A DNA stretch of 61,391 nt from Actinomycetota bacterium. Lineage in GTDB: Bacteria; Actinomycetota; Geothermincolia; Geothermincolales; RBG-13-55-18. Made by a program: the position numbers and the translations under genes. The DNA is taken from contig QZKE01000096.1 of NCBI GenBank assembly GCA_003598015.1, positions 1 through 61,391 of the forward strand. Direction: 5' to 3'. Positions 1 to 61,391 of the stretch are shown here, piece after piece. Below the pieces are notes generated by a model. It searched no databases, was not told the DNA's origin, and was given only the letters and a program-made list of their open reading frames with translations. How positions within the stretch are numbered: position 1 is the stretch's first letter; each line of letters starts with the position of its first letter.

Positions 1-26
1 GGTTATGCTCCCGGACGGAGGGCGGC

Positions 27-84
27 GCGACGGTGCCAGTCGCCTGGACGGAGCGAAGCGAGGTCCAGGCCTGGCACGCATGCG
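27..84. repeat. REP-like two-arm palindrome, copy 1
   Basis: GTGCCAGTCGCCTGGAC (33-49) pairs with GTCCAGGCCTGGCAC (63-77) around a short GA-rich loop, giving a near-perfect hairpin. The same element recurs at 28027, 39366, 61281 and at the right window edge. The 12-base word GGTTATGCTCCC occurs on both sides (1-12 and 88-99), so the copy is flanked by a direct repeat. The gene starting at 231 lies about 150 bases downstream; nothing else recognisable lies in 85-230. Confidence 0.8.
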
Positions 85-230
85 ATCGGTTATGCTCCCT
101 TACGCACATGTGCATCAGGATGTTGCAGGATTCTTTACATTAATCCCAATATCTCCCCATAAATCCTTAATCCCCACTCCTTAGCCTGAACGTGTCAGCG
201 CTGGAGAAAGAAGACTAAAAGGAGAGGGTG

Positions 231-1007
231 ATGAGACCGAACAAGAGGCAGGTCAGAGGGATACTCGCGTTTATCCCTGTTTTCATCCTGGCGGCCGTCG
301 TATCCTTGACGGCGATCTCCTGCGGGAGCGGTTCGGCGGCGGAGACCACGAGCACCACCAAACTTCCGCCCGGCGCCACCGGGGAGACGCTCACGGATAC
401 GGAGACCGGCGCGGAAGTTACGGCGGCCCAGGCGACGAGCCAGGAGGTGGAGGAAGAGGAAGAAGAGGAAGAAAAGACCACCGACTCCACCACCAGCTCG
501 AGCGGCAGCACTTCGGCCGATCTCGTCAAGACGGTATATCTCTCGGGCGCTAATATCGCCGTGGTCTCGGCGGTCCGGGACGACAGCAACGCGGCCGCGC
601 TCACCTCGAGCACGCGGGAGTTGAGCGGCGATTTCCTGCAGATAGAGTTGACGGTGGCCAACGTGGGAGACGAACTGGTGGATCTCTCCGACTTCTCCTT
701 CCGCCTGTGGAACCCCGCCATCGATGCCGACCTCTACGAGGATTTCTACGGCAGTGACGGGACCTACGGAAGCTACGTGTCGGAGAACATCATCTCGGCT
801 GCACTCCTGGACTACGAGACCCTGCAGCAGGTCTCTTACAAGGTGAGGATAGGGGAGACAGCGGAAGACCTCATGCTCTTCTTCGACCTCAATCCTCAGA
901 ATTCGGCCAGGAACGAGGGCGTCACCATGGCCGGCACCAACCTCATCATCTACGACACGGAGACCGGCGACCAGGTGGAGATCAACCTGGACGGCTACGC
1001 CGACTAG
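231..1007 (+). CDS. Lipoprotein with DUF4352-like domain
   Basis: Predicted secreted lipoprotein of about 258 residues. A basic start, a hydrophobic stretch and a cysteine near residue 32 (context AISC) form a signal peptide with an imperfect lipobox. Residues about 40-95 are a Thr/Ser/Glu-rich low-complexity linker containing an acidic run. The C-terminal 150 residues have the alternating beta pattern and 'TVANVGDE..DLSDFSFRL' type motif of DUF4352/telokin-like immunoglobulin folds, which are extracellular binding domains of unknown ligand. A GTG lies directly before the ATG; ATG at 231 fits the GGAGAGG ribosome site better. It is the first gene of a run with an ABC permease (19-base gap) and its ATPase, so it may be an accessory or substrate-binding subunit. 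That role is inferred from position only. Confidence 0.75.
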   Translation: MRPNKRQVRGILAFIPVFILAAVVSLTAISCGSGSAAETTSTTKLPPGATGETLTDTETGAEVTAAQATSQEVEEEEEEEEKTTDSTTSSSGSTSADLVKTVYLSGANIAVVSAVRDDSNAAALTSSTRELSGDFLQIELTVANVGDELVDLSDFSFRLWNPAIDADLYEDFYGSDGTYGSYVSENIISAALLDYETLQQVSYKVRIGETAEDLMLFFDLNPQNSARNEGVTMAGTNLIIYDTETGDQVEINLDGYAD

Positions 1008-1026
1008 CGAAGGAGACGATACAAAA

Positions 1027-2556
1027 ATGCGTTCCATCAATAGAGGCCTCAGGAGCTTCCGGCGCCACCCCCTGCGCAACCTGGTGGTCGTGCTGCTGCT
1101 CTTCGTCTGCCTGACCTTCTCCCTCTCCATGCTGGCGGTGAAGCTGGCGGCGGACAGCCAGGTGGAAGAGGTAAAGCAGAGCGTCGGCAACTATGCCGAG
1201 ATACGGGTGAGCTCGGACTACCAGATGGCGGTGTTCGAGGAGGAGCTCTCACAGGAGGAGTCCGAAAGGGCGGCACAGGCACGCACCATGAGCGACGAGG
1301 AGATGCTCGAGCAGATGACCAGGTTCCTCGTACCCGAGGATTTGGCCGACCTCTTCTCGCAGCAGAGCGAGATCGTCACCTACGACAAGGTGCTGGAGAC
1401 GCGGATCTCCCTGGACGATATCGAAAACACCCAGATGGAGACCATGGTTTCCATGCGGGAGAGGGGACCCCAGGGGGAAGCACCGACGGCCCTCTCCTCG
1501 AGTTCCTTCACCTTCGAGGGCAACACTGACGGCTCCTCGGTCTCCGACTTCATGCTGGGCAACAAGGTGCTGGTGGAGGGCTCCTTCTACGCCTACCAGG
1601 ATTACCTCGATGCCAATCCGGTGGTGCTCATGGAAAAGACCCTGGCGGAGGAGAACGAACTCGAGGTTGGAGATACCGTCACCGCAAAGATCAGTGGCGA
1701 GAGCGGCAGGGACGCCGACGTCGAGCTGACCATCGTGGGTATCTACGAGTCGGTGGAGGCAGAACAGCAAGCCGAGGGTAGCAACACGGAGACTTTCAAC
1801 CCCATGGGCGACACTTTCTACGCCCCCCTCTCGGTTGTACAGGAACTCAACAGCACCCCAGGATACGTCGAACTGGGCTCATATTACTTCGACAGCGTGG
1901 ATTCAACCGGCGCGCTGCAGCAGGCCTTCGACGCGGAGATAGCCGACGGCGACACCTACGAGCTGGCGACGGATTATTCCGATTATGAGGCCATCGCCGA
2001 TCCCCTGCTCAAGGTGGGCAAGACCTCCATGATCGGCCTGGCGGGAGCGCTGGGCGCCTGCGCCCTCATCATCCTGCTGGCCATGGCCATCATCATCGGC
2101 GGGCGTACCAGGGAGCTGGGCGTGCTCAAGGCCATCGGGGCGACCGACCGGCAGGTGATAGCCCAGTACGCGGTGGAGGTCGTCTGCATCTGCCTGGTGG
2201 CGATAGTGCTCGCCACGGGAGTCACCGCCCTCATATCTCAGAGCGTTGGTGACTGGCTGCTCAGCGGCAACCAGGCCGCGGAGACGACTGATACGGGCGA
2301 AGAAGGAATGGTCGCGGGAGGTCCGAGCCAGTTCATGGGAGGACCCATGGGCGGCGGGAGCAATCTCTATAAAGAGGGCGGCAGGTTCAGCGTAGCCTCC
2401 AGCGAGGACCAGAGCGCGAGCCTGGATGTGGTCTACCAGGGGAGCATGCTCCTCTACGGCATACTCATACTCCTGGGTATCAGCCTGCTGGGGATGGTGG
2501 TGCCGCTGATCTGGATAACGCGGCTCCGGCCGGCTCGCGTGCTGAGTATGGAATAG
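1027..2556 (+). CDS. MacB/FtsX-type ABC transporter permease
   Basis: Integral membrane subunit of an ABC exporter of the MacB/LolC/FtsX class. One N-terminal membrane helix (about residues 20-40) is followed by a large extracytoplasmic MacB-type domain (about 45-330). Three C-terminal helices follow, with the conserved FtsX signature 'RTRELGVLKAIGAT' after the second helix and 'RPARVLSME' at the end, as is typical. A Gly/Met-rich insert with several GG and PMGG motifs (about 425-455) sits between helices 3 and 4. GAAGGAG precedes the ATG, and the ATPase gene follows after 9 bases. No MacA-type adaptor is present, consistent with a single-membrane envelope. The substrate is unknown; transport of lipoproteins, peptides or lipids is possible. 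Confidence 0.88.
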   Translation: MRSINRGLRSFRRHPLRNLVVVLLLFVCLTFSLSMLAVKLAADSQVEEVKQSVGNYAEIRVSSDYQMAVFEEELSQEESERAAQARTMSDEEMLEQMTRFLVPEDLADLFSQQSEIVTYDKVLETRISLDDIENTQMETMVSMRERGPQGEAPTALSSSSFTFEGNTDGSSVSDFMLGNKVLVEGSFYAYQDYLDANPVVLMEKTLAEENELEVGDTVTAKISGESGRDADVELTIVGIYESVEAEQQAEGSNTETFNPMGDTFYAPLSVVQELNSTPGYVELGSYYFDSVDSTGALQQAFDAEIADGDTYELATDYSDYEAIADPLLKVGKTSMIGLAGALGACALIILLAMAIIIGGRTRELGVLKAIGATDRQVIAQYAVEVVCICLVAIVLATGVTALISQSVGDWLLSGNQAAETTDTGEEGMVAGGPSQFMGGPMGGGSNLYKEGGRFSVASSEDQSASLDVVYQGSMLLYGILILLGISLLGMVVPLIWITRLRPARVLSME

Positions 2557-2565
2557 GAGGAAAAG

Positions 2566-3267
2566 ATGCATGATCTACTGGAAGTAAAGGATATCAGCAA
2601 GACCTTCAAGGCCAAGGCGGGCGATGTTACGGCCGTGGATAACGTGAACCTGTCCGCCCGTAAGGGAGAGGTGACGGTTATCGTCGGCCCCTCCGGCTCG
2701 GGCAAGACCACCCTGCTCTATCTCATTGGCTCCCTGGAGGAGCCGGATGAAGGCGGGATCGAGGTCTTCGGCGAAGACATATGCTTGTCGGGAGCGGACC
2801 TCATCCAGTTCCGCCGCAAGAGGGTGGGATTCGTCTTCCAGTTCTTCAACCTCATCACGGCGCTAACCGCCCTGGAGAATGTCACCCTGCCCATGGACCT
2901 GGCGGACGGATCATCCCGTGGGCAACACGAGCGGGCGGTTGAGCTCCTGGCGCGCATGGGCATCGACGGGAGGCTGCAGAAGGCCAAGGCGAACAAGATG
3001 AGCGGGGGCGAGAAGCAGCGCGTGGCCATAGCCCGCGCCCTGGCCAACGACCCGGATATCATCCTGGCCGACGAGCCCACCGGCAACCTGGACACCGCCA
3101 CCGGCAAGGTGGTGGTGGATATCCTGGTGGAGCTGGCGCGAAGGGACGGCAAGTGCGTGATTATCGTCACGCATGACGAGAGCATCCTGGAGGCGGCCGA
3201 CTGGGCATATCACATGCAGGACGGCAGGTTGGAGGGCATAGATATCAAAGAAGGTTCTTCTCCATGA
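2566..3267 (+). CDS. LolD/MacB-type ABC transporter ATPase
   Basis: Cytoplasmic ATPase partner of the preceding permease, 233 residues as usual for the family. Walker A is GPSGSGKTT (about residues 41-49), the ABC signature is MSGGEKQR, Walker B is ILADEPTGNLD, and the switch histidine lies in IVTHD. It hydrolyses ATP to drive the permease (mechanotransmission in the MacB family). The ATG is preceded by AGGAGG. Oddity: the last codons (…EGSSP, stop) lie inside a dispersed repeat whose arm GGTTCTTCTCCA begins at 3253, so the C-terminal tail is repeat-derived. Confidence 0.93.
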   Translation: MHDLLEVKDISKTFKAKAGDVTAVDNVNLSARKGEVTVIVGPSGSGKTTLLYLIGSLEEPDEGGIEVFGEDICLSGADLIQFRRKRVGFVFQFFNLITALTALENVTLPMDLADGSSRGQHERAVELLARMGIDGRLQKAKANKMSGGEKQRVAIARALANDPDIILADEPTGNLDTATGKVVVDILVELARRDGKCVIIVTHDESILEAADWAYHMQDGRLEGIDIKEGSSP

Positions 3268-3486
3268 AGTACGGGCGGATTTCAGGCATAGGGGTCGGCC
3301 CTGGACTTATGCCTGAACCGCACGTAGGGGCCATGGGTAATATCCTGCTTACTTCGCTACCACCCTTCCCAGCTTCCTCAGGCATAAGTCCAGGGCCGAC
3401 CCCTATGCCTGAGACTTCGCTACCACCCTTCCCAGCTTCCTCAGGCATAAGTCCAGGGCCGACCCCTATGCCGACCCCTATGCCTG
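3253..3486. repeat. Cluster of AGGCATA/TATGCCT palindromic repeats
   Basis: Three copies of a 33-base element with terminal inverted AGGCATA/TATGCCT: 3283-3315 (inverted), 3379-3411 and 3442-3472. The last is extended by a second GACCCCTATGCC (3473-3485). A 63-base unit (3351-3413) is repeated directly at 3414-3476. The left arm GGTTCTTCTCCA (3253-3264) matches the outer arm of the copy at 10265. The inverted and direct copies can fold into a large hairpin. A reading frame crossing it (3264-3512) is repeat translation, not a gene. Confidence 0.9.
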
Positions 3487-3508
3487 AAATAGATAAAAGG
3501 ATAGCGCC

Positions 3509-4210
3509 ATGAAGAAGGCTTTCTATATTGCGATGACCGCGCTGCTTATCCTGGCGCCGGCCATGATGCTGTCCGGGTGCGGGAGCGGAGACAACGCAGC
3601 GGATAAGGCCAAGGCCGGGGAATTGATGCAGGAGGGCGACGCGTGGATGGAAGAGGCCGAGGCGGCCTACGCGTCCATCTCGGATGCCATGGAGGAGATG
3701 AGGGAGATGGCAGCCGGCGATGAAGAGAGCGGCGGCGAGACCGCAACGGAAGACGACGTGTCGGAAGGCCTCATGGATGGGATGCAGGCCGCTGCCGAGA
3801 GCATGGCGAGTTCTCTGCGGAAGGCCGAGGATGCATACCAGGGTATCGTCTCCCTCGGCGGTGCCGGGGATTACGAGGATTACGCCAATGTGATGCTCGA
3901 GTTGATCTCCGCCTACGAGCAGGCGATAGCCATGCAGGAAGAGATGGAAGAGAGGATGGCAGAGGGCGGCGGGACGGCCGCTCCACCCGAGGGTGGGACC
4001 CCCCCGTCAGGCATGACGCCCCCCGAGGGCGGCGCACCCCCGTCCGACATGACGCCCCCCGAGGATGGGGATTTCCCGTCCGGTATGACACCCCCCGAGG
4101 GCGGGACACCGCCCGAGGGGGGAGGGGGCCTCGCCACAAGAGGTATCTACCAGCGGATCGAAGATCTCAAGGCGGAGGCGGAAGCCATCAAAGCGGAAAA
4201 AAACCTCTGA
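3509..4210 (+). CDS. Lipoprotein with Pro-Gly-rich repeats
   Basis: Secreted lipoprotein of 233 residues with a clear lipobox (LSGC, Cys24). The mature part starts with a helical, Ala/Glu/Met-rich region (about 30-150) likely to form a coiled coil. Residues about 158-205 contain degenerate tandem 10-residue repeats of the form PPEGG-PPSGMT, probably an extended wall-spanning linker. A charged helix (about 210-233) ends the protein. No enzymatic motif is visible and I do not recognise a family. It follows the ABC exporter after the repeat cluster and precedes another membrane-anchored protein, so an envelope role is inferred. A weak AAAAGGA ribosome site lies before the ATG. Confidence 0.75.
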   Translation: MKKAFYIAMTALLILAPAMMLSGCGSGDNAADKAKAGELMQEGDAWMEEAEAAYASISDAMEEMREMAAGDEESGGETATEDDVSEGLMDGMQAAAESMASSLRKAEDAYQGIVSLGGAGDYEDYANVMLELISAYEQAIAMQEEMEERMAEGGGTAAPPEGGTPPSGMTPPEGGAPPSDMTPPEDGDFPSGMTPPEGGTPPEGGGGLATRGIYQRIEDLKAEAEAIKAEKNL

Positions 4211-4249
4211 GAAGATCTCCGGGAGTTGCAGGAAGGGAGTGAACGAGAT

Positions 4250-4987
4250 ATGGGAGACGAGGACGAGAGAAAAGAGTCATTAGGGAGCGAAATGCCGGAG
4301 GGCACCCCTCAGCCGGCTGGGGACGGAACGGCCGGAGCCGTTGCCGCGGAGAGCGGGCCGGAGGTGGCGGTCGATGAGAGCGCTTCTTCGCATGCGGTAA
4401 TGCCACCGGGCGTTGGCGGTCCCGGCGCCGCCGAGGTGAAAGGCGGAGGCATCAAGAGATGGTTCGCCGGCCACAAGGTCCTAGCCGGAGTGGGCATGGG
4501 TATCCTGGCCGTTGCGCTTATCGCGGGGGCATTCGCGATAGGATACTGCGTGGGAAAGCCGAGCGGCGAAAAGGAGAGAAGGATCCCCGCCCAGCAGTTC
4601 CAGAACCGGGGGCCCATGCCGCCCGACCTGCGTTCGGCGCCCTCACCCGGTGGCGGAAGGATGGGGCAGGGACGGCTGGACGTGCTGGTCGAGTACCGTG
4701 ACGAACTCGAAGGAGTGGTCGCCGGAGAGCTGGGCATCTCCACCACCGAGTTGACGGATGAGATCGCGGGTGGGAAGTCCATCGCCGAGATAGCGGAGGA
4801 AAAGGGAGTATCGGCCGACGATCTGACCGCGGCGGTCGCTGCGGAGATAGACGCCATCGCCGACGAACTGGTTGCGGAAGGCGAGATAACTGCGGCTCAG
4901 GCCGAGGACATGAAGTCAGAAGCGGAGTCCATGGCCTCGGTATTCATCGAGAGAGGTAACATGCGCCCCCCCATGCCTTCAGAATAG
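4250..4987 (+). CDS. Single-pass membrane protein with helical C-terminal domain
   Basis: Protein of 245 residues with no recognised family. Residues 1-75 are acidic, Gly/Ala-rich and likely disordered. One membrane helix spans about 77-101 and includes the cysteine of GYCVGK. The outer part (about 140-235) is helical, with two similar segments (LGISTTELTDEIAGGKSIAE and EKGVSADDLTAAV) like the short helical repeats of secreted DUF2680/YckD-type proteins. The start was set at the ATG with GGAAGGGA upstream rather than the TTG at 4226, which has GGGAG touching it. It lies between the lipoprotein and the HtrA-like protease, both envelope proteins. Function unknown. Confidence 0.7.
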   Translation: MGDEDERKESLGSEMPEGTPQPAGDGTAGAVAAESGPEVAVDESASSHAVMPPGVGGPGAAEVKGGGIKRWFAGHKVLAGVGMGILAVALIAGAFAIGYCVGKPSGEKERRIPAQQFQNRGPMPPDLRSAPSPGGGRMGQGRLDVLVEYRDELEGVVAGELGISTTELTDEIAGGKSIAEIAEEKGVSADDLTAAVAAEIDAIADELVAEGEITAAQAEDMKSEAESMASVFIERGNMRPPMPSE

Positions 4988-5112
4988 GGCAATGCCGCGC
5001 GATGATCTGACAGAGAAACGGGCACCGGTGCCGAGGACGTTGGGGATCCGCAGTCGGAGGATGTAACCAGGTGCACACGGGTTCGGGAACCCGAGGAATC
5101 GAGGTGTTGATC

Positions 5113-5982
5113 ATGGATGAAAATATGGGGCCGGTATGGATACCCCCCGAACCGCCCTTGCTTCGCCCCCCGGTGAGACGGCGCAGAAGGGGGGCGGGCG
5201 CGGTCCTGCTCATCGCGGTGGCTATCGCGGTGGTCATGGCTGTAACCGTCGTCTTCACAATCCCGTTGATCTTCGGCGCCAATCCCATAGACGTCTTGAG
5301 CGGCAGGGGCGAGACGGCTGCGGAACAGGTTCAAACGGTCGAGAAAACCGTGGTCAGCGTGGACGAAGAGGCCGTGGTAGCGGTGGCCGGGCGGATGCTT
5401 CCCAGCGTAGTCTATATAGAGGTGGAGTTCCAACCCACGTTTCGCGGCGTAACGGCTACCGGGATAGGATCGGGTTTCGTCTATTCACCGGACGGATATA
5501 TCGTCACCAACAATCACATGGTAGAGGGAGCCACCGGCATCAAGGTATCCCTTGCCGACGGCTCCACCTACGATGCGGAGTTGGTGGGAAGAGACTCCGA
5601 TATGGATCTGGCGGTGCTGAAGATCGATATCTCCGGACTGCCCTCCGCCGCGCTGGGAACCTCCGCGGACCTGGTGGTGGGAGAGCTGGCCGTGGCCATC
5701 GGCAGCCCGGAGGGCTTCGAGCAGAGCGTTACATCGGGTATCATAAGCGCCCTCGGTCGCGATATCTTTATCCCGCCCGACGGCCCCGACCTCCGCGATC
5801 TCATACAGACCGACGCGGCCATCAATCCGGGCAATTCCGGAGGCCCGCTCTGTAACGGCTTGGGTGAGGTTATAGGCATCAACACCGCCATCGTATCCGA
5901 GAGCGGTGGGTATGACGGCATCGGTTTCGCCATACCCATCGACGACGCGCTGCCCGTTATCGAAGGTCTTATCGAGGGATGA
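5113..5982 (+). CDS. Membrane-anchored HtrA/DegP-like serine protease, PDZ-less
   Basis: Trypsin-like protease of the HtrA family, 289 residues. A Pro/Arg-rich cytoplasmic tail is followed by one membrane helix (about 28-54), so the catalytic domain lies outside. The triad is His135 (VTNNH), Asp165 (DMDLAVLK) and Ser242 (INPGNSGGP). The usual C-terminal PDZ domain is absent: the protein ends about 20 residues after the last strand of the protease fold. HtrA proteins degrade or refold damaged exported proteins. The ATG has GAGGTG seven bases upstream; a GTG at 5071 with GGAGG is an alternative that adds 14 residues. It ends the envelope cluster, and a hairpin follows. Confidence 0.9.
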   Translation: MDENMGPVWIPPEPPLLRPPVRRRRRGAGAVLLIAVAIAVVMAVTVVFTIPLIFGANPIDVLSGRGETAAEQVQTVEKTVVSVDEEAVVAVAGRMLPSVVYIEVEFQPTFRGVTATGIGSGFVYSPDGYIVTNNHMVEGATGIKVSLADGSTYDAELVGRDSDMDLAVLKIDISGLPSAALGTSADLVVGELAVAIGSPEGFEQSVTSGIISALGRDIFIPPDGPDLRDLIQTDAAINPGNSGGPLCNGLGEVIGINTAIVSESGGYDGIGFAIPIDDALPVIEGLIEG

Positions 5983-6024
5983 CGGCACGCGGCGCGATAT
6001 AGAGCCCTGATAACCTGGCAGGAT

Positions 6025-6055
6025 CCGGGTCCGGCAGGTCAGGACCCGGCTCTTT
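6025..6055 (+). terminator. Hairpin after the HtrA-like gene
   Basis: CCGGGTCC (6025-6032) and GGACCCGG (6042-6049) form a perfect 8-base-pair stem with a 9-base loop, followed by CTCTTTC. It is placed 42 bases after the protease stop, as expected for an intrinsic terminator, though the T-tract is weak. Confidence 0.6.
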
Positions 6056-6200
6056 CGGTAGCGGTATCCATCACACGTTAACCTTTCGCTTGCCCTCTTC
6101 CATGCCGCTTGAATCCCTTGCAACCGTATGGCATCTGCAGCGCGCGCGAGTGTAGTATCATTGAGAAACGCTGTTGGATATGGCGAGGAGGATAGCGGTG

Positions 6201-6842
6201 GTGAAAGAAGAGGCGCGGACGGATTGGACGGGAAAGCGGGGGAAGCAGGGAGCCTTCCTCATGGCCAGGCCGGTGCGCAGGTTGGAGGAGGCTCTGCTGG
6301 GCCGGAGCAGCGCCGCCTTGTTGAAGAGGGTATTCTCCATCCTGAAGGGGGACATGGTGGTCCTGGATGTGGGTTGCGGATCCGGCTATCTCAGCCTTCC
6401 CATCGCCAGGAAACTCGACTCCGGAAGAGTTATCTGCGTAGATCTCTCGGAGGAGATGCTGGCCGGCCTCGCCAGGAGGGCGCGCGCGGCTGCGGTGAGC
6501 GACCGCATCCAGGTGATCAGGACGGCGGTGGACACCACCGGACTCGCCGACGCTGCGGTCGAGGTGGTTGTATCCAATAACCTCCTGCATGAGCTGCACG
6601 ACCCCGTGGCGGCCGTCACGGAATGGGAGCGGGTACTGAAGCCCGGTGGGCACATGGCGCTTTCTGATTTCAGGACTACGCGTCTGACCAACCTCCTGAT
6701 GTCCCACGAGCATGGAGAGGAAGCCAACGATCCCTTTGATGTCGAAGGGCTGAGAACGCTCCTTCAAGAAGCGGGCCTGGAGAACGTGGAGGTCACGCCC
6801 TACCGGAACAAACTCCTGGCCCTGGCCGACAAACCGGCCTGA
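6201..6842 (+). CDS. Class I SAM-dependent methyltransferase
   Basis: Small-molecule type methyltransferase of about 213 residues, cytoplasmic. The SAM-binding motif I VLDVGCGSGYLS (about residues 54-65) is followed by the acidic motif II (VICVDLSEEM) and the post-motif LKPGGHMALSDF typical of the UbiE/Methyltransf_11 group. The substrate cannot be told from sequence. The chosen GTG has GAGGAGGA eight bases upstream; earlier in-frame TTG (6174) and ATG (6180) lack a ribosome site. It stands alone between the HtrA hairpin and the tautomerase gene. Confidence 0.85.
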   Translation: MKEEARTDWTGKRGKQGAFLMARPVRRLEEALLGRSSAALLKRVFSILKGDMVVLDVGCGSGYLSLPIARKLDSGRVICVDLSEEMLAGLARRARAAAVSDRIQVIRTAVDTTGLADAAVEVVVSNNLLHELHDPVAAVTEWERVLKPGGHMALSDFRTTRLTNLLMSHEHGEEANDPFDVEGLRTLLQEAGLENVEVTPYRNKLLALADKPA

Positions 6843-7111
6843 TGATGGACAGTATCTACAGGTAACAGCCCTCGGCGTATGCATCGAGATAGGCATCATC
6901 CACATACTCCGTAGATGTGTCCGCACCGCCAGGGATAGGGACTGCGCATGTCGCGCGGAGCGAGGGGGGGAGAGCTGCTGGCATCAGGCTCTTCAAGCGG
7001 TACGGCTGACCCCGTCTTCTCCGGCCGGCGATCACTCTCTTGTACCCGCTCAGCAGCGGCCTGTACTATTCTATAGGAGATGGTCTATGGATACTCGAAG
7101 GGGGGAGGACA

Positions 7112-7324
7112 ATGCCGAACGTCTACATCGATGGCCCTCCCATCGCCGACCTGGAGGTTAAACGGACGCTCACCAGGGAGATAACCGACGCGATGGAAAA
7201 AGCCTATGGCATTCCCCGGCAGGCCTACGTGGTTATCGTCAAAGAGAACCCGCCGGAGAACGTCTGCGTAGGGGGGGAGCTGATCTGCGATCGCATGGCC
7301 CGGAGCGGCGAGGAGGGTTCCTGA
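7112..7324 (+). CDS. 4-oxalocrotonate tautomerase family protein
   Basis: Small tautomerase of 70 residues, the usual family length. The ATG at 7112 has a strong GGGGGGAGG site and is followed directly by proline; after removal of fMet this Pro1 is the catalytic base of the family. The fold signature 'P.ADLEVKRTLTREITDAMEKAYGIP' and the mid-strand 'YVVIVKENPPEN' fit. It would interconvert enol and keto forms of a small acid as a homohexamer; the substrate is unknown. An in-frame TTG/ATG upstream (7040) would bury the proline and is rejected. Confidence 0.85.
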   Translation: MPNVYIDGPPIADLEVKRTLTREITDAMEKAYGIPRQAYVVIVKENPPENVCVGGELICDRMARSGEEGS

Positions 7325-7346
7325 CCGTTCCGCGCGCGGCTCGACC

Positions 7347-7375
7347 TGGCAACCCCGGGTAGCGCCATCTATAAT
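7347..7375 (+). promoter_or_regulatory. Promoter for tRNA-Ser
   Basis: A perfect -10 box TATAAT (7370-7375) lies 36 bases before the tRNA. A weak -35 (TGGCAA, 7347-7352) is 17 bases upstream of it. Confidence 0.6.
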
Positions 7376-7410
7376 GTGTTGTGGGCTTGGCGAGGCTCTG
7401 AACAATACTC

Positions 7411-7501
7411 GGAAGGGTGACCGAGCTGGCCTAAGGTGATCGCCTGCTAAGCGATTGTGCGGGAGACCGCACCGTGGGTTCAAATCCCACCCCTTCCGCC
7501 A
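7411..7501 (+). tRNA. tRNA-Ser (anticodon GCT)
   Basis: Full cloverleaf with acceptor stem GGAAGGG/CCCTTCC (7411-7417 with 7491-7497), discriminator G and an encoded CCA (7499-7501). The anticodon stem ATCGC/GCGAT (7439-7443, 7451-7455) holds the loop CTGCTAA, giving anticodon GCT at 7446-7448, which reads AGC/AGT serine codons. The long variable arm TGTGCGGGAGACCGCAC and the GTTCAAATC T-loop are typical of tRNA-Ser. Confidence 0.97.
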
Positions 7502-7764
7502 GATGTTGCGCCGGGAGGACACCGGTCCTCCCGGTTCGCTTTGCGGCGGCGATCTCTCCGTATGATATTGGGAACTGGCCGGCCTGAGCGAACCGCTATG
7601 TGCTCCCTGCTTGACCTCGTGTCGAACCTGCCGGTGGGGCGATTCACGTAATGGGATAAGGGGTAGAATATGAGTTGCAGGCGTGGGGAAAGGGCGGTGT
7701 TCCCCGGGCTGAGGGGATCCGGCAAGTCGATAGAGACGTGCTTTAAAGGCGGAAGGAGAAAGGT

Positions 7765-8358
7765 GTGAGCAAGAAAAGGACGATGAAGAAACGCGCGGCG
7801 TGGGAGGCAAAGCAACTCAAGAAAGAGATGAAGAAAGCGAAGGCGCGCAAGCGCAGGAGGAGGTTGCTGCTACTTTCGCTCATCGCAGGAGGGGTCATGG
7901 CGGCACAGGCCTCCCGCAAACCAAAGCCCACCCCCGGGAGCGGAACGGTTACGCTCAAGGACGCGGAGCCCGGCCCCCTGGCGTTTATGATGAGCGAGAT
8001 GGTCAAGGGTTTCCTGCAGGACCCCTCCAAGAAGGCGCTCGCCGACAAGATGAACGTCTCCGTGGCCATACAGGATCTGGATAACCAGGAGATGGCCGCC
8101 ACCATGGACTTCAAGGCCAGCGACGTCACTGTCTCCAACGGAGCTGCGGGTGCGGATATCTACATCGGCACCGAGCTTGCGCTGCTGCTCAGCCTGTCCG
8201 GCGCGGGCAAGGGGAAGCAGATGCTGCAATGGCTGAAGACCGAGGACGGGAAGAAGGTCGTAAACGCCGTGAAGAGCGGCAGGTTCAAGGTCAAAGGGGC
8301 CATCAAGAACGCCCCGCAGATGGCGTTGTTCCAGAAGTTCCTCACACCCACCGGCTGA
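7765..8358 (+). CDS. Membrane-anchored SCP2-like lipid-carrier domain protein
   Basis: Protein of 197 residues. Residues 1-33 are extremely Lys/Arg-rich, followed by a short hydrophobic segment (about 34-48), giving a membrane-proximal N-terminus. Residues about 60-197 resemble the SCP-2 sterol-carrier-like fold: an amphipathic first helix, a central 'ADIYIGTELALLLSLS' strand-helix and a C-terminal 'FKVKGAIKNAPQMALFQKFL'. Such domains bind lipids or other hydrophobic ligands, so a lipid-handling role at the membrane is inferred. Start GTG 7765 is preceded by GGAAGGAG. The gene converges on a receiver-domain gene eight bases away. Confidence 0.7.
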   Translation: MSKKRTMKKRAAWEAKQLKKEMKKAKARKRRRRLLLLSLIAGGVMAAQASRKPKPTPGSGTVTLKDAEPGPLAFMMSEMVKGFLQDPSKKALADKMNVSVAIQDLDNQEMAATMDFKASDVTVSNGAAGADIYIGTELALLLSLSGAGKGKQMLQWLKTEDGKKVVNAVKSGRFKVKGAIKNAPQMALFQKFLTPTG

Positions 8359-8366
8359 GATAGGTC

Positions 8367-8762
8367 CTAATCGGCTGGAGGCAGGGGCTCGGAAGCTTCC
8401 CGGATGATACGGCGGACGGTGCCGCGCAATCTCTCGAGGTTGAAGGGCTTGGTGATGTAGGCCACGGCGCCCATCTCCTCGCACTTCCGCTGGTCGGCCG
8501 GGTTGGATTTCGCCGTGAGCATCACCACCGGTATGTCGCGGGTCTCATGCGCGGCCTTGAGGCGGCGCATGACCTCATAACCGTCCATCATGGGCATCAT
8601 AATATCGAGCAGGATTATATCGGGCTTTTTCTCCAGGGCCAGACGTATGGCCTCTCTCCCGCTTTCGGCGAGGAGGACATCTATACCTGTCTTACCGAGG
8701 TTCAGCTCTATCAGCCGTAACAGCAGTCTGTCATCGTCCACCACCAGGGCACTCGCCGTCAT
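8367..8762 (-). CDS. Single-domain response regulator
   Basis: CheY-like receiver protein of 131 residues without an output domain. The acidic pocket (DDD near residue 9), the phospho-acceptor Asp in LLDIMMP (about residue 54), the switch Thr in MLTAKS and the Lys in ITKPF are all present, so it should be phosphorylated normally. It would act through protein contacts or as a phosphorelay intermediate. No kinase gene adjoins it, so the partner is unknown. It is divergent from the MerR-TetR regulator. Confidence 0.9.
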   Translation of the reverse strand: MTASALVVDDDRLLLRLIELNLGKTGIDVLLAESGREAIRLALEKKPDIILLDIMMPMMDGYEVMRRLKAAHETRDIPVVMLTAKSNPADQRKCEEMGAVAYITKPFNLERLRGTVRRIIREASEPLPPAD

Positions 8763-8902
8763 GGCGGACCACCCCCCTCACGCTGTATATTCCCACCCTC
8801 TTGAAGATATAAACCACGGGTTGCTCTCCTGGTTACTCCGTGGCCATCCGCACCGTGGATAGGTTGCCGGCGCCGAGACCTTGCCTCGCTCCGGTGAAGC
8901 CG

Positions 8903-8950
8903 TTGACATCACTCGATCGAGGACATTATTATGTGACTGACTACCCAGTC
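8903..8950 (+). promoter_or_regulatory. Promoter with GACT/AGTC operator candidate
   Basis: TTGACA (8903-8908) and TATTAT (8927-8932) are separated by 18 bases. Directly after the -10 lies TGACTGACT-ACCC-AGTC (8934-8950) with dyad core GACT-N4-AGTC, placed over the transcription start as an autoregulatory operator would be. A second small dyad GTAAG-N7-CTTAC is at 8981-8997. It drives the regulator gene at 9020; operator function is inferred. Confidence 0.6.
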
Positions 8951-9019
8951 GTAATCCGATACACCAGGTTTAAAGGTCGCGTAAGTGTTGCTCTTACATC
9001 GGATAAAGGCGGTCGATGC

Positions 9020-9892
9020 ATGGCGGAAACAGGGGAGAGCTGGGATATAGGCGGTCTGGTAAAGGCATTTGAGGCGGACACTGGATCCGCCTTGACCCGC
9101 AGCCAGGTCAACCGCTATCTCAAGGAAGGCCTGCTGCCCCAGCCGGAAGAGGGCGAGACCTTCAACGAAAACCACCTGGAGAGGCTGCGCATGATCGAGC
9201 ACCTGCGTTCCCGTTACGGGATCTCCCTGCGTGATATCTCCGGTCTTTTCGGGGTGATCGTGGGCGCGGCGCCAGGAGAGGTCGCCGAGGAGCCCGAGGA
9301 GGAGAGGCAGGCGGTCGACCGCGGGGAGCGCATCATCGCCAACGCGACCGAGCTATTCGCCGCCAAGGGATACCACGGTACCACCATCGACGAAATCGTA
9401 CAGGCTACGGGGATCGCCAAGGGCACCTTCTATATATACTTCGACAGCAAGGAGGAGCTCCTGGTGGAGGTGATCAAGAGGCTGATAGATAATACGTTAG
9501 AGAAAATAGACAGCGAGCTGGAGAAGAAAGAGGAGAAGGATTTTATAACCCGGCTCGAGACCAAGGGCCAGGAGATGCTGGACCTCTACCTCAAGCGGAG
9601 CGAACTTCTCTACATGCTCCTGGGGGAGACGGTGGGCAACCCGCGCCTGATGGAGCAGTCCAGGGAAGTCTACGCAAGGTTGGCGGCACGGGTAGAAGAG
9701 GACCTGCGGGAGGGTATAGAGACGGGAGACATCTACCCCTTCGCAGACCTCAAGACCATCTCCTATGCGCTGGTCGGCATGGGGCAGAGTATCGCCGTAC
9801 TGCTCTCGGGGGACGGTGAGGCCCAGATGGAGAAGACCTGGAGGTCGATGCACGAATTCATCCGGCGCGCCTTCTCCAGCAGAAACCGGTGA
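9020..9892 (+). CDS. MerR-TetR fusion transcriptional regulator
   Basis: DNA-binding regulator of 290 residues joining two families. Residues about 8-80 match the MerR winged-helix pattern ('VNRYLKEGLLPQPEEG', then 'LERLRMIEHLRSRYGISLRDI'). After an acidic linker, residues about 98-145 are a TetR helix-turn-helix ('TTIDEIVQATGIAKGTFYIY') followed by an all-helical ligand-binding and dimer domain. The protein could therefore read two DNA half-site types or use one as a dimer platform. The ATG is set at 9020 where both domains are intact; the ribosome site is weak. The upstream dyad suggests autoregulation. Target genes are unknown, though TetR proteins of this type often control lipid or efflux genes. 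Confidence 0.85.
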   Translation: MAETGESWDIGGLVKAFEADTGSALTRSQVNRYLKEGLLPQPEEGETFNENHLERLRMIEHLRSRYGISLRDISGLFGVIVGAAPGEVAEEPEEERQAVDRGERIIANATELFAAKGYHGTTIDEIVQATGIAKGTFYIYFDSKEELLVEVIKRLIDNTLEKIDSELEKKEEKDFITRLETKGQEMLDLYLKRSELLYMLLGETVGNPRLMEQSREVYARLAARVEEDLREGIETGDIYPFADLKTISYALVGMGQSIAVLLSGDGEAQMEKTWRSMHEFIRRAFSSRNR

Positions 9893-9952
9893 TTATCCGG
9901 GGATTCTTGTCTGAGAGCACGCACACCTCGCGGAGAGGAGCCATAAGAATAG

Positions 9953-9979
9953 GACCCCGGTTTCCGGCAAACCGGGGTC
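9953..9979 (+). terminator. Perfect 11-bp hairpin after the MerR-TetR gene
   Basis: GACCCCGGTTT (9953-9963) pairs perfectly with AAACCGGGGTC (9969-9979) over a 5-base loop. It lies 61 bases after the regulator stop. No T-tract follows, so it could be a terminator of another type, an mRNA stabiliser or one of the region's GACCCC-ended palindromes. Confidence 0.6.
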
Positions 9980-9992
9980 AGCAGGGAGGGAG

Positions 9993-10135
9993 GTGCTCCG
10001 ATTTGGGTACCGGAGCACGGATGAGGTCACACTCGGGCGGATGATACGGTGGAACCGTGTTGGGGCTTTCCAAGGGAGGGAAAGACCCTGACACATGCAG
10101 GTTCCACGCGCATGTCCTCTGAGCGGAGACCTGTT
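9993..10135 (+). promoter_or_regulatory. Candidate Moco/Tuco riboswitch
   Basis: Structured leader on the strand of the tungsto/molybdo-enzyme gene. A lead hairpin GTGCTCCG/CGGAGCAC (9993-10000, 10011-10018) precedes a closing helix AGGTC/GACCT (10024-10028, 10128-10132). That helix encloses P2 GTGGAA/TTCCAC (10049-10054, 10102-10107), P3 CTTTCC/GGAAAG (10066-10071, 10079-10084), P4 CCTG/CAGG (10087-10090, 10098-10101) and a terminal hairpin CTCT-GAGC-GGAG (10117-10128). The arrangement and the downstream aldehyde:ferredoxin oxidoreductase fit the molybdenum-cofactor RNA class as I know it. I could not run a covariance search. A possible expression-platform hairpin TCAGGCCT/AGGCCTGA is at 10199-10233. 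Confidence 0.5.
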
Positions 10136-10264
10136 AGCTGCCTATGCTACCACAAAGTAACTTTCAATGCAAAGACTTTATCGTGAGAAAAAAGGTAGTC
10201 AGGCCTTGGGGTCACGCCCGGCTTGAGGCCTGAGTGAGCCGATCGATATAGCAGTCTGCAAACC

Positions 10265-10433
10265 GGTTCTTCTCCAAGAAGTGTGGGCGCCAGGCATAGG
10301 GGTCGGCCCTGGACTTATGCCTGGCGTTCTTCCTCCCCCCCCGTCCCCTCTTGACCTTTTCAGGCATAAGTCCAGGGCCGACCCCTATGCCTGGCGTTTC
10401 TCGCTATCCTTTGCCTACACTTCTTGGAGAAGA
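10265..10433. repeat. Nested AGGCATA/TATGCCT palindrome with outer arms
   Basis: Two oppositely oriented 33-base elements (10291-10323 and 10361-10393) lie inside a perfect 17-base outer inverted repeat, TCTTCTCCAAGAAGTGT (10268-10284) and ACACTTCTTGGAGAAGA (10417-10433). The whole could fold as a hairpin of about 165 bases. It lies between the riboswitch candidate and the oxidoreductase start, so either it is transcribed in the leader or the enzyme uses the later promoter at 10453. Confidence 0.9.
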
Positions 10434-10452
10434 CCAAACGCAAAAAAAGCTC

Positions 10453-10461
10453 TGATATAAT
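10453..10461 (+). promoter_or_regulatory. Extended -10 promoter before the oxidoreductase
   Basis: TGATATAAT is a perfect extended -10 (TGn plus TATAAT, 10456-10461). No good -35 is visible. It lies 150 bases before the ATG at 10615 and downstream of the repeat. Confidence 0.5.
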
Positions 10462-10614
10462 GTCCTTGGCCATCATCGTGGCTTTCGTTGAAGCCTGAAA
10501 GGAGACAGGGTCCGTCCCGCGGAACTTCTTTGCGAGGGTAATATCAGCAAATAGCAGTACGAGGTCGGCTCATGGGGATTGGAGCCGATCGCAATCCAGG
10601 GAGGAGCACTAACC

Positions 10615-12681
10615 ATGATGGGAGGAAACTGGGGCAAGGTGTTGAAGGTTGATCTCACCTCCGGTACAACCCAGGAGGAGGAGATCCCGGAGAAGGATTA
10701 CCACGATTTTCTGGGCGGTAGCGGGCTGGCCGCCAAATGGTTCTTCGACAACGAAGGCTGGAAGGTGGAATCCCTCTCGCCGGAGAACCCCCTGATGATC
10801 ATGAACGGGCCCCTCTCGGGAACATCTCTGCCCGGGGTGTCCCGCCTGGAGATATGCGCCCGCTCACCCCTGACCGGCATCTGGGGCGAGGCTTCCATGG
10901 GAGGACATTTCTCCCCGCAACTGAAGCGGACCGGTTATGACGGCATCATTGTCGTGGGTGCTTCGGAAAAACCGGTCTACCTTTATGTAAGCGATGAGAA
11001 GGTGGAGATAAGGGACGCCTCCCACCTCTGGGGCAAGGATACCTACGAGGCGGAGGACCTGCTCAAGGAGGAGGTAGGGGACAAGAGAGCCCAGGTCATA
11101 TCCATCGGCCCCGCGGGGGAGAACATGGTGAAGTTCGCCTGCGTGATGAACGACCGTGGGTCCACTGCCGGCAGGTGTGGCATGGGCGCGGTGATGGGCT
11201 CCAAGAAACTCAAGGCCGTAGTAGCCCGGGGCAACAAGAAGGTGCCCGTGGCCGGCGAGGAAGCATATAAAGAAGCCCGTGAGAAGATGTCGGAGCTCCT
11301 CAAGTGGAGCCTGGTGGCCGATGGCCTGCATAACTTCGGTTCCAACGTGCACATGGAATACGGTATGGCCATCAGCGACGTCCCCACCAAGAACTGGCGT
11401 ATGGCCTACTGGGCCGCCGGACCCGAGAAGCTCGGGGGCACCGCCGTTGCCGAGAGCATCCTCACCAAGACGCACTCCTGCTTCGCCTGCCCCATCTCCT
11501 GTAAGAGGATCGTGGAGGTGAAGTCAGGCCCCTTCGCCGTCGAGGAAGGACCGGGTTCCGAGTACGAGGCCGCCGCCTCGCTGGGCACCCTGCAGTTCAT
11601 GGACGACCGCGAGGCCAATCACAAGGCCAACGAGCTCTGCAATCGCTACGGTATGGATGTTATCTCCTGCGGCTCCACGCTGGCTTACGCCACCGAGGCC
11701 TTCGAGGCCGGACTCATCACCGAGAAGGACACGGGGGGCCTGAAGCTCGGTTGGGGCCAGCCGAAGGTCCTCCTCGACCTGGTTGAGAAGACCGCCCGCC
11801 GCGAGGGCATAGGTGACGACCTGGCCGAGGGCGTGCGGGCCATGGCGGAGAAATACGGCGGGAAGGAGATGGCCATCCACGTCAAAGGCCTGGAGTGCCC
11901 CATGCACGACCCCCGCGCCATGTGGGCCATGGCTCTCACCTACGCCACCTCCATCCGCGGTGCCTGCCACTGCGCCGACGCCAATCTCTACGTGGAGCTC
12001 GGTATACTCGACCTCAAGGAGCTGGGCGCCAAGAGGACCTGGCCTTATAAGGCCAAGGGGAAGGCGGCCCAGACCATCGCGGCGCAGAAGAAGGGGGTCA
12101 TAGCCAACTCCGCGGTCATCTGCGAGTATGCCTGGAACGCCGCGGGAGGGCACATGTCGGAGATGGCCATGATGCTCAACTCGCTCACCGGTTTCAATTA
12201 CAGTGCGGACGACCTCGCGAAAGCCGGCGACCGCATCTGGTACATCAAGCGGGCACTCGGCAATCTCATGGGAGCAACGCGCGAGGACGACCAGCTGCCC
12301 CGGCGCATCCTGGAGCCCCATGCCGAGGGTGCCACCTCCAGCCTGCACTCGGCGGTGTACCCGCAGTTCATGTCGCTGGCGCCCTTGCAGAAGCTGCGCA
12401 TAGAGGGTCTGAAAAACACCACGGCGAGTATCCTGTCCAAGTACCTCTACCCCAATATGGACAAGATGCTTACCTCCATGAACAAGCTGCCCGGTTTCTC
12501 GGGCAAGCGCAAGAAACTGGAGGCCGGGGATGTGGAAGAGAAGAAGAAGAAGACGGTCGCGTTCGACGAGATGATCCAGGAGTTCTACCAGCTGAGAGAT
12601 ATAGATACGCAGGGTCGCCCCAGCCGCAGGCGCCTGGAGGAGCTCGGCCTCAAGGATGTAGCCGAAGCCCTGCATTCGTAG
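10615..12681 (+). CDS. Aldehyde:ferredoxin oxidoreductase (tungsten/molybdenum)
   Basis: Cytoplasmic bis-pterin enzyme of 688 residues that oxidises aldehydes to acids and reduces ferredoxin. The 4Fe-4S ligands are Cys289, Cys292, Cys296 (SCFACPISC) and Cys503 (VICEYAW), a spacing close to the characterised archaeal AOR (288/291/295/494). The N-terminal 'GKVLKVDLTSG' and 'GGSGLAAKW' motifs and the pterin-binding central domain are intact. The C-terminus is longer than in AOR and ends in a charged helical tail. The ATG at 10615 has GGAGGAG eight bases upstream, better than the earlier ATG at 10579. It is followed by a MoaD-like gene and preceded by a cofactor-riboswitch candidate. The metal and the aldehyde substrate are not determined by sequence. 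Confidence 0.93.
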   Translation: MMGGNWGKVLKVDLTSGTTQEEEIPEKDYHDFLGGSGLAAKWFFDNEGWKVESLSPENPLMIMNGPLSGTSLPGVSRLEICARSPLTGIWGEASMGGHFSPQLKRTGYDGIIVVGASEKPVYLYVSDEKVEIRDASHLWGKDTYEAEDLLKEEVGDKRAQVISIGPAGENMVKFACVMNDRGSTAGRCGMGAVMGSKKLKAVVARGNKKVPVAGEEAYKEAREKMSELLKWSLVADGLHNFGSNVHMEYGMAISDVPTKNWRMAYWAAGPEKLGGTAVAESILTKTHSCFACPISCKRIVEVKSGPFAVEEGPGSEYEAAASLGTLQFMDDREANHKANELCNRYGMDVISCGSTLAYATEAFEAGLITEKDTGGLKLGWGQPKVLLDLVEKTARREGIGDDLAEGVRAMAEKYGGKEMAIHVKGLECPMHDPRAMWAMALTYATSIRGACHCADANLYVELGILDLKELGAKRTWPYKAKGKAAQTIAAQKKGVIANSAVICEYAWNAAGGHMSEMAMMLNSLTGFNYSADDLAKAGDRIWYIKRALGNLMGATREDDQLPRRILEPHAEGATSSLHSAVYPQFMSLAPLQKLRIEGLKNTTASILSKYLYPNMDKMLTSMNKLPGFSGKRKKLEAGDVEEKKKKTVAFDEMIQEFYQLRDIDTQGRPSRRRLEELGLKDVAEALHS

Positions 12682-12723
12682 GTGGTTCACTCACGCCTCC
12701 GGTGAATTGGTCGTGAGGAAGAA

Positions 12724-12764
12724 AAGGGGTCCCGTACCGGTCGTGTAGGTGGATGGGGCCCCTT
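12724..12764 (+). terminator. Stem-loop after the oxidoreductase, overlapping a -10 box
   Basis: AAGGGGTCCC (12724-12733) and GGGGCCCCTT (12755-12764) form a 10-base-pair stem with one G-U pair, followed by ATAATATT. The right end overlaps a TATAAT (12764-12769) that could serve as the -10 box of the MoaD-like gene. Terminator and promoter therefore appear to be fused here. Confidence 0.6.
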
Positions 12765-12853
12765 ATAATATTGGCGATGGGATGACCCACGCAGCCCCGG
12801 CTCGTGCGGCGAAGGGAGCTTGCGAGACAAGAGAGCAGAGGAAGGAAGCGACC

Positions 12854-13102
12854 ATGGCCACGGTTAAGCTCTTCACCATACTGCGTAAAGCTACGGGCGA
12901 GCAGAGCTACGAGAGTTCGCAGCGCACGGTCGGCGCGGTATTGAAAGAGGTCGAGAAGAGACATGGTGACAAGGTGTCCAGGTACTTGAAGAACTGCATC
13001 GTGCTCGTGAACGGTCAGAACATAAGCTACCTGAAGGGCAAGAGGACCAAACTCGGCCCGGGAGACGAGGTCTCCCTCTTTCCGCCCGTCGCAGGTGGAT
13101 GA
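12854..13102 (+). CDS. MoaD/ThiS-family sulfur carrier
   Basis: Ubiquitin-like carrier of 82 residues ending in Gly-Gly, the site that is adenylated and thiocarboxylated. Beta-grasp features include the opening 'ATVKLFTILRKATG' strand and 'LGPGDEVSLFPPVAGG' at the end, which is the MoaD C-terminal signature. It would donate sulfur to the pterin dithiolene of the Mo/W cofactor together with MoaE (not in this window). AAGGAAG precedes the ATG; in-frame GTG upstream is rejected. Position after the aldehyde:ferredoxin oxidoreductase supports a cofactor role. An E1-like activating enzyme occurs at 18980. Confidence 0.9.
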   Translation: MATVKLFTILRKATGEQSYESSQRTVGAVLKEVEKRHGDKVSRYLKNCIVLVNGQNISYLKGKRTKLGPGDEVSLFPPVAGG

Positions 13103-13131
13103 TGCGGCCGGGGGTTACCCCTTCATGCTCC

Positions 13132-13164
13132 ATACATGGTTCTTCTCGGACAAGAACCATGTAT
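13132..13164. terminator. Perfect 13-bp hairpin between convergent genes
   Basis: ATACATGGTTCTT (13132-13144) pairs perfectly with AAGAACCATGTAT (13152-13164) over a 7-base loop. It lies between the MoaD-like gene (+) and a minus-strand gene ending at 13231, so it can act in both directions. The arm contains GGTTCTTCTC, the word that begins the AGGCATA repeat family. Confidence 0.65.
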
Positions 13165-13230
13165 ATCTTCGAAACGATGTCGATCGAGTATGGACTCGTC
13201 CTGATACTGTAGGGGATGAAGCGCTGACCT

Positions 13231-13500
13231 CTAGACGGGGGTGATAGTCACTCCCGTTCCCGCGCTCGATGGCCCCTGCACCTGCAGCCCGGCCAGGGCT
13301 CGCACGCAGCCTGCGACCAGTTCCTCGCCACCGCTTACTCTCTCCAATGCTTCCTGGAGCAGGGTCGATACATCCCCCAGGTTGACATTGGAAGCAAGGG
13401 CGGACCATTGACGCAGATGATCGGTCTCCTGCTCGAGCCGGTCTGCGCTATGTTTGAGGGCTACCTTCAAGGTGACCAGGTCTATCCCTTCACGGCACAT
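13231..13500 (-). CDS. Small helical protein of unknown function
   Basis: 89-residue soluble protein that I do not recognise. It is predominantly helical with Leu/Glu-rich heptad-like stretches (residues about 8-65) and a Gly/Ser/Thr tail; two cysteines. The ATG at 13500 has AGGAGG eight bases upstream, which argues for a real gene. It lies 24 bases downstream of dapA on the same strand and is probably co-transcribed with it. No DNA-binding or catalytic motif is visible. Confidence 0.6.
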   Translation of the reverse strand: MCREGIDLVTLKVALKHSADRLEQETDHLRQWSALASNVNLGDVSTLLQEALERVSGGEELVAGCVRALAGLQVQGPSSAGTGVTITPV

Positions 13501-13524
13501 ATTCCTCACCTCCTGCCAAAAGGG

Positions 13525-14442
13525 TCAAGTACAGTTCTCCGGCGGTGCCTTGCCCAACTCCAGCATGGCCTGGCGCAAGGTTTCCTTGCCCTTGTCGGTC
13601 ATGCCGGACAGGGGAAGGCGCGTCCCTCCCACGGGTACTCCCATCCAGTTGAGGGCCTGCTTGATCGCGGTGGGGTTCGGCTCGCAGAAGAGAGCGCGCA
13701 CCAGCGGCAACACCTGGAAGTGTATCTCCCGCGCTTCCTCCAGCCTGCCCTCCCATACCAGCCTGCACATGTGGCTGAACTCCGCGCCCAGCACATGGCC
13801 TACCGCCGCTATGCAGCCCTGGCCTCCCAGGCAGAGCACAAGGAATGTGACCGGGTCCTCACCGGAATATACGTGGAAATCCAGGCCTTCCCTGCGCACC
13901 TCCTCGATGATCGAGCAGACCTGCAGGATATCTCCCGAGGCTTCCTTCACACCCACGATGTTATCTATGCCGGCGAGGCGGAGCATGGTCTCCACCTCTA
14001 TGTTTCTGCCCGTCCTGAAAGGGATGTTGTAAACGATAATTGGCAGGGAGGTACTCTCGGCGATCGACTTGTAGTGCTCGTAGATCCCCTGCTGGCTGGG
14101 ACGGTTGTAGTAGGGGCTTACCTGAAGGCTGCCGTCTACGCCCAACTTCTCCGCCGTCACGGTCATCTCGATAGCCTCGGCGGTGCTGTTGCTGCCGGTG
14201 CCGGCGATAACCGGCACGCGCCCCGCCGTCTCTTCCCGTACGATCTCGATGACCGTCATATGCTCCTTGTGGCTGAGGGTCGGAGATTCCCCCGTCGTTC
14301 CGCAGGGGATGATCGCGTCCGCCGCCTGCTCATCGATGAGATAGTTGACCAGGTTCCTCAGGGCCGTCTCATCCAGGCCTCCCTTTTCATCGAAGGGAGT
14401 CACCAGCGGGATGAGGCATCCCGCAACGTTCCATGCGCCCAT
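13525..14442 (-). CDS. dapA: 4-hydroxy-tetrahydrodipicolinate synthase
   Basis: TIM-barrel aldolase of the DapA/NanA family, about 305 residues, condensing pyruvate and aspartate semialdehyde in lysine biosynthesis. Schiff-base Lys166 (GVKEASGD), catalytic Tyr138 (VYNIPFRTG) with Arg143, and the Thr49-Thr50 pair (GTTGE) match the E. coli positions with a shift of five. Arg143 is the substrate-carboxylate ligand that distinguishes true DapA from some paralogues. The ATG at 14442 follows GAGGAGG. The pathway partner lysA lies at 51905. Other DHDPS-family aldolases remain possible. Confidence 0.88.
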   Translation of the reverse strand: MGAWNVAGCLIPLVTPFDEKGGLDETALRNLVNYLIDEQAADAIIPCGTTGESPTLSHKEHMTVIEIVREETAGRVPVIAGTGSNSTAEAIEMTVTAEKLGVDGSLQVSPYYNRPSQQGIYEHYKSIAESTSLPIIVYNIPFRTGRNIEVETMLRLAGIDNIVGVKEASGDILQVCSIIEEVRREGLDFHVYSGEDPVTFLVLCLGGQGCIAAVGHVLGAEFSHMCRLVWEGRLEEAREIHFQVLPLVRALFCEPNPTAIKQALNWMGVPVGGTRLPLSGMTDKGKETLRQAMLELGKAPPENCT

Positions 14443-14683
14443 TGATACCTCCTCAGTCACCATGCCTTTCGTCTCTACATCATATCAGAAGGGGGAGGCC
14501 ATGGGCTGCGCTCTCAGGTAAGCCAATGGGAGGCGGCGCATTCGCGCAGCACATACTCCTTACAGCCTCTGCTCCGCCGCCCCGGGACCGGGGGCTGTAC
14601 GCGGCGAAGGCCCGTTCGCCCGGATGTATTTGGAATATATTGGAATATGTGCACTTTTTTCTTGAATTTTACCCCCTACCCTA

Positions 14684-14711
14684 TTGACACCCAAAAAGAG
14701 AATGATATTAT
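14684..14711 (+). promoter_or_regulatory. Promoter of the structured leader
   Basis: TTGACA (14684-14689) and TATTAT (14706-14711) with a 16-base spacer in a locally AT-rich stretch. Transcription would start near 14718, at the beginning of the structured leader and about 295 bases before the flavoprotein gene. Confidence 0.65.
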
Positions 14712-14716
14712 TGAAT

Positions 14717-14860
14717 CGTTCCGGCTGAACTCGGGGGAAAACCTGAACTGAAGCGCTCTAAGGCTTGCGCGTCCGGAACGTAGGTAGGAACCCAGGATGC
14801 CGAGTAGAAAACGTCGAGCCCCTTGTTCGGCGGTCCCAAAGGTATCTTGGGTTTCTACTT
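14717..14860 (+). ncRNA. Structured leader RNA of unknown class
   Basis: The first domain is closed by CGTTCCGG/CCGGAACG (14717-14724, 14773-14780). The second is a clean three-way junction: stem AGTAGAAA/TTTCTACT (14803-14810, 14852-14859) encloses hairpin CGTCGA/TCGGCG (14812-14817, 14827-14832, one G-U) and hairpin CCCAA/TTGGG (14835-14839, 14847-14851) with almost no unpaired junction bases. A further 150 bases without a recognised element separate it from the gene at 15013. It matches no riboswitch class I can recall. It may be a cis-regulatory element or a small RNA. Confidence 0.5.
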
Positions 14861-15012
14861 GTGAGCGAGAATTCGACTTGTTAAATCCAAGGCTCAAAGA
14901 GTAACTTAGCTGTGCGGAGGTAAGGATGATTGGGGCGAACTCGAGCCTGGTTAGAGACAATTGCACGCATACGGAGGGAGGTCTACCCCTACCGATGGTA
15001 AGGAGGTAACGC

Positions 15013-16416
15013 ATGGCAGGGAACGTAAAAGGGAAAAAGGTAGTGGTCATCGGGACGGGTATCGGCGGCGCGAGCGTGGCGGCGCTTCTGGCCCGGGATG
15101 GAGTGGAGGTCACCGTCCTGGAGAGAAACAGCTTTCCAGGGGGCAAAGCGGCAAGTTTTGAACGGGAAGGTTTCATCTACGATACCGGCGTGCACTGGCT
15201 GGCACGTGGCGACAAGGGGCCCATGGGTGAGATCGCGGACATCGTCGGGGCGGAGATCAAGTTCCGGACCATGAATACCGCGATGCAGTATACCACGGGT
15301 GGTCGTACGGCCCATCTCGCTCAGAACATGGACGAGGAAGAGTCGTTGCAGAAGCTCTTCGAGGAGATAGGGGTGCTGCCCGAAAACCGCGAGGGTGCAC
15401 ATGCCCTTTTCAAAGACCTCGCCAGGGAGCGTTCCCCCGAGGAACTGGAGGAGTTGGACGAGGTATCGTTCGCGGAATATATCGCCCGCTTCGTCGACGA
15501 CGAGCAGCTGAACCGGGTAATGGACGGTTTTACGGGCATGTATATGTGTATATCACGCCGGGCTGCTTCCACCGGAGAGTTCATCCTCTGTTTCTCCGGC
15601 CAGGCAAAAGAGAAGAACTTGTGCTATCCCCTGGGTGGGATGCGGGCCGTGCCCATTGCCTACCTGGATGCCCTGGAATCCATGGGCGGAGAGTTGCGCT
15701 ACTCTACCCCCGTGGAGCGTATAGTGCTCGAAGGAGGTAAGGTGCGGGGTGTAGAGGCAGGCGGCTTTGTTCCCGCGGATGTGGTCATCAGCAACAACGG
15801 CGTCAAGGAGACCATCGCCCTTGCGGGGCGTCATAATTTTCCCGACGATTACCTGGCCATGGCGGACAGCCTGCGGCTCTCCTTCGGTGCGGTAAGCGTG
15901 AAATACGCCCTCAACGCCGAGGTGGTCACGTCGCCACTATCCTGCTACTTCCCGGATTTCAGGGATCAGAGCATGGTCGAGAGGCAGGCCGCTATCTTCG
16001 TGCCCGTTCCGTCCGCCGCCGATCCATCTCTGGCGCCTCCCGGGTGCCAGCTGGTTCTAGCGGGTTCCCTGGCTCCACCTGGTCTCGAGGAGCCGGAGCA
16101 GGCCAAGGCGATCTGCGACGAAATGCTGGACCGCATAGAGAACACCATGCAGGATCTCTATCCCGATATCGAGAAGCACGTCGTCTGGAAGATCCGCACC
16201 GATACCCGATATATCGCCGAGATATCCGGACGGTGGACGGGTGAGGTGATCGGTATCGCACAGAACCGCCACCAGGTGGGCAAGAACCGTCCCTCCAGCG
16301 TCACCCCCGTGCAGGGTCTCTACCTGGTGGGGGCGGATGCGGGAGGGCGCGGCGTCGGTACGGAGATGGCCGCGGACAGCGCCCTGAACCTCTGGAGGAT
16401 GCTGCGCAACGCCTAG
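15013..16416 (+). CDS. CrtI/retinol-saturase-like FAD oxidoreductase
   Basis: Flavoprotein of 467 residues in the phytoene desaturase/carotenoid isomerase superfamily. The N-terminal Rossmann motif VVVIGTGIGGASVAALL (about 10-26) and the following 'LERNSFPGGKAASFEREGF.YDTG' are diagnostic, and the C-terminal 'GLYLVGADAGGRGVGTEMAADSALNLW' closes the FAD site. Members saturate, desaturate or isomerise polyprenoid or other hydrophobic substrates, often at membranes. No carotenoid genes are adjacent, so the substrate is open. A GGAGG site precedes the ATG. It has a long leader with a predicted RNA fold. Confidence 0.85.
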   Translation: MAGNVKGKKVVVIGTGIGGASVAALLARDGVEVTVLERNSFPGGKAASFEREGFIYDTGVHWLARGDKGPMGEIADIVGAEIKFRTMNTAMQYTTGGRTAHLAQNMDEEESLQKLFEEIGVLPENREGAHALFKDLARERSPEELEELDEVSFAEYIARFVDDEQLNRVMDGFTGMYMCISRRAASTGEFILCFSGQAKEKNLCYPLGGMRAVPIAYLDALESMGGELRYSTPVERIVLEGGKVRGVEAGGFVPADVVISNNGVKETIALAGRHNFPDDYLAMADSLRLSFGAVSVKYALNAEVVTSPLSCYFPDFRDQSMVERQAAIFVPVPSAADPSLAPPGCQLVLAGSLAPPGLEEPEQAKAICDEMLDRIENTMQDLYPDIEKHVVWKIRTDTRYIAEISGRWTGEVIGIAQNRHQVGKNRPSSVTPVQGLYLVGADAGGRGVGTEMAADSALNLWRMLRNA

Positions 16417-16473
16417 TCGTGCCAACCCCACGAGTTGTCGATGCTGATATTCGGGACGGGACCGCACGAAACT

Positions 16474-16545
16474 GGCTGTGAGCTATGGTGTTTCCACGGG
16501 CTGTAGGCCATGGTGATACCCACGGGCTGCGAGCTGCGATGCTAT
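16474..16545. repeat. Three degenerate 25-26-base tandem repeats
   Basis: Units begin at 16474, 16499 and 16525 with the pattern GGCTGTGAGC-ATGGTG-CCACG. The third unit runs into the stop codon of the minus-strand diguanylate cyclase (stop at 16542-16544). They fill the gap between two convergent genes. Confidence 0.7.
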
Positions 16546-18011
16546 GCGCGGAAGCGGACGCAATTGCGTCCCGCTTCCTTCGCTTCGTAGAGAGCGGCGT
16601 CCGCCTTGGCCACGATATCGGAGCGCTTCTCTATACCGGATGACGGGAACGATGTCACCCCCTGGCTTACGGTCACGCCCACCGCCTTGCCTTTGGACGG
16701 GGGAAAATCGTGGTTCTCCACCGCCATGCGGATACGATCCGCCGTGAGGACGGCGTCTTCGAGGTCGGTCTCCGGGAGAAGGATGGCGAACTCCTCGCCG
16801 CCGTAGCGGGCCAGTATATCCATGGTCCTCAGGCATCCTTTGACCAGGCTGGCCATGTCCTTGAGTATCTCGTCCCCGTAGAGGTGGCCGTAGGTGTCGT
16901 TGAGGCGCTTGAAGAGGTCGATGTCCAGCATGATCAGCGAGAAGGTCGTGTTGTAACGGCTGGCGCGCTTGAACTCTTTTTCGAAGAGCTCCTGGAAGAA
17001 GCGGTGGTTGTAGATCTTGGTGAGACCGTCGGTGATGGCCATGCGCTTGGCGCCCTCGTAGAGTCTGGCGTTGTCCAGGATCATGGTCAGCTCGTTGCTG
17101 ACCAGGTTGAGGATTACGGGCGCGTCACGCCGGAAGGCCGGGGTGGGAGGCCCGGACACTACGAGTACCCCGATAACCGTCTTGTGGGCCGTCAGGGGAA
17201 TATGGACGTATGCCGGCTTGGGCTGCTTTTCCGGAGAGGTTCCGTCCACGCGGTCCTCGTTGAGTATCACCCGCTCGATGAGAGAGGCATCGCTTACCTG
17301 CCATGCGTATCCGATCGCCGTGCGCATGGTCTCCTCCGCCAGCTCCTCCAGGGTTTCTCGGGAACAGGAATGGTTGGCGTAGAGGTACAGCTCCTGCTCT
17401 GCCAGGAACAGCAAGCTGCCCTCGTTGTAATTGAACAGTTTCTCGAGGATCTCGAAGACGGAGTTGACGGTCTCCGGGAAGTCCTGCAGCGAACCGGAGA
17501 GCGAGGCGATGTCGTTGAGGATGGTGGTCTCGTACAGCTTGCGGTCGAGGAGATCCGTGATCTTGTCTATGACATAGTCCTCGCTGACCTCTTTCTTGCG
17601 TTTGCGGGAGAGTACCTTCTGTTCCTCGTATTCCCCGGACTGGGACAGCAGTTCATCGACCTTATCCAGCAGGTGCTCGGGCTTGAAGCCCTTGGTGATG
17701 TAGGCGTCGGCACCCGCCTTGAGCCCCCAGAACATATCACTCTGGTGTTCCCTTCCGGTGAGCACGATCACCGGCATCCAGGAGGTCAGTTGATCCTCCT
17801 TGAGCAGGCGGCAGACCTGATAGCCTTTTATCTTCGGCATCTCGATGTCCAGGATCATCAGGTCCGGCAGCAACGAGAAAGCCATGACGGCGGCCTCTAT
17901 CCCGTCCCACGCAACATCGACCTCGTAGCCCGCCTGTTCCAATATAGAGCTGGTGACCTTGACCACCAGCTTGTTGTCGTCGGCTAGAAGCACATGCCCC
18001 TTTTTGCCCAT
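16542..18011 (-). CDS. Response regulator with GAF and GGDEF domains (diguanylate cyclase)
   Basis: Cytoplasmic signalling protein of 489 residues. A receiver domain (about 5-125, phospho-acceptor Asp55 in LMILDIEMP) is followed by a linker, a GAF-like domain (about 165-310) and a GGDEF domain (about 325-489). The active-site motif is GGEEF (404-408) and the allosteric inhibitory RxxD is present as RTMD nine residues upstream, as in PleD. It should therefore make cyclic di-GMP from GTP when phosphorylated, with product inhibition. No kinase, PilZ or EAL gene adjoins it. CpaB follows on the same strand about 170 bases upstream in coordinate order, hinting at surface-structure control. Confidence 0.93.
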   Translation of the reverse strand: MGKKGHVLLADDNKLVVKVTSSILEQAGYEVDVAWDGIEAAVMAFSLLPDLMILDIEMPKIKGYQVCRLLKEDQLTSWMPVIVLTGREHQSDMFWGLKAGADAYITKGFKPEHLLDKVDELLSQSGEYEEQKVLSRKRKKEVSEDYVIDKITDLLDRKLYETTILNDIASLSGSLQDFPETVNSVFEILEKLFNYNEGSLLFLAEQELYLYANHSCSRETLEELAEETMRTAIGYAWQVSDASLIERVILNEDRVDGTSPEKQPKPAYVHIPLTAHKTVIGVLVVSGPPTPAFRRDAPVILNLVSNELTMILDNARLYEGAKRMAITDGLTKIYNHRFFQELFEKEFKRASRYNTTFSLIMLDIDLFKRLNDTYGHLYGDEILKDMASLVKGCLRTMDILARYGGEEFAILLPETDLEDAVLTADRIRMAVENHDFPPSKGKAVGVTVSQGVTSFPSSGIEKRSDIVAKADAALYEAKEAGRNCVRFRA

Positions 18012-18182
18012 GGCTGTATCTCCTGTTCTACAGGTTGTGCGCTTGATTTATCGGCGTGCAGGCGCTTGAGGTTGAACCCGAGGGTAACGGAGAGGAATGA
18101 GTGAACGGACCGTCTGCGGTCTGTGGCAGGACCCCTCGATTCACGCTCCTCCATACATCGTGGCGGGATGGTACGGCAATGT

Positions 18183-18854
18183 CTACATACCATTCCGTGG
18201 GCGTAGCAGTATCTCTACTTCGCCTTTGCTCTGGGCGGCCGCCAACCTGCAAGCCTCTTCGCAGGTAAGCTGCAGCAGTATACAGGCATCCGAGCCGTCT
18301 ACCGCGGCCGCCCCGATCTCTCCGTCGGGCGCGTAACGCGCTATCCCGAACACCGAGATGACCTCTACGTTCTCCAACAGGAGATCCACGCCTTCGCCTG
18401 CCGCTGCCAGGATGTCGATGCGGCTTCCGGGGGGCAGCTCGCCGGCGGGGAAGCAGACGCTGGATGAAGGAAGGGGATAGGCACGGAAGCCCTTGTCCAG
18501 GGATTCGCAAGTCACGCTGCCGTCCCCCGGCTGCAGAAGCGCGCTCTCGAGCAGGGGCTCCCCCTCCCGCAAGGCGTGGCGCAGGGAGGCGCCGGTCAGC
18601 GCGAGGGGGTCGGTGCAGGTGCCGGGCAGCAGGTAACGGTCGGGGAAATCGACCAGGGAGAGACAGGACGAATCGAGCACTTCCCCGGCTTCCAGGTCCC
18701 GCGCGGCTACCACGAGGTGGATCAGGCTGCCGCTCTCCGCTATGCGCGAACGAAGGTTATGCAGGTATGCGAAGAGGGTTATCGCGGCCAGGGCGGCAGC
18801 CGCGATGGAGACCACGAGGTAGAAGCGTGAGGAACGTGAGGAGAATCTGGACAT
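18183..18854 (-). CDS. cpaB: CpaB/RcpC-like SAF-domain pilus assembly protein
   Basis: Membrane-anchored protein of 223 residues. One N-terminal helix (about 12-29) is followed by a SAF domain ('VVAARDLEAGEVLDSSCLSLVDFPDRY', about 46-105) and an RcpC-like region ('PAGELPPGSRIDIL', 'LQLTCEEACRLAAAQSKGEVEILLRPR'). CpaB proteins belong to Flp/Tad pilus assembly and sit outside the membrane. No other tad genes are in the window, so it is an orphan here. The ATG has AAGGA upstream. SAF domains also occur in flagellar FlgA, but the length and C-terminal repeat fit CpaB. Confidence 0.85.
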   Translation of the reverse strand: MSRFSSRSSRFYLVVSIAAAALAAITLFAYLHNLRSRIAESGSLIHLVVAARDLEAGEVLDSSCLSLVDFPDRYLLPGTCTDPLALTGASLRHALREGEPLLESALLQPGDGSVTCESLDKGFRAYPLPSSSVCFPAGELPPGSRIDILAAAGEGVDLLLENVEVISVFGIARYAPDGEIGAAAVDGSDACILLQLTCEEACRLAAAQSKGEVEILLRPRNGM

Positions 18855-18932
18855 ACCGCGTCCTTTCTCGAGAAGGCGGCCGTGCTTGCCGGTGGTTCAC
18901 CAGGGGAACGGCCGCAGAGCGAACCGGTGTGA

Positions 18933-18960
18933 GGGTCAGGCTGCCGGCCTCGAGTGACCC
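18933..18960 (-). terminator. Hairpin downstream of the E1-like gene
   Basis: GGGTCA (18933-18938) and TGACCC (18955-18960) enclose an inner GC palindrome. It lies 20 bases past the stop of the minus-strand E1-like gene. No clear T-tract is seen on that strand. Confidence 0.5.
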
Positions 18961-18979
18961 TTTCTTCTGTGGACCGGCC

Positions 18980-19816
18980 TCACTTCAAGGGGATGAACTG
19001 ATAAAGGTTGGTGGAGGTATCCACCAGCAGGAAGCCATGGCGCAGGGGTTCTCCGCCGCAGAGGATCTTAACCGCCTCCATTACCTGCAGCGAGGCTATG
19101 AGGGCGGGTGTGGTGGGTGGGTTACCCAGAATGGTCTCCACTCCCTTGTCCTCTCCTGATGCGTATATGGCTCGCAGGCCGGGGTCGCCGGGGAAGATGG
19201 TCATGACCTGTCCGGAATCCCCGGCGATGGCGCCGTGCACCATGGGGATGCCCAGCCTGGCGCAACCCTCTTCCAGGGCCAGCCGGGAGGAGACGGTGTC
19301 CAGGGCGTCGATGACCACGTCTGCGCCGGAAAATATCTCCGGGATGTCGTCTGCATCCACGAAGAGGTGGCAGGTCCTGACGTCCAATGCGGAATTCATG
19401 GCGGCAACTCTCTCCTCGGCGACCCGGACCTTTGGCCGTCCCAGGTCGGACTCGAAACAGAGATCCTGGCGGTTGAGGTTATCCTCTGCGAACGTGTCGC
19501 CATCCACGAGTATGAGCCGGCCGAACCCGAAACGTGCGAGCGAGGCGACGATGAACCCCCCCAACCCCCCCAGACCGCAGACCCCTATACAGGAACGCAA
19601 CAGTCTGAGCTGGCCTTCTATACCGATGGTCCCGATATTGCGCGCGTAGCGGGTGGGGATTACGCCACATTCAAGGGCGGCGGCTTCCACGTCCAGAGGC
19701 GAAATGCCCCTCGCCATGGCGATGCGGCGCGTCGCCGCAAGGTCTATGGATGGCGCCCCGCCATCCCCTGCCGTCTCCAGCTCAGACCTTATCGCAGCGA
19801 TCAAGTCCTCATGCAT
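18980..19816 (-). CDS. ThiF/MoeB/HesA-type E1-like adenylyltransferase
   Basis: E1-like enzyme of 278 residues that would adenylate the C-terminal glycine of a ubiquitin-like carrier. The nucleotide motif is GLGGLGG (81-87), followed by LVDGD (about 103-107) and the arginine of NLNRQ (113-117), all needed for ATP use. The zinc-binding CxxC pairs of MoeB/ThiF are not seen and the family's rhodanese extension is absent. An added N-terminal helical segment (1-60) is present. The MoaD-like carrier at 12854 is a candidate partner. The ATG at 19816 is chosen because a near-consensus promoter ends six bases before it, which implies a leaderless mRNA. An ATG at 19858 lies inside the promoter. Confidence 0.85.
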   Translation of the reverse strand: MHEDLIAAIRSELETAGDGGAPSIDLAATRRIAMARGISPLDVEAAALECGVIPTRYARNIGTIGIEGQLRLLRSCIGVCGLGGLGGFIVASLARFGFGRLILVDGDTFAEDNLNRQDLCFESDLGRPKVRVAEERVAAMNSALDVRTCHLFVDADDIPEIFSGADVVIDALDTVSSRLALEEGCARLGIPMVHGAIAGDSGQVMTIFPGDPGLRAIYASGEDKGVETILGNPPTTPALIASLQVMEAVKILCGGEPLRHGFLLVDTSTNLYQFIPLK

Positions 19817-19822
19817 GAGTGA

Positions 19823-19851
19823 ATTATATAACATAGCTAACTTATATACAA
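19823..19851 (-). promoter_or_regulatory. Promoter giving a leaderless mRNA
   Basis: On the minus strand TTGTAT (19851-19846) and a perfect TATAAT (19828-19823) are 17 bases apart. The -10 ends six bases before the ATG at 19816, so the transcript should start at or next to the start codon. Confidence 0.7.
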
Positions 19852-19915
19852 GAGGCATGCCCTGGACGCGGGATATTGAGTAGCGGAGTGCCTTTCGTCA
19901 AAGCCATGCACACTT

Positions 19916-20004
19916 GGGGTCATGCCTGGAACGTGCCCGTCCCCACCTGATGATTCACCATTGCTAAGGTATCTTTTCACCAGGCACGTTCCAGGCCTGA
20001 CCCC
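19916..20004. repeat. Long inverted repeat with 22-base arms
   Basis: The arm starting GGGGTCATGCCTGGAA (19916-19937) pairs with its complement ending CCAGGCCTGACCCC (19983-20004) with one mismatch around a 45-base loop. The arms start and end in GGGGTC/GACCCC, like several other palindromes in the window, but the stem sequence is unrelated. Confidence 0.8.
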
Positions 20005-20005
20005 G

Positions 20006-20039
20006 CAAAAAAGGCCCTGCCCGTACTGGCAGGGCCTTT
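20006..20039 (-). terminator. Intrinsic terminator of the nitronate monooxygenase gene
   Basis: AAGGCCCTGCC (20011-20021) and GGCAGGGCCTT (20028-20038) form an 11-base-pair stem. On the minus strand it is followed directly by six T residues. This is the clearest rho-independent terminator in the window. Confidence 0.9.
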
Positions 20040-20063
20040 ATTGGAAAGATACAGCTGGCGGAT

Positions 20064-21113
20064 TTAACCTTCCGCCTTTTTCGCGAGTTCCCTCATGACC
20101 TCCTCCGCCTCTTTGACCGTCCTCTCGATGACCTCCTTTACGGTCGGGATATCGTGCATGAGGCCGGTGACCTGGCCCACGGGGAGCACGCCGTTCTCGA
20201 TGTCCCCCTTCTCCGTTGCTATGCGGATCTGCTTGAAAGCATTGGCCATGAAGGCGAGCTGACGGGCGTTCTCCCAGCCCGAAGCCAATACTCCCACGAA
20301 CAGCTTGTAATAAGGGAGTTTCAGCATCTGGGCTATGGAGCGCGAGTTGGGTATGGCCTTCAGGTAATCCACGGGGGTAAGGCCGTGCTTGATGGACTTG
20401 CGCGCCGCCGGGGTATCCAGTATGCGGCACCACAGGCCGTCGAAGTTCTTGGAGAAAAGCGTATCGTAGACGTCCTTTTCCAGGGAGAGCTGCTTGTAGT
20501 TGTCGTGCAGCGGGCTTTCGACGGTGGTCATCAATCTGGTGCCCATGGCCACTCCATCAGCCCCCAAAGCCAGGGCCGCCGCCAGGCCCCTGCCGTCACC
20601 AACGCCACCGGCGGCAATGACCGGTATGTCCAGGCCGGAGTCGAGGCTGGGAACCAGGCAGAAGGTGGTGACCTCCTCGCCGTGGGCCGCCGCCTCGTTT
20701 CCGGTGGCGATGACGCCGTCGCAGCCGTAGTCCTGAGCCCGCTTGGCGTGGCGGAGGTTGGTCACCGTGGCCAGCACCTTGCCGCCGTATTCGTGGGCCA
20801 TCTGCACGATCCAGTCACCCTTCCCGAGAGAGAAATTGATCACCGGGACCTTCTCCTCAAGCAGCACCACCGCGTTCTGGGCTGCGCCGGGAAAGAGAAG
20901 CGAGACATTGGCGCCAAAGGGCTTGTCGGTGAGGGAACGGATCTCCTTCACGGCAGCCCTGGTCTCCTCTGCGTCCAGCACGCCGGTTGCGAGCAGACCC
21001 AGGCCTCCGGCTTCGGAGACCGCCGCCACCATCTTGGGGATGCTGATCCAACTCATGCCGGATAAAAGGATGGGATGTTCTATCCCCAGTGTCTCGGTAA
21101 TGCGTGTTTTCAT
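20064..21113 (-). CDS. Nitronate monooxygenase / FabK-like FMN enzyme
   Basis: FMN-dependent TIM-barrel protein of 349 residues of the 2-nitropropane dioxygenase family. Family motifs include 'IEHPILLSGMSWIS', 'VAAVSEAGGLGLLATG', the phosphate-binding 'IPVIAAGGVGDGRGLAAALALGADGVAMGTRLM' and 'GHTVKEVIERT'-type C-terminal helices. Members oxidise alkyl nitronates or, as FabK, reduce enoyl-ACP; the sequence alone does not separate the two. It stands alone with its own intrinsic terminator. Confidence 0.85.
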   Translation of the reverse strand: MKTRITETLGIEHPILLSGMSWISIPKMVAAVSEAGGLGLLATGVLDAEETRAAVKEIRSLTDKPFGANVSLLFPGAAQNAVVLLEEKVPVINFSLGKGDWIVQMAHEYGGKVLATVTNLRHAKRAQDYGCDGVIATGNEAAAHGEEVTTFCLVPSLDSGLDIPVIAAGGVGDGRGLAAALALGADGVAMGTRLMTTVESPLHDNYKQLSLEKDVYDTLFSKNFDGLWCRILDTPAARKSIKHGLTPVDYLKAIPNSRSIAQMLKLPYYKLFVGVLASGWENARQLAFMANAFKQIRIATEKGDIENGVLPVGQVTGLMHDIPTVKEVIERTVKEAEEVMRELAKKAEG

Positions 21114-21377
21114 GACGAAGCTCCTTCCTCTGATCCATATACCGGCTCTAGACCCTCCCTGATCGGCGGGACGACAGGCTATCCTGGTGTCATATTCGGG
21201 ATGCGCTGCGCATCGATCCCGCCGCCTTGGCTATGGGGCAGGATACGCCGTCCGGCCCGGAAAGCCACGCCTAATTATATCCCAACCATACGCGCAATTC
21301 ATTTCTTACAAGGGTAATCGCATATTGAGCAGTGGTGCTGCGCTTCCAGCGCCGGTCTCGGGTGATAAGAAATGGGG

Positions 21378-22529
21378 TCAGGCTGAGACCCGACCCCGCC
21401 CTGACGACTGTTTCGCCACACGTCGTGCGTCGTCCCTGAAGAGGACTCCGAGCAGGCGTCCTTCCTCCACCACCCAGAGGAACTCTTTCCCTGTGCGCTC
21501 CATCACGAGCATGGCTTCGAAGAGAGGCGTGTCCGCCGTCACTATCTCGTTCGCGCTCACCGGACGCGCCACCTGTTGAGCCGGCGTGGAGGACCACAAC
21601 ACCGGGTCCACCGATCTGACGTCGCCGAAGCGGATAGCGGCGGCAAGCTTTCCCTGCCGGAGCACCGGGACCGTGCTTGTCGGCGCCATCTCCAGGTGGA
21701 GTCTATATACTTCCTCCAGGGTAGTCGAGGAATCCACGGCGGGCACTCCCGATCTTATCAGTTCCCTTACCATCGTGTCGGCAAGGGATACGCGCAGGCG
21801 CACCTGGCGGTAGCTGCCAGCGGCCGCCTGAACGAGGAAAGTCCCGATGAGAATGAACCATACGCTGGCGAAGAGGAGGTCGTTGTGGGCTTGAAACAAG
21901 TCCAGGATGATCAGGGCCACGCCCCCGACTATGAGCAGTCCTCCCACTCCCTCCCCCAGGCGGCTGGCGGTACGGGTGCTCCTTTCCAGGTCGCCCCAGT
22001 GATGCCATAGCATAGACCTGAGTATTCTGCCCCCATCCAGGGGGAAACCGGGTATGAGGTTGAAGGTCCCCAGGCCGAAGTTCACCGCGCAGAGAAGCAT
22101 GAATCCGAAGGAGACCGTTCCGGCCCCCAGGGTGTGGGAAAGATAGGCCGCTCCCCCGAACAGGAGGCTCAATGCGTAGCTGCACAGCGGTCCCGCTGCG
22201 GCCATCTTGAACTCCACGCCGGGTGAGGGTACGTCGCGGCCCATCTGGGCGACCCCTCCGAAGACGAAGAGGGTGATGCGCTTTATGGGTACACCGTTGC
22301 GGTTGGCCACGATGGAATGTGACAGCTCGTGCAGAAGCACGGACACGAAAAAGAAGAAAGTGGTGACCACCGCCATGGGTATATAGAGCGCCGGTGATGA
22401 CGCTGTGTTGATCTGGAAGAACTGCACCACAACCCAGAGGAGGATGAAGAAGACGATGAACCAGCTCCAGTGCAGGTAAACGGATACCCCCCCGAACCTC
22501 GCTACCCGGAAACCTTTCCTTGGGATCAC
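21378..22529 (-). CDS. Site-2 protease (M50 family) with CBS pair
   Basis: Polytopic zinc metalloprotease of 383 residues that cleaves substrates inside the membrane. Zinc motif His67-Glu68-x-x-His71 (LLHELSH) lies in a membrane helix and the third ligand Asp165 is in NLIPGFPLDGGR. Residues about 255-375 form two CBS motifs, which bind adenine nucleotides and may gate the protease. This matches the Rip3/SpoIVFB-like CBS subgroup. It starts with GTG without a clear ribosome site, 30 bases after the MTA phosphorylase stop, so translation may be coupled. Typical substrates are anti-sigma factors; none is adjacent. Confidence 0.92.
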   Translation of the reverse strand: MIPRKGFRVARFGGVSVYLHWSWFIVFFILLWVVVQFFQINTASSPALYIPMAVVTTFFFFVSVLLHELSHSIVANRNGVPIKRITLFVFGGVAQMGRDVPSPGVEFKMAAAGPLCSYALSLLFGGAAYLSHTLGAGTVSFGFMLLCAVNFGLGTFNLIPGFPLDGGRILRSMLWHHWGDLERSTRTASRLGEGVGGLLIVGGVALIILDLFQAHNDLLFASVWFILIGTFLVQAAAGSYRQVRLRVSLADTMVRELIRSGVPAVDSSTTLEEVYRLHLEMAPTSTVPVLRQGKLAAAIRFGDVRSVDPVLWSSTPAQQVARPVSANEIVTADTPLFEAMLVMERTGKEFLWVVEEGRLLGVLFRDDARRVAKQSSGRGRVSA

Positions 22530-22559
22530 TGGCCGATTCTCGGTTTCAGCATGGTCCCA

Positions 22560-23378
22560 CTATATAACGAGGGGGCTTAGGGTCGCCTCATCGAGAACGG
22601 AGGAGCAGGCGCAGGAGAGGTCCCCGGAAAGGGCCGGTACCATCTCGGTGAGCAGGAGCAGCATCCTTTCATTGTTCTCCTCGAATACGCGCCCCACTTC
22701 CTCCGCGGTTACGGATTTCGCCCCCTTTTCGTATGCGACCCAGACGTCCCAGTCAGTGACCAGGGAGATGTTCAGATAGCACATGCCCTGTTCCCTGGCC
22801 AGCGCTACCTCGGGGTACTGGGTCATGTTGATCACGTCCCATCCCTGGGCGTGATACCATTTGCTCTCGGCGCCGGTGCTGAAACGAGGGCCGTTGATGA
22901 TCACCGCCGTGCCGCCGTTGCGGCAGGGAATATCCAGCCTGGCGGCGGTTTCGACGCAGATCTTGCGCATAGCGGGACAGTACGATTCCGAGCAGCTGAT
23001 ATGTATGGCGACGGGCCCATCGTAAAACGTGCAGTCCTGCCGGGAGGTGCGGTCGACGAACTGGTCGCACAGGACGAAGGTCCCCGGCGGTATCTCTCTC
23101 TGCAGGGAGCCACATGCCCCGGGAGCGATGATGCGTTCGACCCCGAACTCATGCATGCCCCATATATTGGCGCGGTAGTTGATACGGTGTGGGGGGTACT
23201 GATGTTGACCTCCATGGCGGGGGAGGAAGGCGACCGGGACACCGTTGAAATCCCCTACTGTGAAGCGGTCACTGGGAGCTCCATAAGGGGTATGGACGGC
23301 ATAGCTCTTCGCGTCCGTCAAGAGCGAATAGAACCCCGAACCACCGAAAATACCGATTTTAACCTGCGGCAGTTGCAT
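22560..23378 (-). CDS. mtnP: S-methyl-5'-thioadenosine phosphorylase family enzyme
   Basis: Nucleoside phosphorylase of 272 residues. The phosphate loop FGGSGFYSLL (11-20), 'PRHGGQHQYPPHRINYRAN' (about 53-71), 'NMTQYPEVALARE' (184-196) and 'VTDWDVW' (about 207-213, base-binding Asp pair) match MTAP rather than inosine/guanosine-specific PNP. It would split 5'-methylthioadenosine into adenine and methylthioribose-1-phosphate for methionine salvage. Substrate preference within the family is known to drift, so an inosine/guanosine role is possible. It is probably co-transcribed with the downstream site-2 protease. Confidence 0.85.
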   Translation of the reverse strand: MQLPQVKIGIFGGSGFYSLLTDAKSYAVHTPYGAPSDRFTVGDFNGVPVAFLPRHGGQHQYPPHRINYRANIWGMHEFGVERIIAPGACGSLQREIPPGTFVLCDQFVDRTSRQDCTFYDGPVAIHISCSESYCPAMRKICVETAARLDIPCRNGGTAVIINGPRFSTGAESKWYHAQGWDVINMTQYPEVALAREQGMCYLNISLVTDWDVWVAYEKGAKSVTAEEVGRVFEENNERMLLLLTEMVPALSGDLSCACSSVLDEATLSPLVI

Positions 23379-23410
23379 GAGACCCCCTTGTGGTTGATAT
23401 AGTGGCCGGA

Positions 23411-23707
23411 TCAGTCACCCGTATGCTTCTTCTCCGGGGACTTATCCTTTTTGTCGGAACTCTTTTCCTTCACCTTCTCGAGCTCTTTCTCGGCTTTTTC
23501 CGGATGCGGTTTTCGGCCACCGTTGTCCGAAGCCGAGCGGGAATCGGTCTTGTAGAAACCGGAACCCTTGAAGATTATCCCCACGGGGTGGAAAAGGCGT
23601 CTCACCTTTCCACCGCACTCAGGACAGCTCTCCACCGTGTCGTCGACCCCGTGTGTCGTCTCGAACTCGCCATCGCAGTCCGTGCACTTGTAGTCGTATG
23701 TCGGCAT
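23411..23707 (-). CDS. FmdB-family zinc ribbon protein
   Basis: Small protein of 98 residues. The N-terminal zinc ribbon has Cys8/Cys11 and Cys28/Cys31 (YKCTDC, SCPECGG) and the 'F.GSGFYKTD' motif typical of FmdB-type regulators. The C-terminal 40 residues are a charged Lys/Glu tail. FmdB was linked to formamidase expression, but the family is broad and the function here is unknown. GAGAGGTG precedes the ATG. The next gene on this strand is the MTA phosphorylase 32 bases on. Confidence 0.85.
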   Translation of the reverse strand: MPTYDYKCTDCDGEFETTHGVDDTVESCPECGGKVRRLFHPVGIIFKGSGFYKTDSRSASDNGGRKPHPEKAEKELEKVKEKSSDKKDKSPEKKHTGD

Positions 23708-24060
23708 CTCTGGTCACCTCTCGTGGCCTAATGGTTTCGTTGCCCTGCTCCCAAAACCCGTTTGGCCTGGATTATCGGAATCAGGCTCGCAGTCCAAAAT
23801 ATACCTTCTATACTCATCCAGTTCAACATTAGCACCCCTTCCAGGCGACCGCACTGACATGGGGCATTGTTTTGCCCGCTCCCGGGGCCCGCGGTCCTCG
23901 CTCCTTAGTGCTTGTCCGGCCCGGGGCCTCCAGGTAACGGTCTCGCTTGGCGCGCAGCCCGCGGGATAGGAGGAAGAGACCACATCTTCACCTGCGCGCA
24001 CCGCTGCGACCGACCTGGTAGTCCCCGGGCAGGTGGCAGCTCAGATGGAAGTCCGGACGA

Positions 24061-24292
24061 GCCCCCGGTTCCCGGGCTGTGTTTTTTATACAAGCTATGC
24101 CCGGGCGCGGTCTTGCCGTCCCTCACAGACCAAGACACCCGAACCCTCCATTTCCTTCAGCTGCCTCTTTCGTGCTGGCCCCCGGTTCCCGGGTGGGGTT
24201 TTTTATATACAGGCTATGCCCGGGCGTGGTCTTGCTTTCCCTCACGCTCTGGTACACCCGGTTCTTCTCCTCCATTAGCTGCTTGTTGCGAG
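24061..24292. repeat. Two degenerate ~117-base tandem repeats with CCCGGG hairpins
   Basis: Unit 1 (24061-24177) and unit 2 (24178-24292) both begin GCCCCCGGTTCCCGGG, contain a run of six or more T residues, then GCTATGCCCGGGCG and TCTTGC near their middle. The CCCGGG words within each unit can pair. The repeat lies in the 755-base gap 23708-24462 between divergent genes. I see no convincing gene in that gap; open frames there are repeat translations. Confidence 0.8.
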
Positions 24293-24462
24293 ATCGTGAC
24301 CGTCTATACGGTGCAGTGGTTTCTGCGCAGGCTAAACCCATAACGGTGCTATGATAATGGAAATCGCTGCTCAACCCGCTGGTGCCCCTTTAATGCAGAC
24401 GTATGGGGGCGGTGCGCTCCAGGTGAGGAGCGAGACGGTCGGCGCAAGGGACGAAGGACAGG

Positions 24463-25560
24463 GTGTGCGTGGACGTGGATGAAGATCTTCATCAAGAACG
24501 GGTCTCTGGCCATGAAGTGGAGGAGGAGGCCGCGCCGCGCAGCGGCTGGCATCTTGCGGGGAACATCTTCGTGCTCCTCTGGTTGGGCGTAGGCCTCTAC
24601 TACCTGGTGCCCAAGTTCGTCGGGGACCAGGAGATGCTGGACGTGGTCAAGAACGCCAACTTCCTTCTCATCCCCGTGGCGCTGGCCATAGAGACCCTGT
24701 CCATGCTCTCCATCTGCCGCCTCTACTACGAAGTGCTGATGATGGGGGGAGGGGGTCTGTCTTTCCCGCGCATGTCCCTCATATACATGAGCGCCTATGC
24801 CTTCGGCCACGTCGTCCCCGGGGGGAACGCGGGGACTCTCTACCTGAACTACCGCGAGATGAGGAGGGAGGATGTCTCCAGGGGGCTCACCGTGAAGACA
24901 CTGGGAGTATCCTATATCGTCTATTCGGCGGCCTTGATCGTCCTGCTCGCGGCCGGATTGCTGCTTTCGCTCACCAGCGGGCGCCTGCCTTTCGCCTATA
25001 ACGTCACCGCCATAGCCATCGCGGCGGGAGCCATCCTTTTCATGTGCCTGTGCATCTATATCGTCATGCGGCCGGACATAATGCGGCGCATCGCCGGGGG
25101 ATTGCTGCGCTTCGCCCACCACCTGCGCCTCATGCGCGGAGTTGAAGAAGAAGAAGTTGATGCGCGCGTAGTGGAGATGAACGAGTACCTACTCTCCATC
25201 TTCACGAACCGGCGGAATCTTCTGCGTGCGGGGACCTACGGGCTGGGCTTCTGGCTCATGGACATGCTCTGCCTGTACACGGTCTTTCTGGCCATCGGCC
25301 ATCCCATCAACCCCGGGATCCTCCTGGTCTGCTATACCATCGCCGACATCATGGGCAGCCTGCCCCTGACCCCCGCCGGCCTCGGCATTTTCGAGGTGAG
25401 CCTGGGGGCGACCCTGTATGCCTTCGGATACCAGAAGGAGATACTCGCTACGGCGATACTGGGGTTCCGCTTCTTCAGCTTCTGGCTGTGCACGCTGGCG
25501 GGCGGCATATGCTACCTGGTGCTGAGGCTGCAGCGCCGCCGGGAGAGGCGGAGCGAATAG
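24463..25560 (+). CDS. Flippase-like membrane protein (LPG synthase TM/UPF0104 family)
   Basis: Polytopic protein of 365 residues with about eight predicted helices, starting near residue 34. The pattern 'AYAFGHVVPGGNAGTLYL' and the late 'DIMGSLPLTPAGLGIFEVSLGATLYAFGY' are signatures of the PF03706 family, the integral part of MprF and of stand-alone flippase-like proteins. No aminoacyl-transferase domain follows, so it is the stand-alone form. A role in lipid translocation or polyprenyl-linked sugar export is plausible but unproven. The GTG start has GAAGGACAGG upstream. The N-terminal 30 residues are acidic and cytoplasmic. Confidence 0.85.
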   Translation: MCVDVDEDLHQERVSGHEVEEEAAPRSGWHLAGNIFVLLWLGVGLYYLVPKFVGDQEMLDVVKNANFLLIPVALAIETLSMLSICRLYYEVLMMGGGGLSFPRMSLIYMSAYAFGHVVPGGNAGTLYLNYREMRREDVSRGLTVKTLGVSYIVYSAALIVLLAAGLLLSLTSGRLPFAYNVTAIAIAAGAILFMCLCIYIVMRPDIMRRIAGGLLRFAHHLRLMRGVEEEEVDARVVEMNEYLLSIFTNRRNLLRAGTYGLGFWLMDMLCLYTVFLAIGHPINPGILLVCYTIADIMGSLPLTPAGLGIFEVSLGATLYAFGYQKEILATAILGFRFFSFWLCTLAGGICYLVLRLQRRRERRSE

Positions 25561-25603
25561 AACGGCGATCCGCCAGGCGCTTAGAGACGGCCCGTTTTTC
25601 GGC

Positions 25604-25612
25604 TGGTAGAAT
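25604..25612 (+). promoter_or_regulatory. Extended -10 promoter of the PfkB gene
   Basis: TGGTAGAAT (TGn plus TAGAAT) lies 23 bases before the ATG at 25635. The identical nonamer lies before hom at 56553. Confidence 0.55.
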
Positions 25613-25634
25613 AGCGTAGACGGTGGAGGTGGAC

Positions 25635-26534
25635 ATGAGCATACTGGTAGTCGGTTCGGTAGCCCTGGATTCGATACGCACGCCCTTCGGTGAGGTCGAG
25701 GAGATACTCGGCGGTTCGGCCACCTTCTTCAGTGTGGCGGCGTCCTTCTTCAGCGATGTGCGGCTGGTGGCGGTGGTCGGAGAGGATTTCCCCACCGAAC
25801 ACGTGGATTTCCTCGCCTCGCGCAAAGTGGACCTCGCGGGCCTGAAGAGAGTCCCGGGAAAGACATTCCGCTGGAAAGGTTATTACGAGTACGATCTCAA
25901 CGACGCTCATACGCTGGATACCCAGCTGAACGTGTTCCAGGATTTCGATCCGGAGATCCCCGAGGAGTACCGGGACTCGGAGTACGTTTTCCTGGCCAAC
26001 ATAGACCCTGGCCTGCAACTGCATGTGTTGGAACAGGTCCGTTCGCCGCGCCTGGTCGTCTGCGACACCATGAACCTGTGGATCGAGACCAGGCGTCCAC
26101 AACTGCTCGAGACCATCTCCCGGGTGGATTATTTGCTGCTCAACGACGCGGAGGCGCGCCAGCTGGCGGACGAGGCCAACCTGGTGGCGGCGGGGAGGAA
26201 ACTGCTGAGCATGGGGCCGCGCAGGGTGATAATCAAGAAAGGTGAGCATGGCGTGATCATGCTGGGCAGAGGCGTGTTCTTCTCCCTCCCCGCCTACCCC
26301 CTGGAGACGGTCTTCGATCCCACGGGGGCGGGGGATTCCTTTGGCGGCGGTTTCCTCGGCGCCCTTTCTCGTTACCCCGATATGGGTGATGAGGATATCC
26401 GCAGGTCCATCGTCTACGGCAGCGTTGTCGCGTCCTTCAACGTGGAGTCCTTCTCCTGCGACCGCCTGCGCAGCCTGACGGCCGCGGAGATAGAGGAGAG
26501 GTATCAGGAGTTCACCGCCATCACATGTTTCTAG
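25635..26534 (+). CDS. PfkB-family sugar kinase
   Basis: Ribokinase-fold kinase of 299 residues, cytoplasmic. The N-terminal 'ILVVGSVALDSI' and 'LGGSATFFSVAASFF' motifs bind substrate. The C-terminal DPTGAGDSFGGGF carries the catalytic base Asp234 and the anion hole. The sugar or nucleoside substrate is unknown: the first motif ends in DSIRTPFG and the glycine pair is GGSATF, as in the adenosine-kinase-like group of actinobacteria. The ATG follows GGAGGTGG. It is downstream of the flippase-like gene with its own promoter. Confidence 0.9.
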   Translation: MSILVVGSVALDSIRTPFGEVEEILGGSATFFSVAASFFSDVRLVAVVGEDFPTEHVDFLASRKVDLAGLKRVPGKTFRWKGYYEYDLNDAHTLDTQLNVFQDFDPEIPEEYRDSEYVFLANIDPGLQLHVLEQVRSPRLVVCDTMNLWIETRRPQLLETISRVDYLLLNDAEARQLADEANLVAAGRKLLSMGPRRVIIKKGEHGVIMLGRGVFFSLPAYPLETVFDPTGAGDSFGGGFLGALSRYPDMGDEDIRRSIVYGSVVASFNVESFSCDRLRSLTAAEIEERYQEFTAITCF

Positions 26535-26647
26535 AGGCGGATGCGGGGGGAGAATAAACTGGAATCACCGTTACGGAAGAGGCCTTTACTTGAGATTGAG
26601 AATAGACATGCTCTGAGGCATTATCACCCGTTGTAAGGAGGAGTAGA

Positions 26648-27556
26648 ATGGCCGAGCAGTACCATAAGAAGCTCTTAGAGCCGGACGAGACCGTTCTCTT
26701 CGACAAGAGGCATTCCCTGTGGGAGATTTGGAAGAACTTCCTCATCGGCGGCGGGGCTATTGTCGCTCTTATCCTGTTGCTCACCAAGTTCAAACCAGGT
26801 CCGTCAACGGAGACGAACTGGGGCTACATAATACTCATCTCCATCCTCGCCCTGTTCTTCATCGGCTGGTTCGGGGCCTGGCCCATGTTCAAACGGAGGA
26901 ACCTGGCCGAGAAGCGCATGTTTTTCCCCATCGCCATCATGGTGGTGGCCGCTGCCGGGTGGGGGGCCCTGATGTGGTTCCGCAACGATGAGGGCTTCGC
27001 CAACATCTGGACCACCATTGTATGGATAGCCTTCTTCGTCGTCCTCATCGGCTGGCTCATCTACCCCATCTTCGCCTGGTTCTTCGCCCACTTCGTCCTC
27101 ACTGACCGCCGCCTCATTCTTTCCACGGGCATCATCAACAAGCATACGATGGCCATGCCCCTGGAGATGTTGAACGACGTCAGGACCAGCCAGAACGCCT
27201 GGGAGAGGGTCTTCAATTACGGCGACGTGGTAATCGAGACGGCGGGGGAGTTCGGGCAGCAGCCCTTCACCAACATCGGCCATCCCCTGGAGGTCAAGAG
27301 GCAGATCTTCGAGCAGCGGAAGGTATATGAGGAGCAGCAGGAGACACTACGAGGCAAGGAGATGGCCAGGGAGATGTCCACCGTCATGCAGCCGGGACAG
27401 GCGCCCGCCGCTCCGGCGCCATCACAGCCTGAATCAGCAACGGATAAGCTGGATGTCGTCGACGGGCTGAAGAAGCTGGACGAGCTGCGCCAGAGCGGGG
27501 CCCTCACCGAGGAGGAATTCCAGCAGGCCAAGAAAGAGCTTCTCGACAAGATGTAG
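26648..27556 (+). CDS. Membrane protein with bacterial PH and SHOCT domains
   Basis: Protein of 302 residues. Four predicted helices lie at about 33-50, 58-80, 90-110 and 118-148, followed by a bacterial PH (DUF304/YdbT) domain (about 150-230: 'FVLTDRRLILSTGIINKHT', 'DVRTSQNAWERVFNYGDVVIETAG'). A Pro/Ala linker leads to a C-terminal SHOCT motif ('KKLDELRQSGALTEEEFQQAKKELL'). SHOCT helices mediate oligomerisation, and bPH domains are found in membrane-stress proteins. Function unknown. GGAGGAG precedes the ATG. Confidence 0.85.
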   Translation: MAEQYHKKLLEPDETVLFDKRHSLWEIWKNFLIGGGAIVALILLLTKFKPGPSTETNWGYIILISILALFFIGWFGAWPMFKRRNLAEKRMFFPIAIMVVAAAGWGALMWFRNDEGFANIWTTIVWIAFFVVLIGWLIYPIFAWFFAHFVLTDRRLILSTGIINKHTMAMPLEMLNDVRTSQNAWERVFNYGDVVIETAGEFGQQPFTNIGHPLEVKRQIFEQRKVYEEQQETLRGKEMAREMSTVMQPGQAPAAPAPSQPESATDKLDVVDGLKKLDELRQSGALTEEEFQQAKKELLDKM

Positions 27557-27596
27557 GTATCAGGCCAAGACCGTCAAGCGCATGCGTCTCGATCAG

Positions 27597-27670
27597 GGTT
27601 TTTCTCTAAGAAGTGTGGCTTGGCGGGACCGATCTCGTTATCCTTAACCCATATTGCCTGGAGAAGAACC
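27597..27670. repeat. Diverged repeat related to the GGTTCTTCTC arms
   Basis: GGTTTTTCTC-TAAGAAGTGTGG (from 27597) closely matches the outer arm at 10265. GGAGAAGAACC (27660-27670) is its partial inverted partner. The AGGCATA core is missing, so this may be a decayed or alternative member. Confidence 0.6.
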
Positions 27671-27682
27671 TCAAATAGGAAT

Positions 27683-27711
27683 AGGGGCGACCTGTAAAAG
27701 GCGCCCCTTTA
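27683..27711. terminator. Bidirectional terminator hairpin
   Basis: AGGGGCG (27683-27689) and CGCCCCT (27702-27708) flank an 12-base loop, followed by TTTAT on the plus strand. It sits between the convergent PH/SHOCT gene and the lysine-rich small gene. Confidence 0.7.
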
Positions 27712-27755
27712 TCCTTGGATATTAACGGTTCGATGAGTTATCGACCGGAGAGGGC

Positions 27756-27911
27756 TTACTTAGCCAGCTTCTTTTCCAGCTTGTCGACTTGCTTCTGGGC
27801 TTTGGCCCCGGTCTTCTCCAGCTTGCCCAGCTTCTTCTCCAGCTTGCCCTTTTCCTTGTCGACTTTGACCACCGTCTTCTGGGCTTTCTTCAGCTTCCTC
27901 GCTTTGCCCAT
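27756..27911 (-). CDS. Lysine-rich 51-residue coiled-coil protein
   Basis: A short gene with an excellent ribosome site: AAAGGAGG lies nine bases before the ATG. The product is MGKARKLKKAQK followed by repeats of the type KLEKKLGKLEK. It has 23 lysines in 51 residues, with Leu/Val spaced as heptads, and no Cys, aromatic or Pro residue. It would be a highly basic helix that could bind nucleic acid or polyphosphate, or coat an acidic surface. A terminator hairpin lies about 45 bases downstream. The opposite strand holds a longer Phe/Ser-rich frame, which is the mirror image of these lysine codons and not a gene. Confidence 0.75.
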   Translation of the reverse strand: MGKARKLKKAQKTVVKVDKEKGKLEKKLGKLEKTGAKAQKQVDKLEKKLAK

Positions 27912-28026
27912 TGCCCACGTCCTCCTTTCGAAACAACATGATTTATCAGCTACGTACCAAAGAAGTATACCATCCCATTCCCTCTACGAGAAGCAGCACG
28001 CCCGCAACAGCAAACCCTATTCGTCT

Positions 28027-28124
28027 GCGACGGTGCCAGTCGCCAGTCCCGGCGGAGCCGGGCCTGGCCTGGCTCGCGTACATCCGAAAGCGGTTCCATG
28101 CCGGGCCTGGCCTGGCACGTGTAC
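28027..28124. repeat. REP-like palindrome, copy 2
   Basis: Begins GCGACGGTGCCAGTCGCCAG (28027-28046), identical to other copies for 19 bases, and ends CTGGCACGTGTACG (about 28111-28124). The middle carries extra GGGCCTGGCCTGGC arms (28060-28072 and 28103-28116), so the inner stem differs. It ends only 26 bases before the histidinol phosphatase start codon. Confidence 0.75.
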
Positions 28125-28150
28125 GTTCTCTGCTAATATAGGTCTTACTT

Positions 28151-28960
28151 ATGAAAGCACTGAACCTGGTCGACTACCACATACATACTGCCAGGTGCGG
28201 GCACGCCGAGGGCGAGATGGAGGAGTATGCCGCACGGGCCCTCGACCTGGGGCTCAAGGAGATCGGTTTCTCCGATCACTTCCCCCTGCTGCATATGGAG
28301 GATGAGACCCTGAGCATGGGCCTCGAGGAGATGCCGCTCTACATCTGGGAGGTAGGGGAGCTGCGCGCGGAATTCCCGCACCTGCCCGTCCGCCTGGGGA
28401 TCGAGGTGGACTATCTCCCCGAGACCGCGGCGCGCCTGCCCTCCCTGCTCTCCGCCTATCCTTTCGATTACATCATGGGCTCCCTGCATTTTGTGGATGG
28501 GTGGGGGTTCGACGATCCCCGCAACCTGGATGGATACGTAGGCTGCGACCTGCTCGCCCTCTGGACGAGGTATTTCGAACTCCTGGGTGATGCTGCCGAG
28601 AGCGGCATCTTCGACGTGCTTGCCCACCCCGACCTCATCAAGAAATTCGCTTTTCGCCCCGATGCCGATGTGAGCCGCATCTATCGGGACTGCGTGGACC
28701 GCGTGGCTGCCACGGGAGTCGCCATAGAAGTCAGTACCGCGGGATTGCGCAAGCCGGTTGGAGAGATATACCCAGGCGAGTCTTTCCTCCGCCTCTGCTT
28801 CGAGCGGGGCATCGCCGTTACCCTGGGATCCGATGCGCATCGTCCCGGGGAAGTAGGGGAGAGATTCGCTGAGGCGCTGCTCCTGCTGCGGCGGATAGGA
28901 TATGGAGAAGTGGCGGTTTTCGACGCTCGCCGGAGATCATATCTGGAATTGCCGGTGTGA
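28151..28960 (+). CDS. hisK: Histidinol-phosphatase, PHP family
   Basis: PHP-domain phosphoesterase of 269 residues, as in the HisJ/HisK family that dephosphorylates histidinol phosphate. Metal-binding motifs run in order: DYHIHTARCGH (His10, His12), 'DHFPL', 'GIEVDY', 'GSLHFVDGWGFD', 'VLAHPDLIKKF' and 'GSDAHRPGEVG'. The GSLHFVDGW element is typical of histidinol phosphatase rather than DNA-polymerase PHP domains. There is little ribosome site; TAATAT lies 11 bases before the ATG, so transcription may begin close to the start. No other his genes are nearby. Confidence 0.85.
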   Translation: MKALNLVDYHIHTARCGHAEGEMEEYAARALDLGLKEIGFSDHFPLLHMEDETLSMGLEEMPLYIWEVGELRAEFPHLPVRLGIEVDYLPETAARLPSLLSAYPFDYIMGSLHFVDGWGFDDPRNLDGYVGCDLLALWTRYFELLGDAAESGIFDVLAHPDLIKKFAFRPDADVSRIYRDCVDRVAATGVAIEVSTAGLRKPVGEIYPGESFLRLCFERGIAVTLGSDAHRPGEVGERFAEALLLLRRIGYGEVAVFDARRRSYLELPV

Positions 28961-29012
28961 GAAGACCAAGAATATACGCTCGACATGCTCCGCATTGCGT
29001 TGCCGGGCGCCC

Positions 29013-29387
29013 CTACCCCGCGGAGAGAACCTCCAAGGTGATCCTCTCTACCTGGTCCTTGGTGAAGGGCTTCTCCAGGTAATCGTCCACCCCCTCGCGC
29101 CGGGCCTGCGCGATAGTCTGCGGCGAGGAATAGGCGGTCATGAGGATTATCTTGATCTTCGGGTATTCGTTCTTGATGATGCGTGCCAGCTCGATACCGT
29201 CGATCTTGGGCATGCGTATATCCGCGAGGATGATGTCGGGCGGATCCTTCTTGACCATGTCCACGGCTTCGGCACCATCCTTGGCCTCCTGGACCGTGAA
29301 CCCCGCCCTCTCCAGCCAGCGCGATACCAGGTGGCGAACGCCCTCGTTGTCGTCGACTATAAGCAGCTTGGCGTCAATCTCGCTCAT
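29013..29387 (-). CDS. Response regulator (receiver only), partner of the adjacent kinase
   Basis: CheY-like protein of 124 residues. The acidic pair (VDDN), the phospho-acceptor Asp in ILADIRMP (about residue 56), the Thr in LMTAYS and the Lys in LEKPF are present. Its start overlaps the end of the histidine kinase gene by 14 bases on the same strand, so the two are translationally coupled and almost surely a cognate pair. It has no output domain, so it must act by protein interaction or as a relay. Confidence 0.93.
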   Translation of the reverse strand: MSEIDAKLLIVDDNEGVRHLVSRWLERAGFTVQEAKDGAEAVDMVKKDPPDIILADIRMPKIDGIELARIIKNEYPKIKIILMTAYSSPQTIAQARREGVDDYLEKPFTKDQVERITLEVLSAG

Positions 29388-31239
29388 GACTGACTCCTCG
29401 TGATGGTAGCTTCAGGATGATGGTGGTTCCCAGGTCCTGCTGTGAGCGTACATCGATGTCGCCGCCGATGTCCAGGAGGATTTTCTGCACGATTGCCAGG
29501 CCCAGGCCCGTACCGCCTTCCTTTGTGGTGAAGAAGGGCTCGAATACGGATGGCAGTATCTCCGCCCGTATACCGGTCCCGGTGTCCTCCACGCGCATCT
29601 CGACGAACCCGTTGCCGGTGTCGTGGGCTCGCACGGTTATCACTCCTCCGTCGGGCATGGCCTGCATGGAGTTCTCGAGGAGGTTGAAGAGGATATGACG
29701 CATATTGTCCCGGCTCATCATCACCGGTGGAAGGCCTTCCTCGAAATCGCGCACGACCTTGACGTTGTCCTGTTCATGCGAGCGCAGGAAGTCCGTGATC
29801 AACTCGGGTACGCTCGACTGCAGAATGAAGGCCGCCTCTTCTCCGACCGGGAATGGCGACTTACTGAAGCTTAACATGCCCGATATCCACTGGTTGCTGA
29901 GGGTGGCCTCTTGCTTGATCATCTCGAGGAGATACTTGCGGTCGGGTACTGCCTCCTCCTCCCCGAGCTCGTCGGCCAGGCCGATGATGGCGAAGAGGGG
30001 ATTCTTCACCTCATGGGCTATCTTCGCGGCCATCTGTCCTAATATGGACAGATGGTCCTGCTGCCTGAGGCGTGACTCCATCTCCTTGATGGCGGATACG
30101 TCCATGAATACTACGGCGGCGCCCATCCTCTCTCCCTTGGCGCGGTGGAGCGGGAAGGCGTTGAAATTGATGGTGCATCTCCTGCCATTCGGTCCATCTA
30201 TGGCCATCTCGTGGCGGCGAAAAGCCCTTTCCTCCTCCATGCACAGGCGGAAGATGGGCTTGAGGAAGGAGAGGGACTTGAACTTCTCTCTCTCCTCGAC
30301 CAGGTCGTTGTAGTTGACCCCTATGACCTCCTTGGGTTCGATCCCCAGGATGTTCGCCGCCTCGTGGTTGAAGTAGATGACGTCGCCTTCGTTGTTGATC
30401 ACGGCCACTCCCGCGAGCATCTCCTGGATGAAGTGCTCGGTGTATTCCTGGGTATCCGCCAGCCATTCCAGGGTCTTCTGGCTCTGCTGGTACAGATCGA
30501 CGTTGATCATGGCCACGGCCAGCTCGTGGCAGAGGCTTGATAGCAGTGCGACCTCGTCCACCTTGTATTCGTGCTCTTCAAAAGAGGCGGTCACCGCCAT
30601 ACCCACCATCTGGCCCTTGGCTTTCAAGGGCATGATTATCTGGGATCTGGGGCTTTTTCCTTCGGAATAGGTTTCCACCGCCCGGGGGTCTTCCGGGAGA
30701 TTCTTGCGTATGACGGTCTGGCCGCTCTGGAACGCTTTACCGACGGCGCCCTTCCCCACCGATATCTTGAGGCCGCGCACCGCTTTCTCCTGAAAGCCAC
30801 GGTGGGAGAGCACATGCAGGTAGTTGAGGCTGTCGTCCGGGACCAGCACCACTCCAATCGCGGAATTGGTCAGGGTGAGCATAACGCCCAGGATATTCGC
30901 CACCAGTTCCTCGAGGTCGAGGGTGGAACTTACCGCGCTGACCGCGTCCGCGAGTATGCCGAACCTCAGGTTGAGGTCGGTGATCTCGTCAATATAGCCC
31001 TTGTTCTGTTCGCGGAAGTGCCACCATTCAAGCACGAGGTAGATCATCAGCGCGATCAAGCAGGCGCCCAGGATTCCGCCCACCACGATGCTGAGGGGCG
31101 AGGAGAGGACGGCGGATACGGCTATTATCCCGGCGACCAGCAGAACGATGATAGCCACCAGGAGAGGCAGGAGCGAGCCCATAGGCTTGTGGCGTCCTTT
31201 CTCCTCTACGCCGGATGGAAGCCCTTCTTTTATATCCAT
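29374..31239 (-). CDS. Membrane sensor histidine kinase with GAF and PAS domains
   Basis: Two-component kinase of 621 residues. Two membrane helices (about 21-43 and 48-70) with almost no external loop are followed by GAF (about 100-245), PAS (about 265-385), HisKA with the H-box 'KIAHEVKNPL' (about 400-470) and HATPase ('NLLENSMQAMPDGG', 'VEDTGTGI', 'TTKEGGTGLGLAIV', about 500-612). The lack of an external domain suggests it senses an intracellular or membrane signal through GAF/PAS, for example redox state or a small ligand. The paired receiver follows with an overlap. Confidence 0.95.
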   Translation of the reverse strand: MDIKEGLPSGVEEKGRHKPMGSLLPLLVAIIVLLVAGIIAVSAVLSSPLSIVVGGILGACLIALMIYLVLEWWHFREQNKGYIDEITDLNLRFGILADAVSAVSSTLDLEELVANILGVMLTLTNSAIGVVLVPDDSLNYLHVLSHRGFQEKAVRGLKISVGKGAVGKAFQSGQTVIRKNLPEDPRAVETYSEGKSPRSQIIMPLKAKGQMVGMAVTASFEEHEYKVDEVALLSSLCHELAVAMINVDLYQQSQKTLEWLADTQEYTEHFIQEMLAGVAVINNEGDVIYFNHEAANILGIEPKEVIGVNYNDLVEEREKFKSLSFLKPIFRLCMEEERAFRRHEMAIDGPNGRRCTINFNAFPLHRAKGERMGAAVVFMDVSAIKEMESRLRQQDHLSILGQMAAKIAHEVKNPLFAIIGLADELGEEEAVPDRKYLLEMIKQEATLSNQWISGMLSFSKSPFPVGEEAAFILQSSVPELITDFLRSHEQDNVKVVRDFEEGLPPVMMSRDNMRHILFNLLENSMQAMPDGGVITVRAHDTGNGFVEMRVEDTGTGIRAEILPSVFEPFFTTKEGGTGLGLAIVQKILLDIGGDIDVRSQQDLGTTIILKLPSRGVSHERD

Positions 31240-31500
31240 GACATACCTCTAGTCCCTACTCCCTCTTTATCGGCAGGAAATCGTCGCCTTTTAGGGGATT
31301 ATCCGTCCCGCCCGGCGGCAGACGGGAACGGCGGACAGTACCTGTCCATCCGTTGACAAAGGGGGCTCATATGCGAGAAGTATGCCTGGCTTGATCGCTC
31401 CCATCGGATATTTACCCGTTCTTCTCCCACACAAACCGGAGAGAGAACCGCAAAGGGGTAACCCGCTTGCTGAGGTTACGATAAAATTGCGCCCCGCCCT

Positions 31501-32316
31501 TCAATCGAATTTGACGTGGGCCCTGATGCGCTGGTAGCTCTTCTCCAGAAATCCGGGGTCGTCGATGCTGATGCGGATCGCCTGGTTGGGGCAGGCGGTA
31601 GCACAGCGTCCGCAGGCGCGGCAGTATTCGCCTATGACCGCCTTTCCCCCCACCACCTGGATGGCGTGGATGAAACACTGATCCACGCAAGTCCCGCAGC
31701 CCGTGCAATCTTTCATCACCTCGATGGAGATACCGTCCAGGCGAGGCAGCATCGGCTCGAGGATATCCCTGTGCAGGTAACGGGTGTTGCGTGTAACACA
31801 GCAGCATTCGCAGCAGAAACAGGCGGTAAGCAACCGGCCGCCATCCCTGATTCCGGTAAAGGAGTTGTCTATCCTTGCCTTCCCCACGAGCGGCACCAGC
31901 CCCGCTTCGATCGCCCGGCGGGCATGTTCCTTGGCCTCCGCCACGCTCACCTCGTGGCTCAACGAGGGTGGCGAGGCGAGGGCGTCGTCGCCCATGAGCA
32001 GGCAGCCGATCTCTTCCCGCCCGTCCCGGCAATCGAAAGCCCGTCTGCAGGTACAGAAGTCGTAGATGACGCGGTGGGAGGCCTCCTCGATCAACCGGTT
32101 CAGCAGGGATAGGGGCATCGGCACGTCCTCCGGCAACGCGATGTCCGTGTTGATGGGGAGCCAGCGCAGATCGGTCTTTGTTGCGCTGGTCCAGGGATGG
32201 TGACGCAGCAGCATGCGCATCTTACCGATCCTCTTGACAATCGCTTTCAACATGTTCATTCCCAGCCGCAACAAGCGGGCGTTGCGGCTCTCGAGTATCT
32301 TTCGCGGCAGCGACAT
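31501..32316 (-). CDS. 4Fe-4S dicluster ferredoxin-like protein
   Basis: Soluble iron-sulfur protein of 271 residues. The C-terminal ferredoxin domain has CTGCGTCVDQC and CRACGRCATACP, enough for two [4Fe-4S] clusters. Two further cysteine groups lie upstream (CTCRRAFDC about residue 88, and CFCCECCC about residue 168), so it may bind extra clusters or metal. The N-terminal 80 residues are basic with no recognised domain. It probably passes electrons to or from a partner not seen here. Its promoter overlaps a perfect palindrome. The ChlI-ChlD fusion lies upstream on the same strand. Confidence 0.85.
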   Translation of the reverse strand: MSLPRKILESRNARLLRLGMNMLKAIVKRIGKMRMLLRHHPWTSATKTDLRWLPINTDIALPEDVPMPLSLLNRLIEEASHRVIYDFCTCRRAFDCRDGREEIGCLLMGDDALASPPSLSHEVSVAEAKEHARRAIEAGLVPLVGKARIDNSFTGIRDGGRLLTACFCCECCCVTRNTRYLHRDILEPMLPRLDGISIEVMKDCTGCGTCVDQCFIHAIQVVGGKAVIGEYCRACGRCATACPNQAIRISIDDPGFLEKSYQRIRAHVKFD

Positions 32317-32400
32317 GACATCCCCTTTTTACATGGCCTCGGCTCCGTCATAGGGTCCATAAGGTCAGGGACTCGGCACGGGCTTGGAGCGCCTGAAGGA

Positions 32401-32451
32401 TAAAATATGACTAGCAGTCATATTTTAAACCGTCTGGATAGCGGGTGTCAA
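32401..32451 (-). promoter_or_regulatory. Promoter with palindromic operator for the ferredoxin gene
   Basis: On the minus strand TTGACA (32451-32446) and TAAAAT (32427-32422) are 18 bases apart. The -10 is the first half of a perfect 12-base inverted repeat TAAAATATGACT (32401-32412 read on plus) with a 3-base centre ending at 32427. A dimeric repressor bound there would block the promoter. It could also work as a hairpin after the ChlI-ChlD gene. Confidence 0.7.
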
Positions 32452-32496
32452 AGATGTATACGTGGAGCTAGCTCCCCACCAGGTCCGGAAGAACCC

Positions 32497-34503
32497 CTAA
32501 AGGTGTTTTTCCAGCCTGTCTATTATCTCCTGTGGCTGCAATTTGGAGAGGTGATAATAGTCCGCTCCCATAGCGTCGGCGATACGGCGGGCATGGGAGG
32601 GTACCGCCCGGCCTGCTTTTATGCGGGATATATCGATGGAGGTATCGAATACGACGCTGGAGAGATGTTGTTCGCGGATCTTGTCGGCCAGCTCCAGGCT
32701 TTCGCGCAGAGGGTTCTGTGAGGCGTATCCGACGTTTCCATGCCCGTCGGTTATCAAAACCAGGAGGGGCGACATATCGGGATCTCGCCGCAGTTCACGC
32801 TTGGCAACCAGCAGCGCCATGGCCAGACCGTGGTTCAGCGGGGTCGCGCCTCCGGTAGCCAGGTCCTTTATGCGCAGGTTGGCCAGCTGCACGCTGGAGG
32901 TCGGGTTGAGGACCAACTGTGCGTCTTCATCGCGAAAGGATATCAAGCCGACACGGTCCCGTTTCTGGTAGGCATCGACGAGGAGCAGGTTGACCACCGT
33001 TTTCGTCGCTTCGATGCGCTCGTTGCAACCCATAGACGCGCTCGCGTCCACGATAAAGAGGATAAGATTCCCTACCTTACGCCGCCGTATGGTCGTGCGC
33101 AGGTCCTCTTTCTGGATGCTGAACGGCTTAGCGGTGCCCGCGGTTCTGTTTGCTGCGGCGCGCAGAGTGGCATCAACGGCCAGGTTGCCCGCTCCTACGG
33201 TTTCGTCCGGGCGAGGAAGGCGATGCCCGACCTTGCGCCCGCTGTTCGTCTCCGTTGTCGTGCTGTTCCTCTTGCCGGCTCCCATGCGTACCGCCTTCGC
33301 CGCCAGTCCCTGCAGGGACGGTATCTCGAACTCCTTGCTCGCGGCTTCCGCCCGTCTCTCCTGCATCTTTGCCGCAGGCGGGCTCGCTGCTTCATCGCTG
33401 GCTGCGGTCGTTGTCTCCCCCGCCGCGAACGACGTAGCCAGATTGTCCTGGAAGGGCAGATCGATCAGTTTTCCCTTGCGCTCGATGATGCGGTCCAGCC
33501 TTTCCAGGTCCTTGATCTGGTTGTCGAAGGGCGTCTTTCTCAGCCGGTGCAGGAGCGCCATCTCCGCGGCATCGCGTATATGGTCCTCCCCGACATCCGG
33601 CTTGCCCTCCAGCGCGGCGAGTGCCCGGGCGGCCTGGCAGGTCGCGATGTCCGCACGATGCCCGCATACTCCTAGTTCCACGGCGATGCGGGCGACCAAC
33701 TCCAGGGTGGCATCGTCCACCGTGACATGGGGCAGAAGTCTGCGCGCCTCGAGGATGTCACGGCGCAACCCCTGCTGCTCGGGTTCGAACGAGGAACGGA
33801 AGAGTTGGGGATCATCGAGGAAACGCTGGCGGCGGCGGACAACCTCCATACGATCCGCCGTCTCCCGTTCGCCCCTGATCTCTACACACAGCCCGAAGCG
33901 GTCTTCCAGTTGGGGCCGGAGCTCTCCCTCTTCGGGGTTCATGGTCCCTATCATGATGAATGACGCGGGGTGCGAATACGATACCCCTTCATGCTCCACG
34001 ATGTTCACTCCCATGGCAGCCGCGTCGAGCAGGATGTCTACGATGTGATCGTCCAGGAGGTTGACCTCGTCTACGTAGAGAAGCGAGCGGTTGGCCTCGG
34101 CGAGTATGCCCGTCTCGAAGTCCTTGACTCCCTCTTTGACCGCGCGTTCCAGGTCCAGGGTTCCTACTACGCGGTCCTCGCTGGCGTTCAGGGGAAGGGT
34201 GACGAAACGCATGGGGCGCGTATAGACGGGAAGAGGCTCCCCCTCTCCCCAGCGCCGCATGCATGAGGCGCACATCTCGTCTTCGCTGTGGGGATTGCAT
34301 GAGAAGGGGCAATCCGCCACTACCTCGATCTCGGGGAGCAGGTCGGCAAGGGCACGCGCGGCGGTGGATTTCCCCGTGCCCCTCTCCCCCCTGATAAGCA
34401 GCCCACCGATGCGGGGATCGACTGCATTGATCAGCAGGGCGCGCTTCATCTTCTCCTGCCCGACCATGGCCGAGAAGGGATAGAGGATGAAATCCTGCTT
34501 CAT
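32497..34503 (-). CDS. Magnesium/cobalto-chelatase ChlI-ChlD fusion
   Basis: Protein of 668 residues combining the AAA+ and VWA subunits of a metal chelatase. The AAA+ part (about 8-340) has Walker A GERGTGKS (39-46), Walker B 'LLYVDEVNLL' and sensor 'GTMNPEEGELRPQLEDRF'. A cysteine cluster (CPFSCNPHSEDEMCASC) lies after the first beta strand, as in some BchI proteins. A Ser/Lys/Thr-rich linker leads to the VWA domain (about 480-668) with the MIDAS motif DASAS. With a large ChlH/CobN subunit, absent here, it would insert Mg or Co into a tetrapyrrole. A cobalamin role is more likely than chlorophyll in this context, but this is inference. Confidence 0.85.
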   Translation of the reverse strand: MKQDFILYPFSAMVGQEKMKRALLINAVDPRIGGLLIRGERGTGKSTAARALADLLPEIEVVADCPFSCNPHSEDEMCASCMRRWGEGEPLPVYTRPMRFVTLPLNASEDRVVGTLDLERAVKEGVKDFETGILAEANRSLLYVDEVNLLDDHIVDILLDAAAMGVNIVEHEGVSYSHPASFIMIGTMNPEEGELRPQLEDRFGLCVEIRGERETADRMEVVRRRQRFLDDPQLFRSSFEPEQQGLRRDILEARRLLPHVTVDDATLELVARIAVELGVCGHRADIATCQAARALAALEGKPDVGEDHIRDAAEMALLHRLRKTPFDNQIKDLERLDRIIERKGKLIDLPFQDNLATSFAAGETTTAASDEAASPPAAKMQERRAEAASKEFEIPSLQGLAAKAVRMGAGKRNSTTTETNSGRKVGHRLPRPDETVGAGNLAVDATLRAAANRTAGTAKPFSIQKEDLRTTIRRRKVGNLILFIVDASASMGCNERIEATKTVVNLLLVDAYQKRDRVGLISFRDEDAQLVLNPTSSVQLANLRIKDLATGGATPLNHGLAMALLVAKRELRRDPDMSPLLVLITDGHGNVGYASQNPLRESLELADKIREQHLSSVVFDTSIDISRIKAGRAVPSHARRIADAMGADYYHLSKLQPQEIIDRLEKHL

Positions 34504-34531
34504 GCGATCATCCTTCCATCTTTTTAATACA

Positions 34532-34576
34532 ATATATAGTAATTATTCCTTACAATCAACACGATATATAGTAATT
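34532..34576 (-). promoter_or_regulatory. Twin direct repeats in the chelatase promoter region
   Basis: ATATATAGTAATT occurs at 34532-34544 and 34564-34576, exactly 32 bases (about three helical turns) apart. On the minus strand TTGATT and TATATT with a 17-base spacer overlap the proximal copy, 30-60 bases before the chelatase start. The repeats may be activator sites or -10-like elements. Confidence 0.55.
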
Positions 34577-34862
34577 CGCTTCTACTGCAAGCGGATTTCG
34601 GGCGTAGGGGCGACCCGGAAAAAATGCCGGAGCAGGCTCGGAGAAAAGAGATATGAGGAAGCGAGCCACCTTCGCGGCAGCATCTACGTCTGCAGGGTTG
34701 ATGACTCGGACAACGGTCCGGGACCGGTCCCTGTGAATGAGAGGCTTTCCGGCATCCATTGGCTCGTGCTTTTGCGGAAAAGCGGTAATTCAAATGACGC
34801 AGGGGTTGTGCCGATATCTTCATTGTCGCATTGGATTAAGGTGGTTGGAAGGAGGCAGGTAA

Positions 34863-35207
34863 ATGGAGATTGCGGTGTCGAGAGTCGGTGACCTGGGAGA
34901 AATCGCTATCGTCAAGGTCTCGGGGGTGGTTGATTCCGAAACGGTGGAGCTTTTCGGGGAGACCGTCGAAAGGGTTTTCAAAGAGGATTGCTACAACATC
35001 GTCCTGGATATAGACGGGCTTACCTATATCAACACGGCGGGTTTGAGCATCATCGCCGACGCCTACAAAAAATCGACCCAGAACAAGGGAGCGCTCAAGA
35101 TCCTCAAGGCGGGAGATGCCATCAAGGAGCTCCTGGATGTGGTGCGGTTCACAAAGATTATCGACATCTACGAGGACGAGGGGGAAGTCATCGCGAGCTT
35201 CGGGTGA
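34863..35207 (+). CDS. STAS-domain anti-sigma factor antagonist
   Basis: SpoIIAA/RsbV-like protein of 114 residues. The core motif 'LDIDGLTYINTAGLSII' (about 48-64) places Thr58 where the phosphorylated Ser/Thr normally lies, and Asn57 where the family usually has Asp. In partner switching the unphosphorylated form binds an anti-sigma kinase and frees the sigma factor. A GGAAGGAGG site precedes the ATG. The next gene begins eight bases after the stop and encodes a phosphatase with a kinase-like domain, so the two form one switch. Confidence 0.9.
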   Translation: MEIAVSRVGDLGEIAIVKVSGVVDSETVELFGETVERVFKEDCYNIVLDIDGLTYINTAGLSIIADAYKKSTQNKGALKILKAGDAIKELLDVVRFTKIIDIYEDEGEVIASFG

Positions 35208-35215
35208 GAGTAGAG

Positions 35216-36967
35216 ATGATCGAGAGTATCGACAAGGACACACAAAACACTCCGGAAGAGACCGTCTCCAACGGGGATTTCTACCGCATCGGGCGCCTGC
35301 TGGCCTCAACGCTCAGCCTGACAACGCGCCTGGACCGTGTCGTGGAACAGGCGATGGAGCTGCTGGAGGCGGACCGTGGTAGTATCATGCTCCTGGACGA
35401 GGATGCCCAGGAGCTCGTGGTCAAGGCCTCCCGGGGCTTGAGTTCGTCACGCGAGTTCCGGGTCCCCGTGGGGCAGGGGATCGCCGGCTGGGTGGCGGAA
35501 CGCGGGGAATCCCTGGTCCTGCAGGATGTGGTCTCGGACCGCCGCTTCACCGGTACCGACGAAAGCATCAAGAGTGCGCTGGCGGTACCTCTGCGCGTGG
35601 AGGGGAAAGTCATCGGCGTGCTCAATATTTCCAATGCTGCGCGCAAACGCCGTTTCGACCATCACGACCTCGAGCATCTGAGCGCCTTTGCGGACATGGC
35701 CGCGGTGGCCATAGAGAACGCGCGGCTCTACGAAGCGCTCAGCAAAGACCAGGAGCAGGTGAACAAGGAACTCCGCATGGCCAGCCGCATCCAACACTCT
35801 ATCATATCAACCCACGTACCTTGTGCCTCCATGCGTATGGTATCGAGGTTGATGCCGGCGTCGGCAGTGGGGGGCGATTTCTTCAGCATCATACCCCTGG
35901 ACCGCGACTCTCAGTTCTGCTTCTACTGCTCGCCCGGAGTGCAGGACCGCTGCCAGAAACTGCGCACCCAGTTCTGCCCCAACAAGTTCGGCCTGATGAT
36001 CGGAGATGTCGCCAACAAGGGTATGCCCGCGGCGTTGATCATGTCCGTCCTTACCACCATTCTCTACGAGGTGGGACGTCACCATATCTCCCCCCGGACC
36101 ATCCTTAACGAGGCCAATGCCGCGTTCCGCCGCTTTTTCAACGAATCCCAGTACGGCTTCGCCACGCTTTTCTACGCCTTCTATGACAACAACGACAATA
36201 CCCTTACCTATGCCAAGGCGGGACACGAACCGCCGCTCCTGCTGCGGGGGAAAAGCGGTGAGTATGAGTATCTGGAGGGGGAAGGGTTCCCCGTGGGGCT
36301 CATGGAGGATGGAGGATACCAGGAGAAAACTATCGAGCTCGAGCGGGAGGACCGCATCCTGCTCTACACCGACGGCCTCACGGGAGCCCTTAACGTGAGG
36401 GGGGAGATCCTGGGGAGGAAGAGGCTGATCGAAGTGGTGAAATCACTGGCCAAGGCGGATATCGAGGCCTTCCTTGACGCGCTGGCCGACGAGATAATGC
36501 TCTTCTCCGGGGATGCACCGCAACCTGACGATATCGCCGTCATGGTCATGGAGCTTGAAGACCTCTATGACCTCACCATGACCGTGGGGACCGATGTGCG
36601 GCAGATACGCTACGTGATCAATAGCGTTCTGGAGACTTTGCAGGGTTTCGCAGGCCTGAAAGACCCCATTACACTGCGTCTTTGCCTGGAGGAGCTTCTG
36701 CATAACGCCATGGAACACGGCAACCGTTGCGATGTCTCCAAGAAAGTTTATATCACCGTCAAGGCAGAGCCCAGGCGGGCGACGATCAGGGTGCGTGACG
36801 AAGGTGAGGGCTTCGATATCGGCTGTATGCTGGAGCCTGGCGGTGGGGAGAAGGAGGTCCTCTCGGAGCGGGGCCGGGGGCTCCTCATAGTGCGCCATTA
36901 TGCCGATGAGCTGCGTTTTAACCGGGAGGGGAACGAGGCTACGCTGGTTTTTACAGCGGACGGGTAG
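35216..36967 (+). CDS. GAF-SpoIIE phosphatase-HATPase partner-switch protein
   Basis: Cytoplasmic protein of 583 residues with three signalling domains: GAF (about 22-172), a PP2C/SpoIIE phosphatase (about 195-450; metal residues Asp221, Asp264, Asp386 and Asp438/439) and an RsbW-like HATPase (about 455-583, 'CLEELLHNAMEHG', 'DEGEGFD'). It therefore holds both the phosphatase and the kinase of an anti-sigma switch, with GAF as input, and the STAS partner is the gene before. Between phosphatase strands is an insert with Cys235-x2-Cys238-x7-Cys246-x7-Cys254, absent from ordinary members. The start is ATG 35216; an overlapping GTG at 35204 adds four residues. A frame extending to 34988 overlaps the STAS gene and is rejected. 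Confidence 0.92.
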   Translation: MIESIDKDTQNTPEETVSNGDFYRIGRLLASTLSLTTRLDRVVEQAMELLEADRGSIMLLDEDAQELVVKASRGLSSSREFRVPVGQGIAGWVAERGESLVLQDVVSDRRFTGTDESIKSALAVPLRVEGKVIGVLNISNAARKRRFDHHDLEHLSAFADMAAVAIENARLYEALSKDQEQVNKELRMASRIQHSIISTHVPCASMRMVSRLMPASAVGGDFFSIIPLDRDSQFCFYCSPGVQDRCQKLRTQFCPNKFGLMIGDVANKGMPAALIMSVLTTILYEVGRHHISPRTILNEANAAFRRFFNESQYGFATLFYAFYDNNDNTLTYAKAGHEPPLLLRGKSGEYEYLEGEGFPVGLMEDGGYQEKTIELEREDRILLYTDGLTGALNVRGEILGRKRLIEVVKSLAKADIEAFLDALADEIMLFSGDAPQPDDIAVMVMELEDLYDLTMTVGTDVRQIRYVINSVLETLQGFAGLKDPITLRLCLEELLHNAMEHGNRCDVSKKVYITVKAEPRRATIRVRDEGEGFDIGCMLEPGGGEKEVLSERGRGLLIVRHYADELRFNREGNEATLVFTADG

Positions 36968-37135
36968 CGGCGAATCCCGCGCAGGACGGGCGGCGGAACA
37001 AAACGGCGGCCATGCCGTCATAATCCCAAAGCCGGAAGGGTATGGTATCATTTACCCTGAATTACTATGTAGTGGGACGATTTTTTACTCGCTTCCGGTG
37101 AGGTGACAGCTGGAAGAAAGGAACAGGGAGAGAAA

Positions 37136-38173
37136 ATGTTGAGGAAGACGACGGCGATCGCGTTGAGCGTAACGCTCGCCCTGGTCCTGCTGATCATATC
37201 CAGCGGCTTTTCGTACGCCGACCCCGTCCAGGACAAGAAAAACGAACTCGAGAGCATCAAGAGCGAGGTACAGAGGATAGACGCCCAGCTGGAGTCGGTA
37301 ACCGAGCAGTACAACCTCACGAATCTCAGGGTGGAACAGACCAGGGCTTATATCGCCCAGAAGGAACAGGAACTGGCCGCGATCAACGCGGAGCTCGAGG
37401 AGCGCAAGGATATCCTGGGGCAGCGCTTGAGGGAGCTCTACAAGGCAGGCAACGCCGATGTCCTGGAGGTCATCACCGAGTGTAAGACCGTGGACGACCT
37501 ATACACCAACGTAGACAGGATACAACGCATCAGCGGCGGCGATGTCGATGTCATCGCGGCGGTCCTCACATCCCGCGGGCAGGTGGAAGCCGCCAGGGCG
37601 GAACTCGAAGCCCAGAAGGCGGGACTGGACGCTACAGTGGCGCAGCTTGCCGCCCAGAAGAGCTCCATCGAGGGGAACCTGCAGCGCAGGAAAGAACTCA
37701 TGTCGGGGGTGGAAGCGGAAGTCAACCAGCTTATCGCCGAGGAGGCGGCCAACCAGCCGATCCAGAACCCCAGGCTGAGCCCCAGCCCCACTACCCCACG
37801 CGTTCCTCCCCCGCCGCCCCCATCTTATGCACCGGCGGTCGTGCAGGTCGCGTACCAGCAACTGGGCAAGCCCTACCAGTATGCGGGATCGGGCCCGAAC
37901 GTATTCGACTGTTCCGGGCTGGTCATGTACTGCTATGCCCAGGTCGGGGTGAGGCTGCCGCACAGCTCCTACATGCAGGCGCGCTGCGGGGTACCGGTAT
38001 CGTACAGCGAGCTCCAACCCGGCGACCTGGTGTTCTTCCATGGCAACGGGCACGTGGGCATGTACATCGGTGACGGGCAATACATTCATGCTCCCCACAC
38101 CGGTGACGTGGTGCGCATCGCCGACCTGGGAAGGCGCAGGGACTTCTGCGGCGCCGTCCGCATCAACTACTGA
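37136..38173 (+). CDS. Secreted NlpC/P60 peptidoglycan hydrolase with coiled coil
   Basis: Exported protein of 345 residues. The signal peptide (1-28, SYA then DP) is followed by a long coiled coil (about 31-215) like PcsB/RipA-type proteins, a Pro-rich linker (PPPPPPSYAP) and an NlpC/P60 domain (about 237-345). The triad is Cys259 (FDCSGL), His306 (GHVGMY) and His318 (IHAPH). It would cut D-glutamyl-meso-DAP bonds in the wall during growth or division, with the coiled coil docking to a regulator such as FtsEX. AGGGAGAG precedes the ATG. It supports a peptidoglycan with DAP, in line with dapA and lysA. Confidence 0.93.
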   Translation: MLRKTTAIALSVTLALVLLIISSGFSYADPVQDKKNELESIKSEVQRIDAQLESVTEQYNLTNLRVEQTRAYIAQKEQELAAINAELEERKDILGQRLRELYKAGNADVLEVITECKTVDDLYTNVDRIQRISGGDVDVIAAVLTSRGQVEAARAELEAQKAGLDATVAQLAAQKSSIEGNLQRRKELMSGVEAEVNQLIAEEAANQPIQNPRLSPSPTTPRVPPPPPPSYAPAVVQVAYQQLGKPYQYAGSGPNVFDCSGLVMYCYAQVGVRLPHSSYMQARCGVPVSYSELQPGDLVFFHGNGHVGMYIGDGQYIHAPHTGDVVRIADLGRRRDFCGAVRINY

Positions 38174-38274
38174 ATCCCGGACACGGTAATAACGCTGAAT
38201 AGAACGACCTTGCCGGTTACGAGTGGCCGTGAACAACCGACGGCGACAGGCAGCCAACGGGGGGTTTGAGGAAA

Positions 38275-39327
38275 ATGAGTACTACTGCCGTCTTCTACGA
38301 CCCGATATACCTCGAGCACGACACCGGCCACGGCCATCCCGAACGGCCCGAGCGCTTGCAGACGACCATGCAGCTGCTCGAAGAGGTGGGGCTCTCCGAG
38401 AAGGTGCGCATTATCTCTCCCCGCGATGCCACGGTGGAGGAGATCCAACTGGTGCATCCCAAGGGATACATCGCACAGGTAAGGAAGGTTGCCGAATCTG
38501 GAGGCGGCTGGCTCGACCCCGATACCCACGTCGGAGTACGTTCTTACGATGCCGCCCTCAAGTCCGCGGGTGCAGCGGTTGAGGGGCTCGAGCGCATCTT
38601 CTCGGGAGATATCGATAATGCGTTCTGCATGGTCCGCCCACCCGGACATCACGCGACCGCCGAACGCGGCATGGGCTTCTGTCTCTTCAACAACAACGCC
38701 ATCGCGGCCAGGTTCGCCATGCGGGAGTTCGGGGTCTCCAGGGTATTCATCCTGGACTGGGACGCCCACCACGGCAACGGTCTCCAGGATATCTTCTACG
38801 ACGACGACAAAGTCCTGTACATATCCCTCCACCAGTATCCCCATTATCCCGGCACCGGAAGCACCGGCGAGATCGGGATAGGCCCGGGGGAGGGTTACAC
38901 GGTGAACTTCCCCCTCCCGGCCCGCAGCGGGGAGGAGGTATACCTGGCCGCCTTCGATCAGGTGATCCTTCCCGTAGCAAGGCAATACGAGCCGGAATTG
39001 GTGCTTATCTCCGCTGGATACGACGGACACTTCAGCGACCTGCTCTGCTCGATGTTGCTGCGGGGTAATTCGTATGCCGAGATGGCCACCCGCCTCAAGG
39101 GATTGGCCGAGGAGTTCTGCGGGGGAAAGATGATGGCGGCGCTGGAGGGTGGTTATAACCTGGTCGGAATAGCTATATCCATGGCCGACACCATCGCCGT
39201 AATGGCCGGAGAGGAGATCAGGGTCGAGGAGGATACGGGCAGCGACATCATCTTCCCCTCCTCACGGCGTGGGATGGAGATCGTGGAGTCGACGCGGGAA
39301 GCCCTCTCGAATTACTGGTCCTTGTGA
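38275..39327 (+). CDS. Histone-deacetylase family protein (AcuC-like)
   Basis: Zinc amidohydrolase of 350 residues. The charge-relay 'RPPGHHATAERGMGFC', zinc ligands in 'LDWDAHHGNG' and 'LISAGYDGH', and the 'LEGGYN' motif are intact. Bacterial members deacetylate acetoin-utilisation enzymes (AcuC), acetylated acyl-CoA synthetases or polyamines. An acyl-CoA ligase lies 1.5 kb downstream with PilT between, so a control role on it is conceivable. GAGG lies five bases before the ATG. Confidence 0.92.
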   Translation: MSTTAVFYDPIYLEHDTGHGHPERPERLQTTMQLLEEVGLSEKVRIISPRDATVEEIQLVHPKGYIAQVRKVAESGGGWLDPDTHVGVRSYDAALKSAGAAVEGLERIFSGDIDNAFCMVRPPGHHATAERGMGFCLFNNNAIAARFAMREFGVSRVFILDWDAHHGNGLQDIFYDDDKVLYISLHQYPHYPGTGSTGEIGIGPGEGYTVNFPLPARSGEEVYLAAFDQVILPVARQYEPELVLISAGYDGHFSDLLCSMLLRGNSYAEMATRLKGLAEEFCGGKMMAALEGGYNLVGIAISMADTIAVMAGEEIRVEEDTGSDIIFPSSRRGMEIVESTREALSNYWSL

Positions 39328-39365
39328 TCCTACAGCGCTCCATAGATTGAATCGCGTACGCGACA

Positions 39366-39468
39366 GCGCCGTCTTCGGCGCGACGGTGTCCAGCGCCTGG
39401 ACAAGTCCTGACGAGAATCCATTTCTTCATAACATTTCTGTACTTGTCCAGGCCTGGCACATGTACAC
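39366..39468. repeat. REP-like palindrome, copy 3 (two hairpins)
   Basis: Hairpin one is GCGCCG-TCTT-CGGCGC (39366-39381). Hairpin two pairs GCCTGGACAAGT (about 39395-39406) with ACTTGTCCAGGC (39443-39454). The outer GACGGTGTCCAG and CTGGCACATGTAC words match the other copies, while the inner stem sequence is different. It lies between the HDAC-like and pilT genes. Confidence 0.8.
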
Positions 39469-39544
39469 CCGGACGATAATCACCCTTCTATGATATATTT
39501 AAGGATGCCTATATAGTGCAAAAAAGGCTGCCCAAGGGGGAATT

Positions 39545-40642
39545 ATGGACGTCCAGAATCTTCTGCAATACATGGTCGACAAGCAGGCCTCGGACCTGCA
39601 TATAAAAGCGGGAGGGCCTCCTTATTTCCGCGTTGACGGCCAGTTGATCAAACCCGATTTTCCCCGCCTTTCCCCCACGGATACCGTCGAGGCGGCTTAC
39701 GCCCTCATGAACGAGAAACAGGCGAAGAAGTTCGCCGAGCGCAACGAGGTGGACTTCGCGTACAGCATCGCGGGCCTGGGGAGGTTCCGCGCCAACATCT
39801 TCAAGCAGAGGGGTACGGTCGGCATAGCCATCCGGCGGGTTCTCACCACTTCCGTTCCCACTTTCGAGGAGCTGGGCCTGCCCCCCGTCCTGCGCCGTCT
39901 CAGCATGGAGCGGCGCGGGTTGATCCTGGTCACCGGCCCGGCAGGCTCGGGAAAGACGACCACCCTGGCGGCGATAATCGATCATATCAACACATCCGAA
40001 CAGGTGAACATCATCACCATAGAGGACCCCATAGAGGTCCTGCATGTCGACAAGAAGAGCATAGTGCATCAGAGGGAGATAGGCACCGATACCGAGGGCT
40101 ACGCCGACGCCCTGAAGTACATAACCCGCCAGGACCCCGATGTCATCCTCATCGGAGAGATGAGGGACGTGGAGACGGTTACGGCCGCCATGAGTGTCGC
40201 CATGACGGGCCACCTCGTCCTCTCCACGTTCCACACCATCGACACCACGGAGACCGTCAACCGTATCATCGATTTCTTCCCACCCCAGCAGCAGAAACAG
40301 ATCCGCCTGACCCTGGCCAGCGTCTTCAAGGGGGTTATCTCGCAACGCCTGCTGCCCCTCAAGGACCACAGCGGGCGCGTACCGGCCGTGGAGGTGCTGG
40401 TAATGACGGGGCGCATGGCCGAAGCACTGATCGGAGAGGAACCGACCACGGTGATGCGCGAGATCATCTCGGAGGGGGAGTTCTACGGTATGCAGACCTT
40501 CGACCAGTCTCTGGTGGATCTATACCGCTACGGGCTTGTGGATTACAAGGTGGCGGTGGCGGCCTCGACAAGCCCGCACGACTTCAGCCTGGCGGTCAAG
40601 CAGTTGGGGCTGGAGGTCGAGGAGGACCTGCTGTCGAAATAG
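39545..40642 (+). CDS. pilT: PilT twitching-motility ATPase
   Basis: Hexameric retraction ATPase of 365 residues, the usual length. The N-terminal PAS-like part ('KQASDLHIKAGGPP') leads to the RecA core with Walker A GPAGSGKTTT (about 136-145), Asp box and Walker B ('DPDVILIGEMRD'), and the PilT hallmark 'EFYGMQTFDQSLVDLY'. It powers pilus retraction with PilB/PilC, none of which is in the window. GGGGGA lies upstream. Orphan pilT genes are common, so no operon is implied. Confidence 0.95.
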   Translation: MDVQNLLQYMVDKQASDLHIKAGGPPYFRVDGQLIKPDFPRLSPTDTVEAAYALMNEKQAKKFAERNEVDFAYSIAGLGRFRANIFKQRGTVGIAIRRVLTTSVPTFEELGLPPVLRRLSMERRGLILVTGPAGSGKTTTLAAIIDHINTSEQVNIITIEDPIEVLHVDKKSIVHQREIGTDTEGYADALKYITRQDPDVILIGEMRDVETVTAAMSVAMTGHLVLSTFHTIDTTETVNRIIDFFPPQQQKQIRLTLASVFKGVISQRLLPLKDHSGRVPAVEVLVMTGRMAEALIGEEPTTVMREIISEGEFYGMQTFDQSLVDLYRYGLVDYKVAVAASTSPHDFSLAVKQLGLEVEEDLLSK

Positions 40643-40850
40643 CGGCAGGTCCGCCGGCAAGGACTTCGGACCGTATTCATGGTTGCAGCAGGGTGTGATC
40701 GCGTTTGAGCCACAGTCTATCGACTACCGTCATGTCGTTTATGCGAGCATCCGGCCCCCGTACCGACGGAGAGGCTTTAATAGAGTTTCGCGTGTTTCCG
40801 CACGATCGTATTCCGTGACGCAGTCCGGAGAGGATCAAGGAGGGAGTCTC

Positions 40851-42569
40851 ATGGAAAAGACCTGGCTCGATAACTACCCGGAGGGAGTGCCCGAAGAGGT
40901 GGAGCTTCCGGATATAAGCCTGGGGCAGATGCTGGAGAAAACCGCCGCCAAGTATCCCAGCAACACGGCGGTCATCTTCATCAACAACAGGATCACCTAC
41001 GCCAAGCTCGACGAAATGGCCAACCGTTTCGCGGGCGTGCTCAAGAAGCTGGGCGTGCAGAAGGGCGATCGCGTGGCCCTGCAGCTGCCCAATACCCCCC
41101 AGCTGGTCTTCGCCTATTACGGCACGGTCAAACTGGGCGCGGTGGCGGTGATGTTCAACCCCCTGTATTCCCCGCGTGAGATAGAGCACCAGCTGCGCGA
41201 TTCGGGCGCGAAGGTCATGATCATCCTCGACCTCATGTGGCCCATGGTCAAGACGGCCCTCGAGAACGCCAAGCCCGACCACCTCATCGTCACCCATGTC
41301 AGGGACTACCTCAAGTTCCCCCTCAATCTGCTGGAGCCCATCAAGGCCAAGAAAGAGGGGACACGTGTGGAGGTGGACATGGACGCCGCCTCCTACGGGC
41401 TCAAGGGGATGTACGAGCTCAAGGAGCTCATGGCGCAGGCCTCGGCGCAAAAGCCTGCCGTGGAGATAGACCCCGCCGAGGACCTGGCGGTCTTCCAGTA
41501 CACCGGGGGCACCACCGGCGTCTCCAAGGGCGCCATGCTCACCCACCGCAACCTGGTCTCCAACGTCCACCAGTGCCTGGCATGGTTTCCCGACGTCAAG
41601 CTGGGCAGGGAGATCATCCTCTGCACCCTGCCCTTCTTCCACTCCTACGGCATGACCGTGGATATGAACTTCGGAGTCCTCTCCGGCGCGACCCTGGTGC
41701 TCATCCCCAACCCGCGCGACCTGCACATGGTCATCAAGGCCATCGACAAGCATCGCCCCACGCTCTTCCCGGGCGTCCCCGCCATGTACATAGCCCTCAT
41801 CAACAACCCCGACGTGAAGAGCGGAAAGATGGACGTTACCTCCATCCGCGCCTGCCTCTCCGGCGCCGCCCCGCTGCCGGTGGAGGTGCAGCAGGAGTTC
41901 GAGAAGCTGACCGGCGGCAAACTGGTGGAGGGGTACGGCCTCTCGGAATCCAGCCCCGTCACTCACGCCAACCCCCTGGAGGGGATACGCAAGGCCGGGA
42001 GCATCGGCATGCCGGTGCCCAACACCGAGGTGAAGGTCGTGGATGTAGAGGACCGCACCAAGGAGCTTCCCCTGGGGGAGATCGGAGAGCTGGCGGTAAA
42101 GGGACCCCAGGTGATGAAGGGCTACTGGAATATGCCCGAGGAGACCGAGAACGTCATGGACGCAGACGGCTGGCTCTACACCGGGGACATCGCCCGCGCC
42201 GACGAGACGGGATTCTTCTATATCGTGGACCGCAAGAAGGACATGATCATCGCCAGCGGCTACAATATCTACCCGCGTGACGTAGAGGAGGTCATCTTCG
42301 AGCATCCCAAGGTGGAGGACGTGGCCGTGGCCGGCGTCCCCGATCCCAAGCGCGGCGAGACGGTGAAGGCCTACGTGGTGCTCAGGGAGGGGGAGACGGC
42401 GACGGAGGAGGATATCATCGCGTTCTGCCGCGACAAGATGTCCAAGTACAAGGTCCCCACGGCGGTGGAGTTCCGCGCCGAGCTGCCCAAGACCATGGTG
42501 GGCAAGGTGCTGAGGCGGGTGCTGGTCGAAGAGGAGAAGAAGAAGCTCGAGGCGCTAAAGAAGGAATAG
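40851..42569 (+). CDS. Long-chain acyl-CoA ligase (FadD-like)
   Basis: AMP-forming synthetase of 572 residues. The P-loop 'TGGTTGVSKGAMLTH', the A5 motif 'VEGYGLSESSPV', A8 hinge 'GDIARADETGFFYIVDRKKDMIIASGYNIYPRDVEE' and the catalytic Lys near the end ('PKTMVGKVLRR') are all present. It would activate medium or long-chain fatty acids to CoA thioesters at the membrane face. AAGGAGGGA precedes the ATG; frames starting at 40536 run into pilT and are rejected. A long inverted repeat follows. Confidence 0.93.
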   Translation: MEKTWLDNYPEGVPEEVELPDISLGQMLEKTAAKYPSNTAVIFINNRITYAKLDEMANRFAGVLKKLGVQKGDRVALQLPNTPQLVFAYYGTVKLGAVAVMFNPLYSPREIEHQLRDSGAKVMIILDLMWPMVKTALENAKPDHLIVTHVRDYLKFPLNLLEPIKAKKEGTRVEVDMDAASYGLKGMYELKELMAQASAQKPAVEIDPAEDLAVFQYTGGTTGVSKGAMLTHRNLVSNVHQCLAWFPDVKLGREIILCTLPFFHSYGMTVDMNFGVLSGATLVLIPNPRDLHMVIKAIDKHRPTLFPGVPAMYIALINNPDVKSGKMDVTSIRACLSGAAPLPVEVQQEFEKLTGGKLVEGYGLSESSPVTHANPLEGIRKAGSIGMPVPNTEVKVVDVEDRTKELPLGEIGELAVKGPQVMKGYWNMPEETENVMDADGWLYTGDIARADETGFFYIVDRKKDMIIASGYNIYPRDVEEVIFEHPKVEDVAVAGVPDPKRGETVKAYVVLREGETATEEDIIAFCRDKMSKYKVPTAVEFRAELPKTMVGKVLRRVLVEEEKKKLEALKKE

Positions 42570-42590
42570 ATCACCGCTTGTAAACGCAAA

Positions 42591-42682
42591 GGGGTGTTGC
42601 AAGTTTCTTTTCGTCCTTCGCGAAATGGTCGACAAAGTTGAAAGCAGGTTCTGAAGGGACGAAAAGAAATACGCAACACCCC
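42591..42682. repeat. Long inverted repeat with 26-base arms between convergent genes
   Basis: The arm GGGGTGTTGC-AAGTTTCTTTT (from 42591) pairs with its complement ending ACGCAACACCCC (to 42682), 23 of 26 bases, around a 40-base loop. It starts 22 bases after the acyl-CoA ligase stop and may stop or stabilise transcripts from both sides. Bases 42683-42838 show nothing further. Confidence 0.8.
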
Positions 42683-42838
42683 CAGTTACATCCTGCGCTG
42701 GGTCTGAACATAGGAGGTTGGTTATTCCGGCTTGGGCGCTCGAGCTTGGGTGGGGATAGAAGGGGAAGAAGGCACGAACATGGAGGACCCTCCCACGCGC
42801 TTGCTCCCGGCGGCATGGATGTCCAGACGATAGACCTC

Positions 42839-43339
42839 TCAGGCAAGGAAGTGGCCATCATCTCTTTTCTGCCCGATCCTGTCGTCCATACCCTGCAGCC
42901 AGCCTATTCTGGTCGCGCCCGGGCAGTCGATGCGAGGGATGTGTGGTTTTATGTCCAGCAAGGGGGTGCCGTCCACTATGTCAATGTCCCTGATGTAGAG
43001 GACGTTCCCCTCGATACGGTCCAGGCGCACCACGCTCACACCGATATGGTTGGGGCGAACGGGGGCACGGGTGGAGAAGACTCCGCGCTCCACATCGTCG
43101 AGGAAAGGTGTCACGGTGAGCTTCGTTGCCTGGCATTGATGGAATAAATAGAGGAGGATTATGTGGGAGAAGCCCCCGAGGTCCTCCAGGCCACGGGTGA
43201 ACTCCGGAAGAACCTCCACCATGGCCTCCACGTCCCGGCCACCTTCCGGCTGGATGGGAGTGCCCAGATTCTCTTTAAAAGGTGTGTGTATAGTCCCTAT
43301 TGGCCGTAGTTTTATCTCTTTTACCTCAGCGGAGAACAT
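42839..43339 (-). CDS. TrmO/TsaA-family tRNA methyltransferase-like protein
   Basis: Protein of 166 residues, the size of the single-domain UPF0066 family. It opens with 'LRPIGTIHTPFKENLGTPIQP', the family signature, followed by 'DLGGFSHIILLYLFHQC' and 'STRAPVRPNHIGVSVVRLDRIEGNVLYIRDIDIVDGTPLLDIKPHIP'. E. coli TrmO N6-methylates t6A37 of tRNA-Thr with SAM; single-domain homologues may act on other substrates. It converges with the acyl-CoA ligase. Confidence 0.88.
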   Translation of the reverse strand: MFSAEVKEIKLRPIGTIHTPFKENLGTPIQPEGGRDVEAMVEVLPEFTRGLEDLGGFSHIILLYLFHQCQATKLTVTPFLDDVERGVFSTRAPVRPNHIGVSVVRLDRIEGNVLYIRDIDIVDGTPLLDIKPHIPRIDCPGATRIGWLQGMDDRIGQKRDDGHFLA

Positions 43340-43499
43340 TGCTCAAATACCATCCTCGTGCTCTGAGTCTTCCCCGATCTTCTGCACGCTCTTTTCGAGG
43401 CGATGATTATAACATCCCGCAAACCGGCGCGTATAACCCGGCAAAGTGGGACCTCATGCTTGCCTGTATTCCCTAAGACAGCAACCATCAGACATGGTT

Positions 43500-43505
43500 T
43501 ATAAT
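43500..43505 (+). promoter_or_regulatory. -10 box, leaderless start candidate
   Basis: TATAAT ends exactly six bases before the ATG at 43512. No good -35 is visible. The geometry is the same as at 19823 and 50496. Confidence 0.5.
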
Positions 43506-43511
43506 CTTGCC

Positions 43512-43670
43512 ATGTCAGTACGGAAAACACGCATGGCCGCGCTGGCGGCTCTCACGGGCATGACCGTAGTCCTTGCCCTTCTGGCCTGGAGGGGGATGAA
43601 AGCCGCGCCGGGGGGAGAACTATCCCCCGAGCTCGTATGGCGGCAGGCCACGGAAGAGGACCTCTTCTAG
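43512..43670 (+). CDS. Small single-pass membrane protein
   Basis: Predicted 52-residue protein. A short basic start (MSVRKTR) is followed by one hydrophobic helix (about 8-26, 'MAALAALTGMTVVLALLAW') and a polar tail ending in acidic residues. No ribosome site is present, but a perfect TATAAT ends six bases upstream, consistent with leaderless translation. It ends 11 bases before the saccharopine-dehydrogenase-like gene and would be its upstream partner in one transcript. The family is unknown, and it may be spurious. Confidence 0.45.
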   Translation: MSVRKTRMAALAALTGMTVVLALLAWRGMKAAPGGELSPELVWRQATEEDLF

Positions 43671-43681
43671 GATGCTGTAAC

Positions 43682-44779
43682 ATGAAGGTCCTCATCCTGG
43701 GAGCGGCGGGCAAGGCGGCCCGGGCGGCCATCTCCGCCCTGCGCTTCCTCACCGGATTGGAGCGCATCTACCTGGCCGACAACAACGCCGAAGCCCTGTG
43801 CAAATTGTCCGCGGACCTGGCGCGCTTTCCCGTAAGCCTGCGTTATCTCGACGCTGAGAACGAGAGCAGCCTGTACGAGCGCATGCTGGAAGCCGATCTG
43901 GTCCTCGGTTGTCTCGGGCCGTTCCACCGATATGAAAGCCGTATCGTCCACGCGGTCATCGCGGCGGGGCGCGACTACCTCTCCCTCTGCGACGATCCCG
44001 AAGCGGTAGAGGAAGTCCTCGCCCTGGGTTCGGAGGTGGAAAGAAGCGGTGTGAGGGTGCTCTGCGGCTGCGGCCTGACCCCCGGCCTCTCCAACCTGCT
44101 GGCCTGCCGTGCGTGCTCGCGGTTGGACAGGACCGAAAACATCGAATTCTCCTGGTTCCTGGATCTGGCTTCGTACCTGGGGGAGGCGACCCTGGAACAC
44201 CTGCTGCATGCATTCGCCGGCAAAGCGCCCGTTCGCAAGGGCGGGAAAACCGCCGCGGCAAGGGCGGGCAGCTGGGAGGAGCTGGTCTGTTTCCCCCCGC
44301 CCGTGGGCGGGAAGGCGGTCTCCTATCTCCGGCATCCCGAACCCATCACCCTGCCCTCGGCCATGGCGGGAGTAGGGGATATAGTATTCAAAGCCGGTGT
44401 AGGTAGCAGGGGAAAGGGGCTGGCTTTGCATTCGCTGGCCTGGTTGGGGGAAGGACGGACGACTGAGCTCTGGTTGACGGCGCTGCGTACGGCGGCGATG
44501 GGGATAACCCGGCGCGGGGATGGTTCGTGCCTTACCGCTATGCGGGTGACCGCAAGCGGGGTGAAGGACGGAACAACCGTACAGAGGACGCTTGGTGTGG
44601 TGGGCGATTACTATCATATCTCCGGCCTGGTCATGGCCGCCGCGGCCTATAGCATTGCCGGGGCTGGGTGGGCGCCGGGGGTGTATACGCCGGAGGCACT
44701 GCTGGACGATGCGTCCGTTTTCGCGTGGTTGCACCGCGCCGGTCTGCGCATTCTTATCGGTGAGGTGGAGGAGAGATAA
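43682..44779 (+). CDS. Saccharopine-dehydrogenase-like NADP-binding protein
   Basis: Oxidoreductase of 365 residues. The Rossmann motif 'VLILGAAGKAARAAISAL' opens the protein; 'LADNNAEAL', 'LGPFHRYE' and 'GCGLTPGLSNLLA' follow as in the saccharopine dehydrogenase/reductase superfamily. The C-terminal half is a mixed alpha/beta domain for substrate binding and dimer contact. In anaerobes such proteins act in lysine, polyamine or unknown amino-acid pathways; the substrate is not known here. The ATG at 43682 is preceded only by GGATG. Earlier frame starts overlap the small gene. Confidence 0.82.
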   Translation: MKVLILGAAGKAARAAISALRFLTGLERIYLADNNAEALCKLSADLARFPVSLRYLDAENESSLYERMLEADLVLGCLGPFHRYESRIVHAVIAAGRDYLSLCDDPEAVEEVLALGSEVERSGVRVLCGCGLTPGLSNLLACRACSRLDRTENIEFSWFLDLASYLGEATLEHLLHAFAGKAPVRKGGKTAAARAGSWEELVCFPPPVGGKAVSYLRHPEPITLPSAMAGVGDIVFKAGVGSRGKGLALHSLAWLGEGRTTELWLTALRTAAMGITRRGDGSCLTAMRVTASGVKDGTTVQRTLGVVGDYYHISGLVMAAAAYSIAGAGWAPGVYTPEALLDDASVFAWLHRAGLRILIGEVEER

Positions 44780-44851
44780 GCGAGGGAACGGGGCGCACCG
44801 GCGGCTTCCCTTCCGCGCTCGTGCCACCTGTTTCCGCCGTTGTAGCGGTGT

Positions 44852-44860
44852 TGATATAAT
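44852..44860 (+). promoter_or_regulatory. Extended -10 promoter of the epimerase gene
   Basis: TGATATAAT (TGn plus TATAAT at 44855-44860). It lies 37 bases before the GTG start at 44898. The same nonamer occurs at 10453. Confidence 0.6.
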
Positions 44861-44897
44861 TGGTTGTCCGGCGGGTGGCGAAGGAGGTAGCGATAAG

Positions 44898-45830
44898 GTG
44901 AGGATACTGGTAACCGGAGGAGCGGGCTTCATCGGCTCCCATCTATGCGATCGGCTCGTGGCGGAAGGTCACGATGTCGTGTGCCTCGACAATCTCTGCA
45001 CGGGCGACCTCCGCAATATCGAAGGGCTCCAGGGCGACCCTCATTTCCGCTTCGTACTGGCCGATGCCACGGCGCCGATAAACCTCGAGGTCGATACCGT
45101 GGCACATCTGGCCAGCCCGGCCAGCCCCGTGGACTACAGCCGCCTGGCTGTGGAGACGATGCTGGTCAACTCCCTGGGCACCTACCAGGCCCTGGAGGTG
45201 GCGCGTAAGAACGGGGTCCGCTTCCTCATGGCCTCGACCTCGGAAGTCTATGGGGACCCGCTGGAGGCACCACAGGGAGAGGATTATCACGGCAACGTCA
45301 ATCCCGTTGGACCGCGAGCCTGTTACGACGAGGCGAAACGTTTCGCGGAGGCCCTGATATCTTCTTACCAGCGCATCTACGGACAGCAAGCGGTCATCCT
45401 GCGCATCTTCAACACCTTCGGCCCCCGCATGCGCCGTGAGGATGGGAGGGTAGTACCCAATTTCATCCTGCAGGCCATCGCGGGAGAGCCCCTCACGGTT
45501 TATGGGGATGGCACGCAGACGCGCAGCTTCTGCTACGTGGATGACCTGGTCGAGGGGATCTACCGGGCACTTACCGTCGATGCCGCCCTGGGCGAGGTCA
45601 TCAACCTGGGCAATGACGGAGAGATGACTATCCTGGCGTTGGCGGAGAAGGTCAAGGAGATAACCGGCTCACATTCGGAGATAACCTACATGTCCCTTCC
45701 GGAAGACGATCCCCAGAGGCGCCAACCCAAACTGGACAAGGCCAGGACCATCCTGAAATGGGAGCCGAAGATCGGCCTCGAAGACGGGCTCAGGAGGGTA
45801 GTGGAGTGGTTCCAGGAAAGCCCGGCATAG
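44898..45830 (+). CDS. NAD-dependent epimerase/dehydratase, UDP-glucuronate decarboxylase-like
   Basis: Short-chain dehydrogenase of 310 residues. 'ILVTGGAGFIGSHLCDRL' binds NAD; the UXS-type signature 'LASPASPVDY' and 'TSEVYGDPLEAPQ' are present, with the catalytic Tyr-x3-Lys as YDEAK. These features match UDP-xylose synthase (UXS), which decarboxylates UDP-glucuronate to UDP-xylose, more than GalE or RmlB. It would feed surface glycan synthesis. The GTG follows AAGGAGG. The downstream hotdog gene overlaps its last 25 bases. Confidence 0.88.
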   Translation: MRILVTGGAGFIGSHLCDRLVAEGHDVVCLDNLCTGDLRNIEGLQGDPHFRFVLADATAPINLEVDTVAHLASPASPVDYSRLAVETMLVNSLGTYQALEVARKNGVRFLMASTSEVYGDPLEAPQGEDYHGNVNPVGPRACYDEAKRFAEALISSYQRIYGQQAVILRIFNTFGPRMRREDGRVVPNFILQAIAGEPLTVYGDGTQTRSFCYVDDLVEGIYRALTVDAALGEVINLGNDGEMTILALAEKVKEITGSHSEITYMSLPEDDPQRRQPKLDKARTILKWEPKIGLEDGLRRVVEWFQESPA

Positions 45831-46285
45831 ACGGCGGGAATGCCGCGGGGGAACGAGAAGCCCGGTACCGGGAGATAAGGCGCTCGCGTTCCGATCCCTC
45901 CACGTTCTATGGCTTCTTGGGTATGCGCCTCGAGGAACTCGGCGAAGGGACCTCCCGTTTCGTCATGCCCGTAACCCCGGGATTCTTCAACGCCGGAGGC
46001 GTGGTGCACGGTGGAGTCATGGCCTCCATCGCCGATGCCTCCATCGCGGCGGCTCTGGCCACCCTCGTCGATCACGCCCGCGAGATTATGGCCACCGTGG
46101 AGATGAAGATCAATTACATAGCCCCCGTGCGCGGCGGGGATATCGTCTGCGAAGCGGTAATCATCCAGAAAGGCAGGTCCGTGGCCGTGGGGGAAGCGAT
46201 CGTTCGAGATGGGAACGGTAAGCTCCTGGCCAAGGCCATGGCCACTTTCATGGTGCGGGAAAAGGCCGGAGGAGAAGACCGTTAG
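45806..46285 (+). CDS. Hotdog-fold thioesterase (PaaI family)
   Basis: Protein of 159 residues. The family motif 'FFNAGGVVHGGVMASIADASIAAAL' with the HGG element and helix, and 'EMKINYIAPVRGGDIVCEA', place it in the PaaI/YbgC acyl-CoA thioesterase group. It would hydrolyse an acyl- or aryl-CoA. The GTG at 45806 has AGGAGGG seven bases upstream and overlaps the epimerase gene, so translation is likely coupled. Later ATG 45923 would cut into the fold. Its stop overlaps a convergent gene by four bases. Confidence 0.88.
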   Translation: MVPGKPGIDGGNAAGEREARYREIRRSRSDPSTFYGFLGMRLEELGEGTSRFVMPVTPGFFNAGGVVHGGVMASIADASIAAALATLVDHAREIMATVEMKINYIAPVRGGDIVCEAVIIQKGRSVAVGEAIVRDGNGKLLAKAMATFMVREKAGGEDR

Positions 46286-46581
46286 GCCAGGTACTTCCCC
46301 AGTCTCCAGATACGTTTCAGTTCCCAACTGCACGCGTTCTCGTCGTAACTCAGGAGGTAGAGATCGCCATCATCGGCGCGTACGCGGAAACAGATCCTTC
46401 TCTCGCTACTGCGTTCGTCCTCCTCGAACCAGCTGCCCTCGATATCCATGACCGACAGCTCTCGTTCGTTGAGGGTGAAGCTCAAGGGTCTCTCATTGGC
46501 CTTGAAGCCTGAATAGCATTTCACCTCTACGGGGTGGTTTGCCTCCTCGGAGATGACGGATAGTGTTTGCCTTACGTCCAT
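46282..46581 (-). CDS. Conserved-looking small protein, function unknown
   Basis: Protein of 99 residues that I do not recognise. It is predicted mostly beta ('PLSFTLNERELSVMDIEGSWF', 'RRICFRVRADDGDLYLLSYDE') with a Trp-rich end, resembling small RNA-binding or PilZ-like barrels, but no motif confirms this. The ATG has GGGAG about 11 bases upstream. The gene converges on the hotdog gene with a 4-base overlap. It lies downstream of ino1 on the same strand after a 359-base gap. Confidence 0.6.
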   Translation of the reverse strand: MDVRQTLSVISEEANHPVEVKCYSGFKANERPLSFTLNERELSVMDIEGSWFEEDERSSERRICFRVRADDGDLYLLSYDENACSWELKRIWRLGKYLA

Positions 46582-46940
46582 CAACTGCACTACTCCCGAA
46601 CAAAACAGGCTTATATCGTATGCTTCCGCAAATATATCACAATCCGGGCGTAAAGCAAGCCCCGGTTGCCGGGCTCTGCGGGAAGGAGGAGAGGGCCATG
46701 ACGATGGGGATGAAGTCCATGGCGATATCTTGTCGTGCCTAAGCTCACGACGTTCGGGTCAATCCGTTGCAAGTCGCATCCGTATACCGAGAAGGGAGCG
46801 GGAGGCGAACCATAAAAGGTAAGGTGCAACCCTGCCGGGAACGGCGGGGAAATCACCCGGCTCTTGCAAGGCGGTGACATCGCTCAGGCGGGATCCGCGG
46901 AGGATCATTGGCATGGCCGGACCGGTGTGAAGCCGGCCGC
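46582..46940. other. Gap of 359 bases without a clear gene
   Basis: Holds several stems: AGCCC/GGGCT near 46660, GATCC/GGATC near 46890-46905 and GGCCGG/CCGGCC at about 46916-46940; the last could end ino1 transcription. On the plus strand a 14-codon frame (46698-46742) has a very strong GGAAGGAGG site but no gene follows it. I see no known RNA family here. Confidence 0.4.
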
Positions 46941-48107
46941 TCATTCCTGGTACGAGGGAGGGCGGGACTGCAGGAGCTTCTCTTCGCTCTCGAGATCCTT
47001 GCCGTTTCCGAACTCCGCCGTCGTGAGCATCCCTGCGGGGATGGCCGCTATGAAATCCTCCACCATCTGGCGGGCGATATCATCGGAATACTGCACCGGC
47101 GGTGACTTCATGAAGTAAGCGGAGGGACCGAGCAGCGCACCGGACATGCCACGGTCGATGGCCAGCTTGCAGCAGCGTACGGCGTCGATGACGATGCCGG
47201 CGGAGTTTGGGGAATCCCATACCTCCAACTTGAATTCGACGGACATGGGGACGTCGCCGAACTCCCTGCCCTCGAGGCGGATGTAAGCCCACTTACGGTC
47301 GTTCAGCCAGGCCACGTAGTCGCTGGGGCCTATATGCACGTCATCCTTGTCGATATTGTGGTTCAACTGGGAGACTACCGCATCGGTCTTGGAGATCTTC
47401 TTCGATTCCAGGCGTTCGCGCTCCAGCATGTTCATGAAGTCCATGTTGCCGCCGATGTTCAGCTGAGAGGTGCGGTCGAGGACCACGCCGCGGTCATTGA
47501 AGAGCTTGGCCAGGACACGGTGCAGGATCGTCGCGCCTACCTGCGACTTGATATCGTCGCCGATTATGGGCAGCCCGTGCTTGCGGAACTTACCCTGCCA
47601 CATCTCCTCCTTGGCCACGAATACCGGGATGCAGTTGACGACCCCACAGCCAGCCTTGAGCGCCTCCTCGACGTAGAAATGGGCGGCTTTCTCGCTGCCC
47701 ACGGGCAGGTAATTGATGAGCACGTCCACACCCTGACGGGAGAGGACCTCGGCTACATTCACGGGTTCCGACGGGGACTCCTCGATGACCATGTTGTAGT
47801 ATTTACCCAGGCCGTCAAGGGTGTGTCCCCTGTAGACCGGCGCGTCCAGGAAGGGGACGTCGCATATCTTGATGGTATTGTTCTTGCCGCAAAGTATGGC
47901 CTCACCGGCGTCCTTGCCGACTTTTTCCGCGTCAACGTCGAAGGCGCAGACGATGTCGATATCCCTGATATGATATGGCCCCACCTTTACGTGCATGAGC
48001 CCCGGTATCAGGTCGCCTTCCCTGGCGTCCTTGTAGTACTCGATGCCCTGCAGGAGTGAAGAGGCGCAGTTGCCGACCCCCACAACGGCCACTCTTATAT
48101 TTCTCAT
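46941..48107 (-). CDS. ino1: Inositol-3-phosphate synthase
   Basis: NAD-dependent enzyme of 388 residues that turns glucose-6-phosphate into 1L-myo-inositol-1-phosphate. The actinobacterial/archaeal short form is recognised by '[20 protein letters not shown]', '[10 protein letters not shown]', 'NCIPVFVA', '[14 protein letters not shown]' and '[12 protein letters not shown]'. The catalytic lysine region '[11 protein letters not shown]' is intact. Product use includes phosphatidylinositol and compatible solutes or mycothiol-type thiols. GGGAGG lies upstream of the ATG. The PadR regulator follows upstream on the same strand and may control it. Confidence 0.96.
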
Positions 48108-48171
48108 CGAAAAAACCTCCCGTAAACCCTTATATCCATCCCACCAGTAGGTGGGATCATGCTCGTATCCG

Positions 48172-48819
48172 TTAAGCCTGTAATGGCGTCATGTTCTTTA
48201 TTGACCCGTCATCTATGACCAGCTTCTCACCCCCCCTCTCCTCAACCGTAAGGGTTTCCTTGTCTTTCTTGCTTTCCTTATCCTTCTTGCTTTCCTGGAT
48301 ATGATCCCTCTCTGATTCGATCATGTCTTCCAGCCAGGTTATATCGCTCTTGAGCAGCTCCTGGCGGTGGGTGTAAAGGCCCTGGCGGTAGCTGTCGGTG
48401 TCTTTGTAGCGGCTCTTCGACGTCCCGCTCATCTCGTTCAACCTCTCCTCGAGGTAATTCTTCCTCCGCTCCAGCAGCCAGAGTCTCATTTCCGGTTCCA
48501 TATACTGGAAAAACGCCAATCGGATACTGAACTTGTCGGCATCGGTTATCTCGGAGCGCTTGCGCGTATCCACGAGCAGCCTCTGGAACGCTTCCTCTCC
48601 CTCCGGCGTGATACGGTATACGTAGCGATTGCGTGTCTTCGCCTTTACGGTATACGCTCTTTCGACCGCGCTCTTCGATTCCAGCCTTTTCAGGGCGGGA
48701 TAGAGGGAACCGTAGCTTATTTTCCAGAGATGACCCAGGAGATCGGAGAGGCGTTTTTTGAGTTCGTAGCCGTACATGGGCTTCTCCTTCAGAGCCCCCA
48801 GTATGGCCAGTTCCAGCAC
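48172..48819 (-). CDS. PadR-family transcriptional regulator
   Basis: Winged-helix regulator of 215 residues. '[28 protein letters not shown]' and '[21 protein letters not shown]' are PadR hallmarks; the C-terminal half is the long helical dimer domain, followed by a charged tail with a repeated ESKKDK. The start was set at GTG 48819, which has GAGGAGG eight bases upstream and gives the normal PadR beginning; an ATG eight codons earlier is possible. It lies 64 bases upstream of ino1 in the direction of transcription. An array of dyads and iterated sites precedes it. Confidence 0.9.
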
Positions 48820-48846
48820 TTTACAGCCTCCTCGTGCAATCATATA

Positions 48847-48914
48847 ATCGTTCGAAACGATACCTGATGTGTATCGTATCGATATATCATTTCGATATAT
48901 CTATTCGATATATT
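48847..48914 (-). promoter_or_regulatory. Operator array upstream of padR
   Basis: A dyad ATCGTT-CGA-AACGAT (48847-48861) is followed by three iterated TCGATATAT words at 48879, 48892 and 48905, spaced exactly 13 bases apart. The self-complementary GATATATC makes each copy a small palindrome. The array covers the region where the padR promoter must lie, as expected for autoregulation. Confidence 0.65.
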
Positions 48915-48996
48915 AGATCATCGGCCTCTTTTGAACAAGCCCCAATATATAGTGGGTACATGCGTGTAACTACCCGCTGACCACTTTCTATAGTTG

Positions 48997-49680
48997 CTAT
49001 AGTTTTCCGTAATCGCGCAGGTAGCCTTCGATGTAGGCCCTGACCTCCGAGGCTGGGCGGATTATCCCAAAGTGGCCTTCGCAGAGTATATCCGCCTCGA
49101 GTTCCAGCAGCTTGCGCATGGATTCGCTCCATGCGTCGATGTCGGAGCCGAAAGAGGCATAGAAAGGACCGTGGATATCCTGGCCGAAGAGGACTTTGAG
49201 CATACCGTTGTCGATGAGCAGGGATATGGAACCCGGGGTATGGCCGGGAGTGTGGATCCAGCGTATGGGTGAAGCTCCTCCCTCGATATCCCCACTCTCG
49301 CCCTCGAGATGGAACTTGACCCTGGTCGGCGCGAAGTCCATGCCGTACCAGTTGGCGGCGGTCCTGCGGGTGTCGCCGTCCTCGATCGGGGAAGCGTCGA
49401 GTGCATGGATGGCCAGGGGCAAGCCGTACTTCTCGACCAGGAAGGCCGCTCCTCCAACGTGATCGATGTGGCAGTGGGTCAGTACGATGAGCTTGATGTC
49501 CCCGGGGGAATAGCCGAGTTCCTCCAGGTTGCGCAGGAGCTTGCGCGGGTCGGCCCCGGCGCCGGCGTCGATGAGGACGGGACGTCCCAGGTCCACCAGG
49601 AAGAAGCAGCAGTCCTCGGGGGCGGTCATGTCGGGCCCGCCGACCTGGTAGACTCCTTCGGCTATCTTGAAGGGCTTCAT
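48997..49680 (-). CDS. MBL-fold metallohydrolase
   Basis: Metallo-beta-lactamase-fold protein of 227 residues. The metal motif is THCHIDHVGG (HxHxDH), followed by 'HTPGHTPGSI' and 'FGQDIHG' and a late 'EGHFG' histidine, giving a binuclear site as in glyoxalase II-like enzymes. It probably hydrolyses a thioester or ester; the substrate is unknown. The ATG at 49680 ('MKPFKIAEGVYQVGG') is preferred because the fold starts there, although a TTG at 49725 is possible; neither has a strong ribosome site. It is transcribed toward the padR region. Confidence 0.88.
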   Translation of the reverse strand: MKPFKIAEGVYQVGGPDMTAPEDCCFFLVDLGRPVLIDAGAGADPRKLLRNLEELGYSPGDIKLIVLTHCHIDHVGGAAFLVEKYGLPLAIHALDASPIEDGDTRRTAANWYGMDFAPTRVKFHLEGESGDIEGGASPIRWIHTPGHTPGSISLLIDNGMLKVLFGQDIHGPFYASFGSDIDAWSESMRKLLELEADILCEGHFGIIRPASEVRAYIEGYLRDYGKL

Positions 49681-49731
49681 ATCTTCATGCCCCGTGAATT
49701 CAATGGCATCCTTTGCTGCAATCAATAATAT

Positions 49732-49791
49732 CAGTTCTTCTTCGAGGAGTGTGGCCGTCAGGCATAAGTCCAGGGCCGACCCCTATGCCTG
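49732..49791. repeat. Single AGGCATA/TATGCCT repeat with GTTCTTCTTC arm
   Basis: A full 33-base core (49759-49791) follows a left arm GTTCTTCTTCGAGGAGTGTGG similar to those at 3253 and 10265. It has only one core copy and no right arm, so it appears to be the basic unit of the family. It lies between the divergent MBL hydrolase and DUF3795 genes. Confidence 0.85.
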
Positions 49792-49975
49792 ACGATATCA
49801 AATCTCGAGTAGAATAAGGTTCAGGTGTTCAGGATATCGGATCGGTCATCATTGTCTTTATAGTCTGTGTCGCGAAGTCACCATGCGGGAGAGGATGGAG
49901 AGGATTTGGAATAAGGCAAGAGAAAGGCAGGACCCGGTTTAAGGGCTGTGCCGACGGAGCAAAGGAGGATGGAGT

Positions 49976-50317
49976 ATGTACGAGATGACCGCCTACTGCG
50001 GCCTGGAATGCGGGGAATGCCCCGCCTACCTGGCCACACAGAAAGACGACATGGGAGCCCTGGCCAAAGTGGCCGAGGAATGGAGCAAGCAGTTTGGCAT
50101 GGAGATCCCCGCCGAAACCATCATCTGCGACGGATGCAAGTCAGGCAAGAGGCTTTGCTCCTACTGCGCCATGTGCCAGGTGCGTGGCTGCGCCGAGGCC
50201 AGGGAGATCCCGACTTGTGGTCACTGCGGGGACTACGTATGCGAGATGCTGCAGGTTAACCCGGGCTTCGCTTCCGGAGGAAAGGACAACCTGGATAAGC
50301 TGAGAGAAAACCTGTAG
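49976..50317 (+). CDS. DUF3795 cysteine-rich protein
   Basis: Protein of 113 residues with 13 cysteines. It starts 'YCGLECGECPAY', the DUF3795 signature, followed by 'CDGCKSGKRLCSYCAMCQVRGC' and 'CGHCGDYVC', enough ligands for two or three zinc or iron-sulfur sites. The family is frequent in anaerobes and has no assigned function. AAAGGAGG precedes the ATG. It is transcribed alone. Confidence 0.9.
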   Translation: MYEMTAYCGLECGECPAYLATQKDDMGALAKVAEEWSKQFGMEIPAETIICDGCKSGKRLCSYCAMCQVRGCAEAREIPTCGHCGDYVCEMLQVNPGFASGGKDNLDKLRENL

Positions 50318-50495
50318 AAGAAGATATTTTCTGGCACCGCAGGAGACGCTCGATCCCGGTCCGGGTCGGAATGCCGCAAAGGTATATCTACATATGTCGG
50401 CCCCCCCACCCCTCTTTGCCTCGGCACGAGTGTTACGTTATGGGTAGGCCCCCGTCCTCCCTCGAGCTGCGGGCTGGGGAATGCGGTCCACGGAC

Positions 50496-50501
50496 TACAA
50501 T
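50496..50501 (+). promoter_or_regulatory. -10 box before endonuclease IV
   Basis: TACAAT ends six bases before the ATG at 50508, the same spacing as at 19823 and 43500. AGGAAC between them could also act as a weak ribosome site. Confidence 0.45.
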
Positions 50502-50507
50502 AGGAAC

Positions 50508-51347
50508 ATGAGAGCAGGGTTCCATGTGAGTATAACCGGGGGATTGCCCAAGGCCGTGGACCGGGCGGTCGAGCGTGGATGCGAGGCCATGCAGGTATTC
50601 GTTTCCAATCCACGGGGATGGAAGCACTCCGATATCCTGCCCTCGGACATAGCGGCCTTCCGCGCCCGCTGTGAGGAGGAAGGCATAAACCCGGTGTTCG
50701 TCCATACCATCTACCTCATCAACCTTGCGGCTCCGTCGCCCGAGATCCGGGAACGCTCGACGGACGCACTGGTGATGAACATGAGGGCGGCGGCGGCGTT
50801 GGGGTCCTCTGCCGTGGTGACCCACGTGGGCAGCCATGGCGGGGAGGGGGAAGACATCGGGATCGCCAGAGTCGTTGCATCCCTGCAGGCCGCATTCGCG
50901 CGTTGCGAGGGACCCGTTCCCATACTGCTCGAAACCACCGCGGGCTCGGGAAACAGCGTAGGGCATGGCTTTTCCCAACTGGGCAGGATCGTCAAGGCCT
51001 TCGCGGGCGACGTCCGGCTTGGCTTATGTCTCGATACCTGCCATGCATTCGCGGCGGGATACGAGTTGCGTACAGAGCAGGGGCTGCGGGAGACGCTGGA
51101 AGAACTGGAAAGGGAAGTGGGCCTGGAGCGCCTCAAGCTGATTCATGCCAACGACAGCAAGGGGGACCTGGGTTCCCGCCTTGACCGCCACGAACACATC
51201 GGCGAGGGAAAGCTGGGCAAGGGCGCCTTCGCGCTCATGGCCGGCCACCCTGCCCTGGGCGACCTGCCCTGGATCCTCGAGACGCCCGGGAGGTCGGCGG
51301 ACATGGATCGTGAGAACCTGCGCCGCCTACGTTCTTTCGTCCCGTAA
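50508..51347 (+). CDS. nfo: Endonuclease IV (apurinic/apyrimidinic)
   Basis: TIM-barrel AP endonuclease of 279 residues with three zinc ions. Metal motifs include 'GFHVSI.GG', 'NPRGW', 'VTHVGSHGGEG', 'LLETTAGSGNSVGH', 'GLCLDTCHAFAAGY' and 'HANDSKGDLGSRLDRHEHIGEG', and the last 'ILETPG'. It cuts DNA 5' to abasic sites in base excision repair. The ATG at 50508 begins the barrel; the ATG at 50481 would add nine residues and lie in the promoter. A stem-loop follows the stop. Confidence 0.95.
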   Translation: MRAGFHVSITGGLPKAVDRAVERGCEAMQVFVSNPRGWKHSDILPSDIAAFRARCEEEGINPVFVHTIYLINLAAPSPEIRERSTDALVMNMRAAAALGSSAVVTHVGSHGGEGEDIGIARVVASLQAAFARCEGPVPILLETTAGSGNSVGHGFSQLGRIVKAFAGDVRLGLCLDTCHAFAAGYELRTEQGLRETLEELEREVGLERLKLIHANDSKGDLGSRLDRHEHIGEGKLGKGAFALMAGHPALGDLPWILETPGRSADMDRENLRRLRSFVP

Positions 51348-51355
51348 GGAAAAGG

Positions 51356-51380
51356 GCCCGCGGCATGGATGACCGTGGGC
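51356..51380 (+). terminator. Stem-loop after nfo
   Basis: GCCCGCGG (51356-51363) pairs with CCGTGGGC (51373-51380) through one G-U pair over a 9-base loop, followed by TGTTAT. It starts nine bases after the stop. Confidence 0.6.
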
Positions 51381-51466
51381 TGTTATCCTGGATGTTCACA
51401 TGATAGCCTTGATGACGAAAATATAAGTACCCGGGACTATAATGGATGTGGGAAAGGAATATAGCG

Positions 51467-51886
51467 ATGGCGGTAATACACAAACAGCTCGACTTAGAGA
51501 CGCAAGGCGACGCCCATATCGTGGAGATCACCGAGGAACTCTCGCTCATGTTGAAGGAAACCGGCCTCGAGAGCGGCTTGATGAACGTATTCGTCCCGGG
51601 CGCGACCGGTGCGGTCACCACGCTGGAACACGAACCCGGCGTCTGCCATGATTTCCGCGAGCTGTTCGACTTCATCGCTCCCGTGGATCGCGATTATCAT
51701 CACAACCAGAGGGGTATCGATTCCAACGGCCATTCCCATGTCCGTGCAGGCTTGTTGGGGCCGTCCCTGACGGTTCCCTTCGATGCGGGTGCGCCTCAAC
51801 TCGGCAGATGGCAGCAGGTAGTCTTCGTCGATTTTGATGAGGTGCCCAGGTCCCGCACGCTCATGGTCACCTTCGTCGGGGAGTAA
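51467..51886 (+). CDS. YjbQ/UPF0047 family protein
   Basis: Protein of 139 residues, the family's typical length. The motif 'GLMNVFVPGATGAVTTLEHEPG' with the conserved acidic residues, 'HSHVRAGLLGPSLTVPF' with the histidine pair, and 'LGRWQQVVFVDFDEVPRSRTL' define the family. Members have secondary thiamine-phosphate synthase activity or act in RNA-related housekeeping; the biological role is uncertain. GGAAAGGA lies before the ATG at 51467, and a TATAAT is at 51438-51443. It precedes lysA by 18 bases and is probably co-transcribed. Confidence 0.92.
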   Translation: MAVIHKQLDLETQGDAHIVEITEELSLMLKETGLESGLMNVFVPGATGAVTTLEHEPGVCHDFRELFDFIAPVDRDYHHNQRGIDSNGHSHVRAGLLGPSLTVPFDAGAPQLGRWQQVVFVDFDEVPRSRTLMVTFVGE

Positions 51887-51904
51887 GGCGGGTGCATAGC
51901 TCAT

Positions 51905-53152
51905 ATGCATGACTTCAATTTCGTGAACGGCGAACTCTTCTGCGAGGAGGTGCCGCTCCAGCGCATCGCCGCAGAGGCGGGAACACCCGTCTACATCTAC
52001 AGCCGCCGCACCCTGCGCGACCATTACCGCGGTTTGAAAGAAGCCTTTTCGGGCCTGCCCCACCTCATATGTTATTCCGTGAAGGCCAACTCCAACCTGG
52101 CCGTGCTGTCGACCCTCGCCGGGGAAGGGGCGGGCGCGGATATCGTCTCGGGAGGAGAGCTTTACCGCGCCCTCAAGGTGGGCATGGCGGCGGAAAAGGT
52201 CGTCTACGCGGGCATAGGCAAGACCGCGGAGGAGATGGCCTACGCGCTTAAATCGGGCATACTGATGTTCAACGTGGAGTCGACCACGGAATTGGAGGCC
52301 CTCGACCGCGTGGCCGGCGAACACGGAACGAAGGCGCGCATTGCACTGAGGGTCAATCCCGACGTGGATGCGCAGACCCACCCTTATATCGCAACCGGGC
52401 TCAAGGAGGCCAAGTTCGGCATCGGGATAGATGATGCTCTGGCGGTCTACGAGTATGCCGCCTCATTGCCCAACGTGGAGGTTGCAGGTGTCCACCAGCA
52501 TATCGGTTCTCAGATAACCCAGGTAGGACCGTTCCGGGAGAGCCTCTCCATCATCGGGGAACTGTTGCAACGGCTGCAGGAGAAGGGTATTCCCGTCCGC
52601 TATATAAATATCGGGGGTGGTTTCGGAATACCCTACCGGCAGGAGGATGTACCCTATCCCAGTGACTATGCCCGGGAGCTCGAGCCCATACTGAAGGAGT
52701 CCGGCTGCACGGTTATACTGGAGATCGGGCGTATGATCGTGGGCAATGCAGGCATATTGTTGACGAAGGTACTATACAGAAAAAGTACGGGGGAGAAAGA
52801 TTTCCTGGTGGTAGACGCGGCGATGAACGATCTCATCCGGCCGAGCCTGTACGGTTCCTTCCACGAGATCACCCCCGTGCTGCAAAGCGAGCGGGAGGAT
52901 GAGACCGTGGATGTCGTCGGGCCCGTCTGCGAATCCAGCGACTTTCTAGCCAGGGATCGGGCGCTGCCGCATACCGAACCGGGAGAGCTGCTCGCGGTGA
53001 TGAGCGCGGGCGCCTATGCGTTTGCCATGTCCTCCAACTATAACTCGCGCCGCCGCGCTGCCGAGGTCATGGTAGACGGCGACCGCTTCGGCGTGGTCAG
53101 GGAAAGAGAGGCCTATGAGGATCTGGTACGCGGGGAACGGGCCTGGGACTGA
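51905..53152 (+). CDS. lysA: Diaminopimelate decarboxylase
   Basis: Fold-III PLP decarboxylase of 415 residues, the last step of lysine synthesis. The Schiff-base lysine is Lys60 in CYSVKANSN. 'HQHIGSQI' and 'NIGGGFGIPY' bind PLP phosphate, and 'CESSDFLARDR' carries the active-site Cys from the partner subunit. Oddity: the usual 'EPGR' motif is 'EIGR' (ILEIGRMIVGNAG); the arginine that matters for substrate binding is kept. It follows YjbQ at 18 bases. The ATG has only a weak GGCGGGTG site. With dapA at 13525 it supports lysine and DAP synthesis. Confidence 0.96.
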   Translation: MHDFNFVNGELFCEEVPLQRIAAEAGTPVYIYSRRTLRDHYRGLKEAFSGLPHLICYSVKANSNLAVLSTLAGEGAGADIVSGGELYRALKVGMAAEKVVYAGIGKTAEEMAYALKSGILMFNVESTTELEALDRVAGEHGTKARIALRVNPDVDAQTHPYIATGLKEAKFGIGIDDALAVYEYAASLPNVEVAGVHQHIGSQITQVGPFRESLSIIGELLQRLQEKGIPVRYINIGGGFGIPYRQEDVPYPSDYARELEPILKESGCTVILEIGRMIVGNAGILLTKVLYRKSTGEKDFLVVDAAMNDLIRPSLYGSFHEITPVLQSEREDETVDVVGPVCESSDFLARDRALPHTEPGELLAVMSAGAYAFAMSSNYNSRRRAAEVMVDGDRFGVVREREAYEDLVRGERAWD

Positions 53153-53291
53153 TCGCCGCGGCTATGCACGCTACAGAGACGATCTACCTGTGGCAAGCGG
53201 GAGGTGAAAAGAAATACAGGAGGGAAGCGCGGAGATCGGTATCGCTCATACCGGGGAGAGGACCACTCCCCCCGACACCCCCTATTTCATC

Positions 53292-54050
53292 TTGAAGATG
53301 AAGGAGGGTGGCAGTCCGTCCGGGCTGGTATTCGCGGCCGGGGTGTGCTCGGAGAGTGTGGGCCTCGAGGAGCTCGAGGTGAGGCGCTACGCTATCTCGC
53401 TGCTGTACGAGTTCTTCAAACAGAGGGGACGCGATCTCAAGGTCCCGGACTATCGCCGCATGCTCACGCGCATCTTCAACCACATCCACAATTACATCGC
53501 CGAGAAGTGGTCCGAGCAGGGCCTCGAGCTGGACCTCGCGGTGGCCATCGCCACCACCACAACCGTCTATGCAGCCCGCAGCGGCAGGGGAGAACTGTTC
53601 CTCTTCCATGAGGGGGAGGCGCGAGCCGTTTTCCGGGAAGGCGGAGACCACGCGGCGCTGCTTGGTTCCGATCGCGGGGAGGAGATGGAGGTAGTGGTGG
53701 AGGAGGCGCGACTCCAGTCCGGGGACATCGCGGTGTTGTGCGATCCCGTGGTGACCGAGGTGATAGGGCCTCGCGATGTGACGCTTATCCTGCGACGCGC
53801 TTCCGATCCCGCCAAGGCCTCCCTGTTCCTGTCGGCTATCGCCGAACGCAAGGGAGCGGAGGCCCCACTTACCGCTCTGATATGGGCGGTCCCAAACTAC
53901 CAGGGTGCGGCCATATTGACCGGCGAGACACCTCCTGCGAAGCCTCCGGAAACAGACGAGCTGAAGACAGCGGCAATAGACGAAGACGAGGCACCCGCCG
54001 ATATCGCCAAGAAACAATGGTTGAGCAAGTGGAGGCGCCGCAAGGAATAG
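53292..54050 (+). CDS. Degenerate PP2C-like protein (pseudophosphatase)
   Basis: Soluble protein of 252 residues or more. The order of strands and helices follows PP2C ('DLAVAIATTTTVYAARSGRGELFLFHEGEA', 'LQSGDIAVLCDPVVTEVI', 'LTALIWAVP'). The metal-binding aspartates are gone: the usual GDSR, SDG and DN motifs read GRGE, CDP and AEAP. It is therefore probably a non-catalytic binding protein. A TTG at 53292 is the first ordinary start, but family-like sequence (EIGIAHTGERTTPPDTPYF) continues in frame back to 53208. An excellent GGGAGGTG site lies seven bases before an ATA at 53214, so true initiation may be at AUA or the base may be an error. The charged C-terminal tail ends inside a palindrome shared with the next gene. 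Confidence 0.7.
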   Translation: MKMKEGGSPSGLVFAAGVCSESVGLEELEVRRYAISLLYEFFKQRGRDLKVPDYRRMLTRIFNHIHNYIAEKWSEQGLELDLAVAIATTTTVYAARSGRGELFLFHEGEARAVFREGGDHAALLGSDRGEEMEVVVEEARLQSGDIAVLCDPVVTEVIGPRDVTLILRRASDPAKASLFLSAIAERKGAEAPLTALIWAVPNYQGAAILTGETPPAKPPETDELKTAAIDEDEAPADIAKKQWLSKWRRRKE

Positions 54051-54140
54051 GGGTCGTATCTTCGATCTTCGATTCGAACAACAAAAAGACATTATTGTTG
54101 GGCTTAGAGGTAAAACCGAAGATCGAAGATACGACCCCTA
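54048..54140. terminator. 24-base perfect palindrome carrying both stop codons
   Basis: The arm TAGGGGTCGTATC… (54048-54071) is the exact reverse complement of 54117-54140. Its first three bases are the TAG stop of the plus-strand gene, and the mirror-image last three are the TAG stop of the minus-strand HPS-RraA gene. A smaller AACAA/TTGTT pair lies in the loop. It can form a strong hairpin in both transcripts, acting as a shared bidirectional terminator or 3'-end stabiliser. Confidence 0.85.
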
Positions 54141-55433
54141 CTTCTTTTCCCATTTCTCCAGGTAGGCAACCTGGGAAAGGGTGGAACCGGCCTCGATCTC
54201 GCCGCGCAGGCGGTTCTCCTTCTCCAGCACGTCCATGGCGCGGTTGGCGATCTCCACGACCTTGTCCCTGGGGATGACCATCACGCCGTCGTCGTCACCC
54301 ACTATCCAGTCGCCGGGGAATATGCGCCTGCCACCGACCTTGACGGGGACGTTGATCTCCCCGAAGCCCTTGGGCTCACCGGCGGTGGGCGATACAAGGC
54401 GGGAAAAGGCGGGGAAGTCGAGGGCGCGTATCTCCACGGTATCGCGGATGGCCCCGTCGATAACCACGCCGGCCACCTTTCTCTGGATGCAACTGTGGGT
54501 AGCCAGCTCACCCCAGAGCGCGGGCCCCATTCCACCCGCGTCTATGACGATCACGTCGCCTTCGTCCGCGAGGTCGATGGCTTCCACGGGTTTGGCCCAG
54601 TCCCCGGGGTAGGAGCGCACCGTCAATGCGGGTCCCGCCATTTTCATGCCGGGGCTGATGGGAAGGATGCTCTCCAGTTCGCCGGAGCGATGCATGGCAT
54701 CGGATATGTTGGGCGTTGATACGCGCATGAGGATCTCCCGCACGTTTTCCAGGTCGACCCTCTTATAGAGATGCGTCTCAACCGCTTCCCCGGTGAGGAT
54801 GGCCTGCTTGATCTCCTCCGCCGCTTTGCGGGCGTCCTTGCTCTTGATTATCGCTCCGCCGACGATGACGATATCCGCGCCGCTCTGCACCGCTCTCGCC
54901 GCCGTCTCGGAGTTGATGCCGCCCGCCACGGCGATGGGGATATCGACGGCGTTGGCGACAACCTTCAGCCTTTCGAAAGGATCTCCGCCGTGCATCTGTA
55001 CGTCTATGGCCGTATGCACCGCGATATAGTCGGCTCCCGCCGCTTCCGCGGCGCGGGCACGGTCTACGATATCCCCGACCTCGATAAGGTCCACCACGAT
55101 CTCGGCGCCGTAGTTCCTGGCCGCCTCCACGCATTCCCTCACCGTGGCGTCTGAGGCCGCTCCCAGGACGTCTATGATGTTCGCGCCGGCCTTGGCGGCA
55201 ACCTCTACCTCCGCTCTTCCGGCGTCCATGGTCTTCATGTCCGCGACGATCACGTGATTGGGGAAGCGCTGGCGCAAGGCGCGCACCGCATTGAGTCCCT
55301 CGCTCTTGATCAACGGTGTCCCGGCTTCGATCCAGTCCGCGCCGCCCTCGACCGCCTCCTCGGCGACCTGGATAGCCCTTTCGAGGTCCACGAAGTCGAG
55401 CGCCAGCTGCAGAATGGGTTCTCTAGGTTTCAT
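54138..55433 (-). CDS. Hexulose-6-phosphate synthase fused to RraA-like domain
   Basis: Protein of 431 residues with two domains. Residues about 5-215 are an OMP-decarboxylase-superfamily barrel with the HPS motifs 'LQLALDFVDLERA' and 'VADMKTMDAGRAEVE' (DxKxxD) and a phosphate site ('IAVAGGINSETA', 'IVIVGGAII'). It would condense formaldehyde and ribulose-5-phosphate, or run backward to make pentoses. Residues about 228-431 are RraA/aldolase-like with 'GALDFPAF'-type and 'GDWIVGDDDGVMVIPR' motifs, a fold that includes oxaloacetate/HMG aldolases. The fusion is known from archaea and some anaerobes. No PHI isomerase gene is nearby. Its stop codon lies in the palindrome at 54048. Confidence 0.92.
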   Translation of the reverse strand: MKPREPILQLALDFVDLERAIQVAEEAVEGGADWIEAGTPLIKSEGLNAVRALRQRFPNHVIVADMKTMDAGRAEVEVAAKAGANIIDVLGAASDATVRECVEAARNYGAEIVVDLIEVGDIVDRARAAEAAGADYIAVHTAIDVQMHGGDPFERLKVVANAVDIPIAVAGGINSETAARAVQSGADIVIVGGAIIKSKDARKAAEEIKQAILTGEAVETHLYKRVDLENVREILMRVSTPNISDAMHRSGELESILPISPGMKMAGPALTVRSYPGDWAKPVEAIDLADEGDVIVIDAGGMGPALWGELATHSCIQRKVAGVVIDGAIRDTVEIRALDFPAFSRLVSPTAGEPKGFGEINVPVKVGGRRIFPGDWIVGDDDGVMVIPRDKVVEIANRAMDVLEKENRLRGEIEAGSTLSQVAYLEKWEKK

Positions 55434-55606
55434 AGCTGGATTATATCACGGTAACAGCGTGTGTCCGCGGCCGCTGCAGGGAGACCCAGGTCTGGACGCT
55501 TAGGTGGGGTAATGGGGCCGGGTTAAGGCCCTGGCGTCCCGAGGCCGCTGCTTCTGACGCAAATCCCGACCCCGCCCTGCGGGTAACAGGACGTGGTGAA
55601 CGCGTC

Positions 55607-56413
55607 CTACGACCCGGGATCGACCTCCCCATAACCCTCTTTGTAGCCCTTATCATATCCGTCCTTGAAACCCCGCTGGCGCTCTTCGCTCCCGATCAGG
55701 TCGTATAGGTTTATCTCAGGGAGATACCCATAGTCGGCCTTCTTGTCCAGTTCGCCGTTGGTATACCCCTTCTTATAACCTTCCTGGAAGCCATAATCGT
55801 AATCGGATTGCTCGGTATATGGTTTTGAATCCACGGCCTTCTGGTTGTCGCGATAGCCGTCCTTATACCCTGCTATCCAGCCCTCTATGTATCTCTGGGT
55901 CTCGCCGCTGCAGTAGCGATCGACAGTGCTGCTTTGGGGGGTATCGAAACCCGAGCCGGCTTGCGCTTCCTTTCTGCCCACATTGTAGCCACCCGCGTAT
56001 CCCCTCTGGTAATCATCCTCTTTCAGGTCGTATCCGATTACGGCCTGCTCCCCGGGCCTTTTTAATTCCGCGACGGCTTGATGGTACCAGTCGTATTCCG
56101 ATCTCGAACCGCCTTTCTGGGCCGTTTTCCAGCCGTAGTCGTATCCCTCGTTGAAACCCCGCCAGTAGCCGCTGGAATATATGAAGCCCCCGTTGAGGTT
56201 CTTCTTCAGGGAGGGAGAGTACGACTCCCCCCTGCTTGCTTCGCCGTAGCCCTCGCTGGCGCCGGAGTTGAAGCCGCTATGGTAGCCGACTTTAATCCGT
56301 TCGTCTTTGCAATCCACCATGACGACTCCCCGCTTGCTGTTCTGGCATCCAGGTACCAGCAGGGAGAGCAATACCGTCAGTGATACTATGGTCAGAGACC
56401 AAGGCCTTCTCAT
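55607..56413 (-). CDS. Lipoprotein with Gly-Tyr-rich repeats
   Basis: Predicted lipoprotein of 268 residues (lipobox LVPGC, Cys23). The mature part has a dozen or so tetrads and octads of the type GYxxGYxxG or GYDKGYKEG from about 40 to the end (for example 'GYHSGFNSGASEGYGEAS', 'GFQEGYKKGYTNGE'). Repeats of this kind occur in putative extracellular or spore-like coat proteins and may form stacked helical or amyloid-like layers. I do not recognise a named family. It is transcribed alone, divergent from hom. Bases 55434-55606 show only GC-rich sequence. Confidence 0.75.
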   Translation of the reverse strand: MRRPWSLTIVSLTVLLSLLVPGCQNSKRGVVMVDCKDERIKVGYHSGFNSGASEGYGEASRGESYSPSLKKNLNGGFIYSSGYWRGFNEGYDYGWKTAQKGGSRSEYDWYHQAVAELKRPGEQAVIGYDLKEDDYQRGYAGGYNVGRKEAQAGSGFDTPQSSTVDRYCSGETQRYIEGWIAGYKDGYRDNQKAVDSKPYTEQSDYDYGFQEGYKKGYTNGELDKKADYGYLPEINLYDLIGSEERQRGFKDGYDKGYKEGYGEVDPGS

Positions 56414-56552
56414 TGCGCGGACTCCCCGAAGCCGAAAGCAACATCCGGATCAGACCGAGAAGCTTCCATACCGTCAAAATCCCCTGCAAAGATTATATAA
56501 CCAGAAGCCGGAGGTGAAAACTCGTATACCGCTGCAGAACAGGCGAATAACC

Positions 56553-56561
56553 TGGTAGAAT
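56553..56561 (+). promoter_or_regulatory. Extended -10 promoter of hom
   Basis: TGGTAGAAT (TGn plus TAGAAT at 56556-56561), identical to that at 25604. It lies 35 bases before the ATG at 56596 and drives the hom-thrC-apgM run. Confidence 0.55.
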
Positions 56562-56595
56562 AATGCTGTTTAGATGAGAAAGAGATGGGGGAGAG

Positions 56596-57939
56596 ATGGT
56601 GAAAAGAGACAGGATCATCCGCGTAGGCCAGATAGGCTGCGGTACGGTGGGCTCCGGGGTCATCCGTATATTGCAGGACAACGCGGGAGCCATCTCGAGG
56701 CGTACGGGCTGCGAGATACGGGTCGTACGCATCGCGGTAAAGGACCTGGCGGATGCGCGCTACGTGGAAGTACCCGAGGGGATGCTGACCATTCATGCCG
56801 GGGACGTGATCGAGGACCCAGAGATAGACATCATGGTGGAGGTCATGGGCGGGATCGAGCCCGCGCGCTCCTTCATCCTCGAGGCTTTCGCGGCGGGGAA
56901 ACACGTTGTGTCGGCTAACAAAGAACTCATGAGCACTCACGGCGGAGAGATCCTGCGGGCAGCCGAAGGAGCGGGAGTGGACATCGCTTTCGAGGCCAGC
57001 GTGGGAGGGGGGATACCCATCCTGCTCCCGCTGAAGCAGAGCCTGGCCGGGAACGCCGTAAACCAGATACTCGGCATAGTGAACGGGACCACCAACTACG
57101 TGTTGTCGCGTATGACGCAGGAGGGGCTCTCCTTTTCCCAGGCCATAACCAAGGCACAGTCGCTGGGGTACGCCGAGGCCGATCCCAGCGCCGATGTGGA
57201 GGGCAGGGACGCAGCCGCGAAGCTCGCCATCCTCGCCTCCATGGCATTCAACTCGCGCGTCACCCTGGATGACGTCTATGCCGAGGGCATCACGGGCATC
57301 ACTTCGGACGACATCGCATTCGGGAGGGATCTGGGTTACGTCATCAAGCTCCTGGCCGTGGCCAAGGACGAGATGGACGGCATCAGCGTACGCGTACACC
57401 CCACCATGATCCCCGCCAACCACCCGCTGGCGACGGTGCGGGACGAGAACAACGCCATCTTCGTGTCCGGTGACGCCGTGGGAGAGCTTATGTTCTACGG
57501 CAAAGGGGCCGGCTCGCTGCCGGCGGCCAGCGCCGTGGTCGGCGATGTAATCTCCATAGCGCGCAACATGCTCTCGGGCGGGCATATGGTTGGATGCACC
57601 TGCTTCTACGAAAAACCCATAAAGAACATGGCGGATGTTGTCTGCCGTTACTTCATGATCTTCGATGTGCCCGACCGGCCGGGGGTGCTGGCCAGGATCG
57701 CCGGCGTGTTCGGGGACAACGAGGTCAGCATTAAATCGGTCATACAGCACGGTATGGGGAAGGAAGCGCGCATCGTCCTTATCACCCACGCCGTGCGGGA
57801 GGAGAGCCTCCGCGCCACGGTGAGGGGGCTGGAAGAGCTGGAGGCGGTAAACCGCATCGTCAGCGTGATCAGGGTTGAAGACCCCGAGGTGGAGGAGGCC
57901 CAGGGGACGGAAAACCGCGCTGCGTCCCGTAAGGAGTAA
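56596..57939 (+). CDS. hom: Homoserine dehydrogenase with ACT domain
   Basis: Enzyme of 447 residues that reduces aspartate semialdehyde to homoserine. The NAD(P) motif is [13 protein letters not shown] (about 10-22); '[11 protein letters not shown]', '[12 protein letters not shown]' and '[14 protein letters not shown]' form the active site with the catalytic lysine in '[13 protein letters not shown]'. A C-terminal ACT domain ('[30 protein letters not shown]', about 355-430) suggests feedback by threonine. Only four bases separate it from thrC. Together with the apgM-type gene they form a threonine operon. Confidence 0.96.
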
Positions 57940-57943
57940 AGTA

Positions 57944-59011
57944 TTGGTTTCTGCATGGAGGGGCGTCATCGCGTCATACCGCGAGTTCCTGCCGGTAGAC
58001 GCGCAGACGCCGGTGGTGACTTTGCTGGAGGGTAACACACCTCTGGTGGAGGCAGGGTACATCAGCGGACAGCTGGGGGCCAGCGTATACCTCAAGTACG
58101 AAGGCCTCAACCCTACCGGTTCTTTCAAGGACCGTGGAATGACCATGGCGATTTCCAAGGCGGTTGAGGAAGGCGCGAAGATGGTCATCTGCGCCTCCAC
58201 CGGCAACACCAGCGCCTCGGCGGCCGCCTACGCGGCCCGTGCCGGCATCGACTGCGCCGTACTGATCCCGAGTAAGGCCATAGCCCTGGGCAAACTGGCG
58301 CAGGCGCTGATCCACGGCGCCAAGGTCATCGCCATAGACGGCAACTTCGACCAGGCGCTGCAACTCGTACGCAAGATCAGCGAGGATTTCCCCATAGTCC
58401 TGGTGAACTCCCTCAACCCCTTCCGTATCGAGGGGCAGAAGACGGGGGCATTCGAGATATGCGATGTGCTGGGGCAGGCTCCCGATTACCATTTCATACC
58501 AGTCGGCAACGCCGGCAACATCACCGCCTACTGGCAGGGGTACCGGGAATATCACGAGGCGGGCAGGATCAACCGCCTCCCCCGCATGATGGGATGGCAG
58601 GCGGAAGGGGCGGCACCCATAGTGAGAGGATATCCCATCGAGGAGCCGGAAACACTGGCGACGGCGATCCGCATCGGAAATCCCGCCAGCTGGAAAAGGG
58701 CGGTCGCGGCGGCAGAAGAATCGCAGGGCCTTATCGATATGGTATCCGACGAGGAGATTCTCGATGCCTACCGCATACTGGCGGACCGCGAAGGCGTCTT
58801 CGTGGAGCCGGCGTCGGCGGCAAGCGTGGCCGGGTTATACAAGGCCTTCCGTCGCGGGGAACTGCCCCAGGGAGCACAGGTGGTATGCGTGCTCACCGGC
58901 CACGGCCTCAAGGATCCCGACTTGGCCGTAAGATGCGTGGAAGAGCCGGAGGCGGTACAGCCGCGCATGGAGGCGATACTGGAGAAGCTGGGTATGGAGT
59001 CACATCTTTGA
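57944..59011 (+). CDS. thrC: Threonine synthase
   Basis: PLP enzyme of 355 residues, short actinobacterial/archaeal type, making threonine from O-phosphohomoserine. The PLP lysine is Lys62 in PTGSFKDRG; '[18 protein letters not shown]' and '[15 protein letters not shown]' bind the cofactor phosphate and substrate. The start TTG 57944 has AAGGAG seven bases upstream; the earlier ATG at 57875 overlaps hom by 65 bases and has no homologous sequence. It follows hom by four bases. The apgM-like gene is 85 bases downstream. Confidence 0.95.
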
Positions 59012-59096
59012 TCTTGCATATATTCGATCGCTATTGAATATGTAATCGCCGGTTTGGGATTCAGGATCAAAGACGTGACACCCATGGGAGGTAGGG

Positions 59097-60305
59097 ATGA
59101 AATACGTTATCCTGGTGCCGGATGGAGCCGCGGACCTTCCCGTGGAAGCGCACGGTGGCTTGACCCCTTTGGAGGCCGCGCGCATCCCCAACATGGATTT
59201 CCTCGCCAAAGAGGGGGTGAGCGGGACCGCTCTCACCATCCCGGAGGGGATGGCGGCGGGGAGCGATGTGGCGAACTACTCTATCCTGGGTTACGATCCG
59301 CTCAAATACTACACGGGAAGAGGACCTCTCGAGGCAGTCAGCATGGGCGTGAGCCTGGGACCCGAAGACGTGGCCTTCCGCTGCAATCTGGTCACGGAGG
59401 GCGACGGCATTCTACTGGATTACAGCGCCGGGCACGTAACGACGGGTGAGGCACGAGAACTCCTGGCCGTGCTGCAGGAGAAACTGGGGGATGAATATAC
59501 GGCGTTCTACCCTGGCGTCGGGTATCGGCATCTCCTGGTCCTCAAGGGTTTGAGGTTCCTGGAGGATCGTTGCATCCCTCCGCACGACGTGGTGGGGCGG
59601 GAGATCCAGGACATCCAGCCCCAGGGTCCAAACGCACAGAGGCTGGCTTCATTGATACGCATCTCGAAGCGCCTGCTCTCGCATCACGCGGTGAACGTGT
59701 GGCGCAGCGAGAAAGGGCTGCGGCCCGCGAACATGATCTGGCCGTGGGGTCAGGGCAGGTCGCCCGTCCTGCCGACCATATCCGAGAGATACGGTCTCAC
59801 GGGGGCGATCATAACCGCCGTCGACCTCATCAAGGGACTGGGGATGCTGGCGGGCATGGAAGTGGTGGAGGTCCCGGGAGCAACCGGCTATTATGATACG
59901 GATTACTCGGCCAAGGCTCGTTATGCCCTGGAGAGCCTGCGCGGCAATGACCTGGTCTACGTACATGTGGAGGCGCCGGACGAGGCCGGCCACGAGGGCG
60001 ACTGGGAAGCCAAGGTACAGGCCCTGGAGAACTTCGACGCGAAGATCGTGGGCGCTTTTCTGGACGAGACGGTACGCGTCAAGGAGAACTTCGCCTTCCT
60101 GCTCATGCCCGACCATCTGACCCCCATAGAGGTTCGCACCCATGTGGCGGATGCGGTTCCCTTCGCCATATACTACCCGCATGTCGAACCTGACGGGGGA
60201 ACGTCCTTCAGCGAGAAGGGTGTATCGTACGGCAGCTACTCGCGTTATCCGGCTTGGCAGCTTCTGGATCTTCTGATCCACGGTATCGGGAGAACCCGGA
60301 GATAG
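59097..60305 (+). CDS. ApgM-type phosphoglycerate mutase / probable homoserine kinase
   Basis: Alkaline-phosphatase-superfamily enzyme of 402 residues. Motifs are 'ILVPDGAADLPVE' (metal Asp), 'AAGSDVANYSILGYDP' with the nucleophile region, 'LPTISERYGLTGAIITAVDLIKGLG', 'YVHVEAPDEAGHEGD' and 'LLMPDHLTPIEVRTH'. This is the archaeal-type cofactor-independent phosphoglycerate mutase family. Many bacteria place a member beside hom and thrC where thrB is missing, and the subgroup is annotated as an alternative homoserine kinase. No ThrB-like gene is in this operon, so that role is favoured here. A GGGAGGTAGG site precedes the ATG. Confidence 0.85.
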   Translation: MKYVILVPDGAADLPVEAHGGLTPLEAARIPNMDFLAKEGVSGTALTIPEGMAAGSDVANYSILGYDPLKYYTGRGPLEAVSMGVSLGPEDVAFRCNLVTEGDGILLDYSAGHVTTGEARELLAVLQEKLGDEYTAFYPGVGYRHLLVLKGLRFLEDRCIPPHDVVGREIQDIQPQGPNAQRLASLIRISKRLLSHHAVNVWRSEKGLRPANMIWPWGQGRSPVLPTISERYGLTGAIITAVDLIKGLGMLAGMEVVEVPGATGYYDTDYSAKARYALESLRGNDLVYVHVEAPDEAGHEGDWEAKVQALENFDAKIVGAFLDETVRVKENFAFLLMPDHLTPIEVRTHVADAVPFAIYYPHVEPDGGTSFSEKGVSYGSYSRYPAWQLLDLLIHGIGRTRR

Positions 60306-60424
60306 AGACCCGTATCGCGATATGTGTGATATATTTAACGTAACGAAGCTGGATATCGCACGATTACCGGGAGCAAACCCCGTTTGAGTGTCGCGAACAA
60401 CAAGCCCTGTGGAGCGTGTCAGCA

Positions 60425-61246
60425 ATGCCATCTAGGATCTTCCCCATAAACAAGTCTCCCATAGTGGTGGCGCATATATCTGATTTCCACATAGGTTCCT
60501 ATCATTTCGTCGCCAATCTCATGAACCGCACGGTACTCGAGCTGAACGAACTGCGGCCGGATATCGTGATCGTAACCGGCGACCTGACCAACGAGGGATT
60601 TCGCCAGGAGTATATGACGGCCAAGTCCTATCTGGATGGATTGGAATGCGAGCGAGTCCTGGTCATACCGGGAAACCATGACTCCCGCAACGTGGGATAC
60701 CTGCATTTCCAGGAACTCTTCGGACCCCTGTTCCAGAACATGGAGTGGGAAGGTATCCTCGTGATGGGTATGGACTCGAGCGAACCCGATCTCGATTCCG
60801 GACAGATCGGCCGGGAGAAATATGGAAGGATAGTCGACTATTTCCATTCCGCTTCCGGCTTCAAGATCTTCGCTCTGCATCACCACCTCCTCCCCGTTCC
60901 CGGCACGGGGAGGGAGAGAAACATAGTATTCGATGCTGGTGACGTACTGGAACTGTTGGTATATGCCGGTGTTGACCTGGTCTTGACCGGCCACAAACAC
61001 GTCCCATACGTATGGAAGCTCGAGGATCTGTATGTGGTGAATGCGGGAACGATATCGTCTTTGCGGCTACGTGGGCACACCAAGCCGTGCTACAACGTTA
61101 TCGAGATAAGGGAGGACCTGGTCAGGGTGTTCCGCAAGTACCCTTTCGGTGGACGTGATGTCATCGCCCAGTTCGGTGTAGGGGTCAGTGATACACAGCG
61201 TGAGCTGTCCGGCGTAGCGCGCGAAATCATCGGCTCAGACCTATAA
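60425..61246 (+). CDS. Calcineurin-like metallophosphoesterase
   Basis: Binuclear phosphoesterase of 273 residues, cytoplasmic. Motifs in order are ISDFHIG, VTGDLTNEG, IPGNHDSR, LHHHLLP and LTGHKHVP, all metal ligands intact. It resembles CpdA/Icc-type cyclic nucleotide phosphodiesterases, but the substrate is not fixed by sequence. A second C-terminal domain of about 60 residues ends the protein. GGAG lies about 11 bases before the ATG at 60425; an in-frame GTG at 60416 is closer to it. Confidence 0.92.
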   Translation: MPSRIFPINKSPIVVAHISDFHIGSYHFVANLMNRTVLELNELRPDIVIVTGDLTNEGFRQEYMTAKSYLDGLECERVLVIPGNHDSRNVGYLHFQELFGPLFQNMEWEGILVMGMDSSEPDLDSGQIGREKYGRIVDYFHSASGFKIFALHHHLLPVPGTGRERNIVFDAGDVLELLVYAGVDLVLTGHKHVPYVWKLEDLYVVNAGTISSLRLRGHTKPCYNVIEIREDLVRVFRKYPFGGRDVIAQFGVGVSDTQRELSGVAREIIGSDL

Positions 61247-61280
61247 CCCAACGTGCGACAGTATGCATCGCGAAAGCGAT

Positions 61281-61391
61281 CGCGCCGTCTTCGGCGCGAC
61301 GGTGCCAGTCGCCTGGACGGAGCGGAGCGAGGTCCAGGCCTGGCACGTGTACGTAGCGGAAGAAGATCCCGCGGGGAGGCGCGACGGTGCC
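61281..61391. repeat. REP-like palindrome copies 4 and 5 (5 cut by window end)
   Basis: Copy 4: hairpin GCGCCG-TCTT-CGGCGC (about 61282-61298), then GTGCCAGTCGCCTGGAC (61302-61318) pairing with GTCCAGGCCTGGCAC (61332-61346), nearly identical to copy 1. At 61380 the next copy begins (GCGCGACGGTGCC) and runs off the edge. The copies lie head to tail about 85 bases apart. Confidence 0.8.

Follow-up and report, generated by a model that had tools for sequence, protein, structure and literature searches.

A conserved four-cysteine insert, likely a metal or iron-sulfur site, inside the catalytic domain of a SpoIIE-type phosphatase fusion of Geothermincolales

Inputs to switch phosphatases act via N-terminal domains, a coiled-coil linker and switch helices, as set out in passages of PMC12143880 and PMC8080068. 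The locus described here raises the question of whether such an enzyme may also carry an input within its catalytic domain. The window (the whole stretch of 61,391 nucleotides that was analysed) encodes a 583-residue fusion of a GAF domain, a SpoIIE phosphatase and a HATPase domain (forward strand, 35216..36967, ATG start at 35216; open reading frame and Pfam), in which four cysteines lie between the predicted catalytic metal ligands Asp221 and Asp264. An earlier note on this DNA had proposed that these cysteines bind zinc or an iron-sulfur cluster and make the phosphatase redox- or metal-responsive.

All features of the gene are on the forward strand. The GAF domain (residues 35-166, 35318..35713; PF01590, E 1.5e-24), the only sensor-type domain found besides the insert, is linked to the phosphatase by a long helix predicted in the AlphaFold2 model (residues 149-196, 35660..35803). 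The phosphatase core gives a significant SpoIIE-type PPM match (PF07228, E 1.3e-47; residues 256-447, 35981..36556), and the acidic ligand motifs GGD, GDV, TDG and PDD are all present. In the alignment of the window protein with 82 orthologues, Asp264 of GDV (36005..36007) is found in 83 of 83 rows and Asp221 of GGD (35876..35878) in 82, with Gly in one; D386 is invariant and D438 and D439 nearly so. The sole orthologue with Gly in place of the GGD Asp, P0027 (GGGFF), may reflect a sequencing error or an inactive copy. Behind GDV, the secondary structure of the model gives helices at residues 269-287 and 293-307 (36020..36136), a predicted switch element that, from this order, we infer to correspond to the SpoIIE/RsbU switch helices as described in parts of PMC8080068 and PMC12143880.

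The C-terminal domain (residues 460-578, 36593..36949) matches HATPase_c_2 (PF13581, E 3e-19) and has the N-box Asn and DxGxG motif of RsbW/SpoIIAB-type kinases, and its ATP-site residues E493, N497, D528, G530 and G532 show no variation in any row that reaches them. It falls outside SpoIIAB proper (TIGR01925, 29.6 against a cut-off of 135 bits; the spIIAB model gives E 5.5e-7, below cut-off). The domain is thus predicted to be an anti-sigma kinase acting on a STAS protein, and a single chain would likely hold both opposing enzymes, kinase and phosphatase. The earlier note had counted GAF, HATPase and insert as three inputs to one switch; the domains are there by Pfam, but the count of inputs does not hold, because a predicted RsbW/SpoIIAB-type kinase is an output. 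One orthologue of 542 residues, P0082, has the four-Cys insert and no HATPase in its Pfam list, and is either a natural kinase-less phosphatase or a broken gene.

By homologue alignment the insert spans residues 229-256 (35900..35983) and reads C235-x2-C238-x7-C246-x7-C254-Pro; in the model it forms the tip of a predicted hairpin of strands 221-229 and 253-265. The codons of Cys235 (35918..35920), Cys238 (35927..35929), Cys246 (35951..35953) and Cys254 (35975..35977, followed by the invariant Pro255) agree with the residue numbers of the earlier note for a start at 35216, and its span of 35921-35980 begins just past the first of these codons. Asp221 and Asp264 are 43 residues apart, compared with about 18 in insert-free homologues such as P0087 and P0097, so that the insert amounts to about 25 residues, and the short loop that had been claimed for other switch phosphatases is borne out in the relatives examined.

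Conservation of the four cysteines is complete. The homologue search scored 7994 candidates and found 1199 proteins, of which the best 120 were compared: 82 of 82 orthologues (P0001-P0082, 45-92% identity) have all four at the same spacings, and the remaining 38, five of which match by GAF only, have none, with no intermediate number. One of the latter, P0101, carries a separate short insert that contains no Cys. With this conservation, and with the absence of any change at the four Cys columns on the tree described below, the motif withstands the sequence part of the refutation that the earlier note had set for its own claim. Across the 83 rows, the insert cysteines are never exchanged for His, Asp or Ser, and F236, Q243, P255, K257 and F258 are likewise invariant; the cysteines elsewhere in the protein tell less: C203 is kept in 77 of 83 rows, C505 in 57, C537 in one, and C490, in the HATPase domain, in 81 of 81. 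Even the most distant orthologue, P0081, with 37% identity to the window protein across the 38-residue insert stretch, keeps the four Cys and the Pro. Codons have meanwhile interchanged: TGT is used at the four positions in 6, 5, 2 and 5 of 17 unique genomes (L001-L017; counts taken over these from a table of 31 rows including repeats) and TGC otherwise, so the residues persisted despite codon change. A profile of distant orthologues found no Cys-replaced variant among the 120 listed of 801 matches, and at least two Cys between GGD and GDV were found in none of the 74 phosphatase-aligned proteins among 80 listed non-orthologues (P0083-P0162; the other six match by GAF only, and the flag on P0139 stems from a segment running past the motif). 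Chance cysteines, considered as an explanation, are ruled out by conservation in the alignment and on the tree.

Relationships among 83 orthologues and 12 relatives were estimated by a quick maximum-likelihood method from an alignment of 95 rows with the insert columns left out. The resulting tree places the 83 insert-bearing proteins on one side of a single branch with support of 100; the tree program warned of long branches (P0083, P0081 and P0119 being the longest) and of long branches meeting, including P0081 with outgroup rows. Presence of the insert requires one change on this tree, as low a number being reached in 0 of 500 shuffles, and the insert thus maps to one origin. Each Cys column needs 0 changes, whereas the 26 remaining columns of residues 229-258 require 219, on average 8.4 and at most 30 per column; five of these 26 also need 0. 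Of 18 genomes belonging to the order Geothermincolales, a presumably anaerobic lineage, whole-genome searches found an insert-bearing protein in 17, the sole genome without one (G008) being 62% complete. When 396 genomes from across the phylum were searched, the 17 that match the insert profile were all Geothermincolales, against 0 of the 378 others; the phosphatase-domain profile gave 17 full-length matches, and its other listed matches begin at position 76-86, no earlier than the point where the insert ends. The GTDB collection was scanned with peptide patterns of this phosphatase family, by which an unrelated Cys insert in a distant SpoIIE protein might be missed. This yielded 50 loci, of which 13 have the insert, 36 have a short loop (with a stop within it in L068) and one (L075) starts behind that position. 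The 13 are Actinomycetota, Actinomycetes, actinobacterium, Candidatus Solincola or Candidatus Geothermincola records; they are largely the same genomes as the set from the order and not independent additions, and Solincola is placed in Geothermincolales by NCBI. A scan of viral contigs confirmed no relative. Because of the invariance of the cysteines, their 0 changes on the tree, the single origin and the order-wide presence, the insert is, judged by its sequences, a fixed, selected and order-specific element of one family. We also considered a mobile four-Cys module and rejected it: a 38-residue profile run on 39 related genomes finds only this protein (17 matches) at E <= 1e-3, and the further matches listed up to E 1 have E-values of 0.005 or worse and cover 11-24 positions.

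The likely substrate lies next to the gene. A STAS protein of the anti-sigma factor antagonist type (34863..35207, forward strand; PF01740, E 1.9e-15; TIGR00377 over cut-off) is encoded directly upstream in the window, the phosphatase gene starting eight bases past its stop, and all 17 orthologous loci have a STAS gene as the immediate upstream neighbour on the same strand, at distances of up to about 0.3 kb. Classical STAS antagonists have D-S-x-G at the phosphorylation site. The window protein reads Y-I-N-T-A-G-L, with Thr at the usual Ser position, and the Thr is kept in all 17 loci (N-T-A-G in 16, N-T-S-G in L017); from family knowledge we take this position to be the site of phosphorylation, which here would be the Thr. 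Further upstream, a chelatase-type AAA/VWA-like open reading frame, recognized by eye (32497-34503, reverse strand), has its start adjoining the STAS gene in 15 of 17 loci, and beyond it, about 3 kb away, lies a Cys-rich frame (31501-32316, reverse strand) with ferredoxin-like motifs (CTGCGTC, CRACGRCATACP).

At 89.5% completeness, the genome encodes two SpoIIE domains (contigs C18 and C23) and six STAS domains, all above cut-off, together with a single SigBFG sigma factor that also passes its cut-off and lies on contig C74 (L083). Near this sigma factor are a canonical STAS gene (EFMDSTGLG, with D-S-T-G) and, by eye, an anti-sigma-like frame that is not among the HATPase_c_2 matches of the genome. 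At C20:40964-41706 (L121, L130), on a contig without a SpoIIE domain, the strongest HATPase_c_2 match of the genome lies just behind a STAS domain, and the two likely form a second partner-switch pair. The second SpoIIE phosphatase of the genome (L082, open reading frame 1-2082) has no insert; C-S-R-D-D-C-P in its PAS-like region, seen by eye, is a possible Cys motif.

What the four cysteines bind was approached through structure models and database matches. Confidence for the loop in the full-length AlphaFold2 model is middling (block means of 66, 69 and 82), and a domain-only model built from 17 sequences was worse, with loop confidence under 50. The insert profile gave no match to PDB sequences at E <= 10, and fold searches returned PP2C, GAF and Rv1364c matches, none informative about the insert. 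In Pfam nothing exceeded the cut-off, the best matches being weak zinc ribbons (E 0.058-0.26; PF12773 and PF13248 at 12.4, 11.3 and 13.3 bits against cut-offs of 27.3 and 27), which span at most residues 2-22 of 38. If these lean to anything, it would be zinc; the two C-x2-C knuckles of a zinc ribbon are absent, a single C-x2-C being present in 83 of 83 rows. A Pro after the last Cys together with a single C-x2-C resembles ferredoxin-type ligands more than two-knuckle zinc ribbons, and by these weak criteria an iron-sulfur cluster would be slightly favoured over zinc. A Cys4 metal or iron-sulfur site is the most economical reading of the motif, and the insert likely holds one or the other. In open-access titles and the opening parts of abstracts, no Cys insert, zinc or iron-sulfur cluster in a SpoIIE/RsbU phosphatase was found.

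We tentatively propose, as a reading that falls somewhat short of an even chance, that the insert is one Cys4 metal centre, probably iron-sulfur, whose presence or redox state sets dephosphorylation of the STAS protein by the predicted phosphatase. The C-x2-C turn of Cys235 and Cys238, together with Cys246 and Cys254, would ligate the metal. In SpoIIE and RsbU, as described in parts of PMC8080068 and PMC12143880, recruitment of the metal and activity are governed by a pair of switch helices, which are set by linker and dimer contacts. In the model, Cys254 lies on a predicted strand that reaches Asp264 and leads into helices 269-287 and 293-307, and for this reason a change at the centre may shift the predicted switch helices or the catalytic metal site. 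Since Cys254 sits ten residues from Asp264 along the strand, the hairpin tip probably lies a long way from the active site, and the length of this strand argues against direct contact between the two; a Cys4 centre at the tip might instead stiffen or shift strand and switch, or shape the dimer. From their families, the fused HATPase is predicted to add a phosphate to the Thr in the STAS protein encoded upstream and the phosphatase to remove it; in its unphosphorylated form this STAS protein would free a sigma factor or other target. A more specific idea, that the PPM catalytic domain houses an iron-sulfur cluster which senses redox state or iron from its place between the catalytic metal-ligand motifs, is possible, at well under an even chance.

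The same cysteines might bind one zinc ion that merely pins the long hairpin and senses nothing, which we regard as a serious if rather doubtful possibility. Four invariant Cys in an otherwise mostly variable insert are what a small zinc-pinned loop would be expected to show, and the weak Pfam matches are zinc ribbons; however, these matches reach at most residues 2-22 of 38, there is neither a second C-x2-C knuckle nor a Gly after the first, and the relatives have a short Cys-less turn, so that a staple would be needed only because of the insert itself. The absence of a metal altogether, with the Cys pairing up on oxidation as a thiol-disulfide switch, would also account for four invariant Cys in a loop, but two would suffice for it, and four at fixed spacing would fit a metal centre better; we consider it very improbable.

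The insert might also be there for specificity and not for sensing: stabilised by metal, it would offer a surface for docking or dimerisation by which the enzyme chooses its partner, be it the STAS protein, the fused kinase or the second phosphatase. Two SpoIIE and six STAS domains in one genome would create a need for such specificity, and each matching genome has a single match, next to this STAS gene, with no other protein at E <= 1e-3 in the 39 related genomes. Several residues between the cysteines, however, are highly variable, with as many as 30 changes in a column, which would not be expected of a fixed partner surface, although Phe236, Gln243, Lys257 and Phe258 are invariant. Moreover, the substrate docks on three loops in SpoIIE/RsbU, by the account given in part of PMC11418112; these lie elsewhere in the domain, and the Cys insert loop is not one of them, a point that weighs against the sensing proposal as well. 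We consider an interaction element unlikely.

Among known systems, the SpoIIE/RsbU/RsbP-type PPM (PP2C) phosphatases share the PF07228 domain and acidic metal-ligand motifs with the window protein and resemble it also in the predicted long helix leading from a sensor domain and in the adjacent STAS gene; the relatives examined differ in having a short turn instead of about 25 residues with four Cys, and none of the listed non-orthologues has a Cys insert. The best-scoring of these among the matches listed with profile A5 (P0121-P0126, one of them named Candidatus Riflebacteria; 408-423 bits) share GAF, SpoIIE and HATPase by Pfam content but have an extra FHA domain and a short loop without insert. 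In Rv1364c of Mycobacterium tuberculosis, phosphatase and kinase share one chain, as here; to our knowledge it has no four-Cys insert. Its order is PAS-phosphatase-kinase-STAS in one chain according to parts of PMC12143880, whereas the window protein has GAF in place of PAS and a separate upstream STAS gene, and so stands outside that single-chain arrangement. RsbZ of C. difficile likewise passes GAF input via a predicted coiled-coil linker to the phosphatase but has two tandem GAF domains rather than one, and the passages on it in PMC12143880 mention no fused kinase.

The insert is, as far as its sequence can tell, a real variant of a well-known switch enzyme, without a name in the libraries searched. 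NreB, WhiB and FNR are Cys-ligated iron-sulfur sensors that, as here, have four Cys in a regulatory protein, with a Cys spacing and fold different from those of the insert, and we know of no such sensor that is part of a PPM phosphatase. The system offers a compact and testable case, with one family, one motif and one neighbouring candidate substrate, and with insert-free relatives as natural controls. If the proposal is true, the enzyme would receive, besides the signal of its N-terminal sensor, a second input from a Cys4 centre within the catalytic domain, and partner switching would depend directly on redox or metal state. Were the iron-sulfur reading also true, a presumably anaerobic lineage would control a partner switch within the enzyme itself, in addition to control via its N-terminal sensor.
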